The position numbers were made by a program, and so were the translations under genes. From the NCBI RefSeq assembly GCF_014203155.1, contig NZ_JACHIK010000006.1:1-64000 (forward strand): a DNA stretch of 64,000 nucleotides. Reading direction: 5' to 3'. Source of the DNA: Shinella fusca (lineage in GTDB: Bacteria > Pseudomonadota > Alphaproteobacteria > Rhizobiales > Rhizobiaceae). Below are positions 1-64,000 of this stretch, piece by piece (the first letter of the stretch is position 1; each line of letters starts with the position of its first letter). The notes beneath the pieces were generated by a model that searched no databases, was not told where the DNA came from, and saw only the letters and a program-made list of their open reading frames with translations.

Positions 1-87
1 GGGCTTGGTGTCCCAAAGGTGCTGCGGTCTCTCATCCGCCACCGCAATCGGCAATACAGCGCCAATCCCGGGCAAAGGGAAGTTACA

Positions 88-115
88 AAGGTGGCCGGCA
101 GGCCGGATGAGGGGC
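88..115. repeat. Partial right end of family B intergenic repeat
   Basis: The stretch AAGGTGGCCGGCAGG followed by CCGGATGAGGGGC closely matches the right end of the two full family B repeats (9538-9675 and 42567-42703). I see no matching left half, so this is a degenerate or truncated copy downstream of the LacI gene. The remaining bases 1-87 show no gene I can support. Confidence 0.4.
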
Positions 116-138
116 GTTCCGTCTTATTCGAACGGCGA

Positions 139-1182
139 CTACCGCTTCAAAAACCGCCGCGCCGGGCCGCTTACCGAATTGCGCACGATGAGGTCCGGCG
201 TCAGCAGGATCTCGTCGTCCGGCGGCTCGGCGCCGGAGAGGAGTTCCAGCAGCAGCGCCATGGCGGCCTTGCCGATGGCGGTGCGGGGCTGGCGGATCGT
301 CGTCAGCGAGGGCGTCATGAAGGTCGCCTGCGGCACATCGTCGAAGCCGGTCACGGAAAAGTCGGCGGGGATGTCGTAGCCGCGCGCGCGAAGGCCGATC
401 ATCACGCCGATGGCCGTCTGGTCGTTGACGCACATGAAGGCGCTCGGCAGCGTGTCGCGCATGAAGAGCTGTTCCAGTGCCAGCCGCCCGCTCTCGATCG
501 TCCCGTCGCCTTCGAGGATGATGCGCTCGTGCGCCGGCACGCCGGCCGCGTCCAGCCCCGCGTCATAGCCCTGACGGCGGCGGCTGTAGGCAAGGCGCGT
601 GCGCGAATCGCCGATGAAGGCGATCTTGCGGTGGCCCTCGGCGACGAGAAGGTCGACGGCTTTCCTCGCCCCCTCTATGTCGTCGACGCCGACATAGGGA
701 ATGCCGCCGTTATAGACCGGCTCGAAGACGCCGACGCTCGGCGGCAGGCGCGCCGTCATCGACTGGTGGCCGAAGGGCAGGATGCCGGTGAAGAGGATGA
801 GCCCCGCCGCCTGGTTGGAATTGAGGAACTTCAGGTATTCGAGCCCGCGCTGCGGGTCGTTCTGCGTATGGCCGATGAGGATGCCGTAGCCGTGCGAGCG
901 TGCCTCGTTCTCCAGCCCCACGAGGATGTTGGAGAAGTTCGGGTCGCCGATATCGGGCGCGACGACGAGGATCATGTTCGACCGGCCGAGGCGGAGGCTC
1001 CGCGCCATCGCATTGGTCGTGTAGCCGGTGATGGCGATCGCCTGGTTGACCTTCAGCCGCGTCGAGTTGGCCACCTTCTCCGGCGTGTGGATCGCCCGCG
1101 AGACGGTCGCGATCGAGACCTGCGCGATGCGCGCAACATCCTCGATCGTGGCGGGGCTGGACGTCGACAAATGGGCTCTCAC
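139..1182 (-). CDS. LacI-family transcriptional regulator of the adjacent sugar operon
   Basis: A 347-residue LacI/GalR repressor. The N-terminus carries the family helix-turn-helix (TIEDVARIAQVSIATVSRAI, residues 12-31), followed by a periplasmic-binding-protein-like effector domain containing the family's VVAPDIGDPNFSNI and FDDVP segments. The start is GTG at 1182; its ribosome-binding site is weak, so a slightly different start is possible. The gene is divergent from the ABC transporter operon beginning at 1391, and the 208-base gap contains two TGTAAA-NN-TTTACA palindromes. I infer that this protein represses the transporter operon, and possibly itself, until a sugar ligand binds. The ligand cannot be read from the sequence. 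Confidence 0.93.
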   Translation of the reverse strand: MRAHLSTSSPATIEDVARIAQVSIATVSRAIHTPEKVANSTRLKVNQAIAITGYTTNAMARSLRLGRSNMILVVAPDIGDPNFSNILVGLENEARSHGYGILIGHTQNDPQRGLEYLKFLNSNQAAGLILFTGILPFGHQSMTARLPPSVGVFEPVYNGGIPYVGVDDIEGARKAVDLLVAEGHRKIAFIGDSRTRLAYSRRRQGYDAGLDAAGVPAHERIILEGDGTIESGRLALEQLFMRDTLPSAFMCVNDQTAIGVMIGLRARGYDIPADFSVTGFDDVPQATFMTPSLTTIRQPRTAIGKAAMALLLELLSGAEPPDDEILLTPDLIVRNSVSGPARRFLKR

Positions 1183-1314
1183 TCGGCGGTGGATTCCGGC
1201 AAGAAACGAAGCGGGCAGCCTCGCCAGTCGCGCGGAAGGAACGGATGTGCGGGGACACTACACAGACTGGCCCGCGGGTCAAACGGCGCTTGGTGAAAAT
1301 TCCTGATATCCCAT

Positions 1315-1353
1315 GATGTAAACCTTTACATGATCTGTGTAAAGGTTTACATC
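1315..1353. promoter_or_regulatory. Tandem LacI-type operators in a 39-bp inverted repeat
   Basis: GATGTAAACCTTTACA (1315-1330) and its exact reverse complement (1338-1353) are separated by 7 bases. Each arm contains a 14-base near-palindrome TGTAAA-NN-TTTACA, at 1317-1330 and 1338-1351. Their centres are 21 bp apart, two turns of the helix, so two repressor dimers would sit on the same face. The site lies between the divergent LacI gene and the ABC operon. Confidence 0.8.
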
Positions 1354-1390
1354 ATCTCCAAGCGGTCGAGGAGCCGCAGGGAGGAAATCC

Positions 1391-2917
1391 ATGAATCCGC
1401 AGGCTGCCGACGGGGCTCCCGTCGTTCTCGCCGCACGCCGCATCTCCAAGTCGTTCAGCGGCGTGCAGGTGCTGTTCAGCGTCAATTTCGAGCTGCGCGC
1501 CGGCGAAATCCATGCGCTCATGGGCGAGAACGGCGCCGGCAAGTCGACGCTGGTAAAGATCCTCTCCGGCTTCGAGCAGCCGACCTCCGGCGAGATCCTG
1601 CTCGACGGCCAGCCGGTGAAGCTGCCGCCGAACGGCCAGGCCGAGGCGCTCGGCATCGTCATCATCCACCAGGAATTCAACCTCGCCGAACACCTCACCG
1701 TGACCGAGAGCCTGTTCCTCGGCCGCGAGGTCACGCGCTACGGCGTGCTCGACCGCAAGTTCATGCGTGCCGAGACGCGCCGCGTGCTCGACCAGCTCGG
1801 CTCCCATGTCGACGAGATGGCGCAGATCAGCTCGCTCTCCATCGCCGACAAGCAGATGGTGGAGATCGCCAAGGCCATCAGCCGCGATGCGCGCATCATC
1901 TTCATGGACGAGCCCACCGCCGTCCTCTCCCGCGAGGAGACCAATTTCCTCTTCCGCCAGGTGCGCAAGCTCAGGGAGCAGGGAACGTCGTTCGTCTTCG
2001 TCTCGCACAAGCTGGACGAAGTGATGGAACTGACCGACCGCGTGACCGTGCTGCGCGACGGGCAATGGGTGAAGACCGCGCCGACGAGCATTCTCGACGG
2101 CGAGTCCATCGCCCAGCTCATGGTCGGCCGCGAGCTTTCCAGCCTCTATCCCGCCAAGCAGGAGCCGAGCGTCGACGAGGAGGTGGCGCTTTCGGTCGAG
2201 GGGCTTTCGACGAACTATGTCAAGGATGCGAGTTTCGAGGTGCGCAAGGGCGAGATCCTCGGCTTTTCCGGCCTCATCGGCTCGGGCCGCACGGAGCTGA
2301 TGGAAGCGGTGGCAGGGCTGCGCCCGCGTCTTTCCGGCGAGGTTTGCGTGCGCGGCGAGAGCGTGCCCTCCGGCGACGTCCATGCCGCCAACCGCGTCGG
2401 CATCGCCTATATGACGAAGGACCGCAAGCACAAGGGCCTGCTGCTGAACTCGCGCATGACGGCCAACCTCACGCTGCAATCGCTGGATAAGCACGGGCAA
2501 TACGGCTACCTCAGCCCGAAGAGCGAGGCGGGCGCGCTGGAGCGGGCGCGCCGGCGCTTCGACATCCGCGTGCGCGACGGGCGGGTCGTCGCCGGCCGCA
2601 TGTCGGGCGGCAACCAGCAGAAGCTGCTGCTTGCCAAGGTCATGGAGACCGAGCCCGACGTCATCATCATCGACGAGCCGACGCGCGGCATCGACGTCGG
2701 CACCAAGCAGCAGATCTACCATTTCATCTCGGCGCTCGCCCGCGACGGCAAGTCGATCGTCGTCGTCTCCTCGGAGATGCCGGAGATCATCGGCCTGTGC
2801 ACGCGCGTTGCCGTCATGCGGGAAGGGCGGATCGTCGGCATCCTTGAAGGCGAGGAAATCTCCGAGCAGGAGATCATGCGCTATTCGGCGGGCCTGAAGA
2901 AGAAGAGCGCGGCCTGA
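1391..2917 (+). CDS. Sugar ABC transporter, double ATP-binding subunit (RbsA/XylG/MglA type)
   Basis: A 508-residue duplicated ATPase that powers monosaccharide import by the carbohydrate-uptake-2 (CUT2) class. The first domain has Walker A GENGAGKST and Walker B IIFMDEPTA. The second has the degenerate Walker A typical of this family (GLIGSGRTE), signature MSGGNQQK and Walker B IIIDEPTRG. The length matches the usual 490-515 residues. The start at 1391 follows a strong GGGAGGAA ribosome-binding site. It is the first gene of the operon, downstream of tandem LacI-type operators, and is followed by the permease and binding protein. The substrate is not determinable; ribose, xylose, galactose or a glycoside are all possible. 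Confidence 0.95.
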   Translation: MNPQAADGAPVVLAARRISKSFSGVQVLFSVNFELRAGEIHALMGENGAGKSTLVKILSGFEQPTSGEILLDGQPVKLPPNGQAEALGIVIIHQEFNLAEHLTVTESLFLGREVTRYGVLDRKFMRAETRRVLDQLGSHVDEMAQISSLSIADKQMVEIAKAISRDARIIFMDEPTAVLSREETNFLFRQVRKLREQGTSFVFVSHKLDEVMELTDRVTVLRDGQWVKTAPTSILDGESIAQLMVGRELSSLYPAKQEPSVDEEVALSVEGLSTNYVKDASFEVRKGEILGFSGLIGSGRTELMEAVAGLRPRLSGEVCVRGESVPSGDVHAANRVGIAYMTKDRKHKGLLLNSRMTANLTLQSLDKHGQYGYLSPKSEAGALERARRRFDIRVRDGRVVAGRMSGGNQQKLLLAKVMETEPDVIIIDEPTRGIDVGTKQQIYHFISALARDGKSIVVVSSEMPEIIGLCTRVAVMREGRIVGILEGEEISEQEIMRYSAGLKKKSAA

Positions 2918-2963
2918 GCGGTTCGCCGGGCGCCACAACAACGAAATCATGTCGGGGACGAAG

Positions 2964-3968
2964 ATGACGGAAGACGCAGTCGAAACGAAGCCGCGGGGCC
3001 GGAGCTGGCGGGACGTGGACCTGAGGGCCGTCGCGCCCTTCGCCGCGCTTGCGCTGCTGCTCATCGTCGGCGCGCTGGTGAACCCCAACTTCATCGGCCT
3101 CAACAACCTTGCGAACGTCGCGACGCGCAGCGCCTTCATCGCCATCATCGCGGTCGGCGCCACCTTCGTCATCTCGGCCGGCGACCTCGACCTGTCGGTC
3201 GGCTCCATGGTCGCCTTCGTCGCCTCGATCATGATCCTCTTCATGAATTCAGGCGTGATCGCCGATCCGGCGCTGATGCTGGCGGCGGCCGTCGTGCTGA
3301 CGGTCGTCATCGGCGCGGCCTGCGGCCTTGCCAACGGCCTCATCACCACGGTCGGCAAGATCGAGCCCTTCATCGCCACGCTCGGCACGATGGGCATCTA
3401 TCGCGGGCTGACCACCTGGCTCTCGCAGGGCGGCGCGATCACGCTGCGCGAGCCGGAATTGCAGGCGCTCTACCGCCCGGCCTATTTCGGCTACATCTTC
3501 GGCGTTCCGGTGCCGATCGTCGTCATCTTCGCCGTCACCGCCGTTGCCGCCTTCATCCTCTACCGCATGCGCTACGGCCGCCATGTCGTCGCCGTCGGCT
3601 CGAACAGCGACGTCGCGCGCTATTCCGGCATCCCGGTCAACCGCGTGCGCACCATTGCCTTCGTCATCCAGGGCCTGTGCGTGGCCATCGCCGTGCTGCT
3701 CTACGTGCCGCGCCTCGGCTCCACCTCCGCCACCACCGGCATCCTTTGGGAACTGCAGGCGATCACCGCGGTCGTCGTCGGCGGCACGGCGCTAAAGGGC
3801 GGGGCAGGACGCGTCTGGGGCACCATCTGCGGCGCCTTCATCCTGGAGCTGGTCGGCAACATCATGCTGCTCTCCAACTTCATCAGCGAATACCTGATCG
3901 GTGCCATCCAGGGCGCGATCATCATCATTGCGATGCTCGTCCAGCGCTCGCTGGTGCGCAAGTCGTAA
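2964..3968 (+). CDS. Sugar ABC transporter permease (RbsC type)
   Basis: A 334-residue polytopic inner-membrane permease of the CUT2 family. It has about eight to ten hydrophobic helices and the conserved stretch ISAGDLDLSVGSMVAF near residue 70, characteristic of RbsC/XylH permeases. The conserved GGTALKGGAGRVWGT loop is near residue 275. ATG at 2964 is preferred because GGGGA lies eight bases upstream; ATG at 2949 would add five residues but has a weak ribosome-binding site. It sits 46 bases after the ATPase gene and 56 bases before the binding-protein gene, so all three are probably on one transcript. Confidence 0.93.
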   Translation: MTEDAVETKPRGRSWRDVDLRAVAPFAALALLLIVGALVNPNFIGLNNLANVATRSAFIAIIAVGATFVISAGDLDLSVGSMVAFVASIMILFMNSGVIADPALMLAAAVVLTVVIGAACGLANGLITTVGKIEPFIATLGTMGIYRGLTTWLSQGGAITLREPELQALYRPAYFGYIFGVPVPIVVIFAVTAVAAFILYRMRYGRHVVAVGSNSDVARYSGIPVNRVRTIAFVIQGLCVAIAVLLYVPRLGSTSATTGILWELQAITAVVVGGTALKGGAGRVWGTICGAFILELVGNIMLLSNFISEYLIGAIQGAIIIIAMLVQRSLVRKS

Positions 3969-4024
3969 AACCGGGTAACGGGTCGCCCGGCATTCGAACC
4001 GGACCTGATATTGGGAGGAAACTC

Positions 4025-4975
4025 ATGCGCAAGAAACTACTGGGCCTGACGGTCGCGGCCATGGCGCTCGTCGCCGGCGCCGTCCATGCGGAAGACAAGA
4101 AGGTGACGATCGGCGTGTCGATCCCGGCCGCCGACCACGGCTGGACGGCCGGCGTCGTCTACCATGCCGAACGCGTCGCCAAGATCCTGATGGACAGCAA
4201 TCCGGGCCTCAACGTCATCGTCAAGACCTCGCCCGATCCGGCGAGCCAGGCGAACGCCGTGCAGGACCTCGAGACGCAGGGCATCGACGCGCTCGTCATC
4301 CTGCCGACCGACCCGGATCCGCTCGTCAACGCCATCAAGGAAGTCAAGGACAAGGGCACGTTCGTCGCGCTCGTCGACCGTGCGCCGAGCACCAACGACA
4401 ATTCGGTGCGTGACCTCTACGTCGCCGGCAACAACTTCGCCCTCGGCCAGACGGCCGGCGAATACATCAAGACCACGACGCCGGACGCCGAAGTCGTCGT
4501 CATCCGCGGCATGGCGATCCCGATCGACCAGCAGCGCCAGGACGGCTTCGACAAGGGCATCGAAGGCTCGAACGTCAAGATCCTCGACCGCCAGTACGGC
4601 AACTGGAACCGCGACGACGCCTTCAAGGTCATGCAGGACTACCTGACCAAGTACCAGAAGATCGACGTCGTATGGTGCCAGGACGACGACATGGCCGTCG
4701 GCGTCCTCCAGGCCATCGAGCAGGCCGGCCGCACGGACATCCAGTATGTCATTGCCGGCGCCGGCTCGAAGGACATGATCAAGAAGGTCATGGACGGCGA
4801 CAAGATGATCCCGGTCGACGTGCTCTATCCGCCGGCAATGGTGGGCACCGCGCTCGAAATGACCGCCGCCAACTTCTACGGCCAGGTCCCGGTCCGCGGC
4901 GTCTACACCATCGACGCCACGCTGGTGACGAAGGACAACGCGAAGGACTTCTACTTCCCGGACTCCCCGTTCTGA
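4025..4975 (+). CDS. Periplasmic sugar-binding protein of the ABC transporter
   Basis: A 316-residue solute-binding protein (Peripla_BP_4/RbsB fold). The start at 4025 follows GGGAGGAA and gives a Sec signal peptide with basic MRKK, a hydrophobic core and a probable cleavage after VHA near residue 22. The mature part begins with KKVTIGVSIPAADHGW, a typical ribose/xylose-binding opening, and has the NAVQDLETQGIDALVILP segment of this family. An open frame extends upstream to 3677 inside the permease gene, but it has no signal peptide and overlaps that gene. A strong GC-rich hairpin follows the stop, which may stabilise the upstream mRNA and allow high binding-protein expression. Confidence 0.94.
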   Translation: MRKKLLGLTVAAMALVAGAVHAEDKKVTIGVSIPAADHGWTAGVVYHAERVAKILMDSNPGLNVIVKTSPDPASQANAVQDLETQGIDALVILPTDPDPLVNAIKEVKDKGTFVALVDRAPSTNDNSVRDLYVAGNNFALGQTAGEYIKTTTPDAEVVVIRGMAIPIDQQRQDGFDKGIEGSNVKILDRQYGNWNRDDAFKVMQDYLTKYQKIDVVWCQDDDMAVGVLQAIEQAGRTDIQYVIAGAGSKDMIKKVMDGDKMIPVDVLYPPAMVGTALEMTAANFYGQVPVRGVYTIDATLVTKDNAKDFYFPDSPF

Positions 4976-4990
4976 TCTGAAGACGAAGCG

Positions 4991-5021
4991 GGCCGCCCGG
5001 GACATGACGACCCGGGCGGCC
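4991..5021 (+). terminator. GC hairpin after binding-protein gene (attenuator or mRNA stabiliser)
   Basis: GGCCGCCCGGG (4991-5001) pairs perfectly with CCCGGGCGGCC (5011-5021) across a 9-base loop, 15 bases after the stop codon. There is no T-run, so it is more likely a processing or stability hairpin or a partial terminator than a full stop. Confidence 0.55.
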
Positions 5022-5068
5022 TGCCGACAATGCCGACACACCGCCGGCAAGCCCGCTTCCCTCTCCTC

Positions 5069-5145
5069 CGTCATGGTCGGGCTCGACCCGACCTTCCATG
5101 CCGCGGGTGAGGCGGTGGATCCTCGGGTCAAGCCCGAGGATGACG
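5069..5145. repeat. Family C palindromic intergenic repeat, copy 1
   Basis: Two palindromic units, GTCGGGCTCGACCCGAC (5076-5092) and CCTCGGGTCAAGCCCGAGG (5121-5139), lie in the gap between the binding-protein and isomerase genes. They are flanked by GTCAT/ATGAC ends. The second unit recurs at 7773-7800 and, inverted, at 7985-8013. This is the widespread alphaproteobacterial extragenic palindrome type. The gap 4976-5331 otherwise holds the hairpin at 4991, a 7-bp hairpin at 5229-5245 and the palindrome at 5260. Confidence 0.75.
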
Positions 5146-5259
5146 AAAGAGAGGGAGTGGGTGCCAGCGAAAGGGCAGTACGCCCGCCGCTCCGCCGATG
5201 TGCCGACACCGAATTTCCACATTGCCCGACCGGCCAAAGGCCGGTAGCCTGCCACGCGC

Positions 5260-5275
5260 TGCGGTACGTACCGCA
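5260..5275. promoter_or_regulatory. 16-bp perfect palindrome before the isomerase gene
   Basis: TGCGGTACGTACCGCA is a perfect palindrome with a central CG, the usual layout of a LacI/GalR-family operator. It lies 57 bases upstream of the gene at 5332. It differs from the TGTAAA-NN-TTTACA sites at 1317 and 1338, so a different regulator would be expected to bind it. Confidence 0.45.
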
Positions 5276-5331
5276 AGAACATCTCAGACCGGCCGCGCGG
5301 ATGGCCGGGTCTCCATGGGAGGACGCCGAAT

Positions 5332-6384
5332 ATGAAGACGATCAAGGGCCCCGGCCTGTTTCTCGCCCAGTTCGCGGGCGACGCCGCCCCGTTCAATTCC
5401 TGGGACGCCATCACCAAATGGGCCGCCGATATCGGCTACAGGGGCGTGCAGGTCCCGACCTGGGACGCGCGCCTCATCGACCTGAAGAAGGCGGCCGAAT
5501 CCAAGGCCTATTGCGAGGAGTTCGCCGGCAAGGCGCGCGAGAACGGCGTCGAGGTCACCGAGCTCTCCACTCATCTGCAGGGCCAGCTCGTCGCCGTGCA
5601 TCCCGCCTATGACGAGGCCTTCGACGGTTTTGCGGCGCCAGAAGTGCGCGGCAACCCGAAGGCGCGGCAGGCCTGGGCCGTCGAGCAGGTGAAGCTCGCG
5701 CTCACCGCCTCGAAGAACCTCGGCCTTAATGCGATGGCGAGCTTTTCCGGCGCGCTCGCCTGGCCCTTCGTCTATCCCTGGCCGCAGCGCCCGGCCGGCC
5801 TCGTCGAGACGGCCTTCGACGAACTCGCGAAACGCTGGAAGCCGATCCTCGACCATGCCGAGGACTGCGGCGTCGACGTCTGCTACGAGATCCATCCGGG
5901 CGAGGACCTGCACGACGGCATCACCTACGAGATGTTCCTGGAGCGCACCGGCAACCATGCCCGCGCCTGCATGCTCTACGACCCCTCGCACTATGTGCTT
6001 CAATGCCTCGACTATCTCGACAATATCGACATCTACAAGGACCGCATCCGCATGTTCCATGTGAAGGATGCCGAGTTCAACCCGACGGGCCGGCAGGGCG
6101 TCTACGGCGGCTACCAGGGCTGGGTGAACCGCGCCGGCCGCTTCCGCTCGCTCGGCGACGGCCAGGTCGATTTCGGCGCCGTCTTCTCCAAGATGGCCGC
6201 CAACGACTTTGCCGGCTGGGCCGTGGTCGAGTGGGAATGCGCGCTCAAGCACCCCGAGGACGGCGCGCGCGAAGGGGCCGAATTCGTCAAGGCGCACATC
6301 ATCCGCGTCACGGAAAAGGCCTTCGACGATTTTGCCGACGCGGGCACGGACGAGGCCGCGAACCGGCGCATGCTGGGGCTGTGA
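5332..6384 (+). CDS. Sugar phosphate isomerase/epimerase family protein (xylose-isomerase-like TIM barrel)
   Basis: A 350-residue protein of the AP-endonuclease-2 / xylose-isomerase-like TIM-barrel family. Metal-ligand-type residues are visible in CYEIHPGEDLHDG (near residues 184-196), YDPSHYVLQ, MFHVKDAEF and VVEWECALK. Family members isomerise or epimerise sugars, or act on 3-keto sugars and glycosides. The start at 5332 follows GGGAGGACG. It is followed by a Gfo/Idh/MocA dehydrogenase and a beta-glucosidase, and this pair with a CUT2 transporter is common in rhizobial sugar loci. The exact reaction is unknown. Keto-sugar isomerisation and keto-glycoside cleavage are both plausible. Confidence 0.85.
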   Translation: MKTIKGPGLFLAQFAGDAAPFNSWDAITKWAADIGYRGVQVPTWDARLIDLKKAAESKAYCEEFAGKARENGVEVTELSTHLQGQLVAVHPAYDEAFDGFAAPEVRGNPKARQAWAVEQVKLALTASKNLGLNAMASFSGALAWPFVYPWPQRPAGLVETAFDELAKRWKPILDHAEDCGVDVCYEIHPGEDLHDGITYEMFLERTGNHARACMLYDPSHYVLQCLDYLDNIDIYKDRIRMFHVKDAEFNPTGRQGVYGGYQGWVNRAGRFRSLGDGQVDFGAVFSKMAANDFAGWAVVEWECALKHPEDGAREGAEFVKAHIIRVTEKAFDDFADAGTDEAANRRMLGL

Positions 6385-6401
6385 GAGGCTAGAGCGGGAA
6401 T

Positions 6402-6522
6402 ACCCCCCTCTGCCCTGCCGGGCATCTCCCCCACAAGGGGGGAGATTGGTTTGGAGCAAGGTGGTGCTGCGATTTGATCTCCCCCCTTGTGGGGGAGATG
6501 TCACGAAGTGACAGAGGGGGGT
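6402..6522. repeat. Family A intergenic mosaic repeat, copy 1 (RIME-like)
   Basis: The outer ends ACCCCCCTCTG (6402-6412) and CAGAGGGGGGT (6512-6522) are exact reverse complements. Two inner hairpins (6424-6446 and 6477-6499) are reverse complements of each other and each nearly self-complementary. The layout matches the rhizobial intergenic mosaic elements known as RIMEs, and a second copy lies at 14741-14895. Confidence 0.8.
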
Positions 6523-6555
6523 GAGCCTCCCGCACAACTTTCAGGAGGAACACAG

Positions 6556-7740
6556 ATGGCAATCGAAGGAAGCGCAAGCGAGTCGCGCCAACCCCGCATC
6601 CGGCTCGGCATGGTCGGCGGCGGGTCGGGCGCCTTCATCGGCGCGGTGCACCGCATCGCCGCAAGGCTCGACGATCACTATGAGCTCGTCGCCGGCGCGC
6701 TCTCGTCCTCGCCGGAAAAGGCCGAGCAGTCGGCGCGCGAACTCGGGCTCGACCCCTCGCGCAGCTACGGCAGCTTCAAGGAGATGGCGATCCGCGAGGC
6801 GAAGCTGAAGAACGGCATCGAGGCCGTGGCGATCGTCACGCCGAACCACGTCCACTACGAGGCCGCCAGGGAATTTTTGAAGCGCGGCATCCACGTCATC
6901 TGCGACAAGCCGCTGACCTCGACGCTCGCCGACGCGCGCAAATTGAAGAAGCTCGCCGAGGAGAGCGACGCCCTCTTCGTCCTCACCCACAATTACACCG
7001 GCTATCCGATGGTCCGGCAGGCCCGCGAGATGGTCGCGAGTGGCGAGCTCGGCGCCATCCGCCTCGTGCAGATGGAATATCCGCAGGACTGGCTGACGGA
7101 GGATATCGAGAGCAGCGGCCAGAAGCAGGCCGCCTGGCGCACCGACCCCACGAAATCCGGCGCGGGCGGCTCGACGGGCGATATCGGCACCCATGCCTAC
7201 AATCTCGGCTGCTTCGTCTCCGGCCTCGAGCTGGAGGAGCTTTCCGCCGATCTCGACAGCTTCGTGCCGGGCCGCCGGCTCGACGACAACGCCCATGTCA
7301 TGATGCGCTTCCGTGAGAAGGACGGCGTGCGCGCCAAGGGCACGCTCTGGTGCAGCCAGGTCGCGCCCGGCCATGAGAACGGCCTCAAGGTCCGCGTTTA
7401 CGGCACGAAGGGCGGCCTCGAATGGGTGCAGGCCGATCCGAACTATCTCTGGTACACGCCCTTCGGCGAGCCGAAGCGCCTCATCACGCGAAACGGCGCC
7501 GGCTCCGGCCCCGCCGCCGCCCGCGTCAGCCGCGTGCCGTCGGGCCATCCGGAAGGCTATCTCGAAGGCTTCGCCAACATCTATTCCGAAGCCGCCCGCG
7601 CCATCTACGCCAGGCGAAGCGGCACGGCGGTCGACCCTGCCGTCACCTATCCGACGGTGGACGACGGCCTCAAGGGCATGCTCTTCGTGGATGCCTGCGT
7701 GCAGTCCTCGAAGCGCAACGGGGCGTGGGTGAAGGTCTGA
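6556..7740 (+). CDS. Gfo/Idh/MocA-family NAD(P)-dependent sugar dehydrogenase
   Basis: A 394-residue oxidoreductase. The N-terminal Rossmann fold starts with GMVGGGSGAFIGAVHRIA (near residues 18-35). The family EKPL-type segment appears as CDKPLTSTLADARKL and supplies the conserved lysine. The HxxxxG-like segment GSTGDIGTHAYNLGCFV in the second domain carries the probable catalytic Asp and His. ATG at 6556 is chosen because AGGAGG lies seven bases upstream; the frame is open to 6487, inside the mosaic repeat. Relatives oxidise sugars, inositols or glycosides at C1 or C3. Its place after the isomerase-like gene suggests it makes or reduces a keto-sugar intermediate. Confidence 0.92.
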   Translation: MAIEGSASESRQPRIRLGMVGGGSGAFIGAVHRIAARLDDHYELVAGALSSSPEKAEQSARELGLDPSRSYGSFKEMAIREAKLKNGIEAVAIVTPNHVHYEAAREFLKRGIHVICDKPLTSTLADARKLKKLAEESDALFVLTHNYTGYPMVRQAREMVASGELGAIRLVQMEYPQDWLTEDIESSGQKQAAWRTDPTKSGAGGSTGDIGTHAYNLGCFVSGLELEELSADLDSFVPGRRLDDNAHVMMRFREKDGVRAKGTLWCSQVAPGHENGLKVRVYGTKGGLEWVQADPNYLWYTPFGEPKRLITRNGAGSGPAAARVSRVPSGHPEGYLEGFANIYSEAARAIYARRSGTAVDPAVTYPTVDDGLKGMLFVDACVQSSKRNGAWVKV

Positions 7741-7756
7741 GGGCAGGCCGGTAAGG

Positions 7757-8028
7757 CGTGCCGTGAGATGTGGATCCTCGGGTCAAGCCCGAGGATGACG
7801 GCGGGGGAGGCGAGGGGCGCTCCATCCGGTGGATGCCGCGGCATGACGCACCGCCCCTCCTGCTTTCGTCATCCCGGATCACGTCCGGGCAACGGAGCGG
7901 AAACAATTGCGTCCTATTAACCGAGGCGGCACGCGCCACTGTCGCTTTTGCCGCTGCCCCTCTCTCTCTCTCTCTCTCTCTCTTCGTCATCCTCGGGCTT
8001 GACCCGAGGATCCACATCTCACGGCACG
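7757..8028. repeat. Family C repeats as a 44-bp perfect inverted repeat around a 184-bp core
   Basis: Bases 7757-7800 and 7985-8028 are exact reverse complements, each holding the palindrome CCTCGGGTCAAGCCCGAGG. Between them lie a third palindromic unit (CCCGGATCACGTCCGGG near 7873-7889) and a CT dinucleotide run. This accounts for most of the 417-base gap between the dehydrogenase and beta-glucosidase genes; the remainder (8029-8157) holds the promoter region and palindrome at 8098. Confidence 0.85.
7960..7983. repeat. CT dinucleotide tract, 12 units
   Basis: Twelve uninterrupted CT units (24 bases) abut the right arm of the inverted repeat at 7985. The tract is about 175 bases upstream of the beta-glucosidase start. 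Tracts like this slip during replication and are often polymorphic. Confidence 0.95.
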
Positions 8029-8097
8029 GCTCCGACGCTTCGGTGTGCGGGATGGATTTGGCATGCTTCACGATTGACTTTTTGCGAAATCGCTTTA

Positions 8098-8111
8098 CTG
8101 CAACGTTGCAG
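8098..8111. promoter_or_regulatory. 14-bp perfect palindrome in the beta-glucosidase promoter region
   Basis: CTGCAACGTTGCAG is a perfect palindrome with a central CG, the form of a LacI/GalR-family operator. It lies 46 bases upstream of the ATG at 8158 and about 18 bases downstream of a -35-like TTGACT at 8074-8079, so a bound repressor could cover the -10 region. Confidence 0.5.
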
Positions 8112-8157
8112 GTGCCGCTCGCGCGGCGGAAAATTCCTCCCAGCATAGAGACGACCG

Positions 8158-9531
8158 ATGATCGACCCCAAGACCCTTGCCGACCGCTTTCCCGGCGACT
8201 TCGTGTTCGGCGTGGCGACCGCCGCCTTCCAGATCGAGGGGGCTGCGAAGATGGACGGGCGCAAGCCGTCGATCTGGGATGCCTTTTCCAACATGCCGGG
8301 CCGGGTCTTCGGCCGGCAAAACGGCGATATCGCCTGCGATCATTACAACCGGCTGGAGGAGGATCTCGACCTCATCGCCTCGCTCGGCGTCGAAGCCTAC
8401 CGCTTCTCCATCGCCTGGCCGCGCATCGTTCCGGAGGGCACGGGGCCGGTGAACGAGAAGGGGCTGGATTTCTACGACCGGCTCGTCGACGGCCTGAAGG
8501 CGCGCGGCATCAAGGCCTTCGCCACGCTCTACCATTGGGACCTGCCGCTGATGCTGGCGGGCGACGGCGGCTGGACGGCGCGCCAGACGGCCTATGCCTT
8601 CCAGCGCTATGCCCGCACGGTCATCGCCCGGCTCGGCGACCGGCTGGATGCGGTGGCGACCCTCAACGAGCCGTGGTGCTCCGTCTGGCTCAGCCATCTC
8701 TACGGCATCCACGCGCCGGGCGAGCGCAACATGGATGCCGCGCTCCATGCGCTCCACGTCACCAATCTCGCCCATGGCCTCGGCGTTGCGGCCATCCGCG
8801 CCGAGCGGCCGGAGCTTCCCGTCGGCCTCGTGCTGAACGCCCATTCGATCTATCCGGGCAGCGACAGTGCGGCCGACCGGGATGCCGCCGACCGCGCCTT
8901 CGATTTCCACAACGGCGTCTTCTTCGGCCCGGTCTTCAAGGGCGAATATCCGGAACGCTTCCTCGCCGCCCTCGGCGACCGTATGCCGGAAATCGAGCCC
9001 GGCGACATGGAGACGATTTCCCAGCCGCTCGACTGGTGGGGCCTCAACTACTATACGCCGATGCGCGTCGCGAACGATCCGGCCGAAGGGGCGGCGTTCC
9101 CGGCGACCGTTCCCGCCCCGCCCGTTGTAGATATCAAGACGGATATCGGCTGGGAAGTCTTCGCGCCGGCCCTCGGCGATCTCATCCGCAAGCTCAACGC
9201 GGATTACCGGCTGCCCGATTGCTACATCACGGAGAACGGCGCCTGCTACAATATGGGCGTGGAGAACGGCACGGTCGACGACCAGCCCCGCCTCGACTAC
9301 ATCGCCGAGCACCTTGCCGTCACCGCCGACCTCATCGCCGAGGGCTACCCGATGCGCGGCTACTTCGCCTGGAGCCTGATGGACAATTTCGAATGGGCGG
9401 AAGGCTACCGCATGCGCTTCGGCATCGTGCATGTGGACTACGACACGCAGGTGCGCACGGTGAAGAAGAGCGGGAAATGGTATGCGGCGCTCGCGGGGGA
9501 GTTTCCCAAGGGGAACCACCGGAAGCGGTGA
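8158..9531 (+). CDS. Beta-glucosidase, glycoside hydrolase family 1
   Basis: A 457-residue GH1 retaining beta-glucosidase, the family's usual length. The N-terminal signature FVFGVATAAFQIEG is present. The acid/base glutamate is E171 in TLNEPW and the nucleophile is E359 in ITENG. The sugar-contact segment near the C-terminus reads WSLMDNFEWAEGYRMRFG. There is no signal peptide, so it acts in the cytoplasm on an imported glycoside. The gene follows the transporter and dehydrogenase genes but is set apart by a repeat-filled gap with its own palindromic operator candidate, so it may be regulated separately. The natural aglycone or disaccharide is unknown. Confidence 0.96.
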   Translation: MIDPKTLADRFPGDFVFGVATAAFQIEGAAKMDGRKPSIWDAFSNMPGRVFGRQNGDIACDHYNRLEEDLDLIASLGVEAYRFSIAWPRIVPEGTGPVNEKGLDFYDRLVDGLKARGIKAFATLYHWDLPLMLAGDGGWTARQTAYAFQRYARTVIARLGDRLDAVATLNEPWCSVWLSHLYGIHAPGERNMDAALHALHVTNLAHGLGVAAIRAERPELPVGLVLNAHSIYPGSDSAADRDAADRAFDFHNGVFFGPVFKGEYPERFLAALGDRMPEIEPGDMETISQPLDWWGLNYYTPMRVANDPAEGAAFPATVPAPPVVDIKTDIGWEVFAPALGDLIRKLNADYRLPDCYITENGACYNMGVENGTVDDQPRLDYIAEHLAVTADLIAEGYPMRGYFAWSLMDNFEWAEGYRMRFGIVHVDYDTQVRTVKKSGKWYAALAGEFPKGNHRKR

Positions 9532-9537
9532 GCGCTT

Positions 9538-9675
9538 GCCCCTCACCCTAACCCTCTCCCCGTAAACGGGGAGAGGGGACGTGCCCTGCAAACGGTTGTC
9601 GATCGAGGAAAACGGCGCGGCATATTCCCTTCGCCCCGCTTGCGGGGAGAAGGTGCCGGTAGGCGGATGAGGGGC
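9538..9675. repeat. Family B intergenic mosaic repeat, copy 1 (RIME-like)
   Basis: The element is bounded by GCCCCTCA (9538-9545) and its reverse complement TGAGGGGC (9668-9675). It contains the hairpins CTCTCCCCGTAAACGGGGAGAG and CCCCGCTTGCGGGG. It fills the gap between the convergent beta-glucosidase and trhO genes. A near-identical layout occurs at 42567-42703. Confidence 0.8.
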
Positions 9676-9684
9676 TTTTCGCAG

Positions 9685-10623
9685 CTACTTCCCCAGATGC
9701 CGCTCGCCGCGCTTCCTCGCAAGGTCCATCTGCTTTTGCCGCTGGCGGAAGCGCAGGCGGTCTTCCTCGCTGCGGGTGGCGTGGCAGTGGGGGCAGGAGA
9801 CGCCGGCTTCGAAGAGGGGGGAGGCGATCTCTTCGGCCGTCAGTGGATGGCGGCAGGCACGGCAGAGTTCGTGCTCGCCTTCGGCAAGGCCGTGGGTGAC
9901 GGAGACGCGCTCGTCGAAGACGAAGCAGGCGCCCTCCCACAGGCTCTCTTCCGCCGGCACTTCCTCCAGATATTTCAGGATGCCGCCCTTGAGGTGGTAG
10001 ACCTCCTCGAAGCCCTCTTCCTTCATGAAGGCGGTGGCCTTCTCGCAGCGGATGCCGCCGGTGCAGTACATGGCGATCTTCGGCTTGTTGTGCAGGCCCG
10101 CATTGTTCCGCACCCAGTCGGGAAACTCGCGGAAGGTCTTGGTGTTCGGGTCGACCGCGCCCTTGAACATGCCGATCGCCGTCTCGTAGTCGTTGCGCGT
10201 GTCGATGACGATGGTGTCGGGGTCGGAGATCAGCGCGTTCCAGTCCTGCGGCGCCACATAGGTGCCGACGGAGCGGTTGGGGTCGATGTCCTCGACGCCC
10301 ATGGTGACGATCTCCTTCTTCAGCCGCACCTTCATGCGCAGGAAGGGCATTTCGGCGGCATGGCTCTCCTTGTGCTCCAGCGCGGAAAATTCCGGCTGGC
10401 GGCGCAGGAAGGAAAGTACGGCGCGAACGCCCTCCGGCGGGCCGGCGACGGTGCCGTTGATGCCCTCGTGGGCAAGCAGCAGCGTGCCGCGCACGTCGTT
10501 CTCCTCGCAGAGCGCCTGCAAGGGCGCGCGCAGCGCCGCGAAATGCGGAACCGGGACGAAATGATAGAGCGCGGCGACGAGGAAGCCGCCGTCCCCGGCA
10601 TGCGAAAGGATCTCGTTTGTCAT
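9685..10623 (-). CDS. trhO: tRNA uridine(34) hydroxylase TrhO (rhodanese-domain, UPF0176/YceA)
   Basis: A 312-residue member of the TrhO/YceA family, which hydroxylates wobble uridine 34 of some tRNAs on the way to 5-methoxyuridine or 5-carboxymethoxyuridine. The N-terminal UPF0176 domain contains [16 protein letters not shown] (near residues 46-61). The central rhodanese domain has the active-site loop [12 protein letters not shown] with cysteines C187 and C193. The C-terminal tail holds two CxxC pairs (CRAC and CPHC), probably metal-binding, as in longer family members. The protein is cytoplasmic. It lies convergent with the beta-glucosidase and is not obviously linked to it. Confidence 0.93.
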
Positions 10624-10677
10624 GGCCGTCCCATACAGCCTCGCCGCTTTTCAGGCAATGCGGCGCGGCGTAGCGCC

Positions 10678-11163
10678 TCAGGTGAGCTGGTGCAGGCTTT
10701 CGCCGGTGCTGGCGCCGAGCGCCATCGACTGGTTGGAGTAGCGGCTTTCGCCCGTCACCTCCCGGCCCACCCAGTTCGGCAGCGCCGGCTCGTCGTGGAT
10801 GGAGGAAAGCTCCACCTCGGCGATCACCAGGCCCCGGTGCACGCCGCCATAGACGTCGACCTCCCAGACATGCCCCTCATAGGGCACCCGGTAGCGCACC
10901 TTCTCGATGACGTTGCCGATGGCGTGGCGCAGCATGTCTTCCGCCTCGTCGCGGTCGACGTCGAATTCGTATTCGTCGCGCACGAGCATGGTATGGCCGA
11001 CCTTGAGGGTGAGGCGCGCGCGCCCGTCGCCGTAGAGGCGGACCCGGAGGGAACGGTCGTCCTGGGCGACGATGTAAGCCTGTCTTATGGCGATGCCTTC
11101 GTCTGCGAAGGTGCGCCAGCGCTGGCCCGACACCAGGAACTTCCGCTCGATCTCTTTCGCCAT
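10678..11163 (-). CDS. CYTH-domain protein (triphosphate tunnel metalloenzyme)
   Basis: A 161-residue single-domain CYTH protein. The defining ExExK signature is at the N-terminus (MAKEIERKFLV, residues 4-8). Alternating charged residues typical of the triphosphate tunnel follow, for example RVRLYGDGRARLTLK and EKVRYRVPY. Family members hydrolyse inorganic triphosphate or thiamine triphosphate. I start at 11163 because the CYTH signature begins there; an open frame extends to 11226 but adds residues unlike the family. It lies 54 bases upstream of trhO on the same strand, so co-transcription is possible. Confidence 0.9.
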   Translation of the reverse strand: MAKEIERKFLVSGQRWRTFADEGIAIRQAYIVAQDDRSLRVRLYGDGRARLTLKVGHTMLVRDEYEFDVDRDEAEDMLRHAIGNVIEKVRYRVPYEGHVWEVDVYGGVHRGLVIAEVELSSIHDEPALPNWVGREVTGESRYSNQSMALGASTGESLHQLT

Positions 11164-11315
11164 AGGCTCGCTTTCGCGGTTGGAGAGGGGCTTGGGCGGG
11201 GGAAGACTACACGATAAGTGTGTCATGACAAGGCCGCAAATCGTGCTTTAGGCTCGACAGGGCGCGGCGGACACGCTATGCCGGGCTCAATTCAATCGTT
11301 TTAAAAGGTGGTGCC

Positions 11316-11954
11316 ATGCGCGAGAAAAACGCCAAGCTCCTTTCCGTCCTGAAGCTGCAGCCGGTGGTGCCGGTGCTGGTCATCGACGACGTCAAGACGG
11401 CCGTGCCGCTGGCGCGCGCGCTGGTGGCCGGCGGCCTCAAGGCCATCGAGATCACGCTGCGCACGACCGCGGCGCTGGAGGCGATCCGCGCCGTTGCCAA
11501 CGAGGTCGAGGGCGCCGTCGCCGGTGCCGGCACGATCCTCAACGCCGCGCAGTTCGAGGCGGCCGTGGAGGCCGGTTCGCAGTTCATCGTCAGCCCCGGC
11601 ACGACGCAGGAGCTGATCGATGCCGCCGCCGGTTCCGAAATCCCGCTCCTGCCGGGTGCGGCGACGGCCAGCGAGGTCATGGGCCTTCGCGAGGAAGGCT
11701 ACGAGGTGCTGAAGTTCTTCCCGGCCGAGCAGGCCGGTGGTGCGGCCTATCTCAAGTCGCTCTCCTCGCCGCTTGCCGGCACGCTGTTTTGCCCGACGGG
11801 CGGCATCTCGCTCAAGAACGCCAACGACTACCTCTCGCTGCCCAACGTCGTGTGCGTCGGCGGCTCGTGGGTCGCGCCGAAGGAACTTGTTGCAAAGGGC
11901 GACTGGGCGGGCATCGAGAAGCTTGCCGCCGAGGCGGCCGCGCTCAAGGCCTGA
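11316..11954 (+). CDS. eda: 2-dehydro-3-deoxy-phosphogluconate (KDPG) aldolase
   Basis: A 212-residue KDPG/KHG aldolase, which splits 2-keto-3-deoxy-6-phosphogluconate into pyruvate and glyceraldehyde 3-phosphate in the Entner-Doudoroff pathway. The Schiff-base lysine is K133 in LKFFPAE, the same position as in E. coli Eda. The general acid/base glutamate lies in AIEITLRT near residue 45, and the phosphate loop is CPTGGIS. Length matches the family (about 210). The ATG at 11316 follows AAAGGTGG. It stands alone, closed by a hairpin at 11977; edd and zwf are not in this window. Confidence 0.96.
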
Positions 11955-11976
11955 GGCAGGTTCGAAGGATTTGCGG

Positions 11977-12008
11977 ATGGGCGGCTTCCGGCCGCCCATT
12001 CGTGTTTG
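11977..12008 (+). terminator. Hairpin terminator after eda
   Basis: ATGGGCGGC (11977-11985) and GCCGCCCAT (11991-11999) form a perfect 9-bp stem with a 5-base loop, followed by TCGTGTTTGT. It lies 23 bases after the eda stop. The T-run is interrupted, so strength is uncertain. Confidence 0.65.
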
Positions 12009-12079
12009 TAATTGGCGGCGCGCCTTCCTATCTTGCCTTGCAGTCGGCCCTTGCCGAGACGGGAGAAACGGAGACGCCC

Positions 12080-12772
12080 ATGTTTGACGCCAAGACGTTG
12101 CTTGACCAGTTCCTCGGTTCGCAGGTGCCCGGCGCGGGCGGCACGGTGCGCGAGCGCGCCGGCCAGGTCACCCAGCTCGCCAAGGACAATCCGCTGGCCA
12201 CCATCGCCATTGCCGGCGTGCTGCTCGGCACGGATGGCGGGCGCAAGGTCGCGGGCTCGGCGCTGAAGCTCGGCAGCCTCGCCGCCATCGCCGGCCTCGG
12301 CTACCAGGCCTACAAGAACTACCGCGCCGGCCAGAGCCCGGCCGCGACCGCTGACGCCGGCACGCCCGAGCTTCTGCCGCCGCCGGCCGATTCCGGCTTC
12401 CATCCCGAAGCCGTCAGCACGGATTTCGCCCTCATCCTCGTGCGCGCCATGATCGCCGCCTCGCGCGCCGACGGCCATATCGACGATGCCGAGCGCGCCC
12501 GCATCATGGACAAGCTGAAGGTCTCCGGCCTCGGCGCGGACGCCGCGCAGTTCCTCGAAAACGAGCTTGCCAACCCGGTCGACCTCGACGCCATCGTCGT
12601 CGCGGCGGCGACGGAAGAGCAGTGCGTCGAGCTCTATACCGCCTCGCGCCTTGCCATCGAGCCGGAGACGCGGGCCGAGCGCGGCTATCTCGACCTCCTT
12701 GCCGGCCGCCTCGGCCTTGCCGATGCGCTGGTCGACCATATCGAGGCGACGGTTTCGGCCGCCAAGGCCTGA
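12080..12772 (+). CDS. DUF533 / TerB-like (tellurite-resistance-like) protein
   Basis: A 230-residue protein of the DUF533 family. The N-terminal part has a short hydrophobic, Gly-rich segment (TIAIAGVLLGTDGG and ALKLGSLAAIAGLGYQAYKN, residues 38-80), probably membrane-associated. The C-terminal 130 residues form a TerB-like helical domain with the acidic segment AASRADGHIDDAERARIM, a calcium-binding-like pattern typical of TerB folds. ATG at 12080 is chosen over upstream in-frame codons because it begins the family-like sequence and follows a GGGAGAAACGGAGA stretch. Function is unknown. Homologues in E. coli (YebE) are envelope-stress linked. Confidence 0.82.
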   Translation: MFDAKTLLDQFLGSQVPGAGGTVRERAGQVTQLAKDNPLATIAIAGVLLGTDGGRKVAGSALKLGSLAAIAGLGYQAYKNYRAGQSPAATADAGTPELLPPPADSGFHPEAVSTDFALILVRAMIAASRADGHIDDAERARIMDKLKVSGLGADAAQFLENELANPVDLDAIVVAAATEEQCVELYTASRLAIEPETRAERGYLDLLAGRLGLADALVDHIEATVSAAKA

Positions 12773-12842
12773 TCCCCGCTTTCCGCATTGCGCCGGCCGT
12801 CCGGCTGTTCTATCCCTTCGCCAGACCGAAGGAGGATTTTTC

Positions 12843-13535
12843 ATGCGCGATCTCAAGGATTGGAAGGGCTGCCCGCCGCCGGCGCCCGTGACGCTCGAAG
12901 GGCGCACCGTGCGCCTCGAGCCCTATGATCGCGCGCGCCATCTCGAAGCCCTCTGGGAGGCCTTCGGCGGCATGGGGATCAATCCGCTGCTCCTCTATTT
13001 CACGCAGGCCGATTTCGCCGGCATCGAGGATTTCGACGCCTGGTCCGAAAAGGCCATCAAGGGCGGCTGGGTGCGCGAGGTCATTATCGACAAGGCGAGC
13101 GGCAAGCCGGTCGGCATGGCGCATTACATGCGCCCCGACCCGGCGAACGGCGTGGTCGAGATCGGCGGCGTCGCCCATGGCGCCGGCATGGCACGCTCGC
13201 CGATGTCCACCGAGGCGCACTATCTTCTCGCAAGGCACGCCTTCGAGGACCTCGGCTACCGCCGCTACGAGTGGAAGTGCCACAACGACAACGCGGCCAG
13301 CAAGCGCACCGCCGCCCGGCTCGGCTTTACCTTCGAGGGCGTCTTCCGCCAGCACATGCTGTCCAAGGGTGAGAACCGGGATACGGCATGGTTCTCCATC
13401 ATCGACGGCGAATGGCCGGTGCTGGCGAAAGCTTTCGACGCCTGGCTGTCGCCGGAGAATTTCGGCGCGGACGGCCGGCAGAAGCGGAAGCTGGAAGATA
13501 TCCGCGCCGATATCGCCAAGGCGGGCGTGGCGTGA
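12843..13535 (+). CDS. GNAT-family N-acetyltransferase (RimJ/RimL type)
   Basis: A 230-residue GNAT protein resembling RimJ/RimL-type acetyltransferases (Acetyltransf_3). It begins with VTLEGRTVRLEPYDRARHLEALWEA, carries an IGGVAHGAGMARSPMSTEAHYLLARHAFEDLGYRR acetyl-CoA core (given here as positions 100-137), and has NDNAASKRTAARLGFTFEG, the usual C-terminal motif of this subfamily. The start follows a strong AAGGAGG. The substrate is unknown; many such proteins acetylate small amines or protein N-termini. It overlaps the following small gene by four bases (GTGA), suggesting translational coupling. Confidence 0.85.
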   Translation: MRDLKDWKGCPPPAPVTLEGRTVRLEPYDRARHLEALWEAFGGMGINPLLLYFTQADFAGIEDFDAWSEKAIKGGWVREVIIDKASGKPVGMAHYMRPDPANGVVEIGGVAHGAGMARSPMSTEAHYLLARHAFEDLGYRRYEWKCHNDNAASKRTAARLGFTFEGVFRQHMLSKGENRDTAWFSIIDGEWPVLAKAFDAWLSPENFGADGRQKRKLEDIRADIAKAGVA

Positions 13536-13744
13536 GCGGGGCACCGGAGCGCAAGGCGCAGGCGCTGGCCGCGCTGCTCATCCTCTTCGGCACGGGGCTC
13601 GCGTTCTATTTCCTGCCGAAGATCATGATCGCGCTCGGCGCCGTCTCGCCCTGGCTGGCAGGCGCGTTCGGCGCGCTCCTCGTCGCCGGCTTCTTCCTCA
13701 TCTTCTGGCTGCGGGCGCGCTACCAGCGGCGGCGCGGAAACTAG
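13532..13744 (+). CDS. Small two-helix inner-membrane protein
   Basis: A 70-residue protein starting at GTG 13532, inside the stop region of the GNAT gene (GTGA overlap). It contains two strongly hydrophobic segments, LAALLILFGTGLAFYFLP and AGAFGALLVAGFFLIFWL, separated by a short loop, and a basic C-terminus (RARYQRRRGN), giving both ends inside the cell by the positive-inside rule. I recognise no family. Coupling to the GNAT gene suggests shared expression but not a function. Confidence 0.6.
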   Translation: MSGAPERKAQALAALLILFGTGLAFYFLPKIMIALGAVSPWLAGAFGALLVAGFFLIFWLRARYQRRRGN

Positions 13745-14742
13745 GCCTGTAGCGAAGCGCCGAGCAACAGCAGGCCCATCACCATGACCAGGAGCGCGCC
13801 GCCGATCTCGATGGCGGTGCCGATGCGCGCGCCAAGCGAGCCGTTGCCGGCAAAGCGCATGGCCGCGCCCTTGGCCGTGACGGCGAGGGTGGCGAGGATC
13901 GAGACGGTGATGGCCGTGCCGATCGACATGGCAAGGACGGCGATGACTCCGCCGAGATAGAGGCCGTTGAGCAGGGCGAAGCTGAGGACGATCAGTGCGC
14001 CCGAGCAGGGCCGAAGCCCCACGGCGATAATGGCCGACCATGCCTCGCGCAGCGCGAAGCGCTCGCCCTTCAGGAGCGACGGGTCCGGCGCATGGGCGTG
14101 GCCGCAGGTCGAGCAGACCTCTCCGGCATGATGATGATGATGGTGGTGATGCCCGTGGTCGTGCGTGCCGTGAACCTCGACCGCCTGCGCGCCGATTGCC
14201 GGGACGCGGCGGGCGGGCGCGAGCTTGCGCAAGAGCAGCCAGGCGCCGAAGAGGGCGATGAGGGCGTAGCTTCCCGTTTCGAGCGCCCGGGTGGCGTCGG
14301 TCATGGAGACGGTCGTGCCGCGCAGGAACAGATAGGCCGCGCCGACGAGGAGGATTGCGACGATGCCCTGCAGGATCGCCGAGAGGAAGGAGAGGAGGAC
14401 GCCGCGCTTCAGCTCCACCTCGTTCGCCAGCATGTAGGACGAGATGACCGCCTTGCCGTGGCCGGGGCCGGCGGCATGGAAGATGCCGTAGGCGAAGGAA
14501 AGGCCGACGAGCGTTACGGCTGCCCACGGCGTTTCCCGCATCTCCTTCAATGCGCCCGTCATCAGCCGGTAGAAGCCCACCTGCTGCGTGTTGATCCAGG
14601 CGAAGAGGCCGCCGAAGACGCCCGTCGTGTTGAACCCCGGCTCGGCCGAGCCGATGCCGAGCGGAGATGCGGCGTGGGCGAGGGGAGCGAAGAGGGTGAG
14701 GGCGAAAAGGAGGAGGAGGGCGAGGTGGCGGGTGTGACTCAC
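13741..14742 (-). CDS. NicO/RcnA-type nickel/cobalt efflux permease
   Basis: A 333-residue membrane protein of the HoxN/HupN/NixA-related NicO family. It has a signal-like N-terminus (HLALLLLFALTLFAPLAHA), about six membrane helices, the motif HAAGPGHGKAVISSYML (near residue 95), and a His-rich cytoplasmic loop (HDHG then eight His, followed by CSTCGHAHAP) that probably binds metal. The only sensible start is GTG at 14742, formed at the edge of mosaic repeat A2, whose GAGGGGGG end serves as the ribosome-binding site. It is downstream of a DUF1007 gene on the same strand, a common pairing for Ni/Co export or uptake. The metal is inferred. Confidence 0.85.
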   Translation of the reverse strand: MSHTRHLALLLLFALTLFAPLAHAASPLGIGSAEPGFNTTGVFGGLFAWINTQQVGFYRLMTGALKEMRETPWAAVTLVGLSFAYGIFHAAGPGHGKAVISSYMLANEVELKRGVLLSFLSAILQGIVAILLVGAAYLFLRGTTVSMTDATRALETGSYALIALFGAWLLLRKLAPARRVPAIGAQAVEVHGTHDHGHHHHHHHHAGEVCSTCGHAHAPDPSLLKGERFALREAWSAIIAVGLRPCSGALIVLSFALLNGLYLGGVIAVLAMSIGTAITVSILATLAVTAKGAAMRFAGNGSLGARIGTAIEIGGALLVMVMGLLLLGASLQA

Positions 14743-14895
14743 CCCCCTCTGCCCTGCCGGACATCTCCCCCTCAAGGGGGGAGATTGGATGGAGCGGCGT
14801 TTCGCCCATCGTTGACGTAGCAGTTTGAGCAAAGGGCATGCGTCTTGCCGATCTCCCCCCTTGAGGGGGAGATGCCCGGCAGGGCAGAGGGGGGT
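14741..14895. repeat. Family A intergenic mosaic repeat, copy 2 (RIME-like)
   Basis: ACCCCCCTCTG (14741-14751) and CAGAGGGGGGT (14885-14895) are the same perfect terminal inverted repeats as at 6402-6522. Symmetry extends inward through GCCCTGCCGG and the ATCTCCCCC hairpins. It sits between the DUF1007 and NicO genes and its edge overlaps the NicO GTG start codon. Confidence 0.85.
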
Positions 14896-14912
14896 AGCGC
14901 TACGCCCGCCGC

Positions 14913-15554
14913 TCAGCATGTGACCTCCAGCCGGGTGGCGAAGAGTTTCGACATGTCGGTGCCGGTGGGGTCGTTGAAGAAGGCGTCGGTGAGGCTCGAC
15001 TGGTTTTCCGAAAGCACCTCGTCGGGGTCCGGCCGCACGACGGCGCTCTTGCAGGCGGCGAACTTGTCGCCGACGGTCACGAGGTCGCCGTCCGAAGGGA
15101 AATCCATCGAGGCGTACATGGTGGGGTCGTAGACGCCGAAGGTGAGCTTGCCCTTGAGCGGCATGACCTCGTCCGGCTTGACGGCGAAGAACATCAGGAG
15201 CTGGCCGTCCTTGTAGTCGACGTTGATGACGTCGGGTTTCCTGACCTTCACCGTCCGGCCGTCCTCGGTGATGGTCGTGTAGTAGCTGAACTCCTCCAGC
15301 GAATCGAGGACGGTCTTGCCGACCTCGGCAAGCTCGTCCGGGTCGAGCTCGGCATTGCTGTTCTTGTCGAAATCCATGACGACGCTGGCCGAGAACATCT
15401 CGTCGAAGCGCCAGACGTTGCGCAGCTCTTCGATTGTCCCGTCCTCGCCCGCCACCACCTCCAGCCGCGCCTCGGCGAAGATGTGCGGATGGGCGAGCGC
15501 CGCGGCAGGCGCGGCAAGGGCCGCACCGGCGATGAGAAGGGGGAGGAATCGCAT
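14913..15554 (-). CDS. DUF1007 family periplasmic protein
   Basis: A 213-residue exported protein of the DUF1007 family. ATG at 15554 is preferred over 15608 because it gives a clean signal peptide (MRFLPLLIAG core, cleavage after ALA near residue 21) followed directly by the family opening HPHIFAEARLEV. The central part contains FDKNSNAELDPDEL, an EF-hand-like acidic stretch. DUF1007 genes routinely lie next to NicO nickel/cobalt permeases, as here, and are thought to help metal delivery in the periplasm. The gene and the permease are separated only by repeat A2. Confidence 0.88.
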   Translation of the reverse strand: MRFLPLLIAGAALAAPAAALAHPHIFAEARLEVVAGEDGTIEELRNVWRFDEMFSASVVMDFDKNSNAELDPDELAEVGKTVLDSLEEFSYYTTITEDGRTVKVRKPDVINVDYKDGQLLMFFAVKPDEVMPLKGKLTFGVYDPTMYASMDFPSDGDLVTVGDKFAACKSAVVRPDPDEVLSENQSSLTDAFFNDPTGTDMSKLFATRLEVTC

Positions 15555-15638
15555 CGGGTCTCGGGCCTCTCGCGCATGCTTTGCGAAATGGAGAATCGTC
15601 CGGTTCATTGAAGCGGAAATGGGTCGGAATTGGGACCC

Positions 15639-16544
15639 CTAGGATTCGATGCCCGGATTGCGGCGGAACCAGCCGTGCAGGAAATCCACGAAGGTGCGCA
15701 CCTTTGCCGGCAGGTAGCGGCGGTGCGGGTAGATCGCGTAGATGCCGCGGTCGGTCGGAAGATAGTCTTCGAGGACGGAGACGATGCGGCCCGATTCGAG
15801 GCAGGAGCGGGCGATGAAGGCCGGCACCTGCGCGACGCCGAGGCCGCTTGCCGCCGCGCGCACGGCGGCCGTCGGGCTGTTCACCTCGATATGGCCGCTT
15901 ACCGGAACGGAAAAGCCCGCGCCCTTCTCATCGACGAAGCGCCAGTTGCTGTGCGACTTGCCGTTCGTGTCGATGATGCAGGGAAGGCGGGCAAGGTCGC
16001 CCGGATGCTCGATGGGACCGACCCGCTCCAGGAATTCCTCGCTGACGCAGATCTTCAGGTAGAAATCGCCGAGCTTGCGGGCGATGAGGGCCGAATCCTC
16101 CAACCGCGTGATGCGGATGGCGACGTCGAAGCCCTCTTCCACCAGGTCGACGAAGCGGTCGTCGGAGACGATCTCCAGCGAAAGCTCGGGATGCTCCCGG
16201 CCGAAATCGATCAGCGACTGGCCGATATCGGCATCGACGAAGGTGCGGGGCGCCGAAACCTTCAGCTTGCCGCGCAGGTCCGTGTTCTTCTCGCGCACCA
16301 GATCGGCGAGGTTGTCGATCTCCTTCAGGATGTCGGAGGCGGTGCGGTAATAGGTGTGGCCGGCCTCGGTCATCGAGAACTGGCGGGTGGTGCGGTTGAG
16401 CAGCAGCGTGCCGAGTTCGTCCTCCAGCTCGCGCACATATTTGGAAAGCAGCGCCTTGGAGCGGCCGGTCTTGCGCGAGGCGGCGGAAAAGCCCTCGGCA
16501 TCGACCACGTCGATGAAGGCCCGGATCCGGGTCAATGTATCCAT
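15639..16544 (-). CDS. LysR-family transcriptional regulator
   Basis: A 301-residue LTTR of usual length. The N-terminal winged helix-turn-helix spans residues 1-60 (IRAFIDVVDAEGFSAASRKT then SKYVRELEDELGTLLLNRTTR). The effector-binding domain follows and ends with FVDFLHGWF. It belongs to the AaeR/DmlR-like subgroup judging by SRKTGRSKALLSKYVRELE. It is divergent from the ornithine decarboxylase transcription unit, with 584 bases between the coding regions, so it may regulate that unit or itself. No inducer can be named. Immediately downstream (15555-15638) is only short intergenic DNA. Confidence 0.94.
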   Translation of the reverse strand: MDTLTRIRAFIDVVDAEGFSAASRKTGRSKALLSKYVRELEDELGTLLLNRTTRQFSMTEAGHTYYRTASDILKEIDNLADLVREKNTDLRGKLKVSAPRTFVDADIGQSLIDFGREHPELSLEIVSDDRFVDLVEEGFDVAIRITRLEDSALIARKLGDFYLKICVSEEFLERVGPIEHPGDLARLPCIIDTNGKSHSNWRFVDEKGAGFSVPVSGHIEVNSPTAAVRAAASGLGVAQVPAFIARSCLESGRIVSVLEDYLPTDRGIYAIYPHRRYLPAKVRTFVDFLHGWFRRNPGIES

Positions 16545-16691
16545 GTGTCCCCACTTGAATGGTGCGCCGGGTGTCTTGCGTTCCGGCCTGCGTCAGGCAC
16601 GGCCCCGGTGCATAAGAAATGTGTCAAAAAACCAGTTTCGCGAATGTCGTGGCTCGGGGAATATTTTCAATAGGCAAGTTCAAAAAACCTC

Positions 16692-16720
16692 TTGATTACG
16701 ACAGCGATTCTCCTTATCTC
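16692..16720 (+). promoter_or_regulatory. Candidate sigma-70 promoter of the ornithine decarboxylase leader
   Basis: TTGATT (16692-16697) and TATCTC (16715-16720) are separated by 17 bases, in an AT-rich patch just before the GC-rich structured leader. Placement fits a transcript that begins near 16727 and reads through the leader into the decarboxylase gene. Confidence 0.45.
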
Positions 16721-16725
16721 CGCGC

Positions 16726-17113
16726 TTGCCCAAAGTCGCACGTGCCTGTGGGTGTCCGCCGACCCTCGATTTGGTGAGGATCATCGGTAAGGTACCTGGA
16801 CCTAACCGCTCCAGTCGCACTTCCGGCCAACCGGACATGCGAGGACATCTTGAAGCAACGACGGTGCGGGCCTTTCTGGTGTCTGCCGGCTTTCCATCAG
16901 CCGGGGTTACTGAAGAGGCACACCTTCATTGCCGGACGTGCGGTCGGGTTCTCCCACCAATCCATGGCAGACAAAGCGAATTGAAGCCTAGGCGGGCTTC
17001 GGTTCACCGTTCGCGCATATGCGCATGCTTGGTTCCGGGGTCTCCACCGGCTGGTTCCAACGCGTTGCCGCATCTGCCCTTTGTCCTCCGGGTTTTCCCG
17101 GAGAAAGCTGGAT
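16726..17113 (+). ncRNA. Structured leader of ornithine decarboxylase, candidate speF RNA motif
   Basis: About 390 bases upstream of the decarboxylase hold several hairpins: CCGGCT/AGCCGG (16886-16904), GAAGCC/GGCTTC (16983-17000) and CTCCGGG-TTTT-CCCGGAG (17086-17103), the last ending 13 bases before the ribosome-binding site. The speF motif (Rfam) is a conserved RNA found upstream of this gene in Rhizobiales, so gene context and length fit. I infer control of decarboxylase expression at the RNA level. I identify it by position and structure, not by alignment to the consensus. Confidence 0.55.
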
Positions 17114-17128
17114 ATGGGGAATACCGAG

Positions 17129-18262
17129 ATGGCTTCTGCACGTATTATCGACTTCCTGAACACCCGACGTCCCGACGGTCCCTGCCTTGTGGTCGACCTC
17201 GATGTCGTGCGCGACAATTTCAAGGCCTTCCGCCACGCGCTGCCGGACAGCGCGATCTACTATGCCGTGAAGGCCAACCCGGCGCCGGAAATCCTGCGCC
17301 TTCTCGCCAGCATGGGCTCCAATTTCGATTGCGCGTCCGTCGCCGAGATCGAAATGGCGCTCGACGCCGGCGCGACCGCCTCGCGCATCTCCTTCGGCAA
17401 CACGATCAAGAAGGAACGCGACGTCGCCAAGGCCCATGCGCTCGGCGTCTCGCTCTTTGCCGTCGACAGCCACGAGGAAGTCGAGAAGATCGCCCGGGCC
17501 GCCCCCGGCGCCCGCGTGTTCTGCCGCGTCCTGACGGACGGCGAGGGCGCCGAATGGCCGCTCTCGCGCAAGTTCGGCTGCGTGCCGCAGATGGCCGTCG
17601 ACGTGCTCGTCTACGCCCACCAGCTCGGCCTTGCCTCCTACGGCGTCTCGTTCCATGTCGGCTCGCAGATGACGAAGCTCGACGCCTGGGATTCGGCGCT
17701 CGCCGATGCCAAGCGCGTCTTCGTGCAGCTTGCCAAGCAGGGCATCGAACTGAAGATGGTCAACATGGGCGGCGGCTTCCCGACGAAGTACCTGCGCGAC
17801 GTGCCGTCGGCGGAAGCCTATGGCCAGGCGATCTTCGGCGCGCTGAAGAAGCACTTCGGCAACCAGATCCCGGAAACCATCATCGAGCCGGGCCGCGGCA
17901 TGGTCGGCAATGCGGGCGTGATCAAGGCGGAAGTCGTCCTCGTCTCGAAGAAGTCGGACAACGACAACCACCGCTGGGTCTTCCTCGACATCGGCAAGTT
18001 CGGCGGCCTTGCCGAGACGATGGACGAGGCGATCCGCTACCCGATCCGCACGCAGCGCGACCGGGACGCGATGGAGCCCTGCGTGCTCGCCGGCCCGACC
18101 TGCGATTCGGCCGACGTGATGTACGAGAAGAACATGTACCCGCTGCCGGTCTCCCTGACGATCGGCGACGAGGTCCTGATCGAGGGCACCGGCGCCTATA
18201 CGACGACCTATTCGGCCGTCGCCTTCAACGGCTTCGAGCCGCTGAAGGCCTACGTCATCTGA
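17129..18262 (+). CDS. odc: Ornithine decarboxylase (fold type III PLP enzyme)
   Basis: A 377-residue PLP-dependent ornithine/lysine decarboxylase of the eukaryote-like alanine-racemase fold, converting ornithine to putrescine. The PLP lysine is K48 in YYAVKANP. The glycine-rich phosphate-binding motif is MGGGFPTKYL, and the catalytic cysteine is C325 in GPTCDSADVM. ATG at 17129 gives the family length and MASARIIDFL opening, with GGGGA upstream; an in-frame ATG lies at 17114. A long structured leader precedes it, a strong terminator follows, and a GNAT acetyltransferase comes next. Confidence 0.95.
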   Translation: MASARIIDFLNTRRPDGPCLVVDLDVVRDNFKAFRHALPDSAIYYAVKANPAPEILRLLASMGSNFDCASVAEIEMALDAGATASRISFGNTIKKERDVAKAHALGVSLFAVDSHEEVEKIARAAPGARVFCRVLTDGEGAEWPLSRKFGCVPQMAVDVLVYAHQLGLASYGVSFHVGSQMTKLDAWDSALADAKRVFVQLAKQGIELKMVNMGGGFPTKYLRDVPSAEAYGQAIFGALKKHFGNQIPETIIEPGRGMVGNAGVIKAEVVLVSKKSDNDNHRWVFLDIGKFGGLAETMDEAIRYPIRTQRDRDAMEPCVLAGPTCDSADVMYEKNMYPLPVSLTIGDEVLIEGTGAYTTTYSAVAFNGFEPLKAYVI

Positions 18263-18266
18263 CCAC

Positions 18267-18300
18267 CCGGCGCTCCCGTCCCTGCGGGAGCGCCGGTCCT
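18267..18300 (+). terminator. Terminator after ornithine decarboxylase
   Basis: CCGGCGCTCCCG (18267-18278) pairs perfectly with CGGGAGCGCCGG (18285-18296) around a 6-base loop, then TCCTTC. The 12-bp stem lies four bases after the stop codon. Confidence 0.8.
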
Positions 18301-18355
18301 TCACAATCAGTCCCAGATACCGTTTGAATCGGTTTTGAGTGCGGGAGGCCCGGAG

Positions 18356-18943
18356 ATGGCCGCTGTTCTTGATTCTGTCCGCGCGTTCTTCGCGCATGCC
18401 GCCTTCACCATCGACCGGGAGAACGCCGGCGACGTCGTCGCGCGCGAGCGTCTGCTCGACCGCGTGATGGGCGAGGCGCGCTTCCGCAAGTCCTCGGAAA
18501 AGCTGCGCCGCGGCCGCCTGCCGGCCGAAGGCCTTGCCCTCGTCGCGCGCGATGCGGACGGCCATGTCATCGGCACGGTGCGGCTGTGGAATGTCGAGGC
18601 GGGCGTCGACGCGGACGGCAATCCCGTTCCGGCGCTGCTGCTCGGGCCCCTCGCCGTCGATTGCGCGCACGAGGGCAAGGGCATCGGCGGGGCGCTGATG
18701 CGCGCGGCGATCACCGAGGCGCGGGGCCGCGGCCATGGCGCGGTGCTGCTCGTCGGCGATCCGGAATATTACGAGCGCTTCGGCTTTTTCGCCGGCAAGG
18801 CGCGGCATCTCGTCATGCCCGGCCCCTTCGAGCGCCGCCGCTTCCTGGCGCTGGAGCTGAAGGACGGCTGGCTCGACGGCGCGGCGGGCATTCTCGTGGC
18901 AAGCGGCACCCGGCTGGCGGGCGAGCAGCGCAGGGCGGCGTGA
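18356..18943 (+). CDS. GNAT-family N-acetyltransferase beside ornithine decarboxylase
   Basis: A 195-residue GNAT protein of the YhbS-like group. The acetyl-CoA loop reads LGPLAVDCAHEGKGIGGALM (near residues 98-117), and the conserved VLLVGDPEYYERFGF segment of YhbS-type proteins is present. ATG at 18356 is chosen because GGGAGGCCCGGAG lies directly upstream; an in-frame TTG at 18335 is less likely. It follows the decarboxylase by 93 bases including a terminator. A gene of this type next to ornithine decarboxylase suggests, but does not show, acetylation of a polyamine or related amine. Confidence 0.85.
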   Translation: MAAVLDSVRAFFAHAAFTIDRENAGDVVARERLLDRVMGEARFRKSSEKLRRGRLPAEGLALVARDADGHVIGTVRLWNVEAGVDADGNPVPALLLGPLAVDCAHEGKGIGGALMRAAITEARGRGHGAVLLVGDPEYYERFGFFAGKARHLVMPGPFERRRFLALELKDGWLDGAAGILVASGTRLAGEQRRAA

Positions 18944-19125
18944 CGGTTTGACTTGCCGGCGCGCTTGCGCTATCAGGCCGGCAGGGTGAGAGCCCCTGCC
19001 GTCCGCAAGCCTCCGGCTTTGGTGAAGTCTCTCTTCGATACGATCGGTCTTCCAGCATCCAGCATGCGAACCGGCGGCAATGCGGGCCCCCTCCGAAACG
19101 ACGCATGCCCGACTGGAGAACCGCC

Positions 19126-19572
19126 ATGCGTCCATCCTCGACGCCACTACCATCCCTCGACGCCCTGAAAGACCAGGCAAAGCGGCTGCGCGCGCGCTTT
19201 TCCGGCGAAGGACAGGGTATTTCCCATTCCCGTGCGCTGGAGCTCATCGCCGCGCAATACGGCTATCGCGACTGGAACACGCTGCACGCGGCTGTCGGCA
19301 ACCGGCCGCCGTTCAATCCGTGGATGCTCGGCGCGCGCGTGCGCGGGCACTATCTCGGCCAGCCCTTCGATGCCGAGGTGCTCGGCGTGCAGGCGATGTC
19401 GAGCCAGCCCGGCCGCTACCGCATGACGCTGCATTTCGACACCCCGGTGAACGTGTCGACCTTCGACAGCTTCTCCGTCTTCCGCCAGCGCGTGAGCTGC
19501 ACCGTGGACGAGACGGGGCGGACGGTGGAGAAGACCTCCAACGGCCGGCCGCATCTCGAGCTGGAGTGGTGA
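19126..19572 (+). CDS. Glyoxalase-superfamily-related small protein
   Basis: A 148-residue protein. The N-terminal 60 residues match the glyoxalase-related domain (Glyoxalase_8 type) seen in rhizobial genomes: LDALKDQAKRLRARF followed by GISHSRALELIAAQYGYRDW. The C-terminal half is beta-rich. ATG at 19126 follows CTGGAGAA; ATG at 19105 would add seven residues without a ribosome-binding site. No catalytic metal ligands can be assigned with confidence. The neighbours give no clear functional link, and it is convergent with the outer-membrane protein gene, three bases apart. Confidence 0.7.
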   Translation: MRPSSTPLPSLDALKDQAKRLRARFSGEGQGISHSRALELIAAQYGYRDWNTLHAAVGNRPPFNPWMLGARVRGHYLGQPFDAEVLGVQAMSSQPGRYRMTLHFDTPVNVSTFDSFSVFRQRVSCTVDETGRTVEKTSNGRPHLELEW

Positions 19573-19575
19573 GCC

Positions 19576-20739
19576 TCAGAACGTGCCGGAAAGCCGGGCC
19601 GCAAGGCCGTCGACCGTGAAGTCGGCGGCCGGGTCGGTCTCGTGGCGCAGGAGGCGGCTATATTCCAGAGTCACAGCGGTGCTCTTGGCGAAGGTATAGG
19701 TGAAGGCCGCTTTCGCCGAGCGCGTGCGGGTGCGATAGTCGTAATAGAGCCAGTCGCTGCGGGCCTCCTCGTAGCCGAGGGCGAGCTTCAGCTTCTCCGT
19801 CAGCGCCGTTTCCAGCGAAAGGCCGATGGTGCGCACGTCCTCGCCGAGCGGGTCGTCGATATCGGCAAGCTGGATATCGCGCAGGAAGGTCGCCTTCAGC
19901 ACGGTTTCCCGCGGGAGCCGGACGGCAAGTTCCGCCTTCAGGTAGGGGCGGGTGGGCTCGACGGATGTTCCGAGCGCGTCGCTTGCAACGCGCATGAGGC
20001 CGGCTTCCGCCATCAGCGTGACGGGACCGAAGGCGTGGCCGTAGGCGAGCGAGCCGCGCAGCGTCGTTGCCGGGAAGCGTTCGAAGACCTGCTGCTCGTT
20101 CGAGGGGATGTTATTGGTGCGGGCTTCCACCGTGGCGCCCAGTTCGCCGCCGAAGAGAGGCAGGATATGGCCGGCCGTGAGCGTGGCGAGGCGATAGCCC
20201 GCTTCGAGCTGCGTGCGGGGCAGGCCCGGAAGCGTGAATTCCGCAAGGCCCCGGTTGAGATTGGAGAGGGCGGCGGTGACGTGGCTCTTGCCGCCAGCGT
20301 GATCGACCGTCAGGTCGGCGCTTGCGGAAGCGACGACATCGGCCTTGCGGTAGCCGATCAGGAGGCCGGGCAGGGCAAGAAAGATGTCGCCGTCGCGCCG
20401 CTGCTCGATGCTGCCTTTCAGCGTGAGGCGGACGCCTTCGGCAAGCTCACGGGTGAAGCCGGTTTCGAGCCCGACCGTCCGCTCGTCGGCGAAACGGTAG
20501 CGGGCGAGGCGCCGCACGCTCGCTGTAAGCGCATAGGCGAATTGGCTGTCCTCAAGGTCGAAGCTGCCGCGCAGCGCGACCTTTCCCTCGCCGAAGGAGG
20601 CCGGCAGCGCTGTGGTATCCTTGAAAACGTTCGATGTCCGGCCGCCACCGAAGCTGTAGTTCACGGTTGAATCGGCCATTGCCGGGTTGCATTGGCCCCA
20701 TGCCAGCGCCGCAAAAAGCAGGCCATGAAGAGAGCGCAT
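19576..20739 (-). CDS. Outer-membrane beta-barrel protein
   Basis: A 387-residue exported protein. It has a signal peptide (MRSLHGLLFAALAWG core, cleavage after AMA near residue 22) and then repeated amphipathic strands such as KVALRGSFDLEDSQFAYALTAS, given here as residues 53-74, alternating with polar turns. It ends in phenylalanine (SGTF), the signal for outer-membrane insertion. It resembles the putative beta-barrel family BBP2. No transport function can be assigned. It is divergent from a small secreted Gly/Asn-rich protein gene across a 249-base AT-rich gap, so the two may share control. Confidence 0.75.
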   Translation of the reverse strand: MRSLHGLLFAALAWGQCNPAMADSTVNYSFGGGRTSNVFKDTTALPASFGEGKVALRGSFDLEDSQFAYALTASVRRLARYRFADERTVGLETGFTRELAEGVRLTLKGSIEQRRDGDIFLALPGLLIGYRKADVVASASADLTVDHAGGKSHVTAALSNLNRGLAEFTLPGLPRTQLEAGYRLATLTAGHILPLFGGELGATVEARTNNIPSNEQQVFERFPATTLRGSLAYGHAFGPVTLMAEAGLMRVASDALGTSVEPTRPYLKAELAVRLPRETVLKATFLRDIQLADIDDPLGEDVRTIGLSLETALTEKLKLALGYEEARSDWLYYDYRTRTRSAKAAFTYTFAKSTAVTLEYSRLLRHETDPAADFTVDGLAARLSGTF

Positions 20740-20988
20740 CGGATTCTGCCCCTGTCCGGTTTCGAAACGGAATCCTAGGGTTGCATGGTTAAAAATTCGT
20801 CCATAGGTTGATTTTCAATCTAGATCGGAAATTTATAGTATTAAAAGTTGTATCCGGTAGGGAATCGTTAAACTTGTAACTGTTATGGTTAACTGTTTGC
20901 TATGACTGGGAAATCCGGTTGAGTAAAGCAGGTCTTATATTACCTTTGATTGCGTACCGATGAGGTGCACAACCAAAGGAGAGAGACC

Positions 20989-21300
20989 ATGAACAAGACC
21001 CGCATCATCGCCCTCGCAACCGTCATCGCCTTTGCCGGCGCCAGCCAGGCGTCGGCCGGCGGCCTGCTCGGGATCGGCATCCTCGGCAACAAGACCCGCA
21101 CGGGCAGCATCGTCGTCGCCCCGAGCGTCGGCCTCGGCGTCGGCAACATCCTCAGCGACAACAACGGCAACAAGGTGCTGAACGGCGTGCTCGCGAACAA
21201 CCTCAACGGCACGCTGTCGGGCGTCCTCAACGGCTCGGTGCTGGGTATCCTCGGCGGTGCCGGCGGCAGCGATTGCGGCTGCAAGCATCGCCGTCACTGA
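20989..21300 (+). CDS. Small secreted Gly/Asn-rich protein with CGCKHRRH tail
   Basis: A 103-residue protein starting at ATG 20989 after AAAGGAGAGAGA. It has a clear signal peptide (MNKTRIIALATVIAFAGA, cleavage after ASA near residue 23). The mature part is rich in Gly, Asn, Leu and Val with a loose NG-spaced periodicity (LNGVLANNLNGTLSGVLNG). It ends in SDCGCKHRRH, which offers two Cys and two His. I recognise no family. It is divergent from an outer-membrane barrel gene and has a very strong terminator, suggesting a highly expressed monocistronic mRNA. It may be a structural or surface-associated polypeptide or a metal-binding one. Confidence 0.7.
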   Translation: MNKTRIIALATVIAFAGASQASAGGLLGIGILGNKTRTGSIVVAPSVGLGVGNILSDNNGNKVLNGVLANNLNGTLSGVLNGSVLGILGGAGGSDCGCKHRRH

Positions 21301-21331
21301 TCGCGCCTTCCCCGCCCCGCGCGGTCAGTGG

Positions 21332-21361
21332 CCCGGGAGAGCTTGGCTCTCCCGGGTTTTT
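21332..21361 (+). terminator. Strong intrinsic terminator after the small secreted protein
   Basis: CCCGGGAGAGC (21332-21342) pairs perfectly with GCTCTCCCGGG (21346-21356) around a 3-base loop and is followed by five T. It lies 31 bases after the stop codon. This is the cleanest Rho-independent terminator in the window. Confidence 0.95.
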
Positions 21362-21376
21362 CGCATGATGGAGGGA

Positions 21377-22366
21377 TTATCCGGTGAGGTCGACCACGCC
21401 GCAATCGCCCGCCTCGCTGGCGAAGGCGAGGAGCTTGCCGTTGCGGCTCCAGGCCATGGAGGTGACGGCGCCCTTGCCGGGGCGGCGCAGCAGCACCTCG
21501 CGGCTGTCGGAGAAGCGCGCGGCAAGCACCATGCCGTCCGAATAGCCGATGGCGACGACGTCCTCGGCCGGATGGCAGGCGACGGCCGTCACCATGACGT
21601 CGGCGCGCGTGCCGAGTTCGAGCGGCGGCTTGCCCATCGGGCCGTCCTTGGCCGCGAAGGGCCAGACGATGGCGGCCGGCGCGCCGGAGGAGGCGAGCCA
21701 CTTGCCCTTGGCCGACCAGGAGAGCGACTTCACCTTGGCCGGATAGCCGGTCATGCGCATGTGGCGCGTGTCGGCGCCGGGCTTGCTGTCGAGCTTCCAG
21801 CCGTGCAGGGCGTTCTCCTGCATGCTGGTGACGACGAAGCGGCCGTCCGGCGAGAAGGTGACGCCGGTATGGGCGCCCTTCCATTCGAGATCGACGGGCT
21901 GGCCGGCCATCGCCACCCAGTGCAGCGAGACGCCGTTGTAGCGTGCGACACCGATGCGAAGGCCCTTCGGCGCGAAGGCGATGCCCTCCACCGAGCGGCT
22001 TTCCGCAAACTCCCTGATCGTGCCGTCGGCAAGGCGCACGCGCGCCGTGCGGCCCTCGGCGAAGCCGACCGCGCCCTGCGGGCCGGCGGCGACGACGGAG
22101 ATCCATTTGCGCGGCACCTCGGCAAGCAGCGTCGCGGTGCCGTCGGCGGCAATGCGCATCACCTTGCCGTCCTCGCCGCCGGTGATCAGCGTGTCGTTCG
22201 CCTCGTCGCGCACGCAGGCAAGCAGCCCGTCATGCGCCTCGGTGACCTTCTGGCCGTGATCGAGACGGTGGATGGCGCCGGAGGCGGTGGCGAAGAAGGG
22301 CACGTCGCCGAGGAAGGCGGCCGCGACGACGTGGCCGTCGAGATCGAGAGGGGCGACTGTCGGCAT
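21377..22366 (-). CDS. WD40-repeat protein paired with COG0523 metallochaperone
   Basis: A 329-residue protein with about six to seven degenerate WD40 blades, for example VTFSPDGRFVVTSMQENALHGW, given as residues 167-188, and VTSMAWSRNGKLLAFASEAG near the C-terminus. There is no signal peptide, so it is probably a cytoplasmic beta-propeller that scaffolds other proteins. It lies 37 bases downstream of the COG0523 GTPase gene on the same strand, an arrangement I know from other rhizobia, suggesting a role with that metallochaperone. Its binding partner is unknown. Confidence 0.85.
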   Translation of the reverse strand: MPTVAPLDLDGHVVAAAFLGDVPFFATASGAIHRLDHGQKVTEAHDGLLACVRDEANDTLITGGEDGKVMRIAADGTATLLAEVPRKWISVVAAGPQGAVGFAEGRTARVRLADGTIREFAESRSVEGIAFAPKGLRIGVARYNGVSLHWVAMAGQPVDLEWKGAHTGVTFSPDGRFVVTSMQENALHGWKLDSKPGADTRHMRMTGYPAKVKSLSWSAKGKWLASSGAPAAIVWPFAAKDGPMGKPPLELGTRADVMVTAVACHPAEDVVAIGYSDGMVLAARFSDSREVLLRRPGKGAVTSMAWSRNGKLLAFASEAGDCGVVDLTG

Positions 22367-22403
22367 CAGGCTTCGTCTTTCATGCGCAGAGTGTCGTCCG
22401 GCT

Positions 22404-23510
22404 TCATGCCTTCTGTGCCTCGCAGGCCTTGAAGGTGCGTTCGATCTTCTCGCGGTCGAGGTCGCGGCCGATGAAGACGAGGCGGCTTTCGCGCTTCTCG
22501 CCGTCCTTCCAGGCGCGCTGGTGGTCGCCTTCGACGATCATGTGGACGCCCTGCACGACATAGCGCTCGTCGTCGCCGGCAAAGGCGATGATGCCCTTGA
22601 GGCGCAGGATGTTCGGGCCGTCCGTCTGGGTGATCTTCTGGATCCACGGGAAGAAGCGGTCGGGGTTCATCTCGCCGCCGCGCAGCGAGATCGACTGCAC
22701 CGCCACGTCATGGATCGGCGAGGCGTCGTGGTGATGATGATCGTGGTCGTGGTGATGGTCGTGATCATGATCATGGTGGTGATGGTGGTCATGATCGTGA
22801 TGATGATGGTCGTGGCCGCAATCGGGGCCGCAGACATGGTCCGGGTGGTCGTGATCGAGGAAATGCGGATCGTTTTCCAGTGCCCGCTCCAGGTTGAAGG
22901 CGCCCTGGTCGAGGACCTTGGTGAGGTCTATGTCCGAGCGGGTCGTGCGGTGGATGCGCGCGGAGGGGTTGATGGCCCGCACCGTCGCCTCGACCTTGGC
23001 CAGTTCCTCGGGGGTGACGAGGTCGGTCTTGTTGACGAGCACGACGTCGGCGAAGGCGATCTGGTCCTCGGCCTCGCGGCTGTCCTTCAGGCGCAGCGGC
23101 AGGTGCTTGGCATCGACCAGCGCGACGACGGCGTCGAGCTCGGTCTTCTGGCGCACGTCGTCGTCCATGAAGAAGGTCTGGGCGACCGGCACCGGATCGG
23201 CAAGGCCGGTGGTCTCCACGACGATGGCGTCGAAGCGGCCGGGGCGGCGCATCAGGCCCTCCACCACGCGGATGAGGTCGCCGCGCACGGTGCAGCAGAT
23301 GCAGCCGTTGTTCATCTCGTAGATTTCCTCGTCCGACTCGACGATGAGGTCGTTGTCGATGCCGATCTCGCCGAACTCGTTGACGATGACGGCGTATTTC
23401 TTGCCGTGGTTGCCGGTGAGGATGCGGTTGAGCAGCGTCGTCTTGCCGGCGCCGAGATAGCCGGTGAGCACGGTGACGGGAATGGGCTTGGGAAGGGCTG
23501 TTTCGGTCAT
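22404..23510 (-). CDS. COG0523 (CobW/YeiR/ZNG1-like) GTP-dependent metallochaperone
   Basis: A 368-residue G3E-family GTPase. Walker A is GYLGAGKT (residues 17-24), the metal-binding CxCC motif is NNGCICCTVRGDL, and the guanine-specificity motif is NKTD. A very long His/Asp-rich stretch of about 45 residues (coded near 22716-22860) separates the GTPase from the CobW C-terminal domain and probably binds Zn, Ni or Co. ATG at 23510 is chosen because the family sequence starts there; the frame is open to 23663 without similarity. Members deliver metals, most often zinc under limitation, to client enzymes. I found no convincing Zur site upstream. Confidence 0.93.
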   Translation of the reverse strand: MTETALPKPIPVTVLTGYLGAGKTTLLNRILTGNHGKKYAVIVNEFGEIGIDNDLIVESDEEIYEMNNGCICCTVRGDLIRVVEGLMRRPGRFDAIVVETTGLADPVPVAQTFFMDDDVRQKTELDAVVALVDAKHLPLRLKDSREAEDQIAFADVVLVNKTDLVTPEELAKVEATVRAINPSARIHRTTRSDIDLTKVLDQGAFNLERALENDPHFLDHDHPDHVCGPDCGHDHHHHDHDHHHHHDHDHDHHHDHDHHHHDASPIHDVAVQSISLRGGEMNPDRFFPWIQKITQTDGPNILRLKGIIAFAGDDERYVVQGVHMIVEGDHQRAWKDGEKRESRLVFIGRDLDREKIERTFKACEAQKA

Positions 23511-23595
23511 GGGAACCTCGAGCGGATAACAGGGACGGTAAAGGCGTCCGGTTGGCGACTGATATAGGAGATCGGACGGGCCAGCGCAAATGCCG

Positions 23596-24387
23596 TCAGC
23601 AAAGCGTTTCGACGTCGAAGGCCGCGACATCCTCGAGAAGGGCGACGAGGCCGCGGAGCGCATGGGCGATCAGTTGCTCGCCCTTTTCGGCCGTCGCCGC
23701 GCTCGCATCGCCCGCAACGCCCTTCGGGTTGAGGTCCGCCATCTTCCAGCCGAAGGCATGCGGGCCGTAGGCGCGCAGATAAGCGAAGCGCGCCGCGAAC
23801 TCCGCCTGCCGCGAGCCGAAGCGCTCGGCCTTGTCCATCCGCACAAGATCGGGATGGAGGGCGAGCATCACCGAAGTCTCGATATCGCCGCCGTGGATGT
23901 CGATGGCCTTGTCTTCCGGCGCGATCCAGCCTTCGGGCTGGCCGAAGCGGGTCCAGGCGGTGGCGACGACGAGCATGTCCAGCCGCACCCGCGCCTCGGT
24001 GGCGAGGATGGTCATCAGCGGCGAATTGCCGCCATGGGCGTTGAGCAGCACGAGCTTGCGGATGCCGAAGCGGTGGAGGTCTTCGGCGATGGCAAGCCAG
24101 CGCTCGATCGCCTCCGCATAGCCGAGCGAGCGCGTGCCGGGCACATCGAGATGCTCCGGCGAATAGCCGACCGGCTCGGCCGGAAGAAAGGTGACGGGAA
24201 GGTGCGGCGGCAGCACGGCCATCAGCCGCTCGGCGATGCCGTTCGCGATCAGCGTGTCCGTCTCCAGCGGCAGGTGGGGGCCGTGGCCCTCATGAGCGCC
24301 GAGCGGCAGGACGGCGATCCAGTCGGCCCGTTCGGCCGTCGGCAGGGTGAGGTCGTTTTCGGTCCATCGCAGGTTGGGATGTGCCAT
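23596..24387 (-). CDS. Creatininase-family amidohydrolase
   Basis: A 263-residue protein of the creatininase/MftE family. Metal-binding motifs are visible in LPLGAHEGHGPHLPLETD (Glu, His and Asp), in LLNAHGGNSPL and in DIHGGDIETSVML. ATG at 24387 follows GGAGAG. Family members hydrolyse cyclic amides, such as creatinine, or peptide-like substrates using two metals. It sits 85 bases upstream of the metallochaperone gene on the same strand. I infer it could be a client of that metallochaperone, but this is only proximity. The substrate is unknown. Confidence 0.88.
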   Translation of the reverse strand: MAHPNLRWTENDLTLPTAERADWIAVLPLGAHEGHGPHLPLETDTLIANGIAERLMAVLPPHLPVTFLPAEPVGYSPEHLDVPGTRSLGYAEAIERWLAIAEDLHRFGIRKLVLLNAHGGNSPLMTILATEARVRLDMLVVATAWTRFGQPEGWIAPEDKAIDIHGGDIETSVMLALHPDLVRMDKAERFGSRQAEFAARFAYLRAYGPHAFGWKMADLNPKGVAGDASAATAEKGEQLIAHALRGLVALLEDVAAFDVETLC

Positions 24388-24482
24388 GCTCTCTCCGATC
24401 CCGACTTGCCGCCCGCCTTGGTCCTCTGTCATACAGGGCCGGGCCCGTGATGCAAGGGCAGCGCGTTCTAGCGAGGCGATCG

Positions 24483-25010
24483 ATGGGAAAGAAGCACAAG
24501 GACGGCAAGGACGGGAAGAAGGCCAAGAAGAAAAAGGCGCACGAGGCCGTCTCGGGCGCGGGCCTTGCCGCCGCCGTCGTCAACGCGGCGCGCTCCATGC
24601 GCACGGTGCTCTCGCGCAACCTCATCGCCACCGGTCTTTATGCCGGCCAGGACGGCGTCATCCTCACGCTTGCCGAGGAAGGCGGGATGACCGCAGGGGC
24701 GCTCGCCGCCCGCCTCGGCGTCAAGGCGCCGACCATGACGCGCACCATCGGTCGGCTGGAGGCGCAGGGCTTCGTCGAGCGCCGGCCGGACGAGACCGAC
24801 GGCCGGCTGACGGTCGTCCACCTCACCGAGGCCGGGCGCGCCTCCATCGACCGCATCGCCGAAGCCGGACGCCTCAGCGAGCGGCAGGCCGCCGAAGGCC
24901 TCAGCGAGAAGGAGGTGCGCAACCTCCTCAAGCTGCTGCGCGCCATGGACGAGAACCTGCACGGCGCAACGCCCGAAACCGGTGAAAAGGCGGTTGCCGA
25001 TGGAATTTAA
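24483..25010 (+). CDS. MarR-family transcriptional regulator with Lys-rich N-terminus
   Basis: A 175-residue MarR/SlyA-type winged-helix regulator. The DNA-binding core reads MTAGALAARLGVKAPTMTR then RLEAQGFVERRPDETDGR (the wing). The first 20 residues are unusually basic (GKKHKDGKDGKKAKKKK), not typical of MarR proteins. ATG at 24483 follows GAGGCGATCG; an open frame extends to 24381 without similarity. Its stop codon overlaps a TTTAAACTGTTTAAA palindrome upstream of the next gene, a LacI regulator transcribed in the same direction. Ligand and targets are unknown. Confidence 0.9.
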   Translation: MGKKHKDGKDGKKAKKKKAHEAVSGAGLAAAVVNAARSMRTVLSRNLIATGLYAGQDGVILTLAEEGGMTAGALAARLGVKAPTMTRTIGRLEAQGFVERRPDETDGRLTVVHLTEAGRASIDRIAEAGRLSERQAAEGLSEKEVRNLLKLLRAMDENLHGATPETGEKAVADGI

Positions 25011-25034
25011 ACTGTTTAAATAAACGGTTTTAAA
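25006..25034. promoter_or_regulatory. Operator candidate upstream of the second LacI regulator
   Basis: TTTAAAC-T-GTTTAAA (25006-25020) is a perfect 15-base inverted repeat. It is followed at 25021-25034 by a related, imperfect TAAACGGTTTTAAA. The pair overlaps the marR stop codon and lies 25-50 bases upstream of the LacI GTG start, the place for an autoregulatory operator or a -10 region. Confidence 0.6.
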
Positions 25035-25059
25035 GGCTGCGCGTTCACCGGGAGGAATC

Positions 25060-26088
25060 GTGGCACAGAAGGTAAAGCTATCCACCATCGCGGAAACGCT
25101 CGGCGTTTCCACGGCGACGGTGTCGCTCGCGCTCAGGGACAGCCCGCTGGTGGCCGCCTTCACGCGCGAGCGGATCAAGGAACAGGCGCGCGCGCTCGGT
25201 TATATCTACAATCGCCGTGCCGCGAGCCTTCGCACGTCGCGCTCGGGCATCATCGGCGTCGTCGTGCACGACATCATGAACCCGTTCTACGCGGAAATCC
25301 TGAAAGCCATCGAAAGCGAGCTCGACCGCGACCGGCAGACTTTCATCCTTTCCAACCACTACGATTCGGTGGAGAAGCAGCGCAATTTCGTCGAGACGCT
25401 GCTGCAGCTCGGCGGCGACGGGGTGATCATGTCGCCGGCCATCGGCACGCCGCCGGAGGATATCCGCCTTGCCGAGGACAACGGCATGCCGGCGATCCTG
25501 ATCGCCCGCTCCATCGACGGGCTCGACGTGCCGATCTTCCGCGGCGACGACAGCTACGGCATCTCGCTCGCCACTAACCACCTGATCGGCCTCGGCCACC
25601 GGACGATCGCCATGGTGGGCGGCACGGACCAGACCTCGACCGGCCGCGACCGCTACCAGGGCTATGTCAACGCGCTGCGCAAGGCCAATATCGAGGTCGA
25701 TCCCGGCTTGCGCATCCCCGGGCCCCGCACCAAGCAGGGCGGCTTCGAGGCTGCGGTGCATTTCCTCTCGCTGCCGCAGAAGCCGACGGCCGCCGTCTGC
25801 TGGAACGACCTCGTCGCCATCGGCCTGATGAACGGCATCGCCCGCGCCGGGCTCGTGCCGGGCCGCGACGTCTCCGTCACCGGCTACGACGACCTGGAGG
25901 AGGCGGCGATCGCCACGCCCGCCCTTACCACCGTCTGGAACGGCCAGTCCGAGGTCGGCCGCAGCGCCGCAAGGGCATTGCTCGACAAGCTCTCGGGCAG
26001 CCACGAGCCGGACGGCATCCATCTCATCAAGCCGGAAATGCGCATCCGGCAATCCACCGGACCGCTGAAGCCGCATTCCGACGGCTGA
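25060..26088 (+). CDS. LacI-family transcriptional regulator
   Basis: A 342-residue LacI/GalR regulator. The helix-turn-helix is LSTIAETLGVSTATVSLALR (residues 6-25) with the hinge helix RRAASLRTSRSG. The effector domain has GVVVHDIMNPFYAEI and VTGYDDLEEAAIATP segments. The start is GTG at 25060 after GGAGGAATC. It is 26 bases upstream of a 2-hydroxyacid dehydrogenase gene and probably co-transcribed. This places its likely targets in 2-keto or hydroxy acid metabolism, but that is inference. Confidence 0.94.
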   Translation: MAQKVKLSTIAETLGVSTATVSLALRDSPLVAAFTRERIKEQARALGYIYNRRAASLRTSRSGIIGVVVHDIMNPFYAEILKAIESELDRDRQTFILSNHYDSVEKQRNFVETLLQLGGDGVIMSPAIGTPPEDIRLAEDNGMPAILIARSIDGLDVPIFRGDDSYGISLATNHLIGLGHRTIAMVGGTDQTSTGRDRYQGYVNALRKANIEVDPGLRIPGPRTKQGGFEAAVHFLSLPQKPTAAVCWNDLVAIGLMNGIARAGLVPGRDVSVTGYDDLEEAAIATPALTTVWNGQSEVGRSAARALLDKLSGSHEPDGIHLIKPEMRIRQSTGPLKPHSDG

Positions 26089-26114
26089 GGCATTCAGGCA
26101 GGGAACGTTTCATC

Positions 26115-27083
26115 ATGCCAGACAAGACCCGCATCCTCGTGCCCGGCGCGATCCGCGAACGGGTGCTCGAACGCTTGCGCGAGACCTTCGAGGTGGTGCG
26201 CATCGAGCGGCCGGATCCGGCGCTTCTCGCCCGCTCGGAAGCCGCCAGCATCGCCGGCGCCGCCGTCTCCGGTGCCTTCGGGGCGGCGCTGATCGAGCAC
26301 CTGCCGGCGCTGGAGATCATCGCAAGCTTCGGGGTCGGCTATGACGGGGTGGACGTCGGCGCGGCCGCGGCGCGCGGCATTGCCGTCACCAACACGCCGG
26401 ACGTGCTGAACGACGAGGTGGCCGACACGACCATCGGCCTTCTCCTCAACACGCTGCGGCTGCTGCCGCAGGCCGAGGCCTGGCTGCGGTCAGGGCGCTG
26501 GAAGCGCGACGGCGCCTTTCCGCTGACGCCGCTCACCCTGCGCGGCCGCAGCGTCGGCATCTACGGGCTCGGGCGCATCGGCCTTGCCATTGCCGAGCGT
26601 CTGAAGGGTTTCGGCGTCTCCATCGCCTACCACACCCGCCGTCCGCGCGCGGATGCGCCCTATGCCTATTATCCCTCCCTGGAGGCGCTCGCCGGGGCGG
26701 TCGATACGCTGATCGCCATCGTGCCGAAGACGGCGGAGACGCACAAGACGATCGACGCGGGCGTGCTCAAGGCGCTCGGGCCGGACGGCGTGTTGATCAA
26801 TGTCGGTCGTGGCTGGACGGTGGACGAGGATGCACTGGTTTCGGCGCTCCGTGAGGGCGTGATCGCCGGGGCGGGGCTCGATGTGTTCTACGACGAGCCG
26901 AACGTCCCCGATGCGCTGCTCGACCTGCCGAACGTCTCCCTACTGCCGCATGTGGCTTCCGCCTCGGTCGCAACGCGCAACGCCATGGCCGACCTGGTGG
27001 CGGACAACCTTGTCGCCTGGTTCGGGCACGGCGCTGCGTTGACGCCGGTGCCGGAGACACCTTTTACGCGAAAAGCAGGGTAG
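26115..27083 (+). CDS. D-isomer-specific 2-hydroxyacid dehydrogenase (GhrB/hydroxypyruvate reductase type)
   Basis: A 322-residue NAD(P)-dependent dehydrogenase. It has the nucleotide-binding motif GIYGLGRIG (near residues 149-157), the catalytic arginine in NVGRGW, the glutamate in the VFYDEP segment, and the catalytic histidine in LLPHVASAS. These residues are those of the glyoxylate/hydroxypyruvate reductase group. It reduces a 2-keto acid to a D-2-hydroxy acid in the cytoplasm. ATG at 26115 follows a weak GGGAACG. It is directly downstream of a LacI regulator. The preferred substrate cannot be read from the sequence. Confidence 0.93.
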   Translation: MPDKTRILVPGAIRERVLERLRETFEVVRIERPDPALLARSEAASIAGAAVSGAFGAALIEHLPALEIIASFGVGYDGVDVGAAAARGIAVTNTPDVLNDEVADTTIGLLLNTLRLLPQAEAWLRSGRWKRDGAFPLTPLTLRGRSVGIYGLGRIGLAIAERLKGFGVSIAYHTRRPRADAPYAYYPSLEALAGAVDTLIAIVPKTAETHKTIDAGVLKALGPDGVLINVGRGWTVDEDALVSALREGVIAGAGLDVFYDEPNVPDALLDLPNVSLLPHVASASVATRNAMADLVADNLVAWFGHGAALTPVPETPFTRKAG

Positions 27084-27165
27084 GGGCTGGAAAGCCTTCG
27101 TTAACCATTCCGCAATCTTGCGGGCGCATCCTTCGCGCATCGAGCAGTGGATGAAGGAGCGCCCC

Positions 27166-27573
27166 ATGAAGACCTTGACGATCGCCGTCCTTGCGGGCGC
27201 CGCGGCGCTGGGCGGCCTGGGATTTGCGAGCCTTCGCGGCGAGGGGATCGACCCCATGGTCTCCGGCTCCATTCCGGCGGCCGGCAGCGCCCACAGCTAT
27301 ACGATCTCCAACGTGGTGGCCAAGACGGCCTGCCTTGCCGAGCGCGGCAAGGCCATTTCCAGCCGCAGCGCGCTTTTCACCGCGGACAAGGATTGCGACA
27401 GCGTCTGGCCCGGCCTTTCGGCCGCCCGCACCTGGACGAACAATGGCGACGGCACGATCGTCGTCACGGATGCGCAGGGCGAGGCGATCCTTACCGTCGT
27501 CGACGGCGACGGGCTGGCCTATGAGGCGGTGGAGCCCGCCGATGCGATGGTGACGATGGTGGCCGCCGACTAG
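27166..27573 (+). CDS. Small exported protein, possibly Inh/Omp19-like protease inhibitor
   Basis: A 135-residue protein. ATG at 27166 follows AAGGAGCG and gives a signal-like N-terminus (MKTLTIAVLAGAAALGGLGF). There is no lipobox cysteine, so it is not a lipoprotein. The mature part has two cysteines (TACLAERG and DKDCDSVW) and ends with a beta-rich half (GTIVVTDAQGEAILTVVDGDG). The Cys spacing and W followed by a D-x-x-G-type strand resemble the AprI/Inh inhibitor fold also found in Brucella Omp19, but the match is weak. It is convergent with the glutamine amidotransferase gene. Confidence 0.5.
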   Translation: MKTLTIAVLAGAAALGGLGFASLRGEGIDPMVSGSIPAAGSAHSYTISNVVAKTACLAERGKAISSRSALFTADKDCDSVWPGLSAARTWTNNGDGTIVVTDAQGEAILTVVDGDGLAYEAVEPADAMVTMVAAD

Positions 27574-27578
27574 AATTC

Positions 27579-28358
27579 CTACTCGGCCGCCGTCCGGTGC
27601 AGGATGCCGGCTTTCGCGGCGGCATAGTCGCGCACGGCCTCGCCGAACGCGGCGAAGAGCCTGTTGGACGGCTGGTCGGAGCCGACCCAGTATTCCGGGT
27701 GCCACTGGACGCCGACGGCGAAGGCCTTCGCGCCGATGACGGAGACGGCCTCGATCGTGCCGTCGTCCGCGACCGCTTCCACGGCAAGGCGCGGCGCCAT
27801 TTCGGAGATCGCCTGCCGGTGCAGCGAATTGACCTGCACCTCGCCTGCGCCGATCACGGCCGCAAGACAGCTTCCCTCCTTGACCGTGATCTTCTGGCGG
27901 ATGCCGTAGGCGACGTCGAGCACGGGCGTGTCGGGCTTGCGGTGGTCCCATACGCCAGGCTGTTCCTGGATCTCGTTGGCGAGCGTGCCGCCGAGCGCGA
28001 CGTTCAGCTCCTGGATGCCGCGGCAGATGGCGAGCAGCGGAATGCCGCGCTCGAGCGCGCGCTTGATGAGCGGCAGGCTGGTCGCATCGCGCGCCATGTC
28101 GTAGGGGCCTTCCGCGTCCGTCGCCTCCTTGCCGTAGAGCGAGGGGTGCACGTTGGTGCGCGAGCCGCTGACGAGGAGCCCGTCCACCCGGTCGAGGATG
28201 CCGTCGAAATCGTTGTCGGTTTCGAGCGCCGGAACGAGGAAGACGGTAACGTCCGCGCCCTTGACCGCGGCGCGCACGTACTGGTTGGGCGTGGCCTGCC
28301 AGACGTTGCCTTCGATCTCCCGGATATCGGCGGGAATGGCGACGACGGGTTTGGACAT
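27579..28358 (-). CDS. Gamma-glutamyl-gamma-aminobutyrate hydrolase family protein (PuuD-like class I amidotransferase)
   Basis: A 259-residue class I glutamine-amidotransferase-like hydrolase. The nucleophile is C112 in LLAICRGIQELN, the histidine is H220 in GVQWHPEYW, and the next-but-one glutamate completes the triad. PuuD releases GABA from gamma-glutamyl-GABA in putrescine breakdown; other family members act on similar gamma-glutamyl compounds. ATG at 28358 is the first sensible start; the frame stays open to 28616 through non-coding sequence. An 18-bp perfect palindrome lies 31 bases upstream. An ornithine decarboxylase is 10 kb away, which gives only a loose polyamine link. Confidence 0.9.
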   Translation of the reverse strand: MSKPVVAIPADIREIEGNVWQATPNQYVRAAVKGADVTVFLVPALETDNDFDGILDRVDGLLVSGSRTNVHPSLYGKEATDAEGPYDMARDATSLPLIKRALERGIPLLAICRGIQELNVALGGTLANEIQEQPGVWDHRKPDTPVLDVAYGIRQKITVKEGSCLAAVIGAGEVQVNSLHRQAISEMAPRLAVEAVADDGTIEAVSVIGAKAFAVGVQWHPEYWVGSDQPSNRLFAAFGEAVRDYAAAKAGILHRTAAE

Positions 28359-28388
28359 AATGGGCTCCGGGAAAGAAATACCAAACAA

Positions 28389-28406
28389 GGATTTGATATC
28401 AAATCC
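28389..28406. promoter_or_regulatory. 18-bp perfect palindrome upstream of the PuuD-like gene
   Basis: GGATTTGATATCAAATCC is a perfect palindrome, 31 bases upstream of the start at 28358. TTGATATCAA cores occur in operators of GntR-type regulators, so I infer a repressor site. The rest of the 417-base gap (28359-28775) is AT-rich, divergent promoter DNA in which I see nothing else definite. Confidence 0.6.
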
Positions 28407-28775
28407 GGCGGCAGTCAATTCCCTCTTTCCGGCGAAATGACGACAGGATGCCGGATATGGCCAGATCTGGGGATGGGGAAGGACCGGAAGCATTAACCAC
28501 GCGATTGCAAACACCGATTGCAGAGAAGGCTTCGCGCATTTGATGGAAAGCAAGACTATGACGCTTCGAAGACATAAAATTGCGTCCTTCTTCCATGTTA
28601 AGTTGAGTATAGTCAAAAATTATGCCATTCCTACAAGACCTGGTTGAATGTATCCCCTTTTAGTTGAACGCGCGTGCAATAATCCCCCGAATACCCCTTC
28701 TTATTGGGTAATCTCCCGAAATCATTCATTAAATTTTGGCCGGTAACCCTCACTCGCCATAGGAGTGCCGAGTCC

Positions 28776-31088
28776 ATGAAGGATAAGGGTCAGAACACGC
28801 TGCCGGCCGATGTCTATTTGTCGTTCGTCAGCTCGCTGTACGGGAACCGCCAGACCCTTTTCGTCGGCATGATTTCGCATGTCGTGACGTTCTCGTTCGT
28901 CTTCGCCAAGACCGCCGATCCGTTCTTCCTCGCCTGGAGTGCGCTCATCGTCCTCATCTGGTCGCTGCGCGCCCAGGCCATGCGCCGCTTCGACCGCGCG
29001 GACAAGGCCGCGCTCGGCATGGCCGGCATCCGCTACTGGGAGAACTGGTACAATGTCGGGGCCGTCAGCACGACGCTGACGCTCGGCACGGCGTGCTGCT
29101 ACAGCCTTATCGTCAGCCGCGACAGCTTCGCGGAGATCGCCTGCATCTCCGTGACGCTCGCCACCATGGTCTCCGTCGTCGGCCGCAACTACGGCTCGCC
29201 GCGTGCCGTCAACTACATGGTCTTCGCCGCCTGCTTTCCCATCGTGATCGGCTTCCTGGGCCTGCAGGATTTCTACCATGCGGTACTCGCCTCGCTGGTC
29301 CTGCCCTTCGCGATGACGACGCGCACCATGGCGAACGGCGTGCGGACCTTCCTCTACGAGAACGTGCTGGCCGCCCGGGAACTCGCGACCATCGCCGACC
29401 GCTTCGACACCGCGCTCAACAACATGCCGCACGGCCTTTTCATGCTGGATGCGGACCAGCGCATCCTCGTCGCCAACCGGCGGGCCTGCGAGCTCCTGCA
29501 TCTCGGCAGCCAGGAGCGCCTGAAGGATTGCCACCTCGACGTCGTGCTGCGCTACGGCGTGCGCAACACCTTCTTCAACGCCGAGCAGAGCAAGGCGATC
29601 CTGCGCCAGCTCGGCGAGCTGCTGAGGGGCGAGCGCTCGCGCGCGCTCGTGCAGGTGACGGACGGCCTCTATCTCGAATTCACCGCCGCCCCGCGTGAAA
29701 ACGGCGGCGCCGTCCTCATCTTCGAGGACGTGACGGCACGCGTCAGGGCGGAAAAGAAGATCCTGCACATGGTGCGCTACGACACCCTCACGGGCCTGCC
29801 GAACCGCACCTATTTCGCCGATCTCCTGCAGGAGGCGCTTGCCGAGCGCAGGAAGCCGGGCCTCGTGGGCTTCATGGTGGTCGACGTCGACGACTTCAAG
29901 CATGTCAACGACATGAAGGGGCATGTGACGGGCGACCGGCTGCTCTGCGCCATCGCCGAGCGCCTGCGGCGGCTCGCCGGCGACAAGGTCATCGTCGGGC
30001 GCCTGATGGGCGACGAGTTCATCCTGTTCTTCCCGAACGAGACGAACCGGCGCGATCTCGAGGCGCGGATGCGCCGCTTCCACGAGCAGTTGCGCGGCAG
30101 CTACGATTTCGACGGCGTGACGGTCATCGTTTCCTTCAGCGCCGGCTGCGTGACGGTGGCGAGCGATGCGTTCCGCCTGGAGGAGATGCAGATCCGCGCC
30201 GACCTCGCGCTGTTCGAGACCAAGTCGCGTGCCAAGGGCAGCGTCACCGTCTTCGAACAGGAGATGGACGCGCGCTACATGGACCGCCAGAAGCTGAAGG
30301 ACGACCTGCGGCAGGCCATCGAGGATAATGCGCTGTCGGTCGCCTACCAGCCGATGTTCGTGCCGGACGGCTCGCGCATCGAGTGCTGCGAGGCCCTGTC
30401 GCGCTGGACGCATCCCGAGCGCGGGCCGGTGGCGCCGAACGTCTTCATCCAGATCGCCGAGGAGATGGGCATCGTCTCCGAGATCACGCGCTTCATGATC
30501 CTGCGGGCCTGCGCGGACTGCGCGACCTGGCCGGATCATATGGGGGTCTCCGTCAACCTTTCGGTGCAGGACCTGCGCGGCACCGGCATCGTCGCCCTCG
30601 TCTCCGAGGCGCTGGAGACGGCAGGGCTCGCGCCGCACCGGCTGCATCTGGAAGTCACCGAGAGCTGCCTGATGGAGGAGCCGGTGAAAGTGCAGGCGGT
30701 GCTCCAGGAACTGCGCGCACGCGGCATCACCATCGCCATCGACGATTTCGGCACGGGCTATTCCAGCCTCAGCTATCTCGACCAGCTTCCGCTCGACGTC
30801 ATCAAGATCGACCGGTCCTTCGTGCGCAACATCGGCGAGGACGCGCGCCGCTTCAAGCTCCTGCGCGGCACGGTCAACCTGTCGCGGGAACTGGGGCTGC
30901 GGATCGTCATCGAGGGCGTGGAGACGCAGGAGCAGCTCGCGCTCATCAGGAAGTACCAGTGCGCCGATCTCGTGCAGGGCTATGTCTTCGCCGCGCCCAT
31001 GTCTCCCGATGCGCTGCGTGACCGCTTTGAGAGCCTTGCCGCCCGCAAGGCCGGCGAAACCCGCCGCCGCGGCGCCCGCGTCGCCTGA
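28776..31088 (+). CDS. Membrane GGDEF-EAL cyclic-di-GMP protein with degenerate GGDEF site
   Basis: A 770-residue protein. About six N-terminal membrane helices (residues 25-205) are followed by a PAS-like domain (ALNNMPHGLFMLDADQRILV), a GGDEF domain (about 325-490) and an EAL domain (about 500-750). The GGDEF site reads MGDEF (residues 411-415), so the first glycine is lost, and there is no RxxD inhibitory site. The EAL site is intact: EAL at 539-541, plus NLSVQDL, EVTES, IDDFGTGYSSL, KIDRSF and IEGVET. I infer a phosphodiesterase that breaks down cyclic-di-GMP, with the GGDEF domain perhaps only sensing GTP. The start follows AGGAG. Confidence 0.94.
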   Translation: MKDKGQNTLPADVYLSFVSSLYGNRQTLFVGMISHVVTFSFVFAKTADPFFLAWSALIVLIWSLRAQAMRRFDRADKAALGMAGIRYWENWYNVGAVSTTLTLGTACCYSLIVSRDSFAEIACISVTLATMVSVVGRNYGSPRAVNYMVFAACFPIVIGFLGLQDFYHAVLASLVLPFAMTTRTMANGVRTFLYENVLAARELATIADRFDTALNNMPHGLFMLDADQRILVANRRACELLHLGSQERLKDCHLDVVLRYGVRNTFFNAEQSKAILRQLGELLRGERSRALVQVTDGLYLEFTAAPRENGGAVLIFEDVTARVRAEKKILHMVRYDTLTGLPNRTYFADLLQEALAERRKPGLVGFMVVDVDDFKHVNDMKGHVTGDRLLCAIAERLRRLAGDKVIVGRLMGDEFILFFPNETNRRDLEARMRRFHEQLRGSYDFDGVTVIVSFSAGCVTVASDAFRLEEMQIRADLALFETKSRAKGSVTVFEQEMDARYMDRQKLKDDLRQAIEDNALSVAYQPMFVPDGSRIECCEALSRWTHPERGPVAPNVFIQIAEEMGIVSEITRFMILRACADCATWPDHMGVSVNLSVQDLRGTGIVALVSEALETAGLAPHRLHLEVTESCLMEEPVKVQAVLQELRARGITIAIDDFGTGYSSLSYLDQLPLDVIKIDRSFVRNIGEDARRFKLLRGTVNLSRELGLRIVIEGVETQEQLALIRKYQCADLVQGYVFAAPMSPDALRDRFESLAARKAGETRRRGARVA

Positions 31089-31264
31089 TTATCCCTTCCC
31101 CTGTTGAACGGCTGTATAAATCCATCTGATTTATCAGTTTCTTCAAAATTAGCGTTAACCATATATTAAGGTTAATGAATAGTATTTTACACAAATTGTC
31201 CTATATCGAAGAATATGAAGCCAGCGGCAGGATGCGGCCGGCTTTCAATCGGGGATGCGGGGCA

Positions 31265-32041
31265 ATGGACAACGGGGAAATGGCGAACAATCGCTTTTCC
31301 GAGAAGCTTCTCGGACTGCTCGACAAGGTGGAATACCGGCGGGTGGAAACGAGCGAGGACATGGAAGACGTCGCGCGCGTGCGCTACAAGGCCTACAAGG
31401 CCGGCAGCGTCATGCATCTTGCGGAAGATTCGCACCTGCTCATCGACGAGGTCGATTTCGACAGCAACGCCTATGTCTTCGGCGTCTATCACGAGGAGCG
31501 GCTGATCTCGACCGTGCGCCTGCACCATGTGACGCCGGACCATCGCGTCACCTCCTCGGGCAAGGTCTTTCCGGACGAGATCACGGCGTTCCTCGATGCG
31601 GGCATGTCGCTGATCGATCCGGTCCGCCTTGCCGCCGATCCGGAAATCTGGAGCGAGATGCCGGCGATCCCGTATCTGACGCTGCGCCTTGCGACGATGG
31701 CGGCGGATTATTTCGATGCCGACCGCGTCCTCCAGATGGTCAAGCCGGCGCATGCGGCCTTCTACCGGCGCGTCTTCGACGGCGATTTCGTCGCCTCGCC
31801 GAAGAGCCGGCAGGGCAAGTTCATCATCGACCTGATGCTGATGGCGACGCGCTGCAAGGACGTGCGCTCCTCGCTCTATGCGCGCTTCCCCTTCTTCATG
31901 TCGGAGCCCTACGAGCGGCGCATGCTGTTCGCCCGCGGCGAGGAGATGCCTTTCAGCCCGCTCACCGTGCGCCCGAGCGCCCGGCGCGCCCATTCCGGCC
32001 ATGGCCGGATCGCGCTTTCCGGCAGCGCCTACGCCGGATAG
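31265..32041 (+). CDS. N-acyl amino acid synthase FeeM-like protein (acyltransferase of the GNAT/AHL-synthase fold)
   Basis: About 258 residues. The core (VARVRYKAYKAGSVMH, YVFGVYHEERLISTVRLHHV, LIDPVRLAADPEIW) resembles the FeeM catalytic domain, related to acyl-homoserine-lactone synthases, which joins a fatty acyl chain from acyl carrier protein to an amino acid. Several starts are possible: ATG 31265 (GGGG upstream), ATG 31280, or ATG 31175. I prefer 31265 because the sequence before about 31220 is AT-rich and holds an inverted repeat ending at the 31175 codon. Product and amino acid are unknown. It is followed by a hairpin and stands alone. Confidence 0.7.
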   Translation: MDNGEMANNRFSEKLLGLLDKVEYRRVETSEDMEDVARVRYKAYKAGSVMHLAEDSHLLIDEVDFDSNAYVFGVYHEERLISTVRLHHVTPDHRVTSSGKVFPDEITAFLDAGMSLIDPVRLAADPEIWSEMPAIPYLTLRLATMAADYFDADRVLQMVKPAHAAFYRRVFDGDFVASPKSRQGKFIIDLMLMATRCKDVRSSLYARFPFFMSEPYERRMLFARGEEMPFSPLTVRPSARRAHSGHGRIALSGSAYAG

Positions 32042-32065
32042 GGCTTGCGCCCAGATGTCGCATGC

Positions 32066-32096
32066 CGGGCCGGTTTTGCAGGAAACCGGCCCGTTC
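32066..32096 (+). terminator. Hairpin after the FeeM-like gene
   Basis: CGGGCCGGTTT (32066-32076) pairs perfectly with AAACCGGCCCG (32083-32093) around a 6-base loop, 25 bases after the stop, followed by TTCCGTTTC. It is probably an intrinsic terminator with an imperfect T-run. Confidence 0.7.
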
Positions 32097-32292
32097 CGTT
32101 TCGGAAACGTTGCCGGGTCCGAACCTCGTCCCCTCCTGCCGTTGCGCTTTGCCTGTCCATTGTGTATGGCCTGAAAGACGCGCGCTTTCGCGCTTGAGGG
32201 AATCGCCGGACCGTTCCGGTTCCGGCCTATATCGGCGCTCATCGGGTGGAGTTTTCCGGCTGGCGGGTGCGGCTGCTTAGGAGAAGGTGACT

Positions 32293-32517
32293 ATGGCTGA
32301 ACATCACAACGGACCCGTCGAGCTGGGCGCGGCGATGGATTATCCCGAGCACGAGAAGACCTACGGCTTCTTCGTCAACGCCGCCAAGTTCGGCACGATG
32401 TTCTGCGTGACGCTGCTCATCGCCATGGCGGCCGGTTTCTTCACCAGCGCCGGCTTCTTCAGCGCCTTCGTGCTCTTCGTCATCCTCAACGTCGTCGGCT
32501 TCTTCGCCCTGCGTTGA
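32293..32517 (+). CDS. Small aa3-type cytochrome c oxidase subunit IV-like protein
   Basis: A 74-residue protein of the bacterial aa3-type oxidase subunit IV family (COX4_pro_2). The family's N-terminal acidic, His-containing part is MAEHHNGPVELGAAMDYPEHEKTY (given here as residues 1-24). One to two hydrophobic helices follow (FGTMFCVTLLIAMAAGFF and FSAFVLFVILNVVGFFAL). The start at 32293 follows AGGAG. In rhizobia this gene regularly precedes the transhydrogenase operon, as here, although its protein belongs to the terminal oxidase. Its role in the oxidase is accessory. Confidence 0.88.
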   Translation: MAEHHNGPVELGAAMDYPEHEKTYGFFVNAAKFGTMFCVTLLIAMAAGFFTSAGFFSAFVLFVILNVVGFFALR

Positions 32518-32601
32518 TCTGAAAAGCCGCATCCATGATGTGCCGCGGCGCCATCCGGCGCCGTGATCCAACACGGCCAGTCTCGGGGGGAGGACCACGG
32601 T

Positions 32602-33759
32602 TTGAGTCAGTGTGTTTTTGTCGCGCGGGAAAGCGATCCGGCTGAAGGCCGCGTCGCCGGTTCCGTCGAAACAGTCAAGAAAATGAAGGCCCTCGGGCTC
32701 GATGTTCTGGTCGAGGCCGGCGCGGGTCTTGCCTCGCGCATCCTCGATGCCGACTACGAGGCCGCCGGCGCCCGAATCGTCGGGCCGGAGGAGGCGAAAG
32801 CTGCCGACGTCGTGCTCAAGGTGCGCCGCCCGACGACGGCGGAGATTTCCACCTACAAGCCCGGCGCCATCGTCATCGCCACCATGGATCCCTACGGCAA
32901 CGAGGCCGCCATCGCCGAGATGGCGAAGGCCGGGCTCACCGCCTTCGCCATGGAGCTGATGCCGCGCATCACGCGCGCCCAGTCGATGGACATCCTGTCC
33001 TCGCAGGCCAACCTTGCCGGCTACCAGGCCGTCATCGACGCGGCCTACGAGTTCGACCGCGCCATGCCGATGATGATGACCGCCGCCGGCACCGTGCCGG
33101 CCGCCAAGGTCTTCGTCATGGGGGCGGGCGTCGCGGGCCTTCAGGCCATCGCCACCGCGCGGCGCCTCGGCGCCGCCGTCTCGGCGACGGACGTGCGCCC
33201 CGCCGCCAAGGAGCAGGTCGCCTCGCTCGGCGCAAAATTCATCGCCGTCGAGGACGACGAGTTCAAGGCGGCCGAGACCGCCGGCGGCTATGCCAAGGAA
33301 ATGTCCAAGGAATACCAGGCGAAACAGGCGGCGCTCGTCGCCGACCACATCGCCAAGCAGGACATCGTCATCACCACCGCGCTGATCCCCGGCCGCCCGG
33401 CCCCGCGCCTCGTGACGCGGCAGATGCTCTCCGCCATGAAGACCGGCTCCGTCGCCGTCGACCTCGCCGTCGAGCGCGGCGGCAATATCGAGGGCTCGGA
33501 GGCCGGAAAGGTCGTCGAGGTCGAGGGCGTCAAGGTCATCGGCTACCTCAACGTGCCGGGCCGCATCGCAGCCTCCGCCTCGGCGCTCTACGCCAAGAAC
33601 CTCTTCACGTTCCTGGAGACCATGGTCGACAAGGAGACGAAGTCGGTCTCGGTCAATGCCGAGGACGAGCTGGTCAAGGCGACGATGCTGACCCATGGCG
33701 GGTCGGTCGTCCATCCGAACTTCGGCGGCGCCGCGGTTCATGAAGGGGAGGGCAAGTGA
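32602..33759 (+). CDS. pntAA: NAD(P) transhydrogenase, alpha subunit part 1 (NAD-binding domain I)
   Basis: A 385-residue domain I of the proton-translocating transhydrogenase, which transfers hydride between NADH and NADP+ using the proton gradient. The NAD-binding motif VMGAGVAGLQAIATARRLGA is near residues 172-191, and the mobile loop and ALIPGRPAPRLVT segment are present. The start is TTG at 32602, chosen because GGGGGGAGGA lies 9 bases upstream and the family opens with SQ-V-FVA-ESDP. It is the first gene of pntAA-pntAB-pntB, the split layout typical of alphaproteobacteria. Confidence 0.95.
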   Translation: MSQCVFVARESDPAEGRVAGSVETVKKMKALGLDVLVEAGAGLASRILDADYEAAGARIVGPEEAKAADVVLKVRRPTTAEISTYKPGAIVIATMDPYGNEAAIAEMAKAGLTAFAMELMPRITRAQSMDILSSQANLAGYQAVIDAAYEFDRAMPMMMTAAGTVPAAKVFVMGAGVAGLQAIATARRLGAAVSATDVRPAAKEQVASLGAKFIAVEDDEFKAAETAGGYAKEMSKEYQAKQAALVADHIAKQDIVITTALIPGRPAPRLVTRQMLSAMKTGSVAVDLAVERGGNIEGSEAGKVVEVEGVKVIGYLNVPGRIAASASALYAKNLFTFLETMVDKETKSVSVNAEDELVKATMLTHGGSVVHPNFGGAAVHEGEGK

Positions 33760-34169
33760 TGGCGAACGAACTTCTGGACAAGGCGCTCACCGATCTCGAC
33801 CGGGCCGTGGAGGCCGTCCGCGCCGCTTCCGAATATGTGCCGGATGCGGCGGGCGCCGTGGCGCACGGCGTTTCCGGCGGGGCGATCGATCCCTTCGTGT
33901 TCCGCCTGGCGATCTTCGTACTGTCGATCTTCGTCGGCTACTACGTCGTCTGGTCGGTGACGCCGGCATTGCACACGCCGCTGATGGCCGTCACCAACGC
34001 GATCTCGTCGGTCATCGTCGTCGGCGCGCTGCTTGCCGTCGGCATCTCGCTTTCGGGCGTTGCGACCGGCTTCGGCTTCGTCGCGCTGATCCTTGCCTCC
34101 GTCAACATCTTCGGCGGCTTCCTCGTCACCCAGCGCATGCTGGCGATGTACAAGAAAAAAGACAAGTGA
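33759..34169 (+). CDS. pntAB: NAD(P) transhydrogenase, alpha subunit part 2 (membrane)
   Basis: A 136-residue membrane subunit with three to four helices (FRLAIFVLSIFVGYYVVWSV, AISSVIVVGALLAVGISL, GFGFVALILASVNIFGGFL) and the family's C-terminal VTQRMLAMYKKK. It forms part of the proton channel with PntB. The ATG at 33759 overlaps the pntAA stop by one base (TGATG), so translation is coupled. Its N-terminal 45 residues are a soluble extension (DLDRAVEAVRAASEYVPDAA) that links to domain I. Confidence 0.95.
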   Translation: MANELLDKALTDLDRAVEAVRAASEYVPDAAGAVAHGVSGGAIDPFVFRLAIFVLSIFVGYYVVWSVTPALHTPLMAVTNAISSVIVVGALLAVGISLSGVATGFGFVALILASVNIFGGFLVTQRMLAMYKKKDK

Positions 34170-34179
34170 GGCCGGCCCG

Positions 34180-35577
34180 ATGAACGCAAACTTCGCAGCC
34201 TTCCTCTATCTCGTCTCCGGCGTGCTCTTCATCATGGCGCTGAGGGGCCTTTCGCACCCGACGACCAGCCGGCGCGGCAACACGCTCGGCATGGTCGGCA
34301 TGGGCATCGCCATCGGCACGACCTTGCTGCTGGCGACGCCCTCCTTCGGCGGCCTCGTGCTCATCGTGCTCGGCCTTGCCATCGGCGGGGGCGCCGGCGC
34401 CTGGATCGCCCGCTCCATCCCGATGACCTCGATGCCGCAGCTCGTCGCCGGCTTCCACTCGCTCGTCGGCCTTGCCGCCGTGCTGGTGGCCGCGGCCGCG
34501 CTCTATTCGCCGGTCTCCTTCGGCATCGGCGCGGTCGGCGAGATCCACGGCCAGGCGCTCGTCGAGATGGCGCTCGGCGTCGCCATCGGCGCGATCACCT
34601 TCACCGGCTCGATCATCGCCTTCCTCAAGCTCGACGGGCGCATGTCCGGCAAGCCGATCCTGCTGCCGATGCGCCACGCCGTCAACGCGGCGCTGCTTGC
34701 CGCCGTGGTCGTCCTCATCGTCGTCCTTGCGGCAACCGAGAGCCACACGGCCTTCTGGCTGATCGTCGCGCTGGCGCTCGTCCTCGGCGTGCTGATCATC
34801 GTGCCGATCGGCGGGGCGGACATGCCCGTCGTCGTCTCCATGCTCAACTCCTATTCGGGTTGGGCGGCGGCCGGCATCGGCTTCACGCTTGGCAACCTTG
34901 CGCTCATCATCACCGGCGCGCTGGTCGGCTCCTCGGGCGCGATCCTCTCCTACATCATGTGCAAGGGCATGAACCGCTCGTTCGTCTCGGTCATCCTCGG
35001 CGGTTTCGGCGGCGAGACGGCGGCGGCAGCCGACGACGGCATCCAGCGCACGGTCAAGCAGGGTTCTGCCGACGACGCGGCCTTCCTCATGTCGAATGCC
35101 TCCAAGGTCATCATCGTGCCGGGCTACGGCATGGCGGTGGCGCAGGCCCAGCATGCGCTGCGCGAGCTTGCCGACAAGCTGAAGGAGCAGGGCGTCGAGG
35201 TGAAATACGCGATCCACCCCGTCGCCGGCCGCATGCCCGGCCACATGAACGTGCTGCTCGCTGAAGCCAACGTGCCCTATGACGAGGTCTTCGAGCTGGA
35301 AGATATCAACTCGGAATTCGCACAGGCCGACGTCGCCTATGTCATCGGCGCCAACGACGTGACGAACCCGGCCGCGCGCGACGACAAGTCCTCGCCGATC
35401 TACGGCATGCCGATCCTCGACGTCGACAAGGCCAAGACCTGCCTCTTCGTCAAGCGTTCGCTGGGCTCCGGCTATGCCGGCATCGACAACACGCTGTTCT
35501 ACAAGGACGGCACGATGATGCTGCTCGGCGACGCCAAGAAGATGACGGAAGACATCGTCAAGGCGATGAACCACTGA
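34180..35577 (+). CDS. pntB: NAD(P) transhydrogenase, beta subunit
   Basis: A 465-residue subunit. The N-terminal 270 residues are about eight or nine membrane helices, including AGFHSLVGLAAVLVAAAA with the conserved His and GWAAAGIGFTLGNLALII. The C-terminal domain III binds NADP(H) through VIIVPGYGMAVAQAQHAL and IGANDVTNPAARDD. The start at 34180 lies 10 bases after pntAB. The operon ends at a strong bidirectional terminator. PntB with PntAA/PntAB gives a complete enzyme in the inner membrane. Confidence 0.96.
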   Translation: MNANFAAFLYLVSGVLFIMALRGLSHPTTSRRGNTLGMVGMGIAIGTTLLLATPSFGGLVLIVLGLAIGGGAGAWIARSIPMTSMPQLVAGFHSLVGLAAVLVAAAALYSPVSFGIGAVGEIHGQALVEMALGVAIGAITFTGSIIAFLKLDGRMSGKPILLPMRHAVNAALLAAVVVLIVVLAATESHTAFWLIVALALVLGVLIIVPIGGADMPVVVSMLNSYSGWAAAGIGFTLGNLALIITGALVGSSGAILSYIMCKGMNRSFVSVILGGFGGETAAAADDGIQRTVKQGSADDAAFLMSNASKVIIVPGYGMAVAQAQHALRELADKLKEQGVEVKYAIHPVAGRMPGHMNVLLAEANVPYDEVFELEDINSEFAQADVAYVIGANDVTNPAARDDKSSPIYGMPILDVDKAKTCLFVKRSLGSGYAGIDNTLFYKDGTMMLLGDAKKMTEDIVKAMNH

Positions 35578-35608
35578 GGTCCGGCGGCGGCCGCCGCCTT
35601 CCACGACG

Positions 35609-35638
35609 AAAAAGCCCGCGACCATGTCGCGGGCTTTT
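35609..35638. terminator. Bidirectional terminator between pntB and the TPR lipoprotein gene
   Basis: AAAAGCCCGCGAC (35610-35622) and GTCGCGGGCTTTT (35626-35638) form a perfect stem with a 3-base loop, with T-runs on both strands. It serves the convergent pntB and TPR genes. Confidence 0.93.
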
Positions 35639-35660
35639 GCATTTGAGGCTTCGCAGCCGG

Positions 35661-36554
35661 TCAGGCGGGCTTTGCGGTGTCGGCGACGCCCTTGGTGCGG
35701 GCGAGGCCGTCCTTGGCGGGCTTGTAGTTCGGATCGAGCCGCAGGGCCTGCGAATAGGAGCGGGCGGCCTTGGCCATCTCGCCGCGGCGCTCGTAGATCA
35801 GCGCCTGGTTCGACCAGGATTCGGCCAGCTTGCCGTCGAGGTTGATGGCCGTGTTGAAATCCGAGAACGCGTTGTCGTCGTCGCCGAGCGCCGCATAGGA
35901 GATGCCGCGGCCGTTATAGGGCTCGGCCGAGTTCGGCGAGAGCGAGATGGCCTTCGAGAAGTCCTCGATCGCCTTGTCGTGCTGGCGGCGGGCCTGGTAG
36001 ATCAGGCCGCGGTTGTGATAGGCGCGCGGATCGGTCGTATCGAGCTGGATGGCGCGGTTGAAGTCGCGGAAGGCGTCGTCGAGGCGGCCGGCCTGGCGAT
36101 AGAGGTTGCCGCGGCCGATATAGGCGACGTCGTAGTTCGCGTTGAGCTGGAGCGCCGTGTTGTAGTCGGCGGCGGCCTGCGCCTGGTCGCCCATGCTGCG
36201 CTCGACGAGCGCGCGGTTGGCATAGGCCTGGTAGTAGCGCGGGTTCAGCTCGATGGCGCGGTTGAAGTCGTCGAGGGCGCGGCGATATTCGCCGGCGCGG
36301 CCATAGGCCGAGCCGCGCACGTTGTAGCCTTCCGGATCCTGCGGGTTGGCGGCGATGACGGCCGAGAGCGAGGCGATGTTCTCCTGCGAGCCCTGCACGC
36401 GCTCGACCTTCAGCACATCCGTCGAGGTGGTCGACTGGCAGCCGGCAAGCAGGAGGGCGAGGGACGTGGCGGCGACGGCGGCCATCAGGGGACGGCAGAT
36501 GCGCATATTGGAGGAAGAAAGACGATCGGTCGGGAACCCGGTGGATGCAGTCAT
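35661..36554 (-). CDS. TPR-repeat lipoprotein (NlpI-like)
   Basis: A 297-residue lipoprotein. A long N-terminal region leads into the lipobox LLAGC (near residue 38), so the mature protein is lipid-anchored. About six tetratricopeptide repeats follow, for example AYANRALVERSMGDQAQAAA and AYIGRGNLYRQAGRLDDAFR, each about 34 residues. ATG at 36554 has GAGG upstream; ATG at 36506 would give a shorter signal peptide. Such proteins scaffold envelope complexes. It is downstream of rpsU, separated by an intrinsic terminator. Confidence 0.88.
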   Translation of the reverse strand: MTASTGFPTDRLSSSNMRICRPLMAAVAATSLALLLAGCQSTTSTDVLKVERVQGSQENIASLSAVIAANPQDPEGYNVRGSAYGRAGEYRRALDDFNRAIELNPRYYQAYANRALVERSMGDQAQAAADYNTALQLNANYDVAYIGRGNLYRQAGRLDDAFRDFNRAIQLDTTDPRAYHNRGLIYQARRQHDKAIEDFSKAISLSPNSAEPYNGRGISYAALGDDDNAFSDFNTAINLDGKLAESWSNQALIYERRGEMAKAARSYSQALRLDPNYKPAKDGLARTKGVADTAKPA

Positions 36555-36707
36555 GTCCAAGTGCGAATCCTCAAAATGGGCTTCTGTCGCGCCTCATGCG
36601 GGCAGAAAGTGCTGCGGCCTTCAGGGCAATTCCGGAAATGGGCGCAGCCGCCGGCCTGGAATTGCACGGGATGCCTTTCACAAGGGTGAACGGGTCCCGG
36701 TCACATG

Positions 36708-36741
36708 AAAAAAGGCGGCGGCGAAATCTTCGCCCCCGCCC
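36708..36741 (-). terminator. Intrinsic terminator of rpsU
   Basis: Read on the minus strand, GGCGGGGGCGAA and TTCGCCGCCGCC form a 12-bp stem with one mismatch and a 3-base loop, followed by six T (plus-strand A at 36708-36713). It lies 36 bases after the rpsU stop. Confidence 0.92.
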
Positions 36742-36776
36742 GGTCTTGCATTCGAAAACGTCGAAAAAACGACCGA

Positions 36777-37004
36777 TCAACGGGCGCCAGGACGACCGCC
36801 GATGAGGCCTTCGCGCTGGGCGCGCTTGCGGGCCAGCTTGCGGACGCGACGGACGGCTTCGGCCTTTTCACGCGCACGCTTCTGCGACGGCTTTTCGTAA
36901 TAGTCGCGCATCTTCATTTCACGGAAAATACCTTCGCGCTGCATCTTCTTCTTGAGAGCGCGGAGAGCCTGATCAACATTGTTGTCGCGGACAAGTACCT
37001 GCAC
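36777..37004 (-). CDS. rpsU: 30S ribosomal protein S21
   Basis: A 75-residue S21, which binds the 30S subunit near the anti-Shine-Dalgarno end of 16S rRNA. It shows the family opening [20 protein letters not shown] and a basic C-terminus (KKPSQKR-like [17 protein letters not shown]). The start is GTG at 37004 with AAAGGAACGGG upstream. It is divergent from soxB. The 331-base gap (37005-37335) holds both promoters; I see no clear operator or RNA there. Confidence 0.97.
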
Positions 37005-37335
37005 GAGAATCCCGTTCCTTTAATTGTTGCCAGCCCGGCGATTCCTTAAGGTCGTCAGGCAAATAGGTGACGTTCGCGCAGCCCGGAAGGCTGACGATTG
37101 AGGCGTCGGATACCAGATGGACGCGCAGAAGTCCAGTCTCTTGCGGAAAGATGCTCGGGATATTTGCGGACAAGGCCGGGAAAACCGTCGTAAAACCATC
37201 GACGCGGCTCATGTCGCATGTGGTACAAGGGACGCCTGAATGCGTCGCAAAGAATACGGCGTCCGCCATCAGGATTTGCTTTCTATCGGGGCAGGAAACA
37301 GCCGGCGGGGCCGGCGAGATTTGAGGACTTGGGTA

Positions 37336-38589
37336 ATGCGCAAATATTCGGTTTTCGCCGTCGCCCGCGAGGCGATGCGCGGCCACAAGGGTTGGGAGCC
37401 GCAATGGGCCTCGCCCGAACCGCGCAAGGAATACGACGTGATCATCGTCGGCGGCGGCGGACACGGCCTCGGCGCTGCCTATTACCTTGCCAAGGAGCAC
37501 GGCATCACCAATGTCGCCGTGATCGAGAAGGGCTGGCTCGGCGGCGGCAATACCGGCCGCAACACGACCATCATCCGCTCGAACTATCTCTATGACGAGA
37601 GCATGGACATCTACGAGCACTCGCTGAAGCTCTGGGAGGGCCTCAGCCAGGACCTCAACTACAATGTCATGTACTCGCCGCGCGGCGTGATGATGCTGTC
37701 GCATAACGTCCACGACAAGCAGTCCTTCCAGCGCCATGTCCACGCCAATCGCCTGCACGGCATCGACAACGAATGGCTGACGCCGCAGCAGGCGAAGGAC
37801 TATTGCCCGCCGCTCGACATCTCCGCGACCGCCCGCTACCCGATCAACGGCGCGGCCCTCCAGCGGCGCGGCGGCACGGCCCGCCACGACGCCGTCGCCT
37901 GGGGCTATGCCCGCGCCGCTTCCGATCGCGGCGTGCACATCATCCAGAACTGCGAGGTCAAGGGCATCCGCCGCGGGCCGGACGGCGCGGTGACGGGCGT
38001 GGAGACCTCGAAGGGCTTCATCGGCGCCAGGAAGATCGCCGTTTCGGCCTCCGGCCACAACTCGGTCATCATGGCGATGGCCGACGTCAAGCTGCCGCTG
38101 CACTCCGTGCCGCTGCAGGCGCTCGTCTCCGAGCCGATGAAGCCGATCTTCCCGTGCGTCGTCATGTCCAACTCGGTGCATGCCTATATCTCGCAGTCGG
38201 ACAAGGGCGAGCTCGTCATCGGCGCGGGCACGGACCAGTACAATTCCTATTCGCAGACCGGCGGCCTCCAGATCATCACACATACGCTGGACGCGATCTG
38301 CGAGCTCTTCCCGATGTTCCGCCGCGTCAAGATGATGCGCCAGTGGGGCGGCATCACCGACAACACGCCGGACCGCTCGGCGATCCAGGGCGTGACGCCG
38401 GTTCAAAACCTCTTCGTCAATTGCGGCTGGGGCACCGGCGGCTTCAAGGCGACGCCGGGCTCGGCGCACCTCTTCGCCCACCTCATCGCGAAGGGCGAGC
38501 CGCACAAGCTGGCGTCCGGCCTGACGCTCGACCGCTTCCGCACCGGCCGCCTCATCGACGAGGCCGCGGCCGCGGCCGTGGCTCACTGA
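37336..38589 (+). CDS. soxB: Sarcosine oxidase, beta subunit
   Basis: A 417-residue FAD-dependent subunit of heterotetrameric sarcosine oxidase, which oxidises sarcosine to glycine and yields 5,10-methylene-tetrahydrofolate and H2O2. The dinucleotide motif is VIIVGGGGHGLGAAYYLAKE (near residues 35-54). The FMN-linking histidine region follows GWLGGGNTGRNTTIIRSNY. The C-terminal GWGTGGFKATPGS is the flavin-binding end. ATG at 37336 follows GAGGACTTGGG; an open frame begins at 37240 without similarity. First gene of soxBDAG. Confidence 0.96.
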   Translation: MRKYSVFAVAREAMRGHKGWEPQWASPEPRKEYDVIIVGGGGHGLGAAYYLAKEHGITNVAVIEKGWLGGGNTGRNTTIIRSNYLYDESMDIYEHSLKLWEGLSQDLNYNVMYSPRGVMMLSHNVHDKQSFQRHVHANRLHGIDNEWLTPQQAKDYCPPLDISATARYPINGAALQRRGGTARHDAVAWGYARAASDRGVHIIQNCEVKGIRRGPDGAVTGVETSKGFIGARKIAVSASGHNSVIMAMADVKLPLHSVPLQALVSEPMKPIFPCVVMSNSVHAYISQSDKGELVIGAGTDQYNSYSQTGGLQIITHTLDAICELFPMFRRVKMMRQWGGITDNTPDRSAIQGVTPVQNLFVNCGWGTGGFKATPGSAHLFAHLIAKGEPHKLASGLTLDRFRTGRLIDEAAAAAVAH

Positions 38590-38650
38590 TTTCATTTCAC
38601 CCGCGCGTCCGGCGGCCGAAGGCCGGCCGGCGCGGGACAGGAGAAACCCG

Positions 38651-39010
38651 ATGCTTCTCATCTACTGCCCCTACTGCGAGGAAGAGCGCTCCGAGCTCGA
38701 ATTCCGCCACGGCGGCGATGCGCATATCGCCCGCCCGACCAACATCGCCGATATCAGCGACGCGGAATTCGAGGATTACTTCTTCCTGCGCGACAACCCG
38801 AAAGGGCTGATCTTCGAGCGCTGGCGCCATATCCATGGCTGCGGGCGCTTCTTCAACGCGGCGCGCGATACGGTGAGCGACAAGTTCTACATGAGCTACA
38901 AGGCAGGCGAGCCGAAGCCGTACATCCCCGGCGTTTCGCCCGCCAGCGAAAAGCCCCTGTCTGAAAATGTGGGCGAAACCTATGAAGCCACGGAAGGAAC
39001 CGCGAAATGA
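38651..39010 (+). CDS. soxD: Sarcosine oxidase, delta subunit
   Basis: A 119-residue delta subunit, the small zinc-binding part of heterotetrameric sarcosine oxidase. The CPYCEEERSELEF opening (C6 and C9) with H59-type IHGCGRFFN provides the zinc ligands. The conserved RPTNIADISDAEFEDYFFLRDNP segment, given here as residues 27-49, is family-typical. The start follows AGGAGAAACCC. It overlaps soxA by four bases (ATGA), so translation is coupled. Confidence 0.94.
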   Translation: MLLIYCPYCEEERSELEFRHGGDAHIARPTNIADISDAEFEDYFFLRDNPKGLIFERWRHIHGCGRFFNAARDTVSDKFYMSYKAGEPKPYIPGVSPASEKPLSENVGETYEATEGTAK

Positions 39011-42000
39011 GCGGCGCTAATCGCATTGCCGGTCAGGGCCGCCTGACGCCCGCCAGGACGGCGCGTTTCACCTTCGACGGAAAGACGTTCGATGCGCTCG
39101 AAGGCGATACCGTCGCCTCCGCGCTGCTTGCCAACGGCGTGCACCTCGTCGGCCGCTCGTTCAAGTACCACCGCCCGCGCGGCATCCTTTCGGCCGGGCC
39201 GGAAGAGCCGAACGCGCTCGTCGACGTCTCGCGGGACGCCGCCCGCCGCCAGCCGAACGTGCGCGCGCCGGTGCAGGAAGTCTTCGACGGCATGAAGGTG
39301 GAATCGCAGAACCGTTTCCCCTCGCTCGCCTTCGATATCGGCGGCATCAACAACCTGATGTCGCCGTTCTTCGCGGCCGGCTTCTACTACAAGACCTTCA
39401 TGTGGCCGAAGGCGGCCTGGGAGAAGCTCTACGAGCCCTTCATCCGTAAGGCCGCCGGCCTCGGCGTCGCGCCGACGGAGGAGGACCCGGACCACTATGC
39501 CAGCCGCTATGCCTATTGCGACGTGCTTGTCGCCGGCGCCGGCGTCGCTGGCCTTTCGGCAGCCCTTGCCGCCGCCGAAGCGGGCGCCCGCGTGATCCTC
39601 GTCGACGAGCAGCCGGAAGTCGGCGGTGCGCTGCACTACGACCTGTCGGTGAAGATCGACGGCCAGAACGGCTACGACTGGGCGCAGGCGACGGCTGCCA
39701 AGCTCAAGGCGATGGAGAACGTCACCGTCCTCACCCGCACGACGGCCTTCGGCTACTACAACCACAACTTCGTCGGCCTCGTCGAGCGCGTCACGGATCA
39801 TCTTGCGCGCCCCGACCGGAAGCTGCCGCGCGAGCGGCTGTGGCAGGTGCGTGCCAAGCGCGTCATCCTTGCCACCGGCTCCATCGAGCGGCACATGGTG
39901 TTCGCCAACAACGACCGGCCGGGCATCATGCTCGCCTCGGCGGCGCGCACATATCTCAACCATTTCGGCGTTGCCGTCGGCCGCAAGGTCGGCGTCTATA
40001 CGGCGAACGATTCGGCCTATGAGGCCGCCTTCGACCTGAAGCGCGCTGGCGTCACCGTCGCCGCCATCGTCGACAACCGCGAAAAGCCCGGCGAGGGCGT
40101 GCTTGCCGAAGCCCGCAAGCTCGGCATCGAGGTGCTGGCAGGCCATTCGGTCGTCGACACCAAGGGCAAGCTCCGCGTCTCCTCCATGTCGGTCGCGCGC
40201 AACGGCGGCGGCTCGGCGCGCTCGATCCCGATCGATGCACTCCTGATGTCGGCCGGCTGGACGCCCTCCGTCCACCTCTTCTCGCAGTCGCGCGGCAAGG
40301 TCGCCTATGACGCGGCCACCGGCCGCTTCCTGCCGGGCACCTATGCGCAGGATTGCCTCTCGGTCGGCTCGTGCAACGGCACGGACGGCCTGCAGGCGAC
40401 CATCGAGGAGGGGCTTGCCGCGGGCGAGCTGATGGCCCGCGCCACCGGCCACGAGGGCGGCGGCAAGGTCGAGCTTTCCGGCGAGAACGCCTTCGAATGG
40501 ACCGGCGGGATGGCAGGCAGCGGCGAGGGCGCCGGGGTCGACACGACCGTCAAGGCCTTCGTCGACTTCCAGAACGACGTCTGCGCCAAGGATATCCGCC
40601 TTGCCGTGCGCGAGGGCATGCACTCGATCGAGCACATCAAGCGCTTCACCACCAACGGCATGGCGACGGACCAGGGCAAGCTCTCCAACATCCACGGCCT
40701 TGCCATCGCGTCCGAGGTGCTGAACCGCGAGATCCCGAAGATCGGCCTCACCACCTTCCGCGCGCCCTATACGCCCGTCACCTTCGGCGCGCTGATCAGC
40801 CATTCGCGCGGCGACCTGTTCGATCCGGCCCGCAAGACGCCGATGCATGCCTGGGAGGAGGCGCACGGCGCCGTCTTCGAGGATGTCGGCAACTGGAAGC
40901 GCGCCTGGTACTATCCGCGCTCGGGCGAGACCATGCACGACGCGGTCAACCGCGAGTGCCGCACGGTGCGCAGCGCCGCCGGGGTCTTCGACGCCTCGAC
41001 GCTCGGCAAGATCGAGGTCGTCGGCCCGGATGCGGCCGAGTTCATGAACCTCATGTACACCAATGGCTGGGACACGCTGAAGCCCGGCCGCTGCCGCTAC
41101 GGCATCATGCTGCGCGAGGACGGCTTCATCTATGACGACGGCGTCGTCGGCCGCCTTTCGGAGGACCGCTTCCACGTCACCACCACGACGGGCGGCGCGC
41201 CGCGCGTCATGCACCACATGGAAGACTATCTCCAGACGGAGTTCCCGCACCTCAAGGTCTGGCTGACGTCCACCACCGAACAGTGGGCGGTCATCGCCGT
41301 GCAGGGCCCGAAGGCGCGCGAGATCCTCGAGCCGCTCGTCGAGGGCATCGACATGTCGAACGAGGCCTTCCCGCACATGAGCGTGCGCGAGGGCAAGTTC
41401 TGCGGCGTGCCGACCCGGCTCTTCCGCATGTCCTTCACCGGGGAAGCCGGCTACGAAGTCAACGTGCCGGCCGACTACGGCGAGGCCGTCTGGGAAGCCA
41501 TCTGGGCGCGTGCCGAACCGCTCGGCGCCTGCGCCTACGGCACGGAGACGATGCACGTTCTTCGCGCCGAGAAAGGCTACATCATCGTCGGCCAGGATAC
41601 GGACGGCACGGTCACGCCCTATGACGCCAGCCTCGCCTGGGCCGTCTCGAAGAAGAAGACGGACTTCGTCGGCATCCGCGGCCTCAAGCGGCCGGACCTC
41701 GTCAAGGAGGGCCGCAAGCAGCTCGTCGGCCTCCTGACGAAGGACCCGAAGGTGGTGCTGGAGGAGGGCGCGCAGATCGTCGCTGATCCGAACGAGCCGA
41801 AGCCGATGACCATGCTCGGCCACGTCACCTCGTCCTACTGGTCGGAGAACTGCGGCCGGTCGATCGCCATGGCGCTCGTCGCCGGCGGCCAGGCCCGCAT
41901 GGGCCAGACGCTCTACGTGCCGATGCCCGACCGCACCATCGCGGTCGAGGTCAGCGACATGGTCTTTGTCGACAAGGAAGGAGGACGCCTCAATGGCTGA
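39007..42000 (+). CDS. soxA: Sarcosine oxidase, alpha subunit
   Basis: A 997-residue alpha subunit of usual length. Domain order: N-terminal ferredoxin-like segment (FTFDGKTFDALEGDT and LVGRSFKYHRPRGI), NAD/FAD-type Rossmann domain with VAGAGVAGLSAALAAAEAGA (near residue 176), then a C-terminal GcvT-like folate-binding domain starting near residue 610 (HAWEEAHGAVFEDVGNWKRA). The last captures the formaldehyde unit on tetrahydrofolate. It overlaps soxD and soxG by a few bases. Oxidation takes place in the cytoplasm. Confidence 0.97.
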   Translation: MSGANRIAGQGRLTPARTARFTFDGKTFDALEGDTVASALLANGVHLVGRSFKYHRPRGILSAGPEEPNALVDVSRDAARRQPNVRAPVQEVFDGMKVESQNRFPSLAFDIGGINNLMSPFFAAGFYYKTFMWPKAAWEKLYEPFIRKAAGLGVAPTEEDPDHYASRYAYCDVLVAGAGVAGLSAALAAAEAGARVILVDEQPEVGGALHYDLSVKIDGQNGYDWAQATAAKLKAMENVTVLTRTTAFGYYNHNFVGLVERVTDHLARPDRKLPRERLWQVRAKRVILATGSIERHMVFANNDRPGIMLASAARTYLNHFGVAVGRKVGVYTANDSAYEAAFDLKRAGVTVAAIVDNREKPGEGVLAEARKLGIEVLAGHSVVDTKGKLRVSSMSVARNGGGSARSIPIDALLMSAGWTPSVHLFSQSRGKVAYDAATGRFLPGTYAQDCLSVGSCNGTDGLQATIEEGLAAGELMARATGHEGGGKVELSGENAFEWTGGMAGSGEGAGVDTTVKAFVDFQNDVCAKDIRLAVREGMHSIEHIKRFTTNGMATDQGKLSNIHGLAIASEVLNREIPKIGLTTFRAPYTPVTFGALISHSRGDLFDPARKTPMHAWEEAHGAVFEDVGNWKRAWYYPRSGETMHDAVNRECRTVRSAAGVFDASTLGKIEVVGPDAAEFMNLMYTNGWDTLKPGRCRYGIMLREDGFIYDDGVVGRLSEDRFHVTTTTGGAPRVMHHMEDYLQTEFPHLKVWLTSTTEQWAVIAVQGPKAREILEPLVEGIDMSNEAFPHMSVREGKFCGVPTRLFRMSFTGEAGYEVNVPADYGEAVWEAIWARAEPLGACAYGTETMHVLRAEKGYIIVGQDTDGTVTPYDASLAWAVSKKKTDFVGIRGLKRPDLVKEGRKQLVGLLTKDPKVVLEEGAQIVADPNEPKPMTMLGHVTSSYWSENCGRSIAMALVAGGQARMGQTLYVPMPDRTIAVEVSDMVFVDKEGGRLNG

Positions 42001-42541
42001 TCACGCTCTCCGCAAGGCGCCGCTGGCCGGCCGCCATGGCGGCTCCGCCGGCGCGCGCGTCACGCCCGCCGCCCCCGCAACCCGCCTCTCGCTGCGGGCC
42101 GGCGCCGATGCGCTCGGTGCCCTGTCGGCCGCCTTCGGCCTGACGCTGCCGACGCGGCCGAAGACCTCGGCTTCGGCGGGCGGCCGCCACGCGCTCTGGC
42201 TCGGCCCGGACGAATGGCTGCTGATCGACGAGAACGAGGCGGACCTGATGGCGCTTGCCGCGGGCGCGGGCGTCCTGCATTCGGCCGTGGACGTCTCCCA
42301 CCGCAACACGGCGATCCTCGTTTCCGGCCCGCATGCGGCCGGGGCCATCGCCAGCGGCTGCCCGCTCGATCTCGGCAACGCGATCTTCCCGGTAGGGGCC
42401 GCGGCGCGCACGGTGCTCGGCAAGATCGAGGTGGTGGCGTTCCGCCCCGGCGAAGAGGACTACCGCGTCGAGTGCTGGCGTTCGTTCTCCCCCTACGCCT
42501 TCGGCCTTCTGTCGGAAGGCGCGGAAGACGCGGGGCTCTGA
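41993..42541 (+). CDS. soxG: Sarcosine oxidase, gamma subunit
   Basis: A 182-residue gamma subunit with the family's GRHALWLGPDEWLLIDE and VDVSHRNTAILVSGPHA segments and a C-terminal RVECWRSFSPYAFGLL. It shares a fold with GcvT domains and stabilises the alpha subunit. ATG at 41993 overlaps the soxA stop by eight bases and follows AAGGAGGACG. Downstream is mosaic repeat B2. No glyA, purU or folD is next to the operon in this window. Confidence 0.93.
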   Translation: MADHALRKAPLAGRHGGSAGARVTPAAPATRLSLRAGADALGALSAAFGLTLPTRPKTSASAGGRHALWLGPDEWLLIDENEADLMALAAGAGVLHSAVDVSHRNTAILVSGPHAAGAIASGCPLDLGNAIFPVGAAARTVLGKIEVVAFRPGEEDYRVECWRSFSPYAFGLLSEGAEDAGL

Positions 42542-42566
42542 TATTCCGGCGTTTGGGTGGGGGCAT

Positions 42567-42703
42567 GCCCCTAACCCTAACCCTCTCCCCGCAAGCGGGG
42601 AGAGGGGACTTGCCCCGCGAACCGGCATTGTTTGAGGAATACGGTGCAGCATATCCCTTCGCCCCGCTTGCGGGGAGAAGGTGGCGGCAGCCGGATGAGG
42701 GGC
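42567..42703. repeat. Family B intergenic mosaic repeat, copy 2 (RIME-like)
   Basis: It is bounded by GCCCCTAA (42567) and TGAGGGGC (42696-42703) and contains CTCTCCCCGCAAGCGGGGAGAG and CCCCGCTTGCGGGG hairpins. It matches copy 1 at 9538-9675 in length (137 versus 138 bases) and layout. It separates the convergent soxG and maoC genes. Confidence 0.8.
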
Positions 42704-42707
42704 GCTT

Positions 42708-43196
42708 TTATACGTCCTCCGGCCGGTCCTTCGGGTCGAACTGCACGATGGTGATCCATTCGGCCGTCAGCGCCGGCTTGCGCTCGTCCTCGATCTCGAC
42801 CGAGACGTTGTAGCGGATCGTTACCATGCCGGCGCCGCGGAAGCGGGCCTCGTCGAGGGAGAAGCGGCCGCGAACGCGTGCGCCGCTCTTCACCGGCGTG
42901 ATGAAGCGGACCTTCTCGAAACCGTAGTTAATGCCCATCGTCTGCTCTATGATGCGCGGCACGCAGTCGAAGTTCATCGCCGAAAGCAGCGAGAGCGTCA
43001 GGAAGCCGTGGGCGATGGTGCCGCCGAAGGGCGTTTCCGCCGCCGCGCGCACCGGATCGGTATGGATGAACTGGTGGTCTTCCGTCGCACCGGCGAAGCG
43101 GTCGATCATCGTCTGGTCCACGGTGAACCAGCGCGACACGCCGAGTTCCGTCCCCACGAGCGCTGCAACATCTTTCAAATGGATACTGGCTGGCAT
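42708..43196 (-). CDS. MaoC-family (R)-specific enoyl-CoA hydratase-like protein
   Basis: A 162-residue single hot-dog domain. The hydratase signature reads DHQFIHTDPVRAAAETPFGGTIAHG (given as positions 39-63), which holds the Asp/His pair of MaoC dehydratases. The start at 43196 is the first ATG of the domain; the frame is open upstream into glgX without similarity. Family members hydrate trans-2-enoyl-CoA to (R)-3-hydroxyacyl-CoA. It follows glgX by 62 bases on the same strand, so it may be read from the glycogen operon, but a functional link is not evident. Confidence 0.9.
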   Translation of the reverse strand: MPASIHLKDVAALVGTELGVSRWFTVDQTMIDRFAGATEDHQFIHTDPVRAAAETPFGGTIAHGFLTLSLLSAMNFDCVPRIIEQTMGINYGFEKVRFITPVKSGARVRGRFSLDEARFRGAGMVTIRYNVSVEIEDERKPALTAEWITIVQFDPKDRPEDV

Positions 43197-43258
43197 CTGG
43201 CTTTCCACTGGTCGATCTGCGTCCCTTCTAGAGGGACGTTCCATCGGGGCAACGAATT

Positions 43259-45232
43259 TCAGTATCTTTCGACAAAAATTTCCACCGCCCTTGCGGAAAG
43301 AAGGCCCGTTTCGGGAAGGCTTGCGGAGAGCAGGCTCACCCAGTCCCGGCCCTTCGAGGGAGGCAGCGTGAAGGGCTGTCCGGCATGGGTGCGGTTGACG
43401 GCGATGGCGAGATGCACGCTGCGCTTCTGCTCGGTGTCCATCGTTTCGAGGAGCAGGAGGAGGGTGCCGGCAAGCGGCGCCTCCCAGTCCGCGACGCTCA
43501 TCGGCGTGCCGGCAGGCGTCAGCCATTCGATATCGCCCGCGCCGGTGAAGAACGCCGTCTTACCGAGCGCCGGGAAGCGCCGGCGGATCGCCGAGAGCAT
43601 GGCGGCATGCTCGACGAGGCCGTCGTCCAGCCGGTCCCAGTGCATCCAGGTGATGGCGTTGTCCTGGCAATAGGCGTTGTTGTTGCCGCCCTGGCTGCGC
43701 CCGCCCTCGTCGCCCGCCGTCAGCATGATCGTGCCGTGCGAGAGGAAAAGGGTCGACAGCAGGGCCTTCACATCCGCCCGGCGGGCGGAAAGCACGGCGC
43801 CGTCCGTCGTTGCGCCCTCCGCACCGTTGTTCCAGGAATGGTTCTCGTTGTGGCCGTCGCGGTTGTCCTCGCCGTTCGCCTCGTTGTGCTTTGCCGTGTG
43901 CGAGATGAGGTCCATCAGCGTGAAGCCGTCATGGGCGGCGAGGAAATTGACGGTGCGCGTCTCCTCGTGGCCGTGGCGGGAGAAGATGTCGGAGGAGCCG
44001 GCGAAGGCGGTGGCGAAGGCGCCGAGCATGTGGCTGTCACCGCGCCAGAACATACGCATGTCGTCGCGGTAGTGGTCGTTCCATTCGAGGAAGGGGGCCG
44101 GGAAATTGCCGAGCTGGTAGCCGCCCGGGCCGATGTCCCAGGGCTCGGCGATGAGGATGCGGTCCTTCAAGAGCGGATCGGCGCAGATCTCGGTCAGGAG
44201 CGCCGCGCGGGCGGAAAAGCCGTCCGCCCCGCGGCCGAGAATGGTGGCAAGGTCGAAACGGAAGCCGTCGACGCCGGCATGGCGCACGAAATGGCGGAGG
44301 CTGTCGAGCACGAGCTGGCGGACCACCGGGTTCTCGCCGGCGATCGTGTTGCCGCAGCCCGTGTCGTTGATCAGCTCGCCGGGGCGGTCCGGCACATGGC
44401 GGTAATAGGTCAGGTTGTCGAGGCCGCGCATGGAGAGCGTCGCGCCGTGCCGGTCGCTCTCGCCGGAATGGTTGAAGACGAGGTCGAGGATCACGCCGAT
44501 GCCTTCGGCCCGGAGCGCGGCGACCGTATCGGCGAGTTCCTTCATGCCGCCGGGCGCAAGGCGCGGGTCGAGCGCCATCAGGGCGATGGGGTTGTAGCCC
44601 CAGCTGTTGGAAAGGCCGAGCGGCGGCAGGTGGCGCTCGTCGATCCAGGCGGTGACCGGCATCAGCTCGACGGCATCGACGCCGAGGCGTTTCAGATGCG
44701 CGAGGACGGCAGGGTGGGCGAGCGCGCCGATGGTGCCGCGCATCGCCTCGGGCACCTGCGGGTGCAGCATGGTGAAGGACCGCACGGCGATCTCGTAGAC
44801 GAAGCCGCCGGGGCGGAAGAGCGGCGCATGGAGCGCCACCGGCCGGTCGCGGGTGACGACGGCCTTCGGCACGATGTCCGCCGTCTCCGCGCCGAAGACC
44901 GTCAGCCGCCCGTCATGAACGAAGGGGCGGTCGAGCTCCTTGGCATAGGGATCGACGAGGAGCTTCGCCGGGTCGAACCAGAGGCCATGGTCCGGCGAAT
45001 GGATGCCGTCGGCGCGAAAGCCGTAGCGCGTGCCCTCCGCCGCGCCTTCCACGAAGACGCGGTGGAAGCCGGTCTCGTCGCGGCCCATGGCGAGGCGGGC
45101 GAGTTCCTTGTCGCCGTCGTTGTCGAACAGGCAGAGCGCGACGCTCGCCGCATCGCGCGAATAGACCGCGAATTCCACCCCGTCCCCGGAGAGCGTGGCG
45201 CCCGGCGCGAAGGAAGGGGCGGTGAGGATCAT
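43259..45232 (-). CDS. glgX: Glycogen debranching enzyme GlgX
   Basis: A 657-residue GH13 isoamylase-type debranching enzyme that removes short alpha-1,6 branches left by phosphorylase. An N-terminal CBM48-like domain (residues 1-120) precedes the TIM barrel. The nucleophile is D327 in DGFRFDLA and the acid/base is E363 in ILIAEPWD. GVILDLVFNHSGE and HDGFTLMDLI are the other conserved GH13 regions. It starts two bases after the pgm stop, so the two are coupled. Last glg gene in the operon. Confidence 0.96.
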   Translation of the reverse strand: MILTAPSFAPGATLSGDGVEFAVYSRDAASVALCLFDNDGDKELARLAMGRDETGFHRVFVEGAAEGTRYGFRADGIHSPDHGLWFDPAKLLVDPYAKELDRPFVHDGRLTVFGAETADIVPKAVVTRDRPVALHAPLFRPGGFVYEIAVRSFTMLHPQVPEAMRGTIGALAHPAVLAHLKRLGVDAVELMPVTAWIDERHLPPLGLSNSWGYNPIALMALDPRLAPGGMKELADTVAALRAEGIGVILDLVFNHSGESDRHGATLSMRGLDNLTYYRHVPDRPGELINDTGCGNTIAGENPVVRQLVLDSLRHFVRHAGVDGFRFDLATILGRGADGFSARAALLTEICADPLLKDRILIAEPWDIGPGGYQLGNFPAPFLEWNDHYRDDMRMFWRGDSHMLGAFATAFAGSSDIFSRHGHEETRTVNFLAAHDGFTLMDLISHTAKHNEANGEDNRDGHNENHSWNNGAEGATTDGAVLSARRADVKALLSTLFLSHGTIMLTAGDEGGRSQGGNNNAYCQDNAITWMHWDRLDDGLVEHAAMLSAIRRRFPALGKTAFFTGAGDIEWLTPAGTPMSVADWEAPLAGTLLLLLETMDTEQKRSVHLAIAVNRTHAGQPFTLPPSKGRDWVSLLSASLPETGLLSARAVEIFVERY

Positions 45233-45234
45233 GG

Positions 45235-48310
<3,076 letters not shown>

Positions 48311-48317
48311 TTCCGGG

Positions 48318-49580
48318 CTATAGCTCCAGCTTGTCGATCATGGTCTGGGTGATGAGGCAGATGCCGTTCTCCGAGCGGCGGAAGCGCCGGGCGTCGAGTT
48401 CCGGGTCCTCGCCGACGATGAGGCCTTCCGGGATGACGACGCGGCTGTCGATGACGACGTTCCTGAGCTGCGCGTGGCGGCCGATCATCACGTTGGGAAG
48501 CACCACCGCCCCTTCGAGGCGCGAGTAGGAATTGGCGCGCACCCCGGTGAAGAGAAGGCTGCGGTGCAGCGTCGAGCCGGAGATGATGCAATCGCCCGAG
48601 ACCAGCGAGGAGATCGCCGAGCCGCGGCGGTTCTCGTCGTCGTGCACGAACTTCGCCGGCGGCGTGATCTCCGCATAGGTCCAGATCGGCCAGGAGCTGT
48701 CGTAGATGTCGAGTTCCGGCGTGATGTCGGTGAGGTCGATATTGGCCTGCCAGTAGGCGTCGATGGTGCCGACGTCGCGCCAGTAGGCCTCGCGCTCGAA
48801 ATCCGAGCGCACGCAGGAGGCGGTGAAGCGGTGGGCGACGGCTTTGCCGTGCTCGACGATATAGGGGATGATGTCCTTGCCGAAGTCGCGGCTGGAGGTC
48901 GGGTCGGCCGCGTCGCGCCGCAGGAGGTCCATCAGGAACTTCGTGTGGAAGACGTAGATGCCCATGGAGGCGAGCGCCATGTCGGGATTGCCGGGAATGC
49001 CCGGCGGATCGGCCGGCTTTTCCACGAAGGCGATGATCTCGTCCTTCTCGTCGACATGCATGACGCCGAAGCCGGTCGCTTCCATGCGCGGCACTTCCAG
49101 GCAGCCGATGGTGACCTGCGCGCCGGAATCGACGTGCTGCTGGAGCATCAGCTCGTAGTCCATCTTGTAGATATGGTCGCCGGCGAGGATCACCATGTAC
49201 TCGACGCCGTAGTCCTCGATGATGTCGATGTTCTGGTAGACGGCGTCGGCGGTGCCTTCGTACCATTGCGTCTCAGAGACGCGCTGGCTGGCCGGCAGGA
49301 TGTCGAAGCTCTCGTTTCGTTCCGGGCGGAAGAAGTTCCAGCCGCGCTGCATGTGGCGGATCAGCGAATGGGCCTTGTACTGGGTCGCCACCCCGATGCG
49401 GCGGATACCGGAATTCAGCGCATTGGAAAGCGCGAAATCGATGATGCGGGCCTTGCCGCCGAAATGGACGGCGGGCTTTGCACGCCGGTCGGTCAGTTCC
49501 TTCAGGCGGCTGCCGCGCCCGCCCGCCAGCACATAGGCCATCGCATCACGGGCGAGGGGTTGAATGCGCTTTTGCTCCAT
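48318..49580 (-). CDS. glgC: Glucose-1-phosphate adenylyltransferase
   Basis: A 420-residue ADP-glucose pyrophosphorylase, the committed step of glycogen synthesis. The nucleotide-binding motif is [23 protein letters not shown] (residues 16-38). Substrate-site segments include FVEKP and the HRFTASC region, and the C-terminal left-handed beta-helix spans about residues 300-420. ATG at 49580 follows GGGAGGAGACACC; an alternative start at 49613 is less likely. Rhizobial enzymes of this type are usually activated by fructose 6-phosphate and pyruvate. Confidence 0.97.
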
Positions 49581-49650
49581 GGTGTCTCCTCCCGACGAGA
49601 GCAGGTCCGGCAAATGTTTCTGTCCGGAGCTGCGTCAAATTCCCTCTTGT

Positions 49651-51864
49651 TCAAGCGTCCAGCTCGAGCATCAGCGTCGCCAGCGGCGGCAGCGTGATCG
49701 TGGCCGCTATCCTTCCTGTTGCCTGTCTTCTCGCCTCGACGGCGCCGCCGTTCCCCTTGCCGCTGCCGCCGTAGATCTCGGCGTCCGTGTTGAGGATTTC
49801 CCGCCACCGGCCCTCCGCCGGCAGCGGCACGGCGTAGTTCTCGCGGTAGACGGGGGTGAAATTGGTGACGACGGCGATGGGCTTTTCGCCCGGCGCCTTG
49901 CGCAGCCAGGCGAAGACCGAGTTGTCGCGGTCGTCGGCGATCAGCCATTCGAAGCCGTCGCCCTCGCAGTCGCGGGCGTGCAGCGCTGCCTTGCGGCGAT
50001 AGGTGCCGTTGAGGTCGCGCACGAGGCGGCGCATGCCCTCGTGCAGCGGGTATTCGAGGAGATTCCAGTCGAGCGAGCGCGCTTCGCTCCATTCCTGCCA
50101 CTGGGCGAATTCCTGGCCCATGAAGAGGAGCTTCTTGCCGGGATAACCCCACATGAAGCCGTAATAGGCGCGGAGGTTGGCGAATTTCTGCCAGTCGTCG
50201 CCGGTCATCTTGGCGATCAGCGAGCCCTTGCCGTGCACCACCTCGTCATGGGAGAGCGGCAGCACGAAGTTCTCCGTGAAGGCATAGAGCAGGCCGAAGG
50301 TCATGTCGTTGTGGTGGAACTTGCGGTGCACCGGCTCGCGCGAGAGATATTGCAGCGTGTCGTGCATGAAGCCCATGTTCCACTTGAAGCCGAAGCCGAG
50401 GCCGCCGTCATGGACGGGCGCGGACACCTTCGGCCAGGAGGTGGATTCCTCGGCGATCGTCAGGATGCCGGGATGGCCGGCATAGACGTGGGCGTTCATG
50501 GACTGGAGGAAGCGGACGGCCTCCAGGTTCTCGTTGCCGCCGTACTCGTTCGGCACCCATTCGCCGTGCTTTCGCGAATAGTCGAGGTAGAGCATGGAGG
50601 CGACCGCATCGACGCGCAGGCCGTCGAGATGGAACTTCTCGGCCCAGTAGAGCGCGTTGTTGATGAGGTAGGAGAGCACCTCGGCGCGGCCGAAATTGTA
50701 GATCGCCGTGTTCCAGTCGGGGTGGAAGCCCTGCCGCGGGTCGGCGTGCTCGTAGAGCGCGGTGCCGTCGAAGTGGCCGAGGCCATGGGCATCCGTCGGG
50801 AAATGCGCCGGCACCCAGTCGAGGATGACGCCGATGCCGACCTTGTGGCAGCCGTTGACGAAGCGGGCGAAGCCTTCCGGCTCGCCGAAGCGGGCCGTGG
50901 GCGAATAGAGGCCCGTCGTCTGGTAGCCCCAAGACGGGTCGAAGGGATATTCGGAGATCGGCAGGAACTCGATATGGGTGAAGCCCATGTCGACACAGTA
51001 GGGGATCAGCCGGTCGGCAAGCTCGTCCCAGGTGAGGAAGCTGCCGTCGTCGTGCCGCTGCCAGGAGCCGGCATGGACCTCATAGATCGAGATCGGCTGG
51101 CGGCGCGCGTCGGCGGCGGCCCAGTGCGCAAGATGCGCCTCGTCCTCCCAGACCTGCTCGATCGGGCCGGTCGTCATGGAGGCGTTGGCAGGGCGCAGTT
51201 CCGAGCGGCGGGCGAAGGGGTCCGCCTTCAGCGGCAGCACCTCGCCCTGCGCGCCGACGATCTCGAACTTGTAGGCATGGCCCTCGGCGATGCCGGGCAG
51301 GAAGATTTCCCAGATGCCGGTATCCCGGCGAAGGCGCATCGGATTGCGCCGCCCGTCCCATTCGTTGAAATTGCCGACGACGGAGACGCGCCGGGCGTTC
51401 GGCGCCCAGACGGCGAAATGGAAGCCGTCGACGCCTTCGAGCGTCATCGGATGGGCGCCCATCTTGTCGAAGAGGCGAAGGTGCGAGCCCTCGCGGATAT
51501 AGTAGTCGTCCATCGGGCCGAGGACCGGGCCGAAGCTGTAGGGGTCGGTCACCACCCATTCGCCGCCCTCGTTGCGGGCGCGGTAGCGGACCGGCTGGAG
51601 CTTGCGCAGGGAAACCTCGCCGGCGAAGATGCCCGCCGGATGGACCTGCGTCAGCGTGCCGATCTGCCGGCCGGAAAGCGTTTCGGCGGTTACCTCCACG
51701 GCGCCGGGCAGGAAGCAGCGGGTGACGTACCTGTCGCCCTCGGCATGGGGGCCGAGGACGGCGAAGGGGTCCCAGTGCCGTCCTTCCAGGATTGCGTCGA
51801 TGTCCGTCTTCGCCAGAAGCTCTGACGGTGTTTCCGTCGTGCCTTTTTTCGGCGGTGCGGTCAT
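49651..51864 (-). CDS. glgB: 1,4-alpha-glucan branching enzyme
   Basis: A 737-residue GH13 branching enzyme that makes alpha-1,6 branches. Domain order: N-terminal N1 and CBM48 domains (residues 1-240), GH13 barrel, C-terminal beta domain. The nucleophile is D419 in LRVDAVAS and the acid/base is E472 in TIAEEST. ATG at 51864 follows GGGGAG and overlaps the glgP stop by one base (TGATG). The same frame stays open for 2.2 kb upstream through glgP, but that is a shadow of glgP, not a fusion. Confidence 0.97.
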   Translation of the reverse strand: MTAPPKKGTTETPSELLAKTDIDAILEGRHWDPFAVLGPHAEGDRYVTRCFLPGAVEVTAETLSGRQIGTLTQVHPAGIFAGEVSLRKLQPVRYRARNEGGEWVVTDPYSFGPVLGPMDDYYIREGSHLRLFDKMGAHPMTLEGVDGFHFAVWAPNARRVSVVGNFNEWDGRRNPMRLRRDTGIWEIFLPGIAEGHAYKFEIVGAQGEVLPLKADPFARRSELRPANASMTTGPIEQVWEDEAHLAHWAAADARRQPISIYEVHAGSWQRHDDGSFLTWDELADRLIPYCVDMGFTHIEFLPISEYPFDPSWGYQTTGLYSPTARFGEPEGFARFVNGCHKVGIGVILDWVPAHFPTDAHGLGHFDGTALYEHADPRQGFHPDWNTAIYNFGRAEVLSYLINNALYWAEKFHLDGLRVDAVASMLYLDYSRKHGEWVPNEYGGNENLEAVRFLQSMNAHVYAGHPGILTIAEESTSWPKVSAPVHDGGLGFGFKWNMGFMHDTLQYLSREPVHRKFHHNDMTFGLLYAFTENFVLPLSHDEVVHGKGSLIAKMTGDDWQKFANLRAYYGFMWGYPGKKLLFMGQEFAQWQEWSEARSLDWNLLEYPLHEGMRRLVRDLNGTYRRKAALHARDCEGDGFEWLIADDRDNSVFAWLRKAPGEKPIAVVTNFTPVYRENYAVPLPAEGRWREILNTDAEIYGGSGKGNGGAVEARRQATGRIAATITLPPLATLMLELDA

Positions 51865-54323
51865 CAGGCTCCCCAGATTTCCTTGGCGTATTGGCGAATT
51901 GTACGGTCTGAGGAGAACCATCCCATGCGGGCTGTGTTCCGTATCGTCTTGGAATACCAGGTGGGCTTGTCGCTCCACAGGGCATCCACCTCGCGCTGGG
52001 CCTTGGAATAGGCGTCGAAATCGGCCGCCACCATGAACCAGTCGTGATTGTAGATACCGTCGACGAGACCCGTGAAGCGGCCGCGGTCGTCCGGCGAGAA
52101 GACGCCGGAGGAAATGGCCGCGAGCGCCTGCGACAATTCCCTCGACTGCTCGATGATGGCGCGGGGATTGTGGCCCTCGGCGCGCACCTTCGCCACTTCC
52201 TCGGCGGTCATGCCGAAGATGACGATGTTTTCCGCGCCGACATGGTCGCGCATCTCGACATTGGCGCCGTCGAGCGTGCCGATGGTCAGCGCGCCGTTGA
52301 GCGCGAACTTCATGTTGCCGGTGCCGGAGGCTTCCATGCCGGCTGTCGAAATCTGCTCGGAAAGGTCGGCGGCGGGAACCATGATCTCGGCGAGCGAGAC
52401 GTTGTAGTTCGGCACGAAGACGACCTTGAGGAGGCCGCGCACGGCTGGGTCGTTGTTGATCACCTTGGCTACGTCGTTGGCGAGCTTGATGATCAGCTTG
52501 GCGTTGTGGTAGCTCGGCGCCGCCTTGCCCGCGAAGAGCTTTACGCGCGGCACCCAGTCGAGTTCGGGATGCGAGCGGATCTGGTCGTAGAGCGCCACGG
52601 CCTCGATGATGTTGAGGAGCTGGCGCTTGTATTCGTGGATGCGCTTGATCTGGATGTCGAACATGGCGGCCGGATCGATGCGCACGCCCATGCGGCTGCC
52701 GACGAGATTGGCGAGGCGGTTCTTGTTCTCCCGCTTGATCTGCGCGAACTTCTCCTGGAAATCCTTGTCGTCGGCGAAGGGATCGAGCGCCTTCAGCGCC
52801 TCGGCATCGTCCATGAAGCCGTCGCCGATCGATTCGCGGATCAGGTTGAAGAGGCCGGGATTGCACTGCATCAGCCAGCGGCGCGGCGTGATGCCGTTCG
52901 TCTTGTTGTTGATGCGGTCGGGATAGAGCTTGTGCAGGTCCGCGAAGACCGTTTCCTTCATCAGGTCCGTGTGCAGCGCCGACACGCCGTTGATCGAATG
53001 GGAGCCGACGAAGGCGAGGTTGCCCATGCGCACGCGGCGCTCGCCCGATTCCTCGATCAGCGAGATGTTGCGGATGCGCTGGTCCTCGAAGCCCTTGTCC
53101 TTGCGGGCCTCGACGAGGATCTTGGCATTGATCGCATAGACGATCTGCATGTGGCGCGGCAGCAGGCGCTCGAAGAGCGGCACCGGCCAGCTTTCCAGCG
53201 CTTCCGGCAGGAGCGTGTGGTTGGTGTAGGCGAAGGTGCGGCGCGACAGGTCCCAGGCGATATCGAAATCGAGGCCGTGCACGTCGGTGAGGAGACGCAC
53301 GAGCTCGGCGACGGAGACGGCGGGGTGCGTGTCGTTGAGCTGGATGGCGACGGCATCCGGCAGCGAGCTGAAATCGGGATATTGCTGGAGGTGGCGGCGC
53401 AGGATGTCCTGCAGCGAGGCCGAACAGAAGAAGAATTCCTGCCGCAGGCGCAATTCCTGCCCGGCGGGCGTGGCGTCGGCCGGATAGAGCACGCGCGTCA
53501 GGCTCTCCGCCTTGTTGCTCTCGCGCAGCGCCCCGATATGGTCGCCGGCGTTGAAGGCGTCGAGCAGGATCGGGTCGATGGGGTTCGCCGCCCACAGGCG
53601 CAGCGTGTTGACGCGCTTTGCCCGCCAGCCGACGGCCGGCGTGTCGTAGGCCGTGGCGATGACCCGCTCGGCCGGCTTCCAGACGAAGCGCTGCTTGTCC
53701 TCGCCGATGTTGATGGTCTCGACCGCGCCGCCGAAGCCGATCTCGTAGGAGCTTTCGCGGCGCTCGAATTCCCACGGATTGCCGTGGGCGAGCCAGGTTT
53801 CCGGCAGTTCCACCTGCCAGCCGTCCGCCATCTGCTGGCGGAAGAGGCCGTGCACGTAGCGGATGCCGTAGCCGTAGGCCGGCACGTCGACCGTCGCCAT
53901 GCTCTCCATGAAGCAGGCGGCGAGGCGGCCGAGGCCGCCGTTGCCGAGCGCGGCGTCCGGCTCGATCTCCGCGATGACGTCGAGGTCGACGCCGAGCGAG
54001 GCGAGCGCGTGGCGCATTTCGTCCATGATGCCGATATTCGTCATGGCGTCGCGCATCAGGCGGCCGATGAGGAATTCGAGCGAGAGGTAATAGACGCGCT
54101 TGGCACCGGTCGAATAGGTGCGGCGGGTCGAATCCATCCACTTGTCGGTGATGCGGTCGCGCGCGACGAGGATGGCGGCGGTCAGCCAGTCATGCGGCTT
54201 GGCGACCTTCGGGTCCTTGCCGATACGGTATTTCAGACGTTCCAGAAGCTCTGTCGCGAGCTGTTCACGGTCAGATGAGCGGGGGGCGGGGGCTAGATCG
54301 TTGTTGGTAACCCGGTTCATCAT
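51864..54323 (-). CDS. glgP: Glycogen phosphorylase
   Basis: An 819-residue GT35 phosphorylase releasing glucose 1-phosphate from glycogen. The PLP lysine is K672 in GTGNMKFALNG. Other conserved stretches are DAALGNGGLGRLAACF, NDTHPAVSVAELVRLL and KRIHEYKRQLLN. Adjacent ATG codons (54323 and 54320) follow AAGGGG by about 11 bases. It is the first gene of glgP-glgB-glgC-glgA-pgm-glgX, so synthesis and breakdown are on one transcript. The 193-base region upstream (54324-54516) holds the promoter and the terminator of the previous gene. Confidence 0.97.
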   Translation of the reverse strand: MMNRVTNNDLAPAPRSSDREQLATELLERLKYRIGKDPKVAKPHDWLTAAILVARDRITDKWMDSTRRTYSTGAKRVYYLSLEFLIGRLMRDAMTNIGIMDEMRHALASLGVDLDVIAEIEPDAALGNGGLGRLAACFMESMATVDVPAYGYGIRYVHGLFRQQMADGWQVELPETWLAHGNPWEFERRESSYEIGFGGAVETINIGEDKQRFVWKPAERVIATAYDTPAVGWRAKRVNTLRLWAANPIDPILLDAFNAGDHIGALRESNKAESLTRVLYPADATPAGQELRLRQEFFFCSASLQDILRRHLQQYPDFSSLPDAVAIQLNDTHPAVSVAELVRLLTDVHGLDFDIAWDLSRRTFAYTNHTLLPEALESWPVPLFERLLPRHMQIVYAINAKILVEARKDKGFEDQRIRNISLIEESGERRVRMGNLAFVGSHSINGVSALHTDLMKETVFADLHKLYPDRINNKTNGITPRRWLMQCNPGLFNLIRESIGDGFMDDAEALKALDPFADDKDFQEKFAQIKRENKNRLANLVGSRMGVRIDPAAMFDIQIKRIHEYKRQLLNIIEAVALYDQIRSHPELDWVPRVKLFAGKAAPSYHNAKLIIKLANDVAKVINNDPAVRGLLKVVFVPNYNVSLAEIMVPAADLSEQISTAGMEASGTGNMKFALNGALTIGTLDGANVEMRDHVGAENIVIFGMTAEEVAKVRAEGHNPRAIIEQSRELSQALAAISSGVFSPDDRGRFTGLVDGIYNHDWFMVAADFDAYSKAQREVDALWSDKPTWYSKTIRNTARMGWFSSDRTIRQYAKEIWGA

Positions 54324-54464
54324 CGGCGAACATTACCCCTTCGCATTTCGGGCCTCCGCCGACGCGGAAGCGGCGTTTAAATCAATTTATGCATCTATCC
54401 GAAGCGCTTGCAATATGCCTTCTCAAGAAAGGCCGCAGGTATTTCCGATATGCCTGAAACACGC

Positions 54465-54492
54465 AAAAGCCCGCCGCGCGGAGCGCAGCGGG
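54465..54492 (-). terminator. Terminator of the TadG-like gene
   Basis: Read on the minus strand, GGCCCGCTGCGC and the following GCGCGGCGGGC fold into a GC-rich hairpin followed by TTTTGCG, 25 bases after the stop at 54517. The stem has an internal mismatch. Confidence 0.75.
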
Positions 54493-54516
54493 CCGGTATG
54501 GAGAAGCGTTTCCGGC

Positions 54517-55743
54517 CTATTGGGTCAGGCGGGACATGGCGGAGGCTGCACTTTTGCCGATTTCCTCAAAAGCGGCGATGAGGCCGGCCATGTTCTTCGC
54601 CTCATAATAGTCCTCGGTGGTCGTCGCGCAGCTCTTCAGAAGCGTCTGGCCGCGCTTTGGGGCCATGAATGCGACCGTATAGACCCTGACGCCGGCCTTG
54701 CGGGCCGCGGTGCAGGACGCGAGCGTGTCGGTATCGGACTTGTTCGCCATGGCGTCGTTCGTCCACTGGTCGTAGCTCGTGTTCTCGCCGTCCGTCATGA
54801 AGAGGATGTACTTGACCGGCGTAAGGCCGCTCTTTTTCGCGTGAGCCGGGATTTCCGTTTCCTTGGACGTATCCGTCGGAGCGAGCTTTTCGAGCGCCTG
54901 CGCGAAGGCGGTGTGCGAATCCGTGCCGCCGCTGGTGGGATTGGGCAGCGCGTTGACGTAGTTGAGGATGCCCTTCGTTCCCCAGGCGAGCTTCGTTTCG
55001 GCCTGCGTCTGGTCGTTGTATGAAATGGCGCCGGTGCGCACATACTGTTTGGTCGGGTCGACCGTATCGAGCACCTTCACGAAGCCGGCCACTGCGGTCT
55101 TGAGGGCCTGTATCTTGCGGATGTAGCAAGGGCTCGACCACTTGGGATTCTTACCCCAGTTGTCTTCCGTGAAATTCTGGCAGGACGAGTTTACCGTGTC
55201 GATCTCGTCCGTCACGAAGGACATCGATCCGGACCGGTCCAGCACGAGGAACATGGACAGCGCATTCTTCGATCCCGTCGCGCTTTCGGACGTGCTGCTG
55301 GCCGCAACGACCGAGGACGTCTGGCCAAGCAGTCGGGTGAGCGGGTTGAACTGGACCGTATAGGAGGTGGCCACATTGACCTTGAACGCCTTGCCGCCAC
55401 CGGCGATCGGCGTTTCCTCGATGTCGATCGCGGCGGTGGCTGCGGAGCCGTCGCTGTCGATCTGGCTGGTGGCCATCTGCGTCTTGAAGAAGTTCTCGGC
55501 GATTTCCTTCGCCTGGGCGACGGTCTTCTTGTCGTTGGAGAGGGCGGACGAAGCCGCGAGCGCCGCGGAGTCGGCGGCGTCCTGCAGTTCGGCGCGGGTC
55601 AGCACCATGTTGGTGAGGTCCATGGCGACGCCCCCTGCGGCGAGGATGACCGGCAGGGCAAAGGCCGTCATCAGGCCGAAATTGCCTCCGCGATCCCCCA
55701 TGATCCGTGAGATCAGGCTTCGTTTTCCGGTCTTCTTCGTCAT
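54517..55743 (-). CDS. TadG-like pilus-assembly protein with von Willebrand factor A domain
   Basis: A 408-residue protein. Residues 18-62 form a TadE/TadG-like segment (GNFGLMTAFALPVILAAGG helix then DLTNMVLTRAELQDAADSAA), the pilin-like N-terminus of Tad secretion accessory proteins. Residues 160-400 form a VWA domain with an intact metal-ion-dependent adhesion motif, DRSGS (D169, S171, S173), and TDGENTSYDQW. Proteins of this type sit in the inner membrane and face the periplasm. No other tad/cpa genes are present in this window, so it is an isolated copy. Confidence 0.88.
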   Translation of the reverse strand: MTKKTGKRSLISRIMGDRGGNFGLMTAFALPVILAAGGVAMDLTNMVLTRAELQDAADSAALAASSALSNDKKTVAQAKEIAENFFKTQMATSQIDSDGSAATAAIDIEETPIAGGGKAFKVNVATSYTVQFNPLTRLLGQTSSVVAASSTSESATGSKNALSMFLVLDRSGSMSFVTDEIDTVNSSCQNFTEDNWGKNPKWSSPCYIRKIQALKTAVAGFVKVLDTVDPTKQYVRTGAISYNDQTQAETKLAWGTKGILNYVNALPNPTSGGTDSHTAFAQALEKLAPTDTSKETEIPAHAKKSGLTPVKYILFMTDGENTSYDQWTNDAMANKSDTDTLASCTAARKAGVRVYTVAFMAPKRGQTLLKSCATTTEDYYEAKNMAGLIAAFEEIGKSAASAMSRLTQ

Positions 55744-55884
55744 GAGAATCCACCCGCCATCGTCATAATGTGGGTGAAAGCTAGCAGCGAAGTGTTATTT
55801 AACGGTTCGGCGGCGTGGTATAGTTTTCGTAAAATTGCCGCGATCCCGAAATTCCGGTCTTTGCCGTTGTTTCCAAACGGGATT

Positions 55885-56772
55885 TCAGGCGGGCTGGCGC
55901 AGCGGCACGACGTCGACCGCCTGGCTGGTGCGGTGCTGGCCGTAGCCCTTGAGAACGCCGATGACGGGCGCGACGTCGGCATAGTCGCGGCCGTAGGCGA
56001 CGACGATGTGGTCGGTGCCGGCGGGAATGTCGTTGGTGGGGTCGAGCTCCACCCAGCCGTTCATGCGCCCGCACCAGCAGCGCACCCAGGCATGCATGGC
56101 GTCCGCGCCTTCCAGCCGCTCCTGTCCCGGCGGGGGAATGGTGCGCAGGAAGCCGCTGACATAGCCGGCGGGGATGCCGAGGCTCCTCAGCGCCACGATC
56201 ATCACATGGGAAAAGTCCTGGCAGACGCCGCGCTTCAGCTTGAAGGCCTCGCGCGGGGTCGTGTCGACGCCCGTCGCCTTGGGGTCGTAGGTGAAGTCCT
56301 TGTGGATGCGTGCCGAGAGCGCCGCCGCGATGGCGCGCACCGTCATGTCCGGCCGGGCGACGGTGCGGGCGTAGTTGGCGATCTCCGGGCAATCCTTCAG
56401 CCGCGGGCTCGGGCCGGTGTAATGGTGGGGCGAGGCGGGATCGAGCGACCAGCAGCCGGCGATCTCCGCGGCAAGATCGGCGACGCGCGGCGAGAAATCG
56501 GCCGCCGGCTCCGGTGCATCGACCTGCACGCGCGCCTGCATGCGGATGTCGAGTTCCTCATGCGCGCTGCGGAAGAGGATGGCGCTCATCGGGTTGCCGA
56601 AGAAATCGCGGTGGTCGACGCGCTCGCCGGGCTCCGGCGTGACGCCGACCGTGCCGGCGACGAGGCGCTGGCGGCCGGGGATGGACAGCGGCAGCACGCG
56701 CAGGATGTGCCGTCCGCCGGAGACGGGCGTGTCGTACCGGTAGCCTATATGGAGGTTGACGTCGTAGAGCAT
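55885..56772 (-). CDS. Transglutaminase-family cysteine peptidase (small)
   Basis: A 295-residue transglutaminase-like protein with the BTLCP-type N-terminal beta domain (residues 1-150) and the papain-like core. The catalytic triad is visible: C184 in KRGVCQDFSH, H227 in DAMHAWVRCW and D244 in ELDPTND. There is no signal peptide. It starts 19 bases after the ATP-grasp/alpha-E gene with GGAGG upstream, forming the third gene of the DUF2126 - ATP-grasp/alpha-E - transglutaminase operon. Families in this set are predicted to form and cleave peptide or amide bonds. The substrate is unknown. Confidence 0.93.
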   Translation of the reverse strand: MLYDVNLHIGYRYDTPVSGGRHILRVLPLSIPGRQRLVAGTVGVTPEPGERVDHRDFFGNPMSAILFRSAHEELDIRMQARVQVDAPEPAADFSPRVADLAAEIAGCWSLDPASPHHYTGPSPRLKDCPEIANYARTVARPDMTVRAIAAALSARIHKDFTYDPKATGVDTTPREAFKLKRGVCQDFSHVMIVALRSLGIPAGYVSGFLRTIPPPGQERLEGADAMHAWVRCWCGRMNGWVELDPTNDIPAGTDHIVVAYGRDYADVAPVIGVLKGYGQHRTSQAVDVVPLRQPA

Positions 56773-56791
56773 GGGTCCCGCCGTCCTCCGG

Positions 56792-59200
56792 TCAGCTCAG
56801 ATAGGTCTGGGCGAGGATGTCGGAGAGGTGCTCCAGGTCCGCCTCGAGGCGCTGGTAGACCGTATCCGTCATCGCTTCCGGCGTCAGCACGGCAAGCCCC
56901 GCGTGAAGCCGCATGGCCTCGCGGTAGAAGGGTGACATCTGGCCGTTGTCGTAGGCGTGCGGAAGCTGCTCGACCTCGTCCTTGATCTCGTCGAGCTGGT
57001 AGAGGATCGAGCGCGGGTTGAGCGGGTCGAGCGCCAGGAGGTCGGTGACGGTGAGGCGCGCGGTCGCCACGTTGTAGCGGCGGCGGTGGGTCATCACGTT
57101 GTCGCCGATCTCCAGCAGCATGTCGAGCGCGCCGTCCGGCGCGTCCTCGCCGGACATGTGGCCGAGCAGGCGCGTCATGTGCAGGCCCCGCTCCAGATAG
57201 CGGCCGATGGTGAGGAAGCGCCAGCCGGTGAAGCGGTACATGTTCTCGTGCACGAGGCCGGCGAAGCCCGCGAGCTTGCGCAGCAGAACGGTCATGGCGC
57301 GGGCCGCGTCGTCGCCGGGCTGGATGCTGACATGGAAGCGGCGGGCGGTCTTGGAAAGGTCGGTGAGCGCCAGCCAGCCGTCCGGCGAAAAGCGGTCGCG
57401 GATGGCACTCGCGGAGAAGACGGCGCTGTCGATGTTGCGGATGAGGCTCGTCGGCACGGCCTCGGCCGTGTCGATGTCGAGGGCGGCGAGATAGGCGCTG
57501 ACGTCCTTGAGGAGCGGTTGGTCCGGGTCGGCATATTCGGCGTAGCGGGCGTGCCAGGCGCGCAGGATGCGCAGCGCCCCTTCCGCCCGCTCGATATAGC
57601 GGCCGAGCCAGAAGAGGTTGTCGGCAGCCCGGCTCGGCAGGCTGGTCGGCAGGTTGCGGGTGAAGGCCTCCTCGCCCGGCAGCAGCGAGGTCTTCTCGAC
57701 CGGCTTGCCGCTGACGATCCACACGTCCGCCGCCGAGCCACCCGCCTGCATGGCGATGGCCGCGACGTTGTCGCCGGCGCCGATGCGGGCAAAGCCGCCG
57801 GGCATGATCTGCCAGCCGTCCCGCGTGCGGGCGGCGAAGACGCGCAGCGACATCGGCCGCGGGGTCAGCCGGCCGTCGACGAAGGCCGGCGTGGTGGAGA
57901 GCGTCACGGCTTCCTGCCCGACGAGCTTGGCGCCGTCGCTCGCCAGCCATTCGGCGATGGACTGCCGCGCCGTCTCGCGGAGCGTCGAGCCGAGCACGGA
58001 CCGGGCGTTGTCGTCGAAGAAGGGACGCGTCGAATAGGCCGGGCCGATGACCATGCGCTCGATATTGGCCGCGACATGGGCGCGCTCGCCCTCCTGGCCG
58101 CACCACCAGGTGGCGATGGAGGGAAGGCGCTGCTCCTCGCCGAAGAGATGGCGACAGATGTTCGGCAGGAAGGCGAGGAAGGCGCGCGTCTCGACGATGC
58201 CGGCGCCGAGCGCGTTGACGAAGGTGACGGAGCCGGCGCGCAGCGCCTCCACCATGCCGGGCGTGCCGATATGGGAATTCTGGTTGAGCTCCAGCGGGTC
58301 GGCGAAGGCGGCATCCAGCCGGCGCCAGAGCACGCCGATGGGTTTCAGGCCGGCGACGGTGCGCACCATGACCTTGCCGTCCACCACCGTCAGGTCCTCG
58401 CCCTCCAGCAGCATGAAGCCGAGATAGCGGGCGATATAGGCGTGCTCGAAATAGGTCTCGTTGGCAAGGCCGGGGGTCAGGACCGCGATGCGGTCCTCGG
58501 CGGATTTGCCGGCCTGCAGCGCGTTGCGGAAGGCACCGAAGAAGCCGGCAAGGCGGTGGGCGTGGGTTTCCGCATAGACGTCGGAGAAGGCGCGCGTCGT
58601 CGCCACGCGGTTCTCCAGCGCGAAGCCCGCGCCGGACGGGGCCTGCGTGCGGTCGGAGAGCACCCACCAGTTGCCGTCCGGCCCACGGCCGATCTCGAAG
58701 GAGACGAAGTGCAGGAAATGCCCGCCCGCCGGCTGCACGCCGACGAGGGGGCGTAGGAATTCGTCGTTGGAGGCGACGAGGGCCGGGGGAAGGAGGCCGT
58801 TCGCCACCAGCTCGTTCCGGCCGTAGATGTCGGCGACCACCGCCTCGAGCAGCTCGGCGCGCTGGACGAGGCCGCGCGACAGATGCTCCCATTCGGCGCC
58901 GTCGATCAGCACCGGGATATGGGAGAGCGGCCAGGCGCGCTCGGCGCCGGCCTCCGTGCCGTAGTCGCGGTAGAAGACGCCGGCATCGCGCAGATATCGG
59001 TCGGCGCGGGCGAAGCGGGCGGCAAGGTCCGGCCCGTCCATGCGGGAAAGGGCCTTCAGGAACGGCCGCCAGACGGGGCGGACCGCGCCGTGGGTGTCGA
59101 CCATTTCATCGGCGACCCCCGGGAGGGGCGCATAGGCGCGCGCGGGCGCTTGCCCCGCATCGGCCTGCCTGCGTTCCGCTTCCGCACCCGTGGTCTTCAA
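56792..59200 (-). CDS. Fused circularly permuted ATP-grasp and alpha-E domain protein
   Basis: An 802-residue fusion. The N-terminal 470 residues are a circularly permuted ATP-grasp domain, a predicted peptide-bond-forming ligase (VLTPGLANETYFEHAYIARY and PGMVEALRAGSVTFVNALGAGI, given at residues 240-259 and 312-333). The C-terminal 320 residues are an alpha-E domain (NLPTSLPSRAADNLFWLGRY opening). The start is TTG at 59200 with GGAGAG upstream. In some genomes these are two genes; here they are one. The family has been predicted from sequence to make a small peptide or amide. The product is unknown. Confidence 0.93.
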   Translation of the reverse strand: MKTTGAEAERRQADAGQAPARAYAPLPGVADEMVDTHGAVRPVWRPFLKALSRMDGPDLAARFARADRYLRDAGVFYRDYGTEAGAERAWPLSHIPVLIDGAEWEHLSRGLVQRAELLEAVVADIYGRNELVANGLLPPALVASNDEFLRPLVGVQPAGGHFLHFVSFEIGRGPDGNWWVLSDRTQAPSGAGFALENRVATTRAFSDVYAETHAHRLAGFFGAFRNALQAGKSAEDRIAVLTPGLANETYFEHAYIARYLGFMLLEGEDLTVVDGKVMVRTVAGLKPIGVLWRRLDAAFADPLELNQNSHIGTPGMVEALRAGSVTFVNALGAGIVETRAFLAFLPNICRHLFGEEQRLPSIATWWCGQEGERAHVAANIERMVIGPAYSTRPFFDDNARSVLGSTLRETARQSIAEWLASDGAKLVGQEAVTLSTTPAFVDGRLTPRPMSLRVFAARTRDGWQIMPGGFARIGAGDNVAAIAMQAGGSAADVWIVSGKPVEKTSLLPGEEAFTRNLPTSLPSRAADNLFWLGRYIERAEGALRILRAWHARYAEYADPDQPLLKDVSAYLAALDIDTAEAVPTSLIRNIDSAVFSASAIRDRFSPDGWLALTDLSKTARRFHVSIQPGDDAARAMTVLLRKLAGFAGLVHENMYRFTGWRFLTIGRYLERGLHMTRLLGHMSGEDAPDGALDMLLEIGDNVMTHRRRYNVATARLTVTDLLALDPLNPRSILYQLDEIKDEVEQLPHAYDNGQMSPFYREAMRLHAGLAVLTPEAMTDTVYQRLEADLEHLSDILAQTYLS

Positions 59201-59218
59201 TCAATCTCTCCAGAGGGG

Positions 59219-62200
59219 CTAGAGGCCGGGCGGCCGGCGCAGGTCCAGCGTCAGCGGGAAATCCGCCGACGGCGTTTCCGCCTGCAATCCGTAGCTGCCC
59301 GCCGTATGCCCCCACGGCTCGAACCGCGCCAGCCGGCGCGCCTCGGCCTCGTTGCCGTTTACCGGGAAGGTGTCATAGTTGCGTCCGCCCGGATGAGCAA
59401 CGTGGTAAATGCAGCCCCCGATCGCCCGCCGCGACCATGTATCATAAATGTCGAAGGTAAGCGGTGTGTTGACGGGCAGCACAGGATGAAGGCCTGAGGC
59501 GGGCTGCCAGGCCTTGTAGCGCACGCCGGCGACCGAGACGCCCTTGATGCCCGTCGCCTTCAGCGGCACGGGCCGGCCGTTGCAGGCGACGGTGTAGCGC
59601 TCCGGGTTCGCCGTCTCCAGTTTCACCTGAAGGCGCTCGACGGAGCTGTCGACATAGCGCACCGTGCCGCCGATCGCGCCTTCCTCGCCCATGACGTGCC
59701 AGGGCTCCAGCGCCTGCCGGACCTCCAGGTTGGCGCCCTCGTATTCCACTTCGCCGCAGAAGGGGAAGCGGAATTCGAGCTGGGCGGCAAACCATTCCGG
59801 GCGAAGATCGAAGCCGTTGGCGCGCAGATCGGCAAGGACGTCGAGGAAATCCTGCCAGACGTAATGCGGCAGCATGAAACGGTCGTGCAGCGTCGTGCCC
59901 CAGCGCGTAAAGCCGCCGTCCGCCGGGTTCTGCCAGAAGCGGGCGATGAGCGCGCGGATGAGGAGCTGCTGGGCAAGGCTCATGCGGGCGTTCGGCGGCA
60001 TCTCGAAGCCGCGGAATTCCACGAGCCCGAGCCGCCCGGTCGGCCCGTCCGGCGAGAAGAGCTTGTCGATGCAGATTTCCGAGCGGTGCGTGTTGCCGGT
60101 GACGTCGGTGAGGAGGTTGCGGAACAGCCGGTCGACGAGCCAGGGCAGCGGCGGCACGCCATCCGCTGGCGCGGGCACCTGCGAAAGCGCGATCTCCAGC
60201 TCGTAGAGCGTATCGTGCCGCGCTTCGTCGATGCGCGGGGCCTGGCTCGTCGGGCCCATGAAGAGGCCGGAGAAGAGGTAGGAGAGCGAAGGGTGCCGCT
60301 GCCAGTGGAGGACGAGGCTCTTCAAAAGGTCCGGGCGGCGCAGGAAGGGGCTGTCGCCCGGATTGCGGCCGCCGACGACCACATGGTTGCCGCCGCCGGT
60401 GCCGGTGTGGCGGCCGTCGATCATGAACTTGTCGGCGCCGAGGCGCGACTGGCGCGCCTCCTCGTAGACCGCCGTGGTGATGTCGACGCATTCCTGCCAG
60501 CTTGCGGCCGGGTGGATGTTGACCTCGATGACGCCGGGATCGGGCGCGACGCGGATGACGTTGATGCGCTCGTCCTGCGGCGGGGCATAGCCCTCGATAT
60601 GGACGGGTAGGCCGAGGCTTGCCGCGGCGCGCTCGGCCGAGGCGACGAGGTTGAGATAGTCCTCGATGTCGACCGTTGGCGGCATGAAGACGCAGAGCCT
60701 GCCGTCGCGCGGCTCGACGGAGATGGCGGTGCGCACATGGCCGCTTATGTCGGTGGATTGTTCGGTCTGCTGCTGCCGGCCGCCGGCAGCGGGCTGGAAA
60801 TGCGCGGCCTGCTGCGGCCGGCCGGTCTCGGCGGCAAAGTCCGGCAGGTCGGCGCGCGCGATGCTCGGGTCCATCGGGTTGATGTAGGGATAGGCGGCGG
60901 GCGAAAGCCAGGGCAGCGAATTCAGCGGCAGGCGGTAGCCGACCGGGCTGTCGCCGGGCACGAGGAACAGGCGGCCGCGGCGCGTGTGCCACTTCTCGCT
61001 CGTCCAGCGCCGGCCGCCGGCCTGCGCATTCCATGCCTGCACCGGCAGGACATAGCCGGTCGGCCGCGTCAGGCCGCGGTCGAAGACGCGGGCGATGCGG
61101 CTGCGCTCCTCCGGGTCCTCCAGCTTCGAATTGGCCGGATCGACATTGTCGGGGAGCTTCGCCTCCTTCACCAGCCATTCGGCCGGGTCCTCGAAGGCGG
61201 GAACCACCATTTCCGGGGAAATATCGAGTTCGCCGGCGATGGCGGTGAGGAGCCGGGCGGCGTCCTCCTCGGTGACGGGGCGGTCGGCGCCTTCCTCGGC
61301 GATGAGGGCCGGATCCTGCCAGATCGGCTTGCCGTCGCGCCGCCAGTAGAGCGAGAAGGTCCAGCGCGGCAGGCTCTCGCCGGGATACCACTTGCCCTGC
61401 CCGTAATGCAGGAAGCCGCCGGGCGCGAATCTTTCGCGCAGGCGCCGGATGAGGATGTCGGCCTTCTCGCGCTTGGTGGGGCCGACGGCGGCGGTGTTCC
61501 ATTCGGCGGATTCGAAATCGTCGATGGAAACGAAAGTCGGCTCGCCGCCCATGGTGAGGCGCACGTCCTGCGTAGCGAGCACGTCATCGACTTTTCGGCC
61601 GAGCGCGTTCAGCGCCTGCCAGCTCTCCTCGGAAAAAGGTTTCGTGATGCGCGGATGCTCGGCGACGCGCGTGACGGTCATCGCGAAATCGAATTCCGTG
61701 TTGGCGCTGCCGAAATAGCCGCCGGAGATGGGGGCGGCGTTGCGATAGTGCGGCGTGGCGGCGAGCGGGATGTGGCTCTCGCCCGTCAGGAGGCCCGAGG
61801 TCGGGTCGAGGCCGATCCAGCCGGCGCCGGGAATATAGACCTCGCACCAGGCATGGAGGTCCGTGAAGTCGACCTCGGTGCCGGAGGGGCCGTCGAGCGC
61901 CTTCAGGTCGGGCGTGAGCTGGATGAGGTAGCCGGAGACGAAGCGGGCGGCGAGCCCGAGATTGCGCAGGATCTGCACGAGCAGCCAGCTCGAATCGCGG
62001 CAGGAGCCCCGCGCGGCGGTCAGCGTCTCCTCCGGCGCCTGCACGCCGGGCTCCATGCGGATGACGTAGCCGATCTCCCGCTGCAGGCGCGCGTTGAGGC
62101 CGACGACCATGTCGACCGTGCGCTGGCGGGAGCGGTCGACCGTCTGCATGAACGCGGCAAGGGCCGGCGTCAGCGGCTCGGGCGTGCGATAGATCGCAAG

Positions 62201-62539
62201 GTCCTCGACGAGATCGGCCGGATAGTCGAAGGGCCAGTGCTCGGCCTCTTCCTCCACGAAGAAGTCGAAGGGGTTGTAGACCGTCATGTCGGCGACGAGG
62301 TCGACCTCGATCTTCAGTTCCGTGACCGGATCGGGAAAGACGTAGCGGGCGAGGTAGTTGCCGTAGGGGTCCTGCTGGAGGTTCACGAAATGGTTTTCGG
62401 GTGAGACCTTCAGCGAGTGGCTGATGACCCTGGTCCTCGAATGGGCCGCCGGCTTCAGCCGGATGATCTGGGGTCCAAGGCGGACCGGGTTGTCGTATTT
62501 GTAGTGGGTAAGGTGATGGATGCCGGCTTTGATCGACAT
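59219..62539 (-). CDS. DUF2126 protein with N-terminal transglutaminase domain
   Basis: An 1106-residue protein. Residues 1-290 are a transglutaminase-like peptidase with C180 ([11 protein letters not shown]), H229 ([10 protein letters not shown]) and D245 (GLDPTSG). Residues about 300-1106 are the DUF2126 domain, which has amidoligase/glutamine-synthetase-like conserved blocks such as [14 protein letters not shown] and [22 protein letters not shown] at 62539 is chosen over 62599 because [16 protein letters not shown] is the family start. First gene of the three-gene operon, 18 bases from the next. No signal peptide. Confidence 0.93.
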
Positions 62540-62629
62540 GCGTGCTGTGTCCCCCGGTGACGGTCTGGCGCCGTCATCGGGAGAGTTTGTGCAATGCAAA
62601 GAAAGATTGCAAGCGGCAATGGCCCGCCG

Positions 62630-63406
62630 TTAGCGGGTCATCGAGACGAGGGAGAAATGCGCGCCCTGCGGATCGAGGCAATTGACGATCCAGGCGCCGC
62701 CGGGCACCTCCATCGGCCCCATCAGGACCCTCCCGCCGCCGTCCGTGACGCGCGCCGTCGCCGCATCGAGGCCGTTCACGACGAAGTAGTAACCCCAGAA
62801 GGGCGGGGCGGGGATGCTGGCCGGCTTCGTCATCATGCCGCCGAAGGCAAGCCCGCCGCTTGCGCCGAAGGTCTGGTAGATGCCCATGCCGCCTTCCGAC
62901 ATGTCGACGGCCTTGTCCTTCGTCCAGCCGAAGGTCTTCTCGTAGAAGGCCCAGTCGGTGTCGAGGTCGCCGGCCATCAGTTCGTTCCAGCCGACATGGC
63001 CGGGCGTCATCATCTCCGGCAAGGGGGCGCCTTCGCTGTCGGTGGTAAAGAGCGAGAAGACCGCCCCGTGCGGATCGGCGACGACGGCGAAGCGGCCGAT
63101 GCCGGGAATGTCCTGCGGCGGGCGATGCACCTTTCCGCCATTGGCGGCGATCTCCTTCGCCGTCTTCTCGATATCGTCGGTGAAGACATAGCCGAACCAC
63201 ATCGGCGGCATGCCCTCGGCTTCCTCCGGCATGCCCATCATGCCGGCGACCTGCATGTCTGCGGCATAGGCGAGGGTGTAGTTCATGCCCTCCATGCCGG
63301 AATCGCGCGTCGTCCAGCCGATGACGGAGGCGTAGAAGCGTTCGGCGGCCGGCACGTCCGTCGTCATCAGCTCGTACCAGCAGAATTTTCCGTAGTCCTT
63401 GTGCAT
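62630..63406 (-). CDS. VOC-family protein with two glyoxalase-like domains
   Basis: A 258-residue protein of two vicinal-oxygen-chelate domains. The first opens with FCWYELMTTDVPAAERFYASVIGW (residues 8-31), the second with VGWNELMAGDLDTDWAFYEKTFGW (near residues 137-160). The DPHGAVFSLF and DPQGAHFSLV ends carry metal-ligand positions. Family members are often annotated as 27 kDa antigen-like or hydroxylase-type glyoxalases, with no settled reaction. It lies 29 bases after the DUF899 gene on the same strand, a frequent pair in rhizobia, and 90 bases before the DUF2126 gene. Confidence 0.9.
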   Translation of the reverse strand: MHKDYGKFCWYELMTTDVPAAERFYASVIGWTTRDSGMEGMNYTLAYAADMQVAGMMGMPEEAEGMPPMWFGYVFTDDIEKTAKEIAANGGKVHRPPQDIPGIGRFAVVADPHGAVFSLFTTDSEGAPLPEMMTPGHVGWNELMAGDLDTDWAFYEKTFGWTKDKAVDMSEGGMGIYQTFGASGGLAFGGMMTKPASIPAPPFWGYYFVVNGLDAATARVTDGGGRVLMGPMEVPGGAWIVNCLDPQGAHFSLVSMTR

Positions 63407-63435
63407 GCGGTCGTTCCTTCTTCCGGGAGAGTGGG

Positions 63436-64000
63436 TCAGTCGCAGCAGGAATGCGTCTTCGGTGCGTCCTCGTATTCGTCCTTGCGCTTGACGAAGCTGA
63501 GCGTGCCGGTCTCGTTGCGGCCCTTCGGCGCGCGGTCGAGGACCATCAGGGTTCCGAGAAGCTCCTCGCCGCCGCGGGCATAGTCGGAATAGGTATGGTA
63601 GACGGTGCCGTCCTCGTCCTTGAAGAAGGCGCTGAGGCCCGGCAGCTCGTCATGCGCTTCGGCCGAGGGCGTCTCGCGGTAATTATACAGGACCTTGCCG
63701 CTCGCCAGCTCCTCCTTCGTGAAGGAGACATGGTAGTCGAAATTGAAATCGCTGCCGTGGGAGGAGACCCAGGGGAATTTCCAGCCCATGCGCCTGCGAT
63801 AGGCCATGAGCTTTTCCAGCGGTGCGCGGGAAACGGCGATCATCGTCACGTCGTGATGGTTGAGATGCGGCAGCATGCCGTCGATATGGTCGGCCAGGAA
63901 CGAGCAGCCCGGGCAGCCGGCCTCCCAGTCGGGGCCGTACATGAAGTGATAGACGACAAGCTGGCTGCGGCCGTCGAAAAGGTCCGCAAGGCTCTTTTGC
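63436..64000 (-). CDS. DUF899 family thioredoxin-like protein (partial, runs off window end)
   Basis: The C-terminal 188 residues of a DUF899 protein; the frame is open to the window end. The sequence reads LADLFDGRSQLVVYHFMYG then PDWEAGCPGCSF, where CPGC is a thioredoxin-like motif. ADHIDGMLPHLNHHDVTMIA and MGWKFPWVSSHGSDFNFDYHVSF, given here as separate segments, are further family hallmarks. An internal ATG at 63942 is not the start. The final SCCD adds two cysteines. Function is unknown; a role with the adjacent VOC gene is inferred from pairing only. Confidence 0.93.
   Translation of the reverse strand, partial: QKSLADLFDGRSQLVVYHFMYGPDWEAGCPGCSFLADHIDGMLPHLNHHDVTMIAVSRAPLEKLMAYRRRMGWKFPWVSSHGSDFNFDYHVSFTKEELASGKVLYNYRETPSAEAHDELPGLSAFFKDEDGTVYHTYSDYARGGEELLGTLMVLDRAPKGRNETGTLSFVKRKDEYEDAPKTHSCCD

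Follow-up and report, generated by a model that had tools for sequence, protein, structure and literature searches.

Three adjacent genes at positions 55,885 to 62,539 of the 64-kb stretch of Shinella fusca DNA analysed here (the window) raise the question of which of their products could form, and which could break, the bonds of a peptide-like molecule. Together the genes form one module of the DUF2126/ATP-grasp/Alpha-E/transglutaminase system, and this module probably builds and cuts such a molecule. The system was common, with DUF2126 present in 84 of 299 sampled Pseudomonadota genomes and, within the genus Shinella, in 20 of 21 (source genome included), yet the literature found gives it no activity or product.

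Gene content and organization of the operon

Three minus-strand open reading frames were identified in a row:

59219..62539, minus strand: gene 1, transglutaminase-like cysteine peptidase fused to DUF2126 (1106 aa, ATG at 62539)
56792..59200, minus strand: gene 2, fused circularly permuted ATP-grasp and Alpha-E protein (802 aa, TTG start)
55885..56772, minus strand: gene 3, transglutaminase-like cysteine peptidase (295 aa, triad C184/H227/D244)

The genes were separated by 18 and 19 bases, the gap of 18 holding only if the TTG start of gene 2 is right, and residues 1-17 of gene 2 were of low confidence in the model. In Pfam, gene 1 matched Bact_transglu_N, Transglut_core and DUF2126 (1346 bits against a cut-off of 27, with the transglutaminase domains also over cut-off), gene 2 matched CP_ATPgrasp_2 (456.8 bits), CP_ATPgrasp_1 and Alpha-E (198.4 bits), and gene 3 matched Bact_transglu_N and Transglut_core, while no NCBIfam model matched any of the three. 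The genes, coordinates and spacings of the initial annotation were reproduced by these ORF and Pfam calls. Its view of the operon as a conserved set of the amidoligase/transglutaminase kind also held, both in the Pfam families and in the recurrence of the gene set in relatives.

Glyoxalase-like and DUF899 genes were located upstream of the operon and a Tad/VWA gene downstream, and these flanking genes look unrelated to it. A glycogen phosphorylase-like gene, identified by eye, was also present near the operon (51864-54323, minus strand).

Distribution of the module and of the fusion

The fusion of ATP-grasp with Alpha-E had been taken as a special feature of this operon, which was not confirmed. 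Of 140 fetched loci, 127 carried a fused gene close to DUF2126 (125 of the 138 distinct ones), which makes the fusion the usual arrangement in this module. These loci comprised sets of 60 and 80, with two genomes in both (L047/L116 and L066/L105); the fused gene occurred in 55/60 and 72/80, sharing the strand of DUF2126 in 49 and 72. Among the 13 loci without an intact fused gene, two had the ATP-grasp cut at a contig end and one was on a 3.9-kb contig.

The nearest named relative seen was Shinella sp. PSBB067, with 89.4% identity for gene 2 and 87.5% for gene 1. The same three-gene order was present in Granulicella (Acidobacteriota), and in Tsukamurella (Actinomycetota) the fused gene was followed by a transglutaminase gene, with no adjoining DUF2126. 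A similar gene set is presumably present in Mycobacterium. Peptidase_Mx homologues were found near DUF2126 in 19 of the 140 fetched loci, and the protein is likely a further partner of the system.

The Peptidase_Mx zinc-ribbon protein of this genome (C20:66098-66844) was unlinked to the operon. A 90.7-kb plasmid of Enterobacter roggenkampii (NZ_CP116251.1) carried DUF2126 together with a circularly permuted ATP-grasp gene, giving a hint of horizontal transfer.

Transglutaminase-like and DUF2126 domains

Gene 1 was divided into two domains:

61706..62539, minus strand: N-terminal transglutaminase-like domain (residues 1-278), triad C180/H229/D245
59219..61705, minus strand: DUF2126 domain, putative glutamine-synthetase-like amidoligase, with conserved E333, E672, N674, H719, E841 and R843

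Both peptidases had been credited with full Cys-His-Asp triads, and the alignments agreed. C180/H229/D245 was kept in 140/140 aligned DUF2126 proteins and C184/H227/D244 in 129/129 small transglutaminase-like proteins, counts which take in the window proteins and two duplicated genomes. The conserved DUF2126 residues listed above were present in all 140 aligned proteins as well; they are candidates for catalytic-type positions of the glutamine synthetase kind. Homologues of gamma-glutamylmethylamide and 1-naphthylamine glutamine synthetases were among the DUF2126 fold matches, by which the subfamilies could not be separated. When the DUF2126 profile was compared by sequence with solved structures, only transglutaminase-like chains were matched.

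The fused ATP-grasp/Alpha-E protein

The following features were recognized in gene 2:

57701..59122, minus strand: ATP-grasp domain (about residues 27-500), apparently catalytically degenerate
58643..58657, minus strand: S-D-R-T-Q, residues 182-186, replacing E-D-N-x-R of standalone homologues (presumed metal site)
57989..58051, minus strand: residues 384-404, segment in place of the K....GGYG loop of standalone homologues
57848..57856, minus strand: P-M-S, residues 449-451, in place of H-V-D
56798..57640, minus strand: Alpha-E domain, with E537-R538 and E670-R671 kept

Magnesium is bound by E-x-N, and ATP by a lysine together with a glycine-rich loop, in enzymes of the glutathione synthetase and glutathionylspermidine synthetase families. 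The ATP-grasp fold was present in gene 2. When 127 fused domains were aligned with 24 standalone ones, the residues that never varied among the standalone domains proved to be replaced in the fused ones. Proteins of other groups (two fused, five standalone) were then added, giving 129 fused rows (127 distinct, the same genomes having been fetched twice) and 29 standalone rows; one wrong-frame Paenibacillus ORF, the only standalone row with 0/5 residues, was dropped from the counts.

The E-x-N pair was found in 0/129 fused proteins, with E160 and N162 each in 29/29 standalone ones, and the GGxG loop was found in 0/129 versus 29/29. By position, numbered as in L007 (the standalone ATP-grasp locus of the second module, same genome), the fused and standalone counts were 2 vs 29 for E160, 0 vs 29 for N162, 1 vs 29 for R164, 13 vs 29 for K368, 6 vs 28 for H426, 0 vs 29 for D428, and 1 vs 29 for each of N459, S460 and S461. 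Five positions were tested in every fused protein, of which none was kept in 109/129, one in 19/129 and two in 1/129. The E-x-N, H-V-D and N-S-S-Q stretches aligned mostly without gaps; the loop stretch was gapped, and some lysine was present there in 49/129 fused proteins. At the position of D147, the presumed third ligand, Asp was present in 75/129 fused proteins, and Asp or Glu in 127/127 of the smaller alignment.

When the profile of standalone ATP-grasps was compared by sequence with solved structures, 3n6x was the sole plausible match, so no alignment with ATP-bound enzymes could be used to assign residue roles. An arginase, the other structure matched, was not plausible (E 1). The structure 3n6x, a putative glutathionylspermidine synthase of Methylobacillus flagellatus, has E-D-N, GGYG, H-V-D and N-S-S-Q, none of which is present in the fused protein. 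A tree built on 75 ATP-grasp rows (from a pool of 129 fused and 30 standalone ones, with the wrong-frame Paenibacillus ORF included) placed the fused rows in two pieces on long branches. Constraining them to one clade gave a higher likelihood (p-AU 0.779), so a single fused clade was neither rejected nor shown.

Loss of the ATP-grasp catalytic residues, named in the initial annotation as a finding that would refute its reading, was thus largely observed at the level of sequence. The fused protein appears to be a partner that is conserved yet catalytically inactive, and the initial annotation was probably wrong in counting two working ligase modules. No degenerate fused ATP-grasp was described in the literature searched, outside which most subscription papers lay, and Iyer et al. 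2009 may mention it.

The second module and Anbu

A profile search of the whole genome revealed exactly two Alpha-E matches and three Bact_transglu_N matches, and a second module was identified:

7847-11053 of locus L007 (contig C5), plus strand: standalone ATP-grasp (474 aa), Alpha-E and transglutaminase genes, unlinked to the operon and without Anbu

Alpha-E was present in 156 of the 299 sampled genomes. All 84 DUF2126 genomes contained it, 76 of them in at least two copies, compared with two or more copies in 11/72 of the other Alpha-E genomes. In addition, a standalone ATP-grasp was found in the same stretch as DUF2126 in 24 loci of the 60-locus set. This co-occurrence is the basis for suggesting that the two modules cooperate. 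Two genomes (G194 and G197) had two Alpha-E copies with neither a DUF2126 match nor Anbu, and six genomes of the same genus had both DUF2126 and Anbu.

The initial annotation had noted that Anbu was absent from the window. None was seen in the 64 kb, and the genome-wide search for a homologue also found none. The single PF00227 match in the whole genome (contig C15) reads, by eye, as HslV beside an HslU-like gene. An Anbu query taken from locus L053 gave no match in this genome in a run without control. A closer Anbu query, run on 15 genomes, found the protein in 8 of them, including 6/8 genomes of one genus of the same family (g3), and matched nothing in this genome (G000) or in G043, G107, G253, G265, G194 and G197. 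Because Anbu was also missing from several relatives, its absence is not peculiar to this genome.

Upstream sequences and nitrogen

One candidate regulatory site was located upstream of gene 1:

62590..62598, minus strand: TGCATTGCA, conserved in Rhizobium-type relatives

It was present in 14 of 139 DUF2126 upstream sequences (window included) versus 0.16 in shuffles, and TGCATTGC was present in 4 of 21 second-module upstream sequences, that of this genome among them. One or the other stood upstream of both modules in this genome and in Rhizobium-type relatives, so a regulator common to the two modules is possible. A pattern derived from the motif that the upstream sequences share, CTTGCWTT-N6-9-GCRTTGYA, was too tight when applied genome-wide, matching the second-module promoter only and missing the window.

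A sigma54-like score of >=9 was obtained upstream of 25/45 standalone ATP-grasp genes versus 2.4 in mononucleotide shuffles, and upstream of 42/139 DUF2126 genes versus 10, the sequences being related and the counts thus not independent. The second module of this genome had a weak sigma54 match (8 of 12). The sequence upstream of the window operon fell below the listed score of 10, and sigma54 control of this operon is not claimed.

In Burkholderia cenocepacia, a passage of PMC5491218 describes I35_5080-83 (DUF404/407, DUF403, transglutaminase-like and large transglutaminase-like) as NtrC- and sigma54-dependent. We infer that the large transglutaminase-like protein is of the DUF2126 type, which that passage does not state. 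Proteasome-like and ATP-grasp genes of P. putida were up on nitrate versus ammonium according to a part of PMC8050072, and an excerpt of PMC5666114 has Anbu upregulated under nitrogen limitation. On the Acidithiobacillus caldus plasmid NZ_CP005987.1 (L207), the cluster was near ntrC, glnL and an APC permease; the DUF2126 gene of this plasmid was split by a transposase-like reading frame. Nitrogen may likewise control the operon in Shinella fusca.

Proposed function of the operon

DUF2126, with its putative glutamine-synthetase-like fold, would most likely form an ATP-dependent amide bond, for example between a glutamate-like carboxylate and an amine or peptide, and the two transglutaminase-like domains would hydrolyse or transfer such bonds. 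The fused ATP-grasp/Alpha-E protein would then be no second ligase; it would be a conserved pseudo-ATP-grasp, either a scaffold holding partners together or a sensor binding a ligand. The unlinked paralogous module, whose ATP-grasp is apparently intact, would be a probable co-worker, under conditions including nitrogen limitation. The product may be stored, serve as a tag or be an intermediate of nitrogen scavenging. Taken as a whole, this reading is given an even chance. The make-and-cut cycle first suggested for the operon could survive with DUF2126 as the ligase, perhaps aided by the second-module ATP-grasp, while its pair of working ligases is not supported. If DUF2126 rather than the fused ATP-grasp is taken as the ligase, the protein to be assayed also changes.

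It is somewhat unlikely that the fused ATP-grasp, beyond being dead, was repurposed, with the old catalytic site rebuilt on a new conserved set of A/G/S-D-R-T-Q, G192, E304, E337 and W366-C-G368. In that case a new ligand or chemistry would serve a peptide ligase of the glutamine-synthetase-like kind. The system itself was found in about a quarter of the sampled Pseudomonadota genomes, and it extends to at least two other phyla.

Another role could be the scavenging of nitrogen via gamma-glutamyl-type amides, modelled on the known pathways of gamma-glutamylated amines: DUF2126 would glutamylate an amine or peptide and the cysteine hydrolases would release the nitrogen. The expression of relatives under nitrogen limitation (in parts of PMC8050072 and PMC5491218), the neighbouring ntrC and glnL in Acidithiobacillus caldus and a urea-metabolism association in a passage of PMC3597751 are consistent with it, as are the gamma-glutamylmethylamide and 1-naphthylamine glutamine synthetase homologues, although the fold matches give no distinction between these subfamilies. 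However, the operon carries no transporter or amine catabolism gene, as judged by position only, and the pseudo-ATP-grasp would be left unexplained. This role is considered unlikely.

That both ligases work, the fused ATP-grasp being active through its replaced residues and the peptidases trimming a peptide-like product built with DUF2126, is very unlikely, as E-x-N and GGxG were missing throughout the fused set and most of its members kept none of the tested positions. Least probable is protein tagging and detagging, in which the ligase would add a residue or peptide to proteins and the peptidases, with Anbu where present, would remove or degrade it: the hypothesis is discussed in a part of PMC6376114 and Anbu adjoins these genes in 7/140 fetched loci, but Anbu was not found in this genome, and the same part reports Yersinia Anbu to be without peptidase activity or specific partner interaction.

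Comparison with known systems

RloABC and RimK/RimB, as described in a part of PMC12239564, resemble the window operon in that a single locus combines ATP-grasp and transglutaminase-like components with a protease. They differ in their RimK-type ATP-grasp, membrane-bound inactive transglutaminase and aspartic peptidase, and that part mentions no Alpha-E/DUF403.

Compared with the glutamine synthetase superfamily, DUF2126 is set apart by its fusion to a transglutaminase-like peptidase and by low identity. The Anbu operon consists of ATP-grasp, Alpha-E, transglutaminase and Anbu, the first three of which are homologous to components of the window operon and are all present in the second module. 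The window module differs by its fusion and by DUF2126, in a genome where Anbu was not found.

The closest counterpart is the DUF2126/CP-ATP-grasp/Alpha-E/transglutaminase amidoligase system, reportedly described by Iyer et al. 2009 and known to us through citing papers. The fused ATP-grasp of the window is apparently catalytically degenerate. Otherwise the operon shares the Pfam families of this system, its gene set and order recur in many relatives, and it has the three features of a transglutaminase-DUF2126 protein, a linked ATP-grasp and Alpha-E, and a second peptidase with an intact triad.
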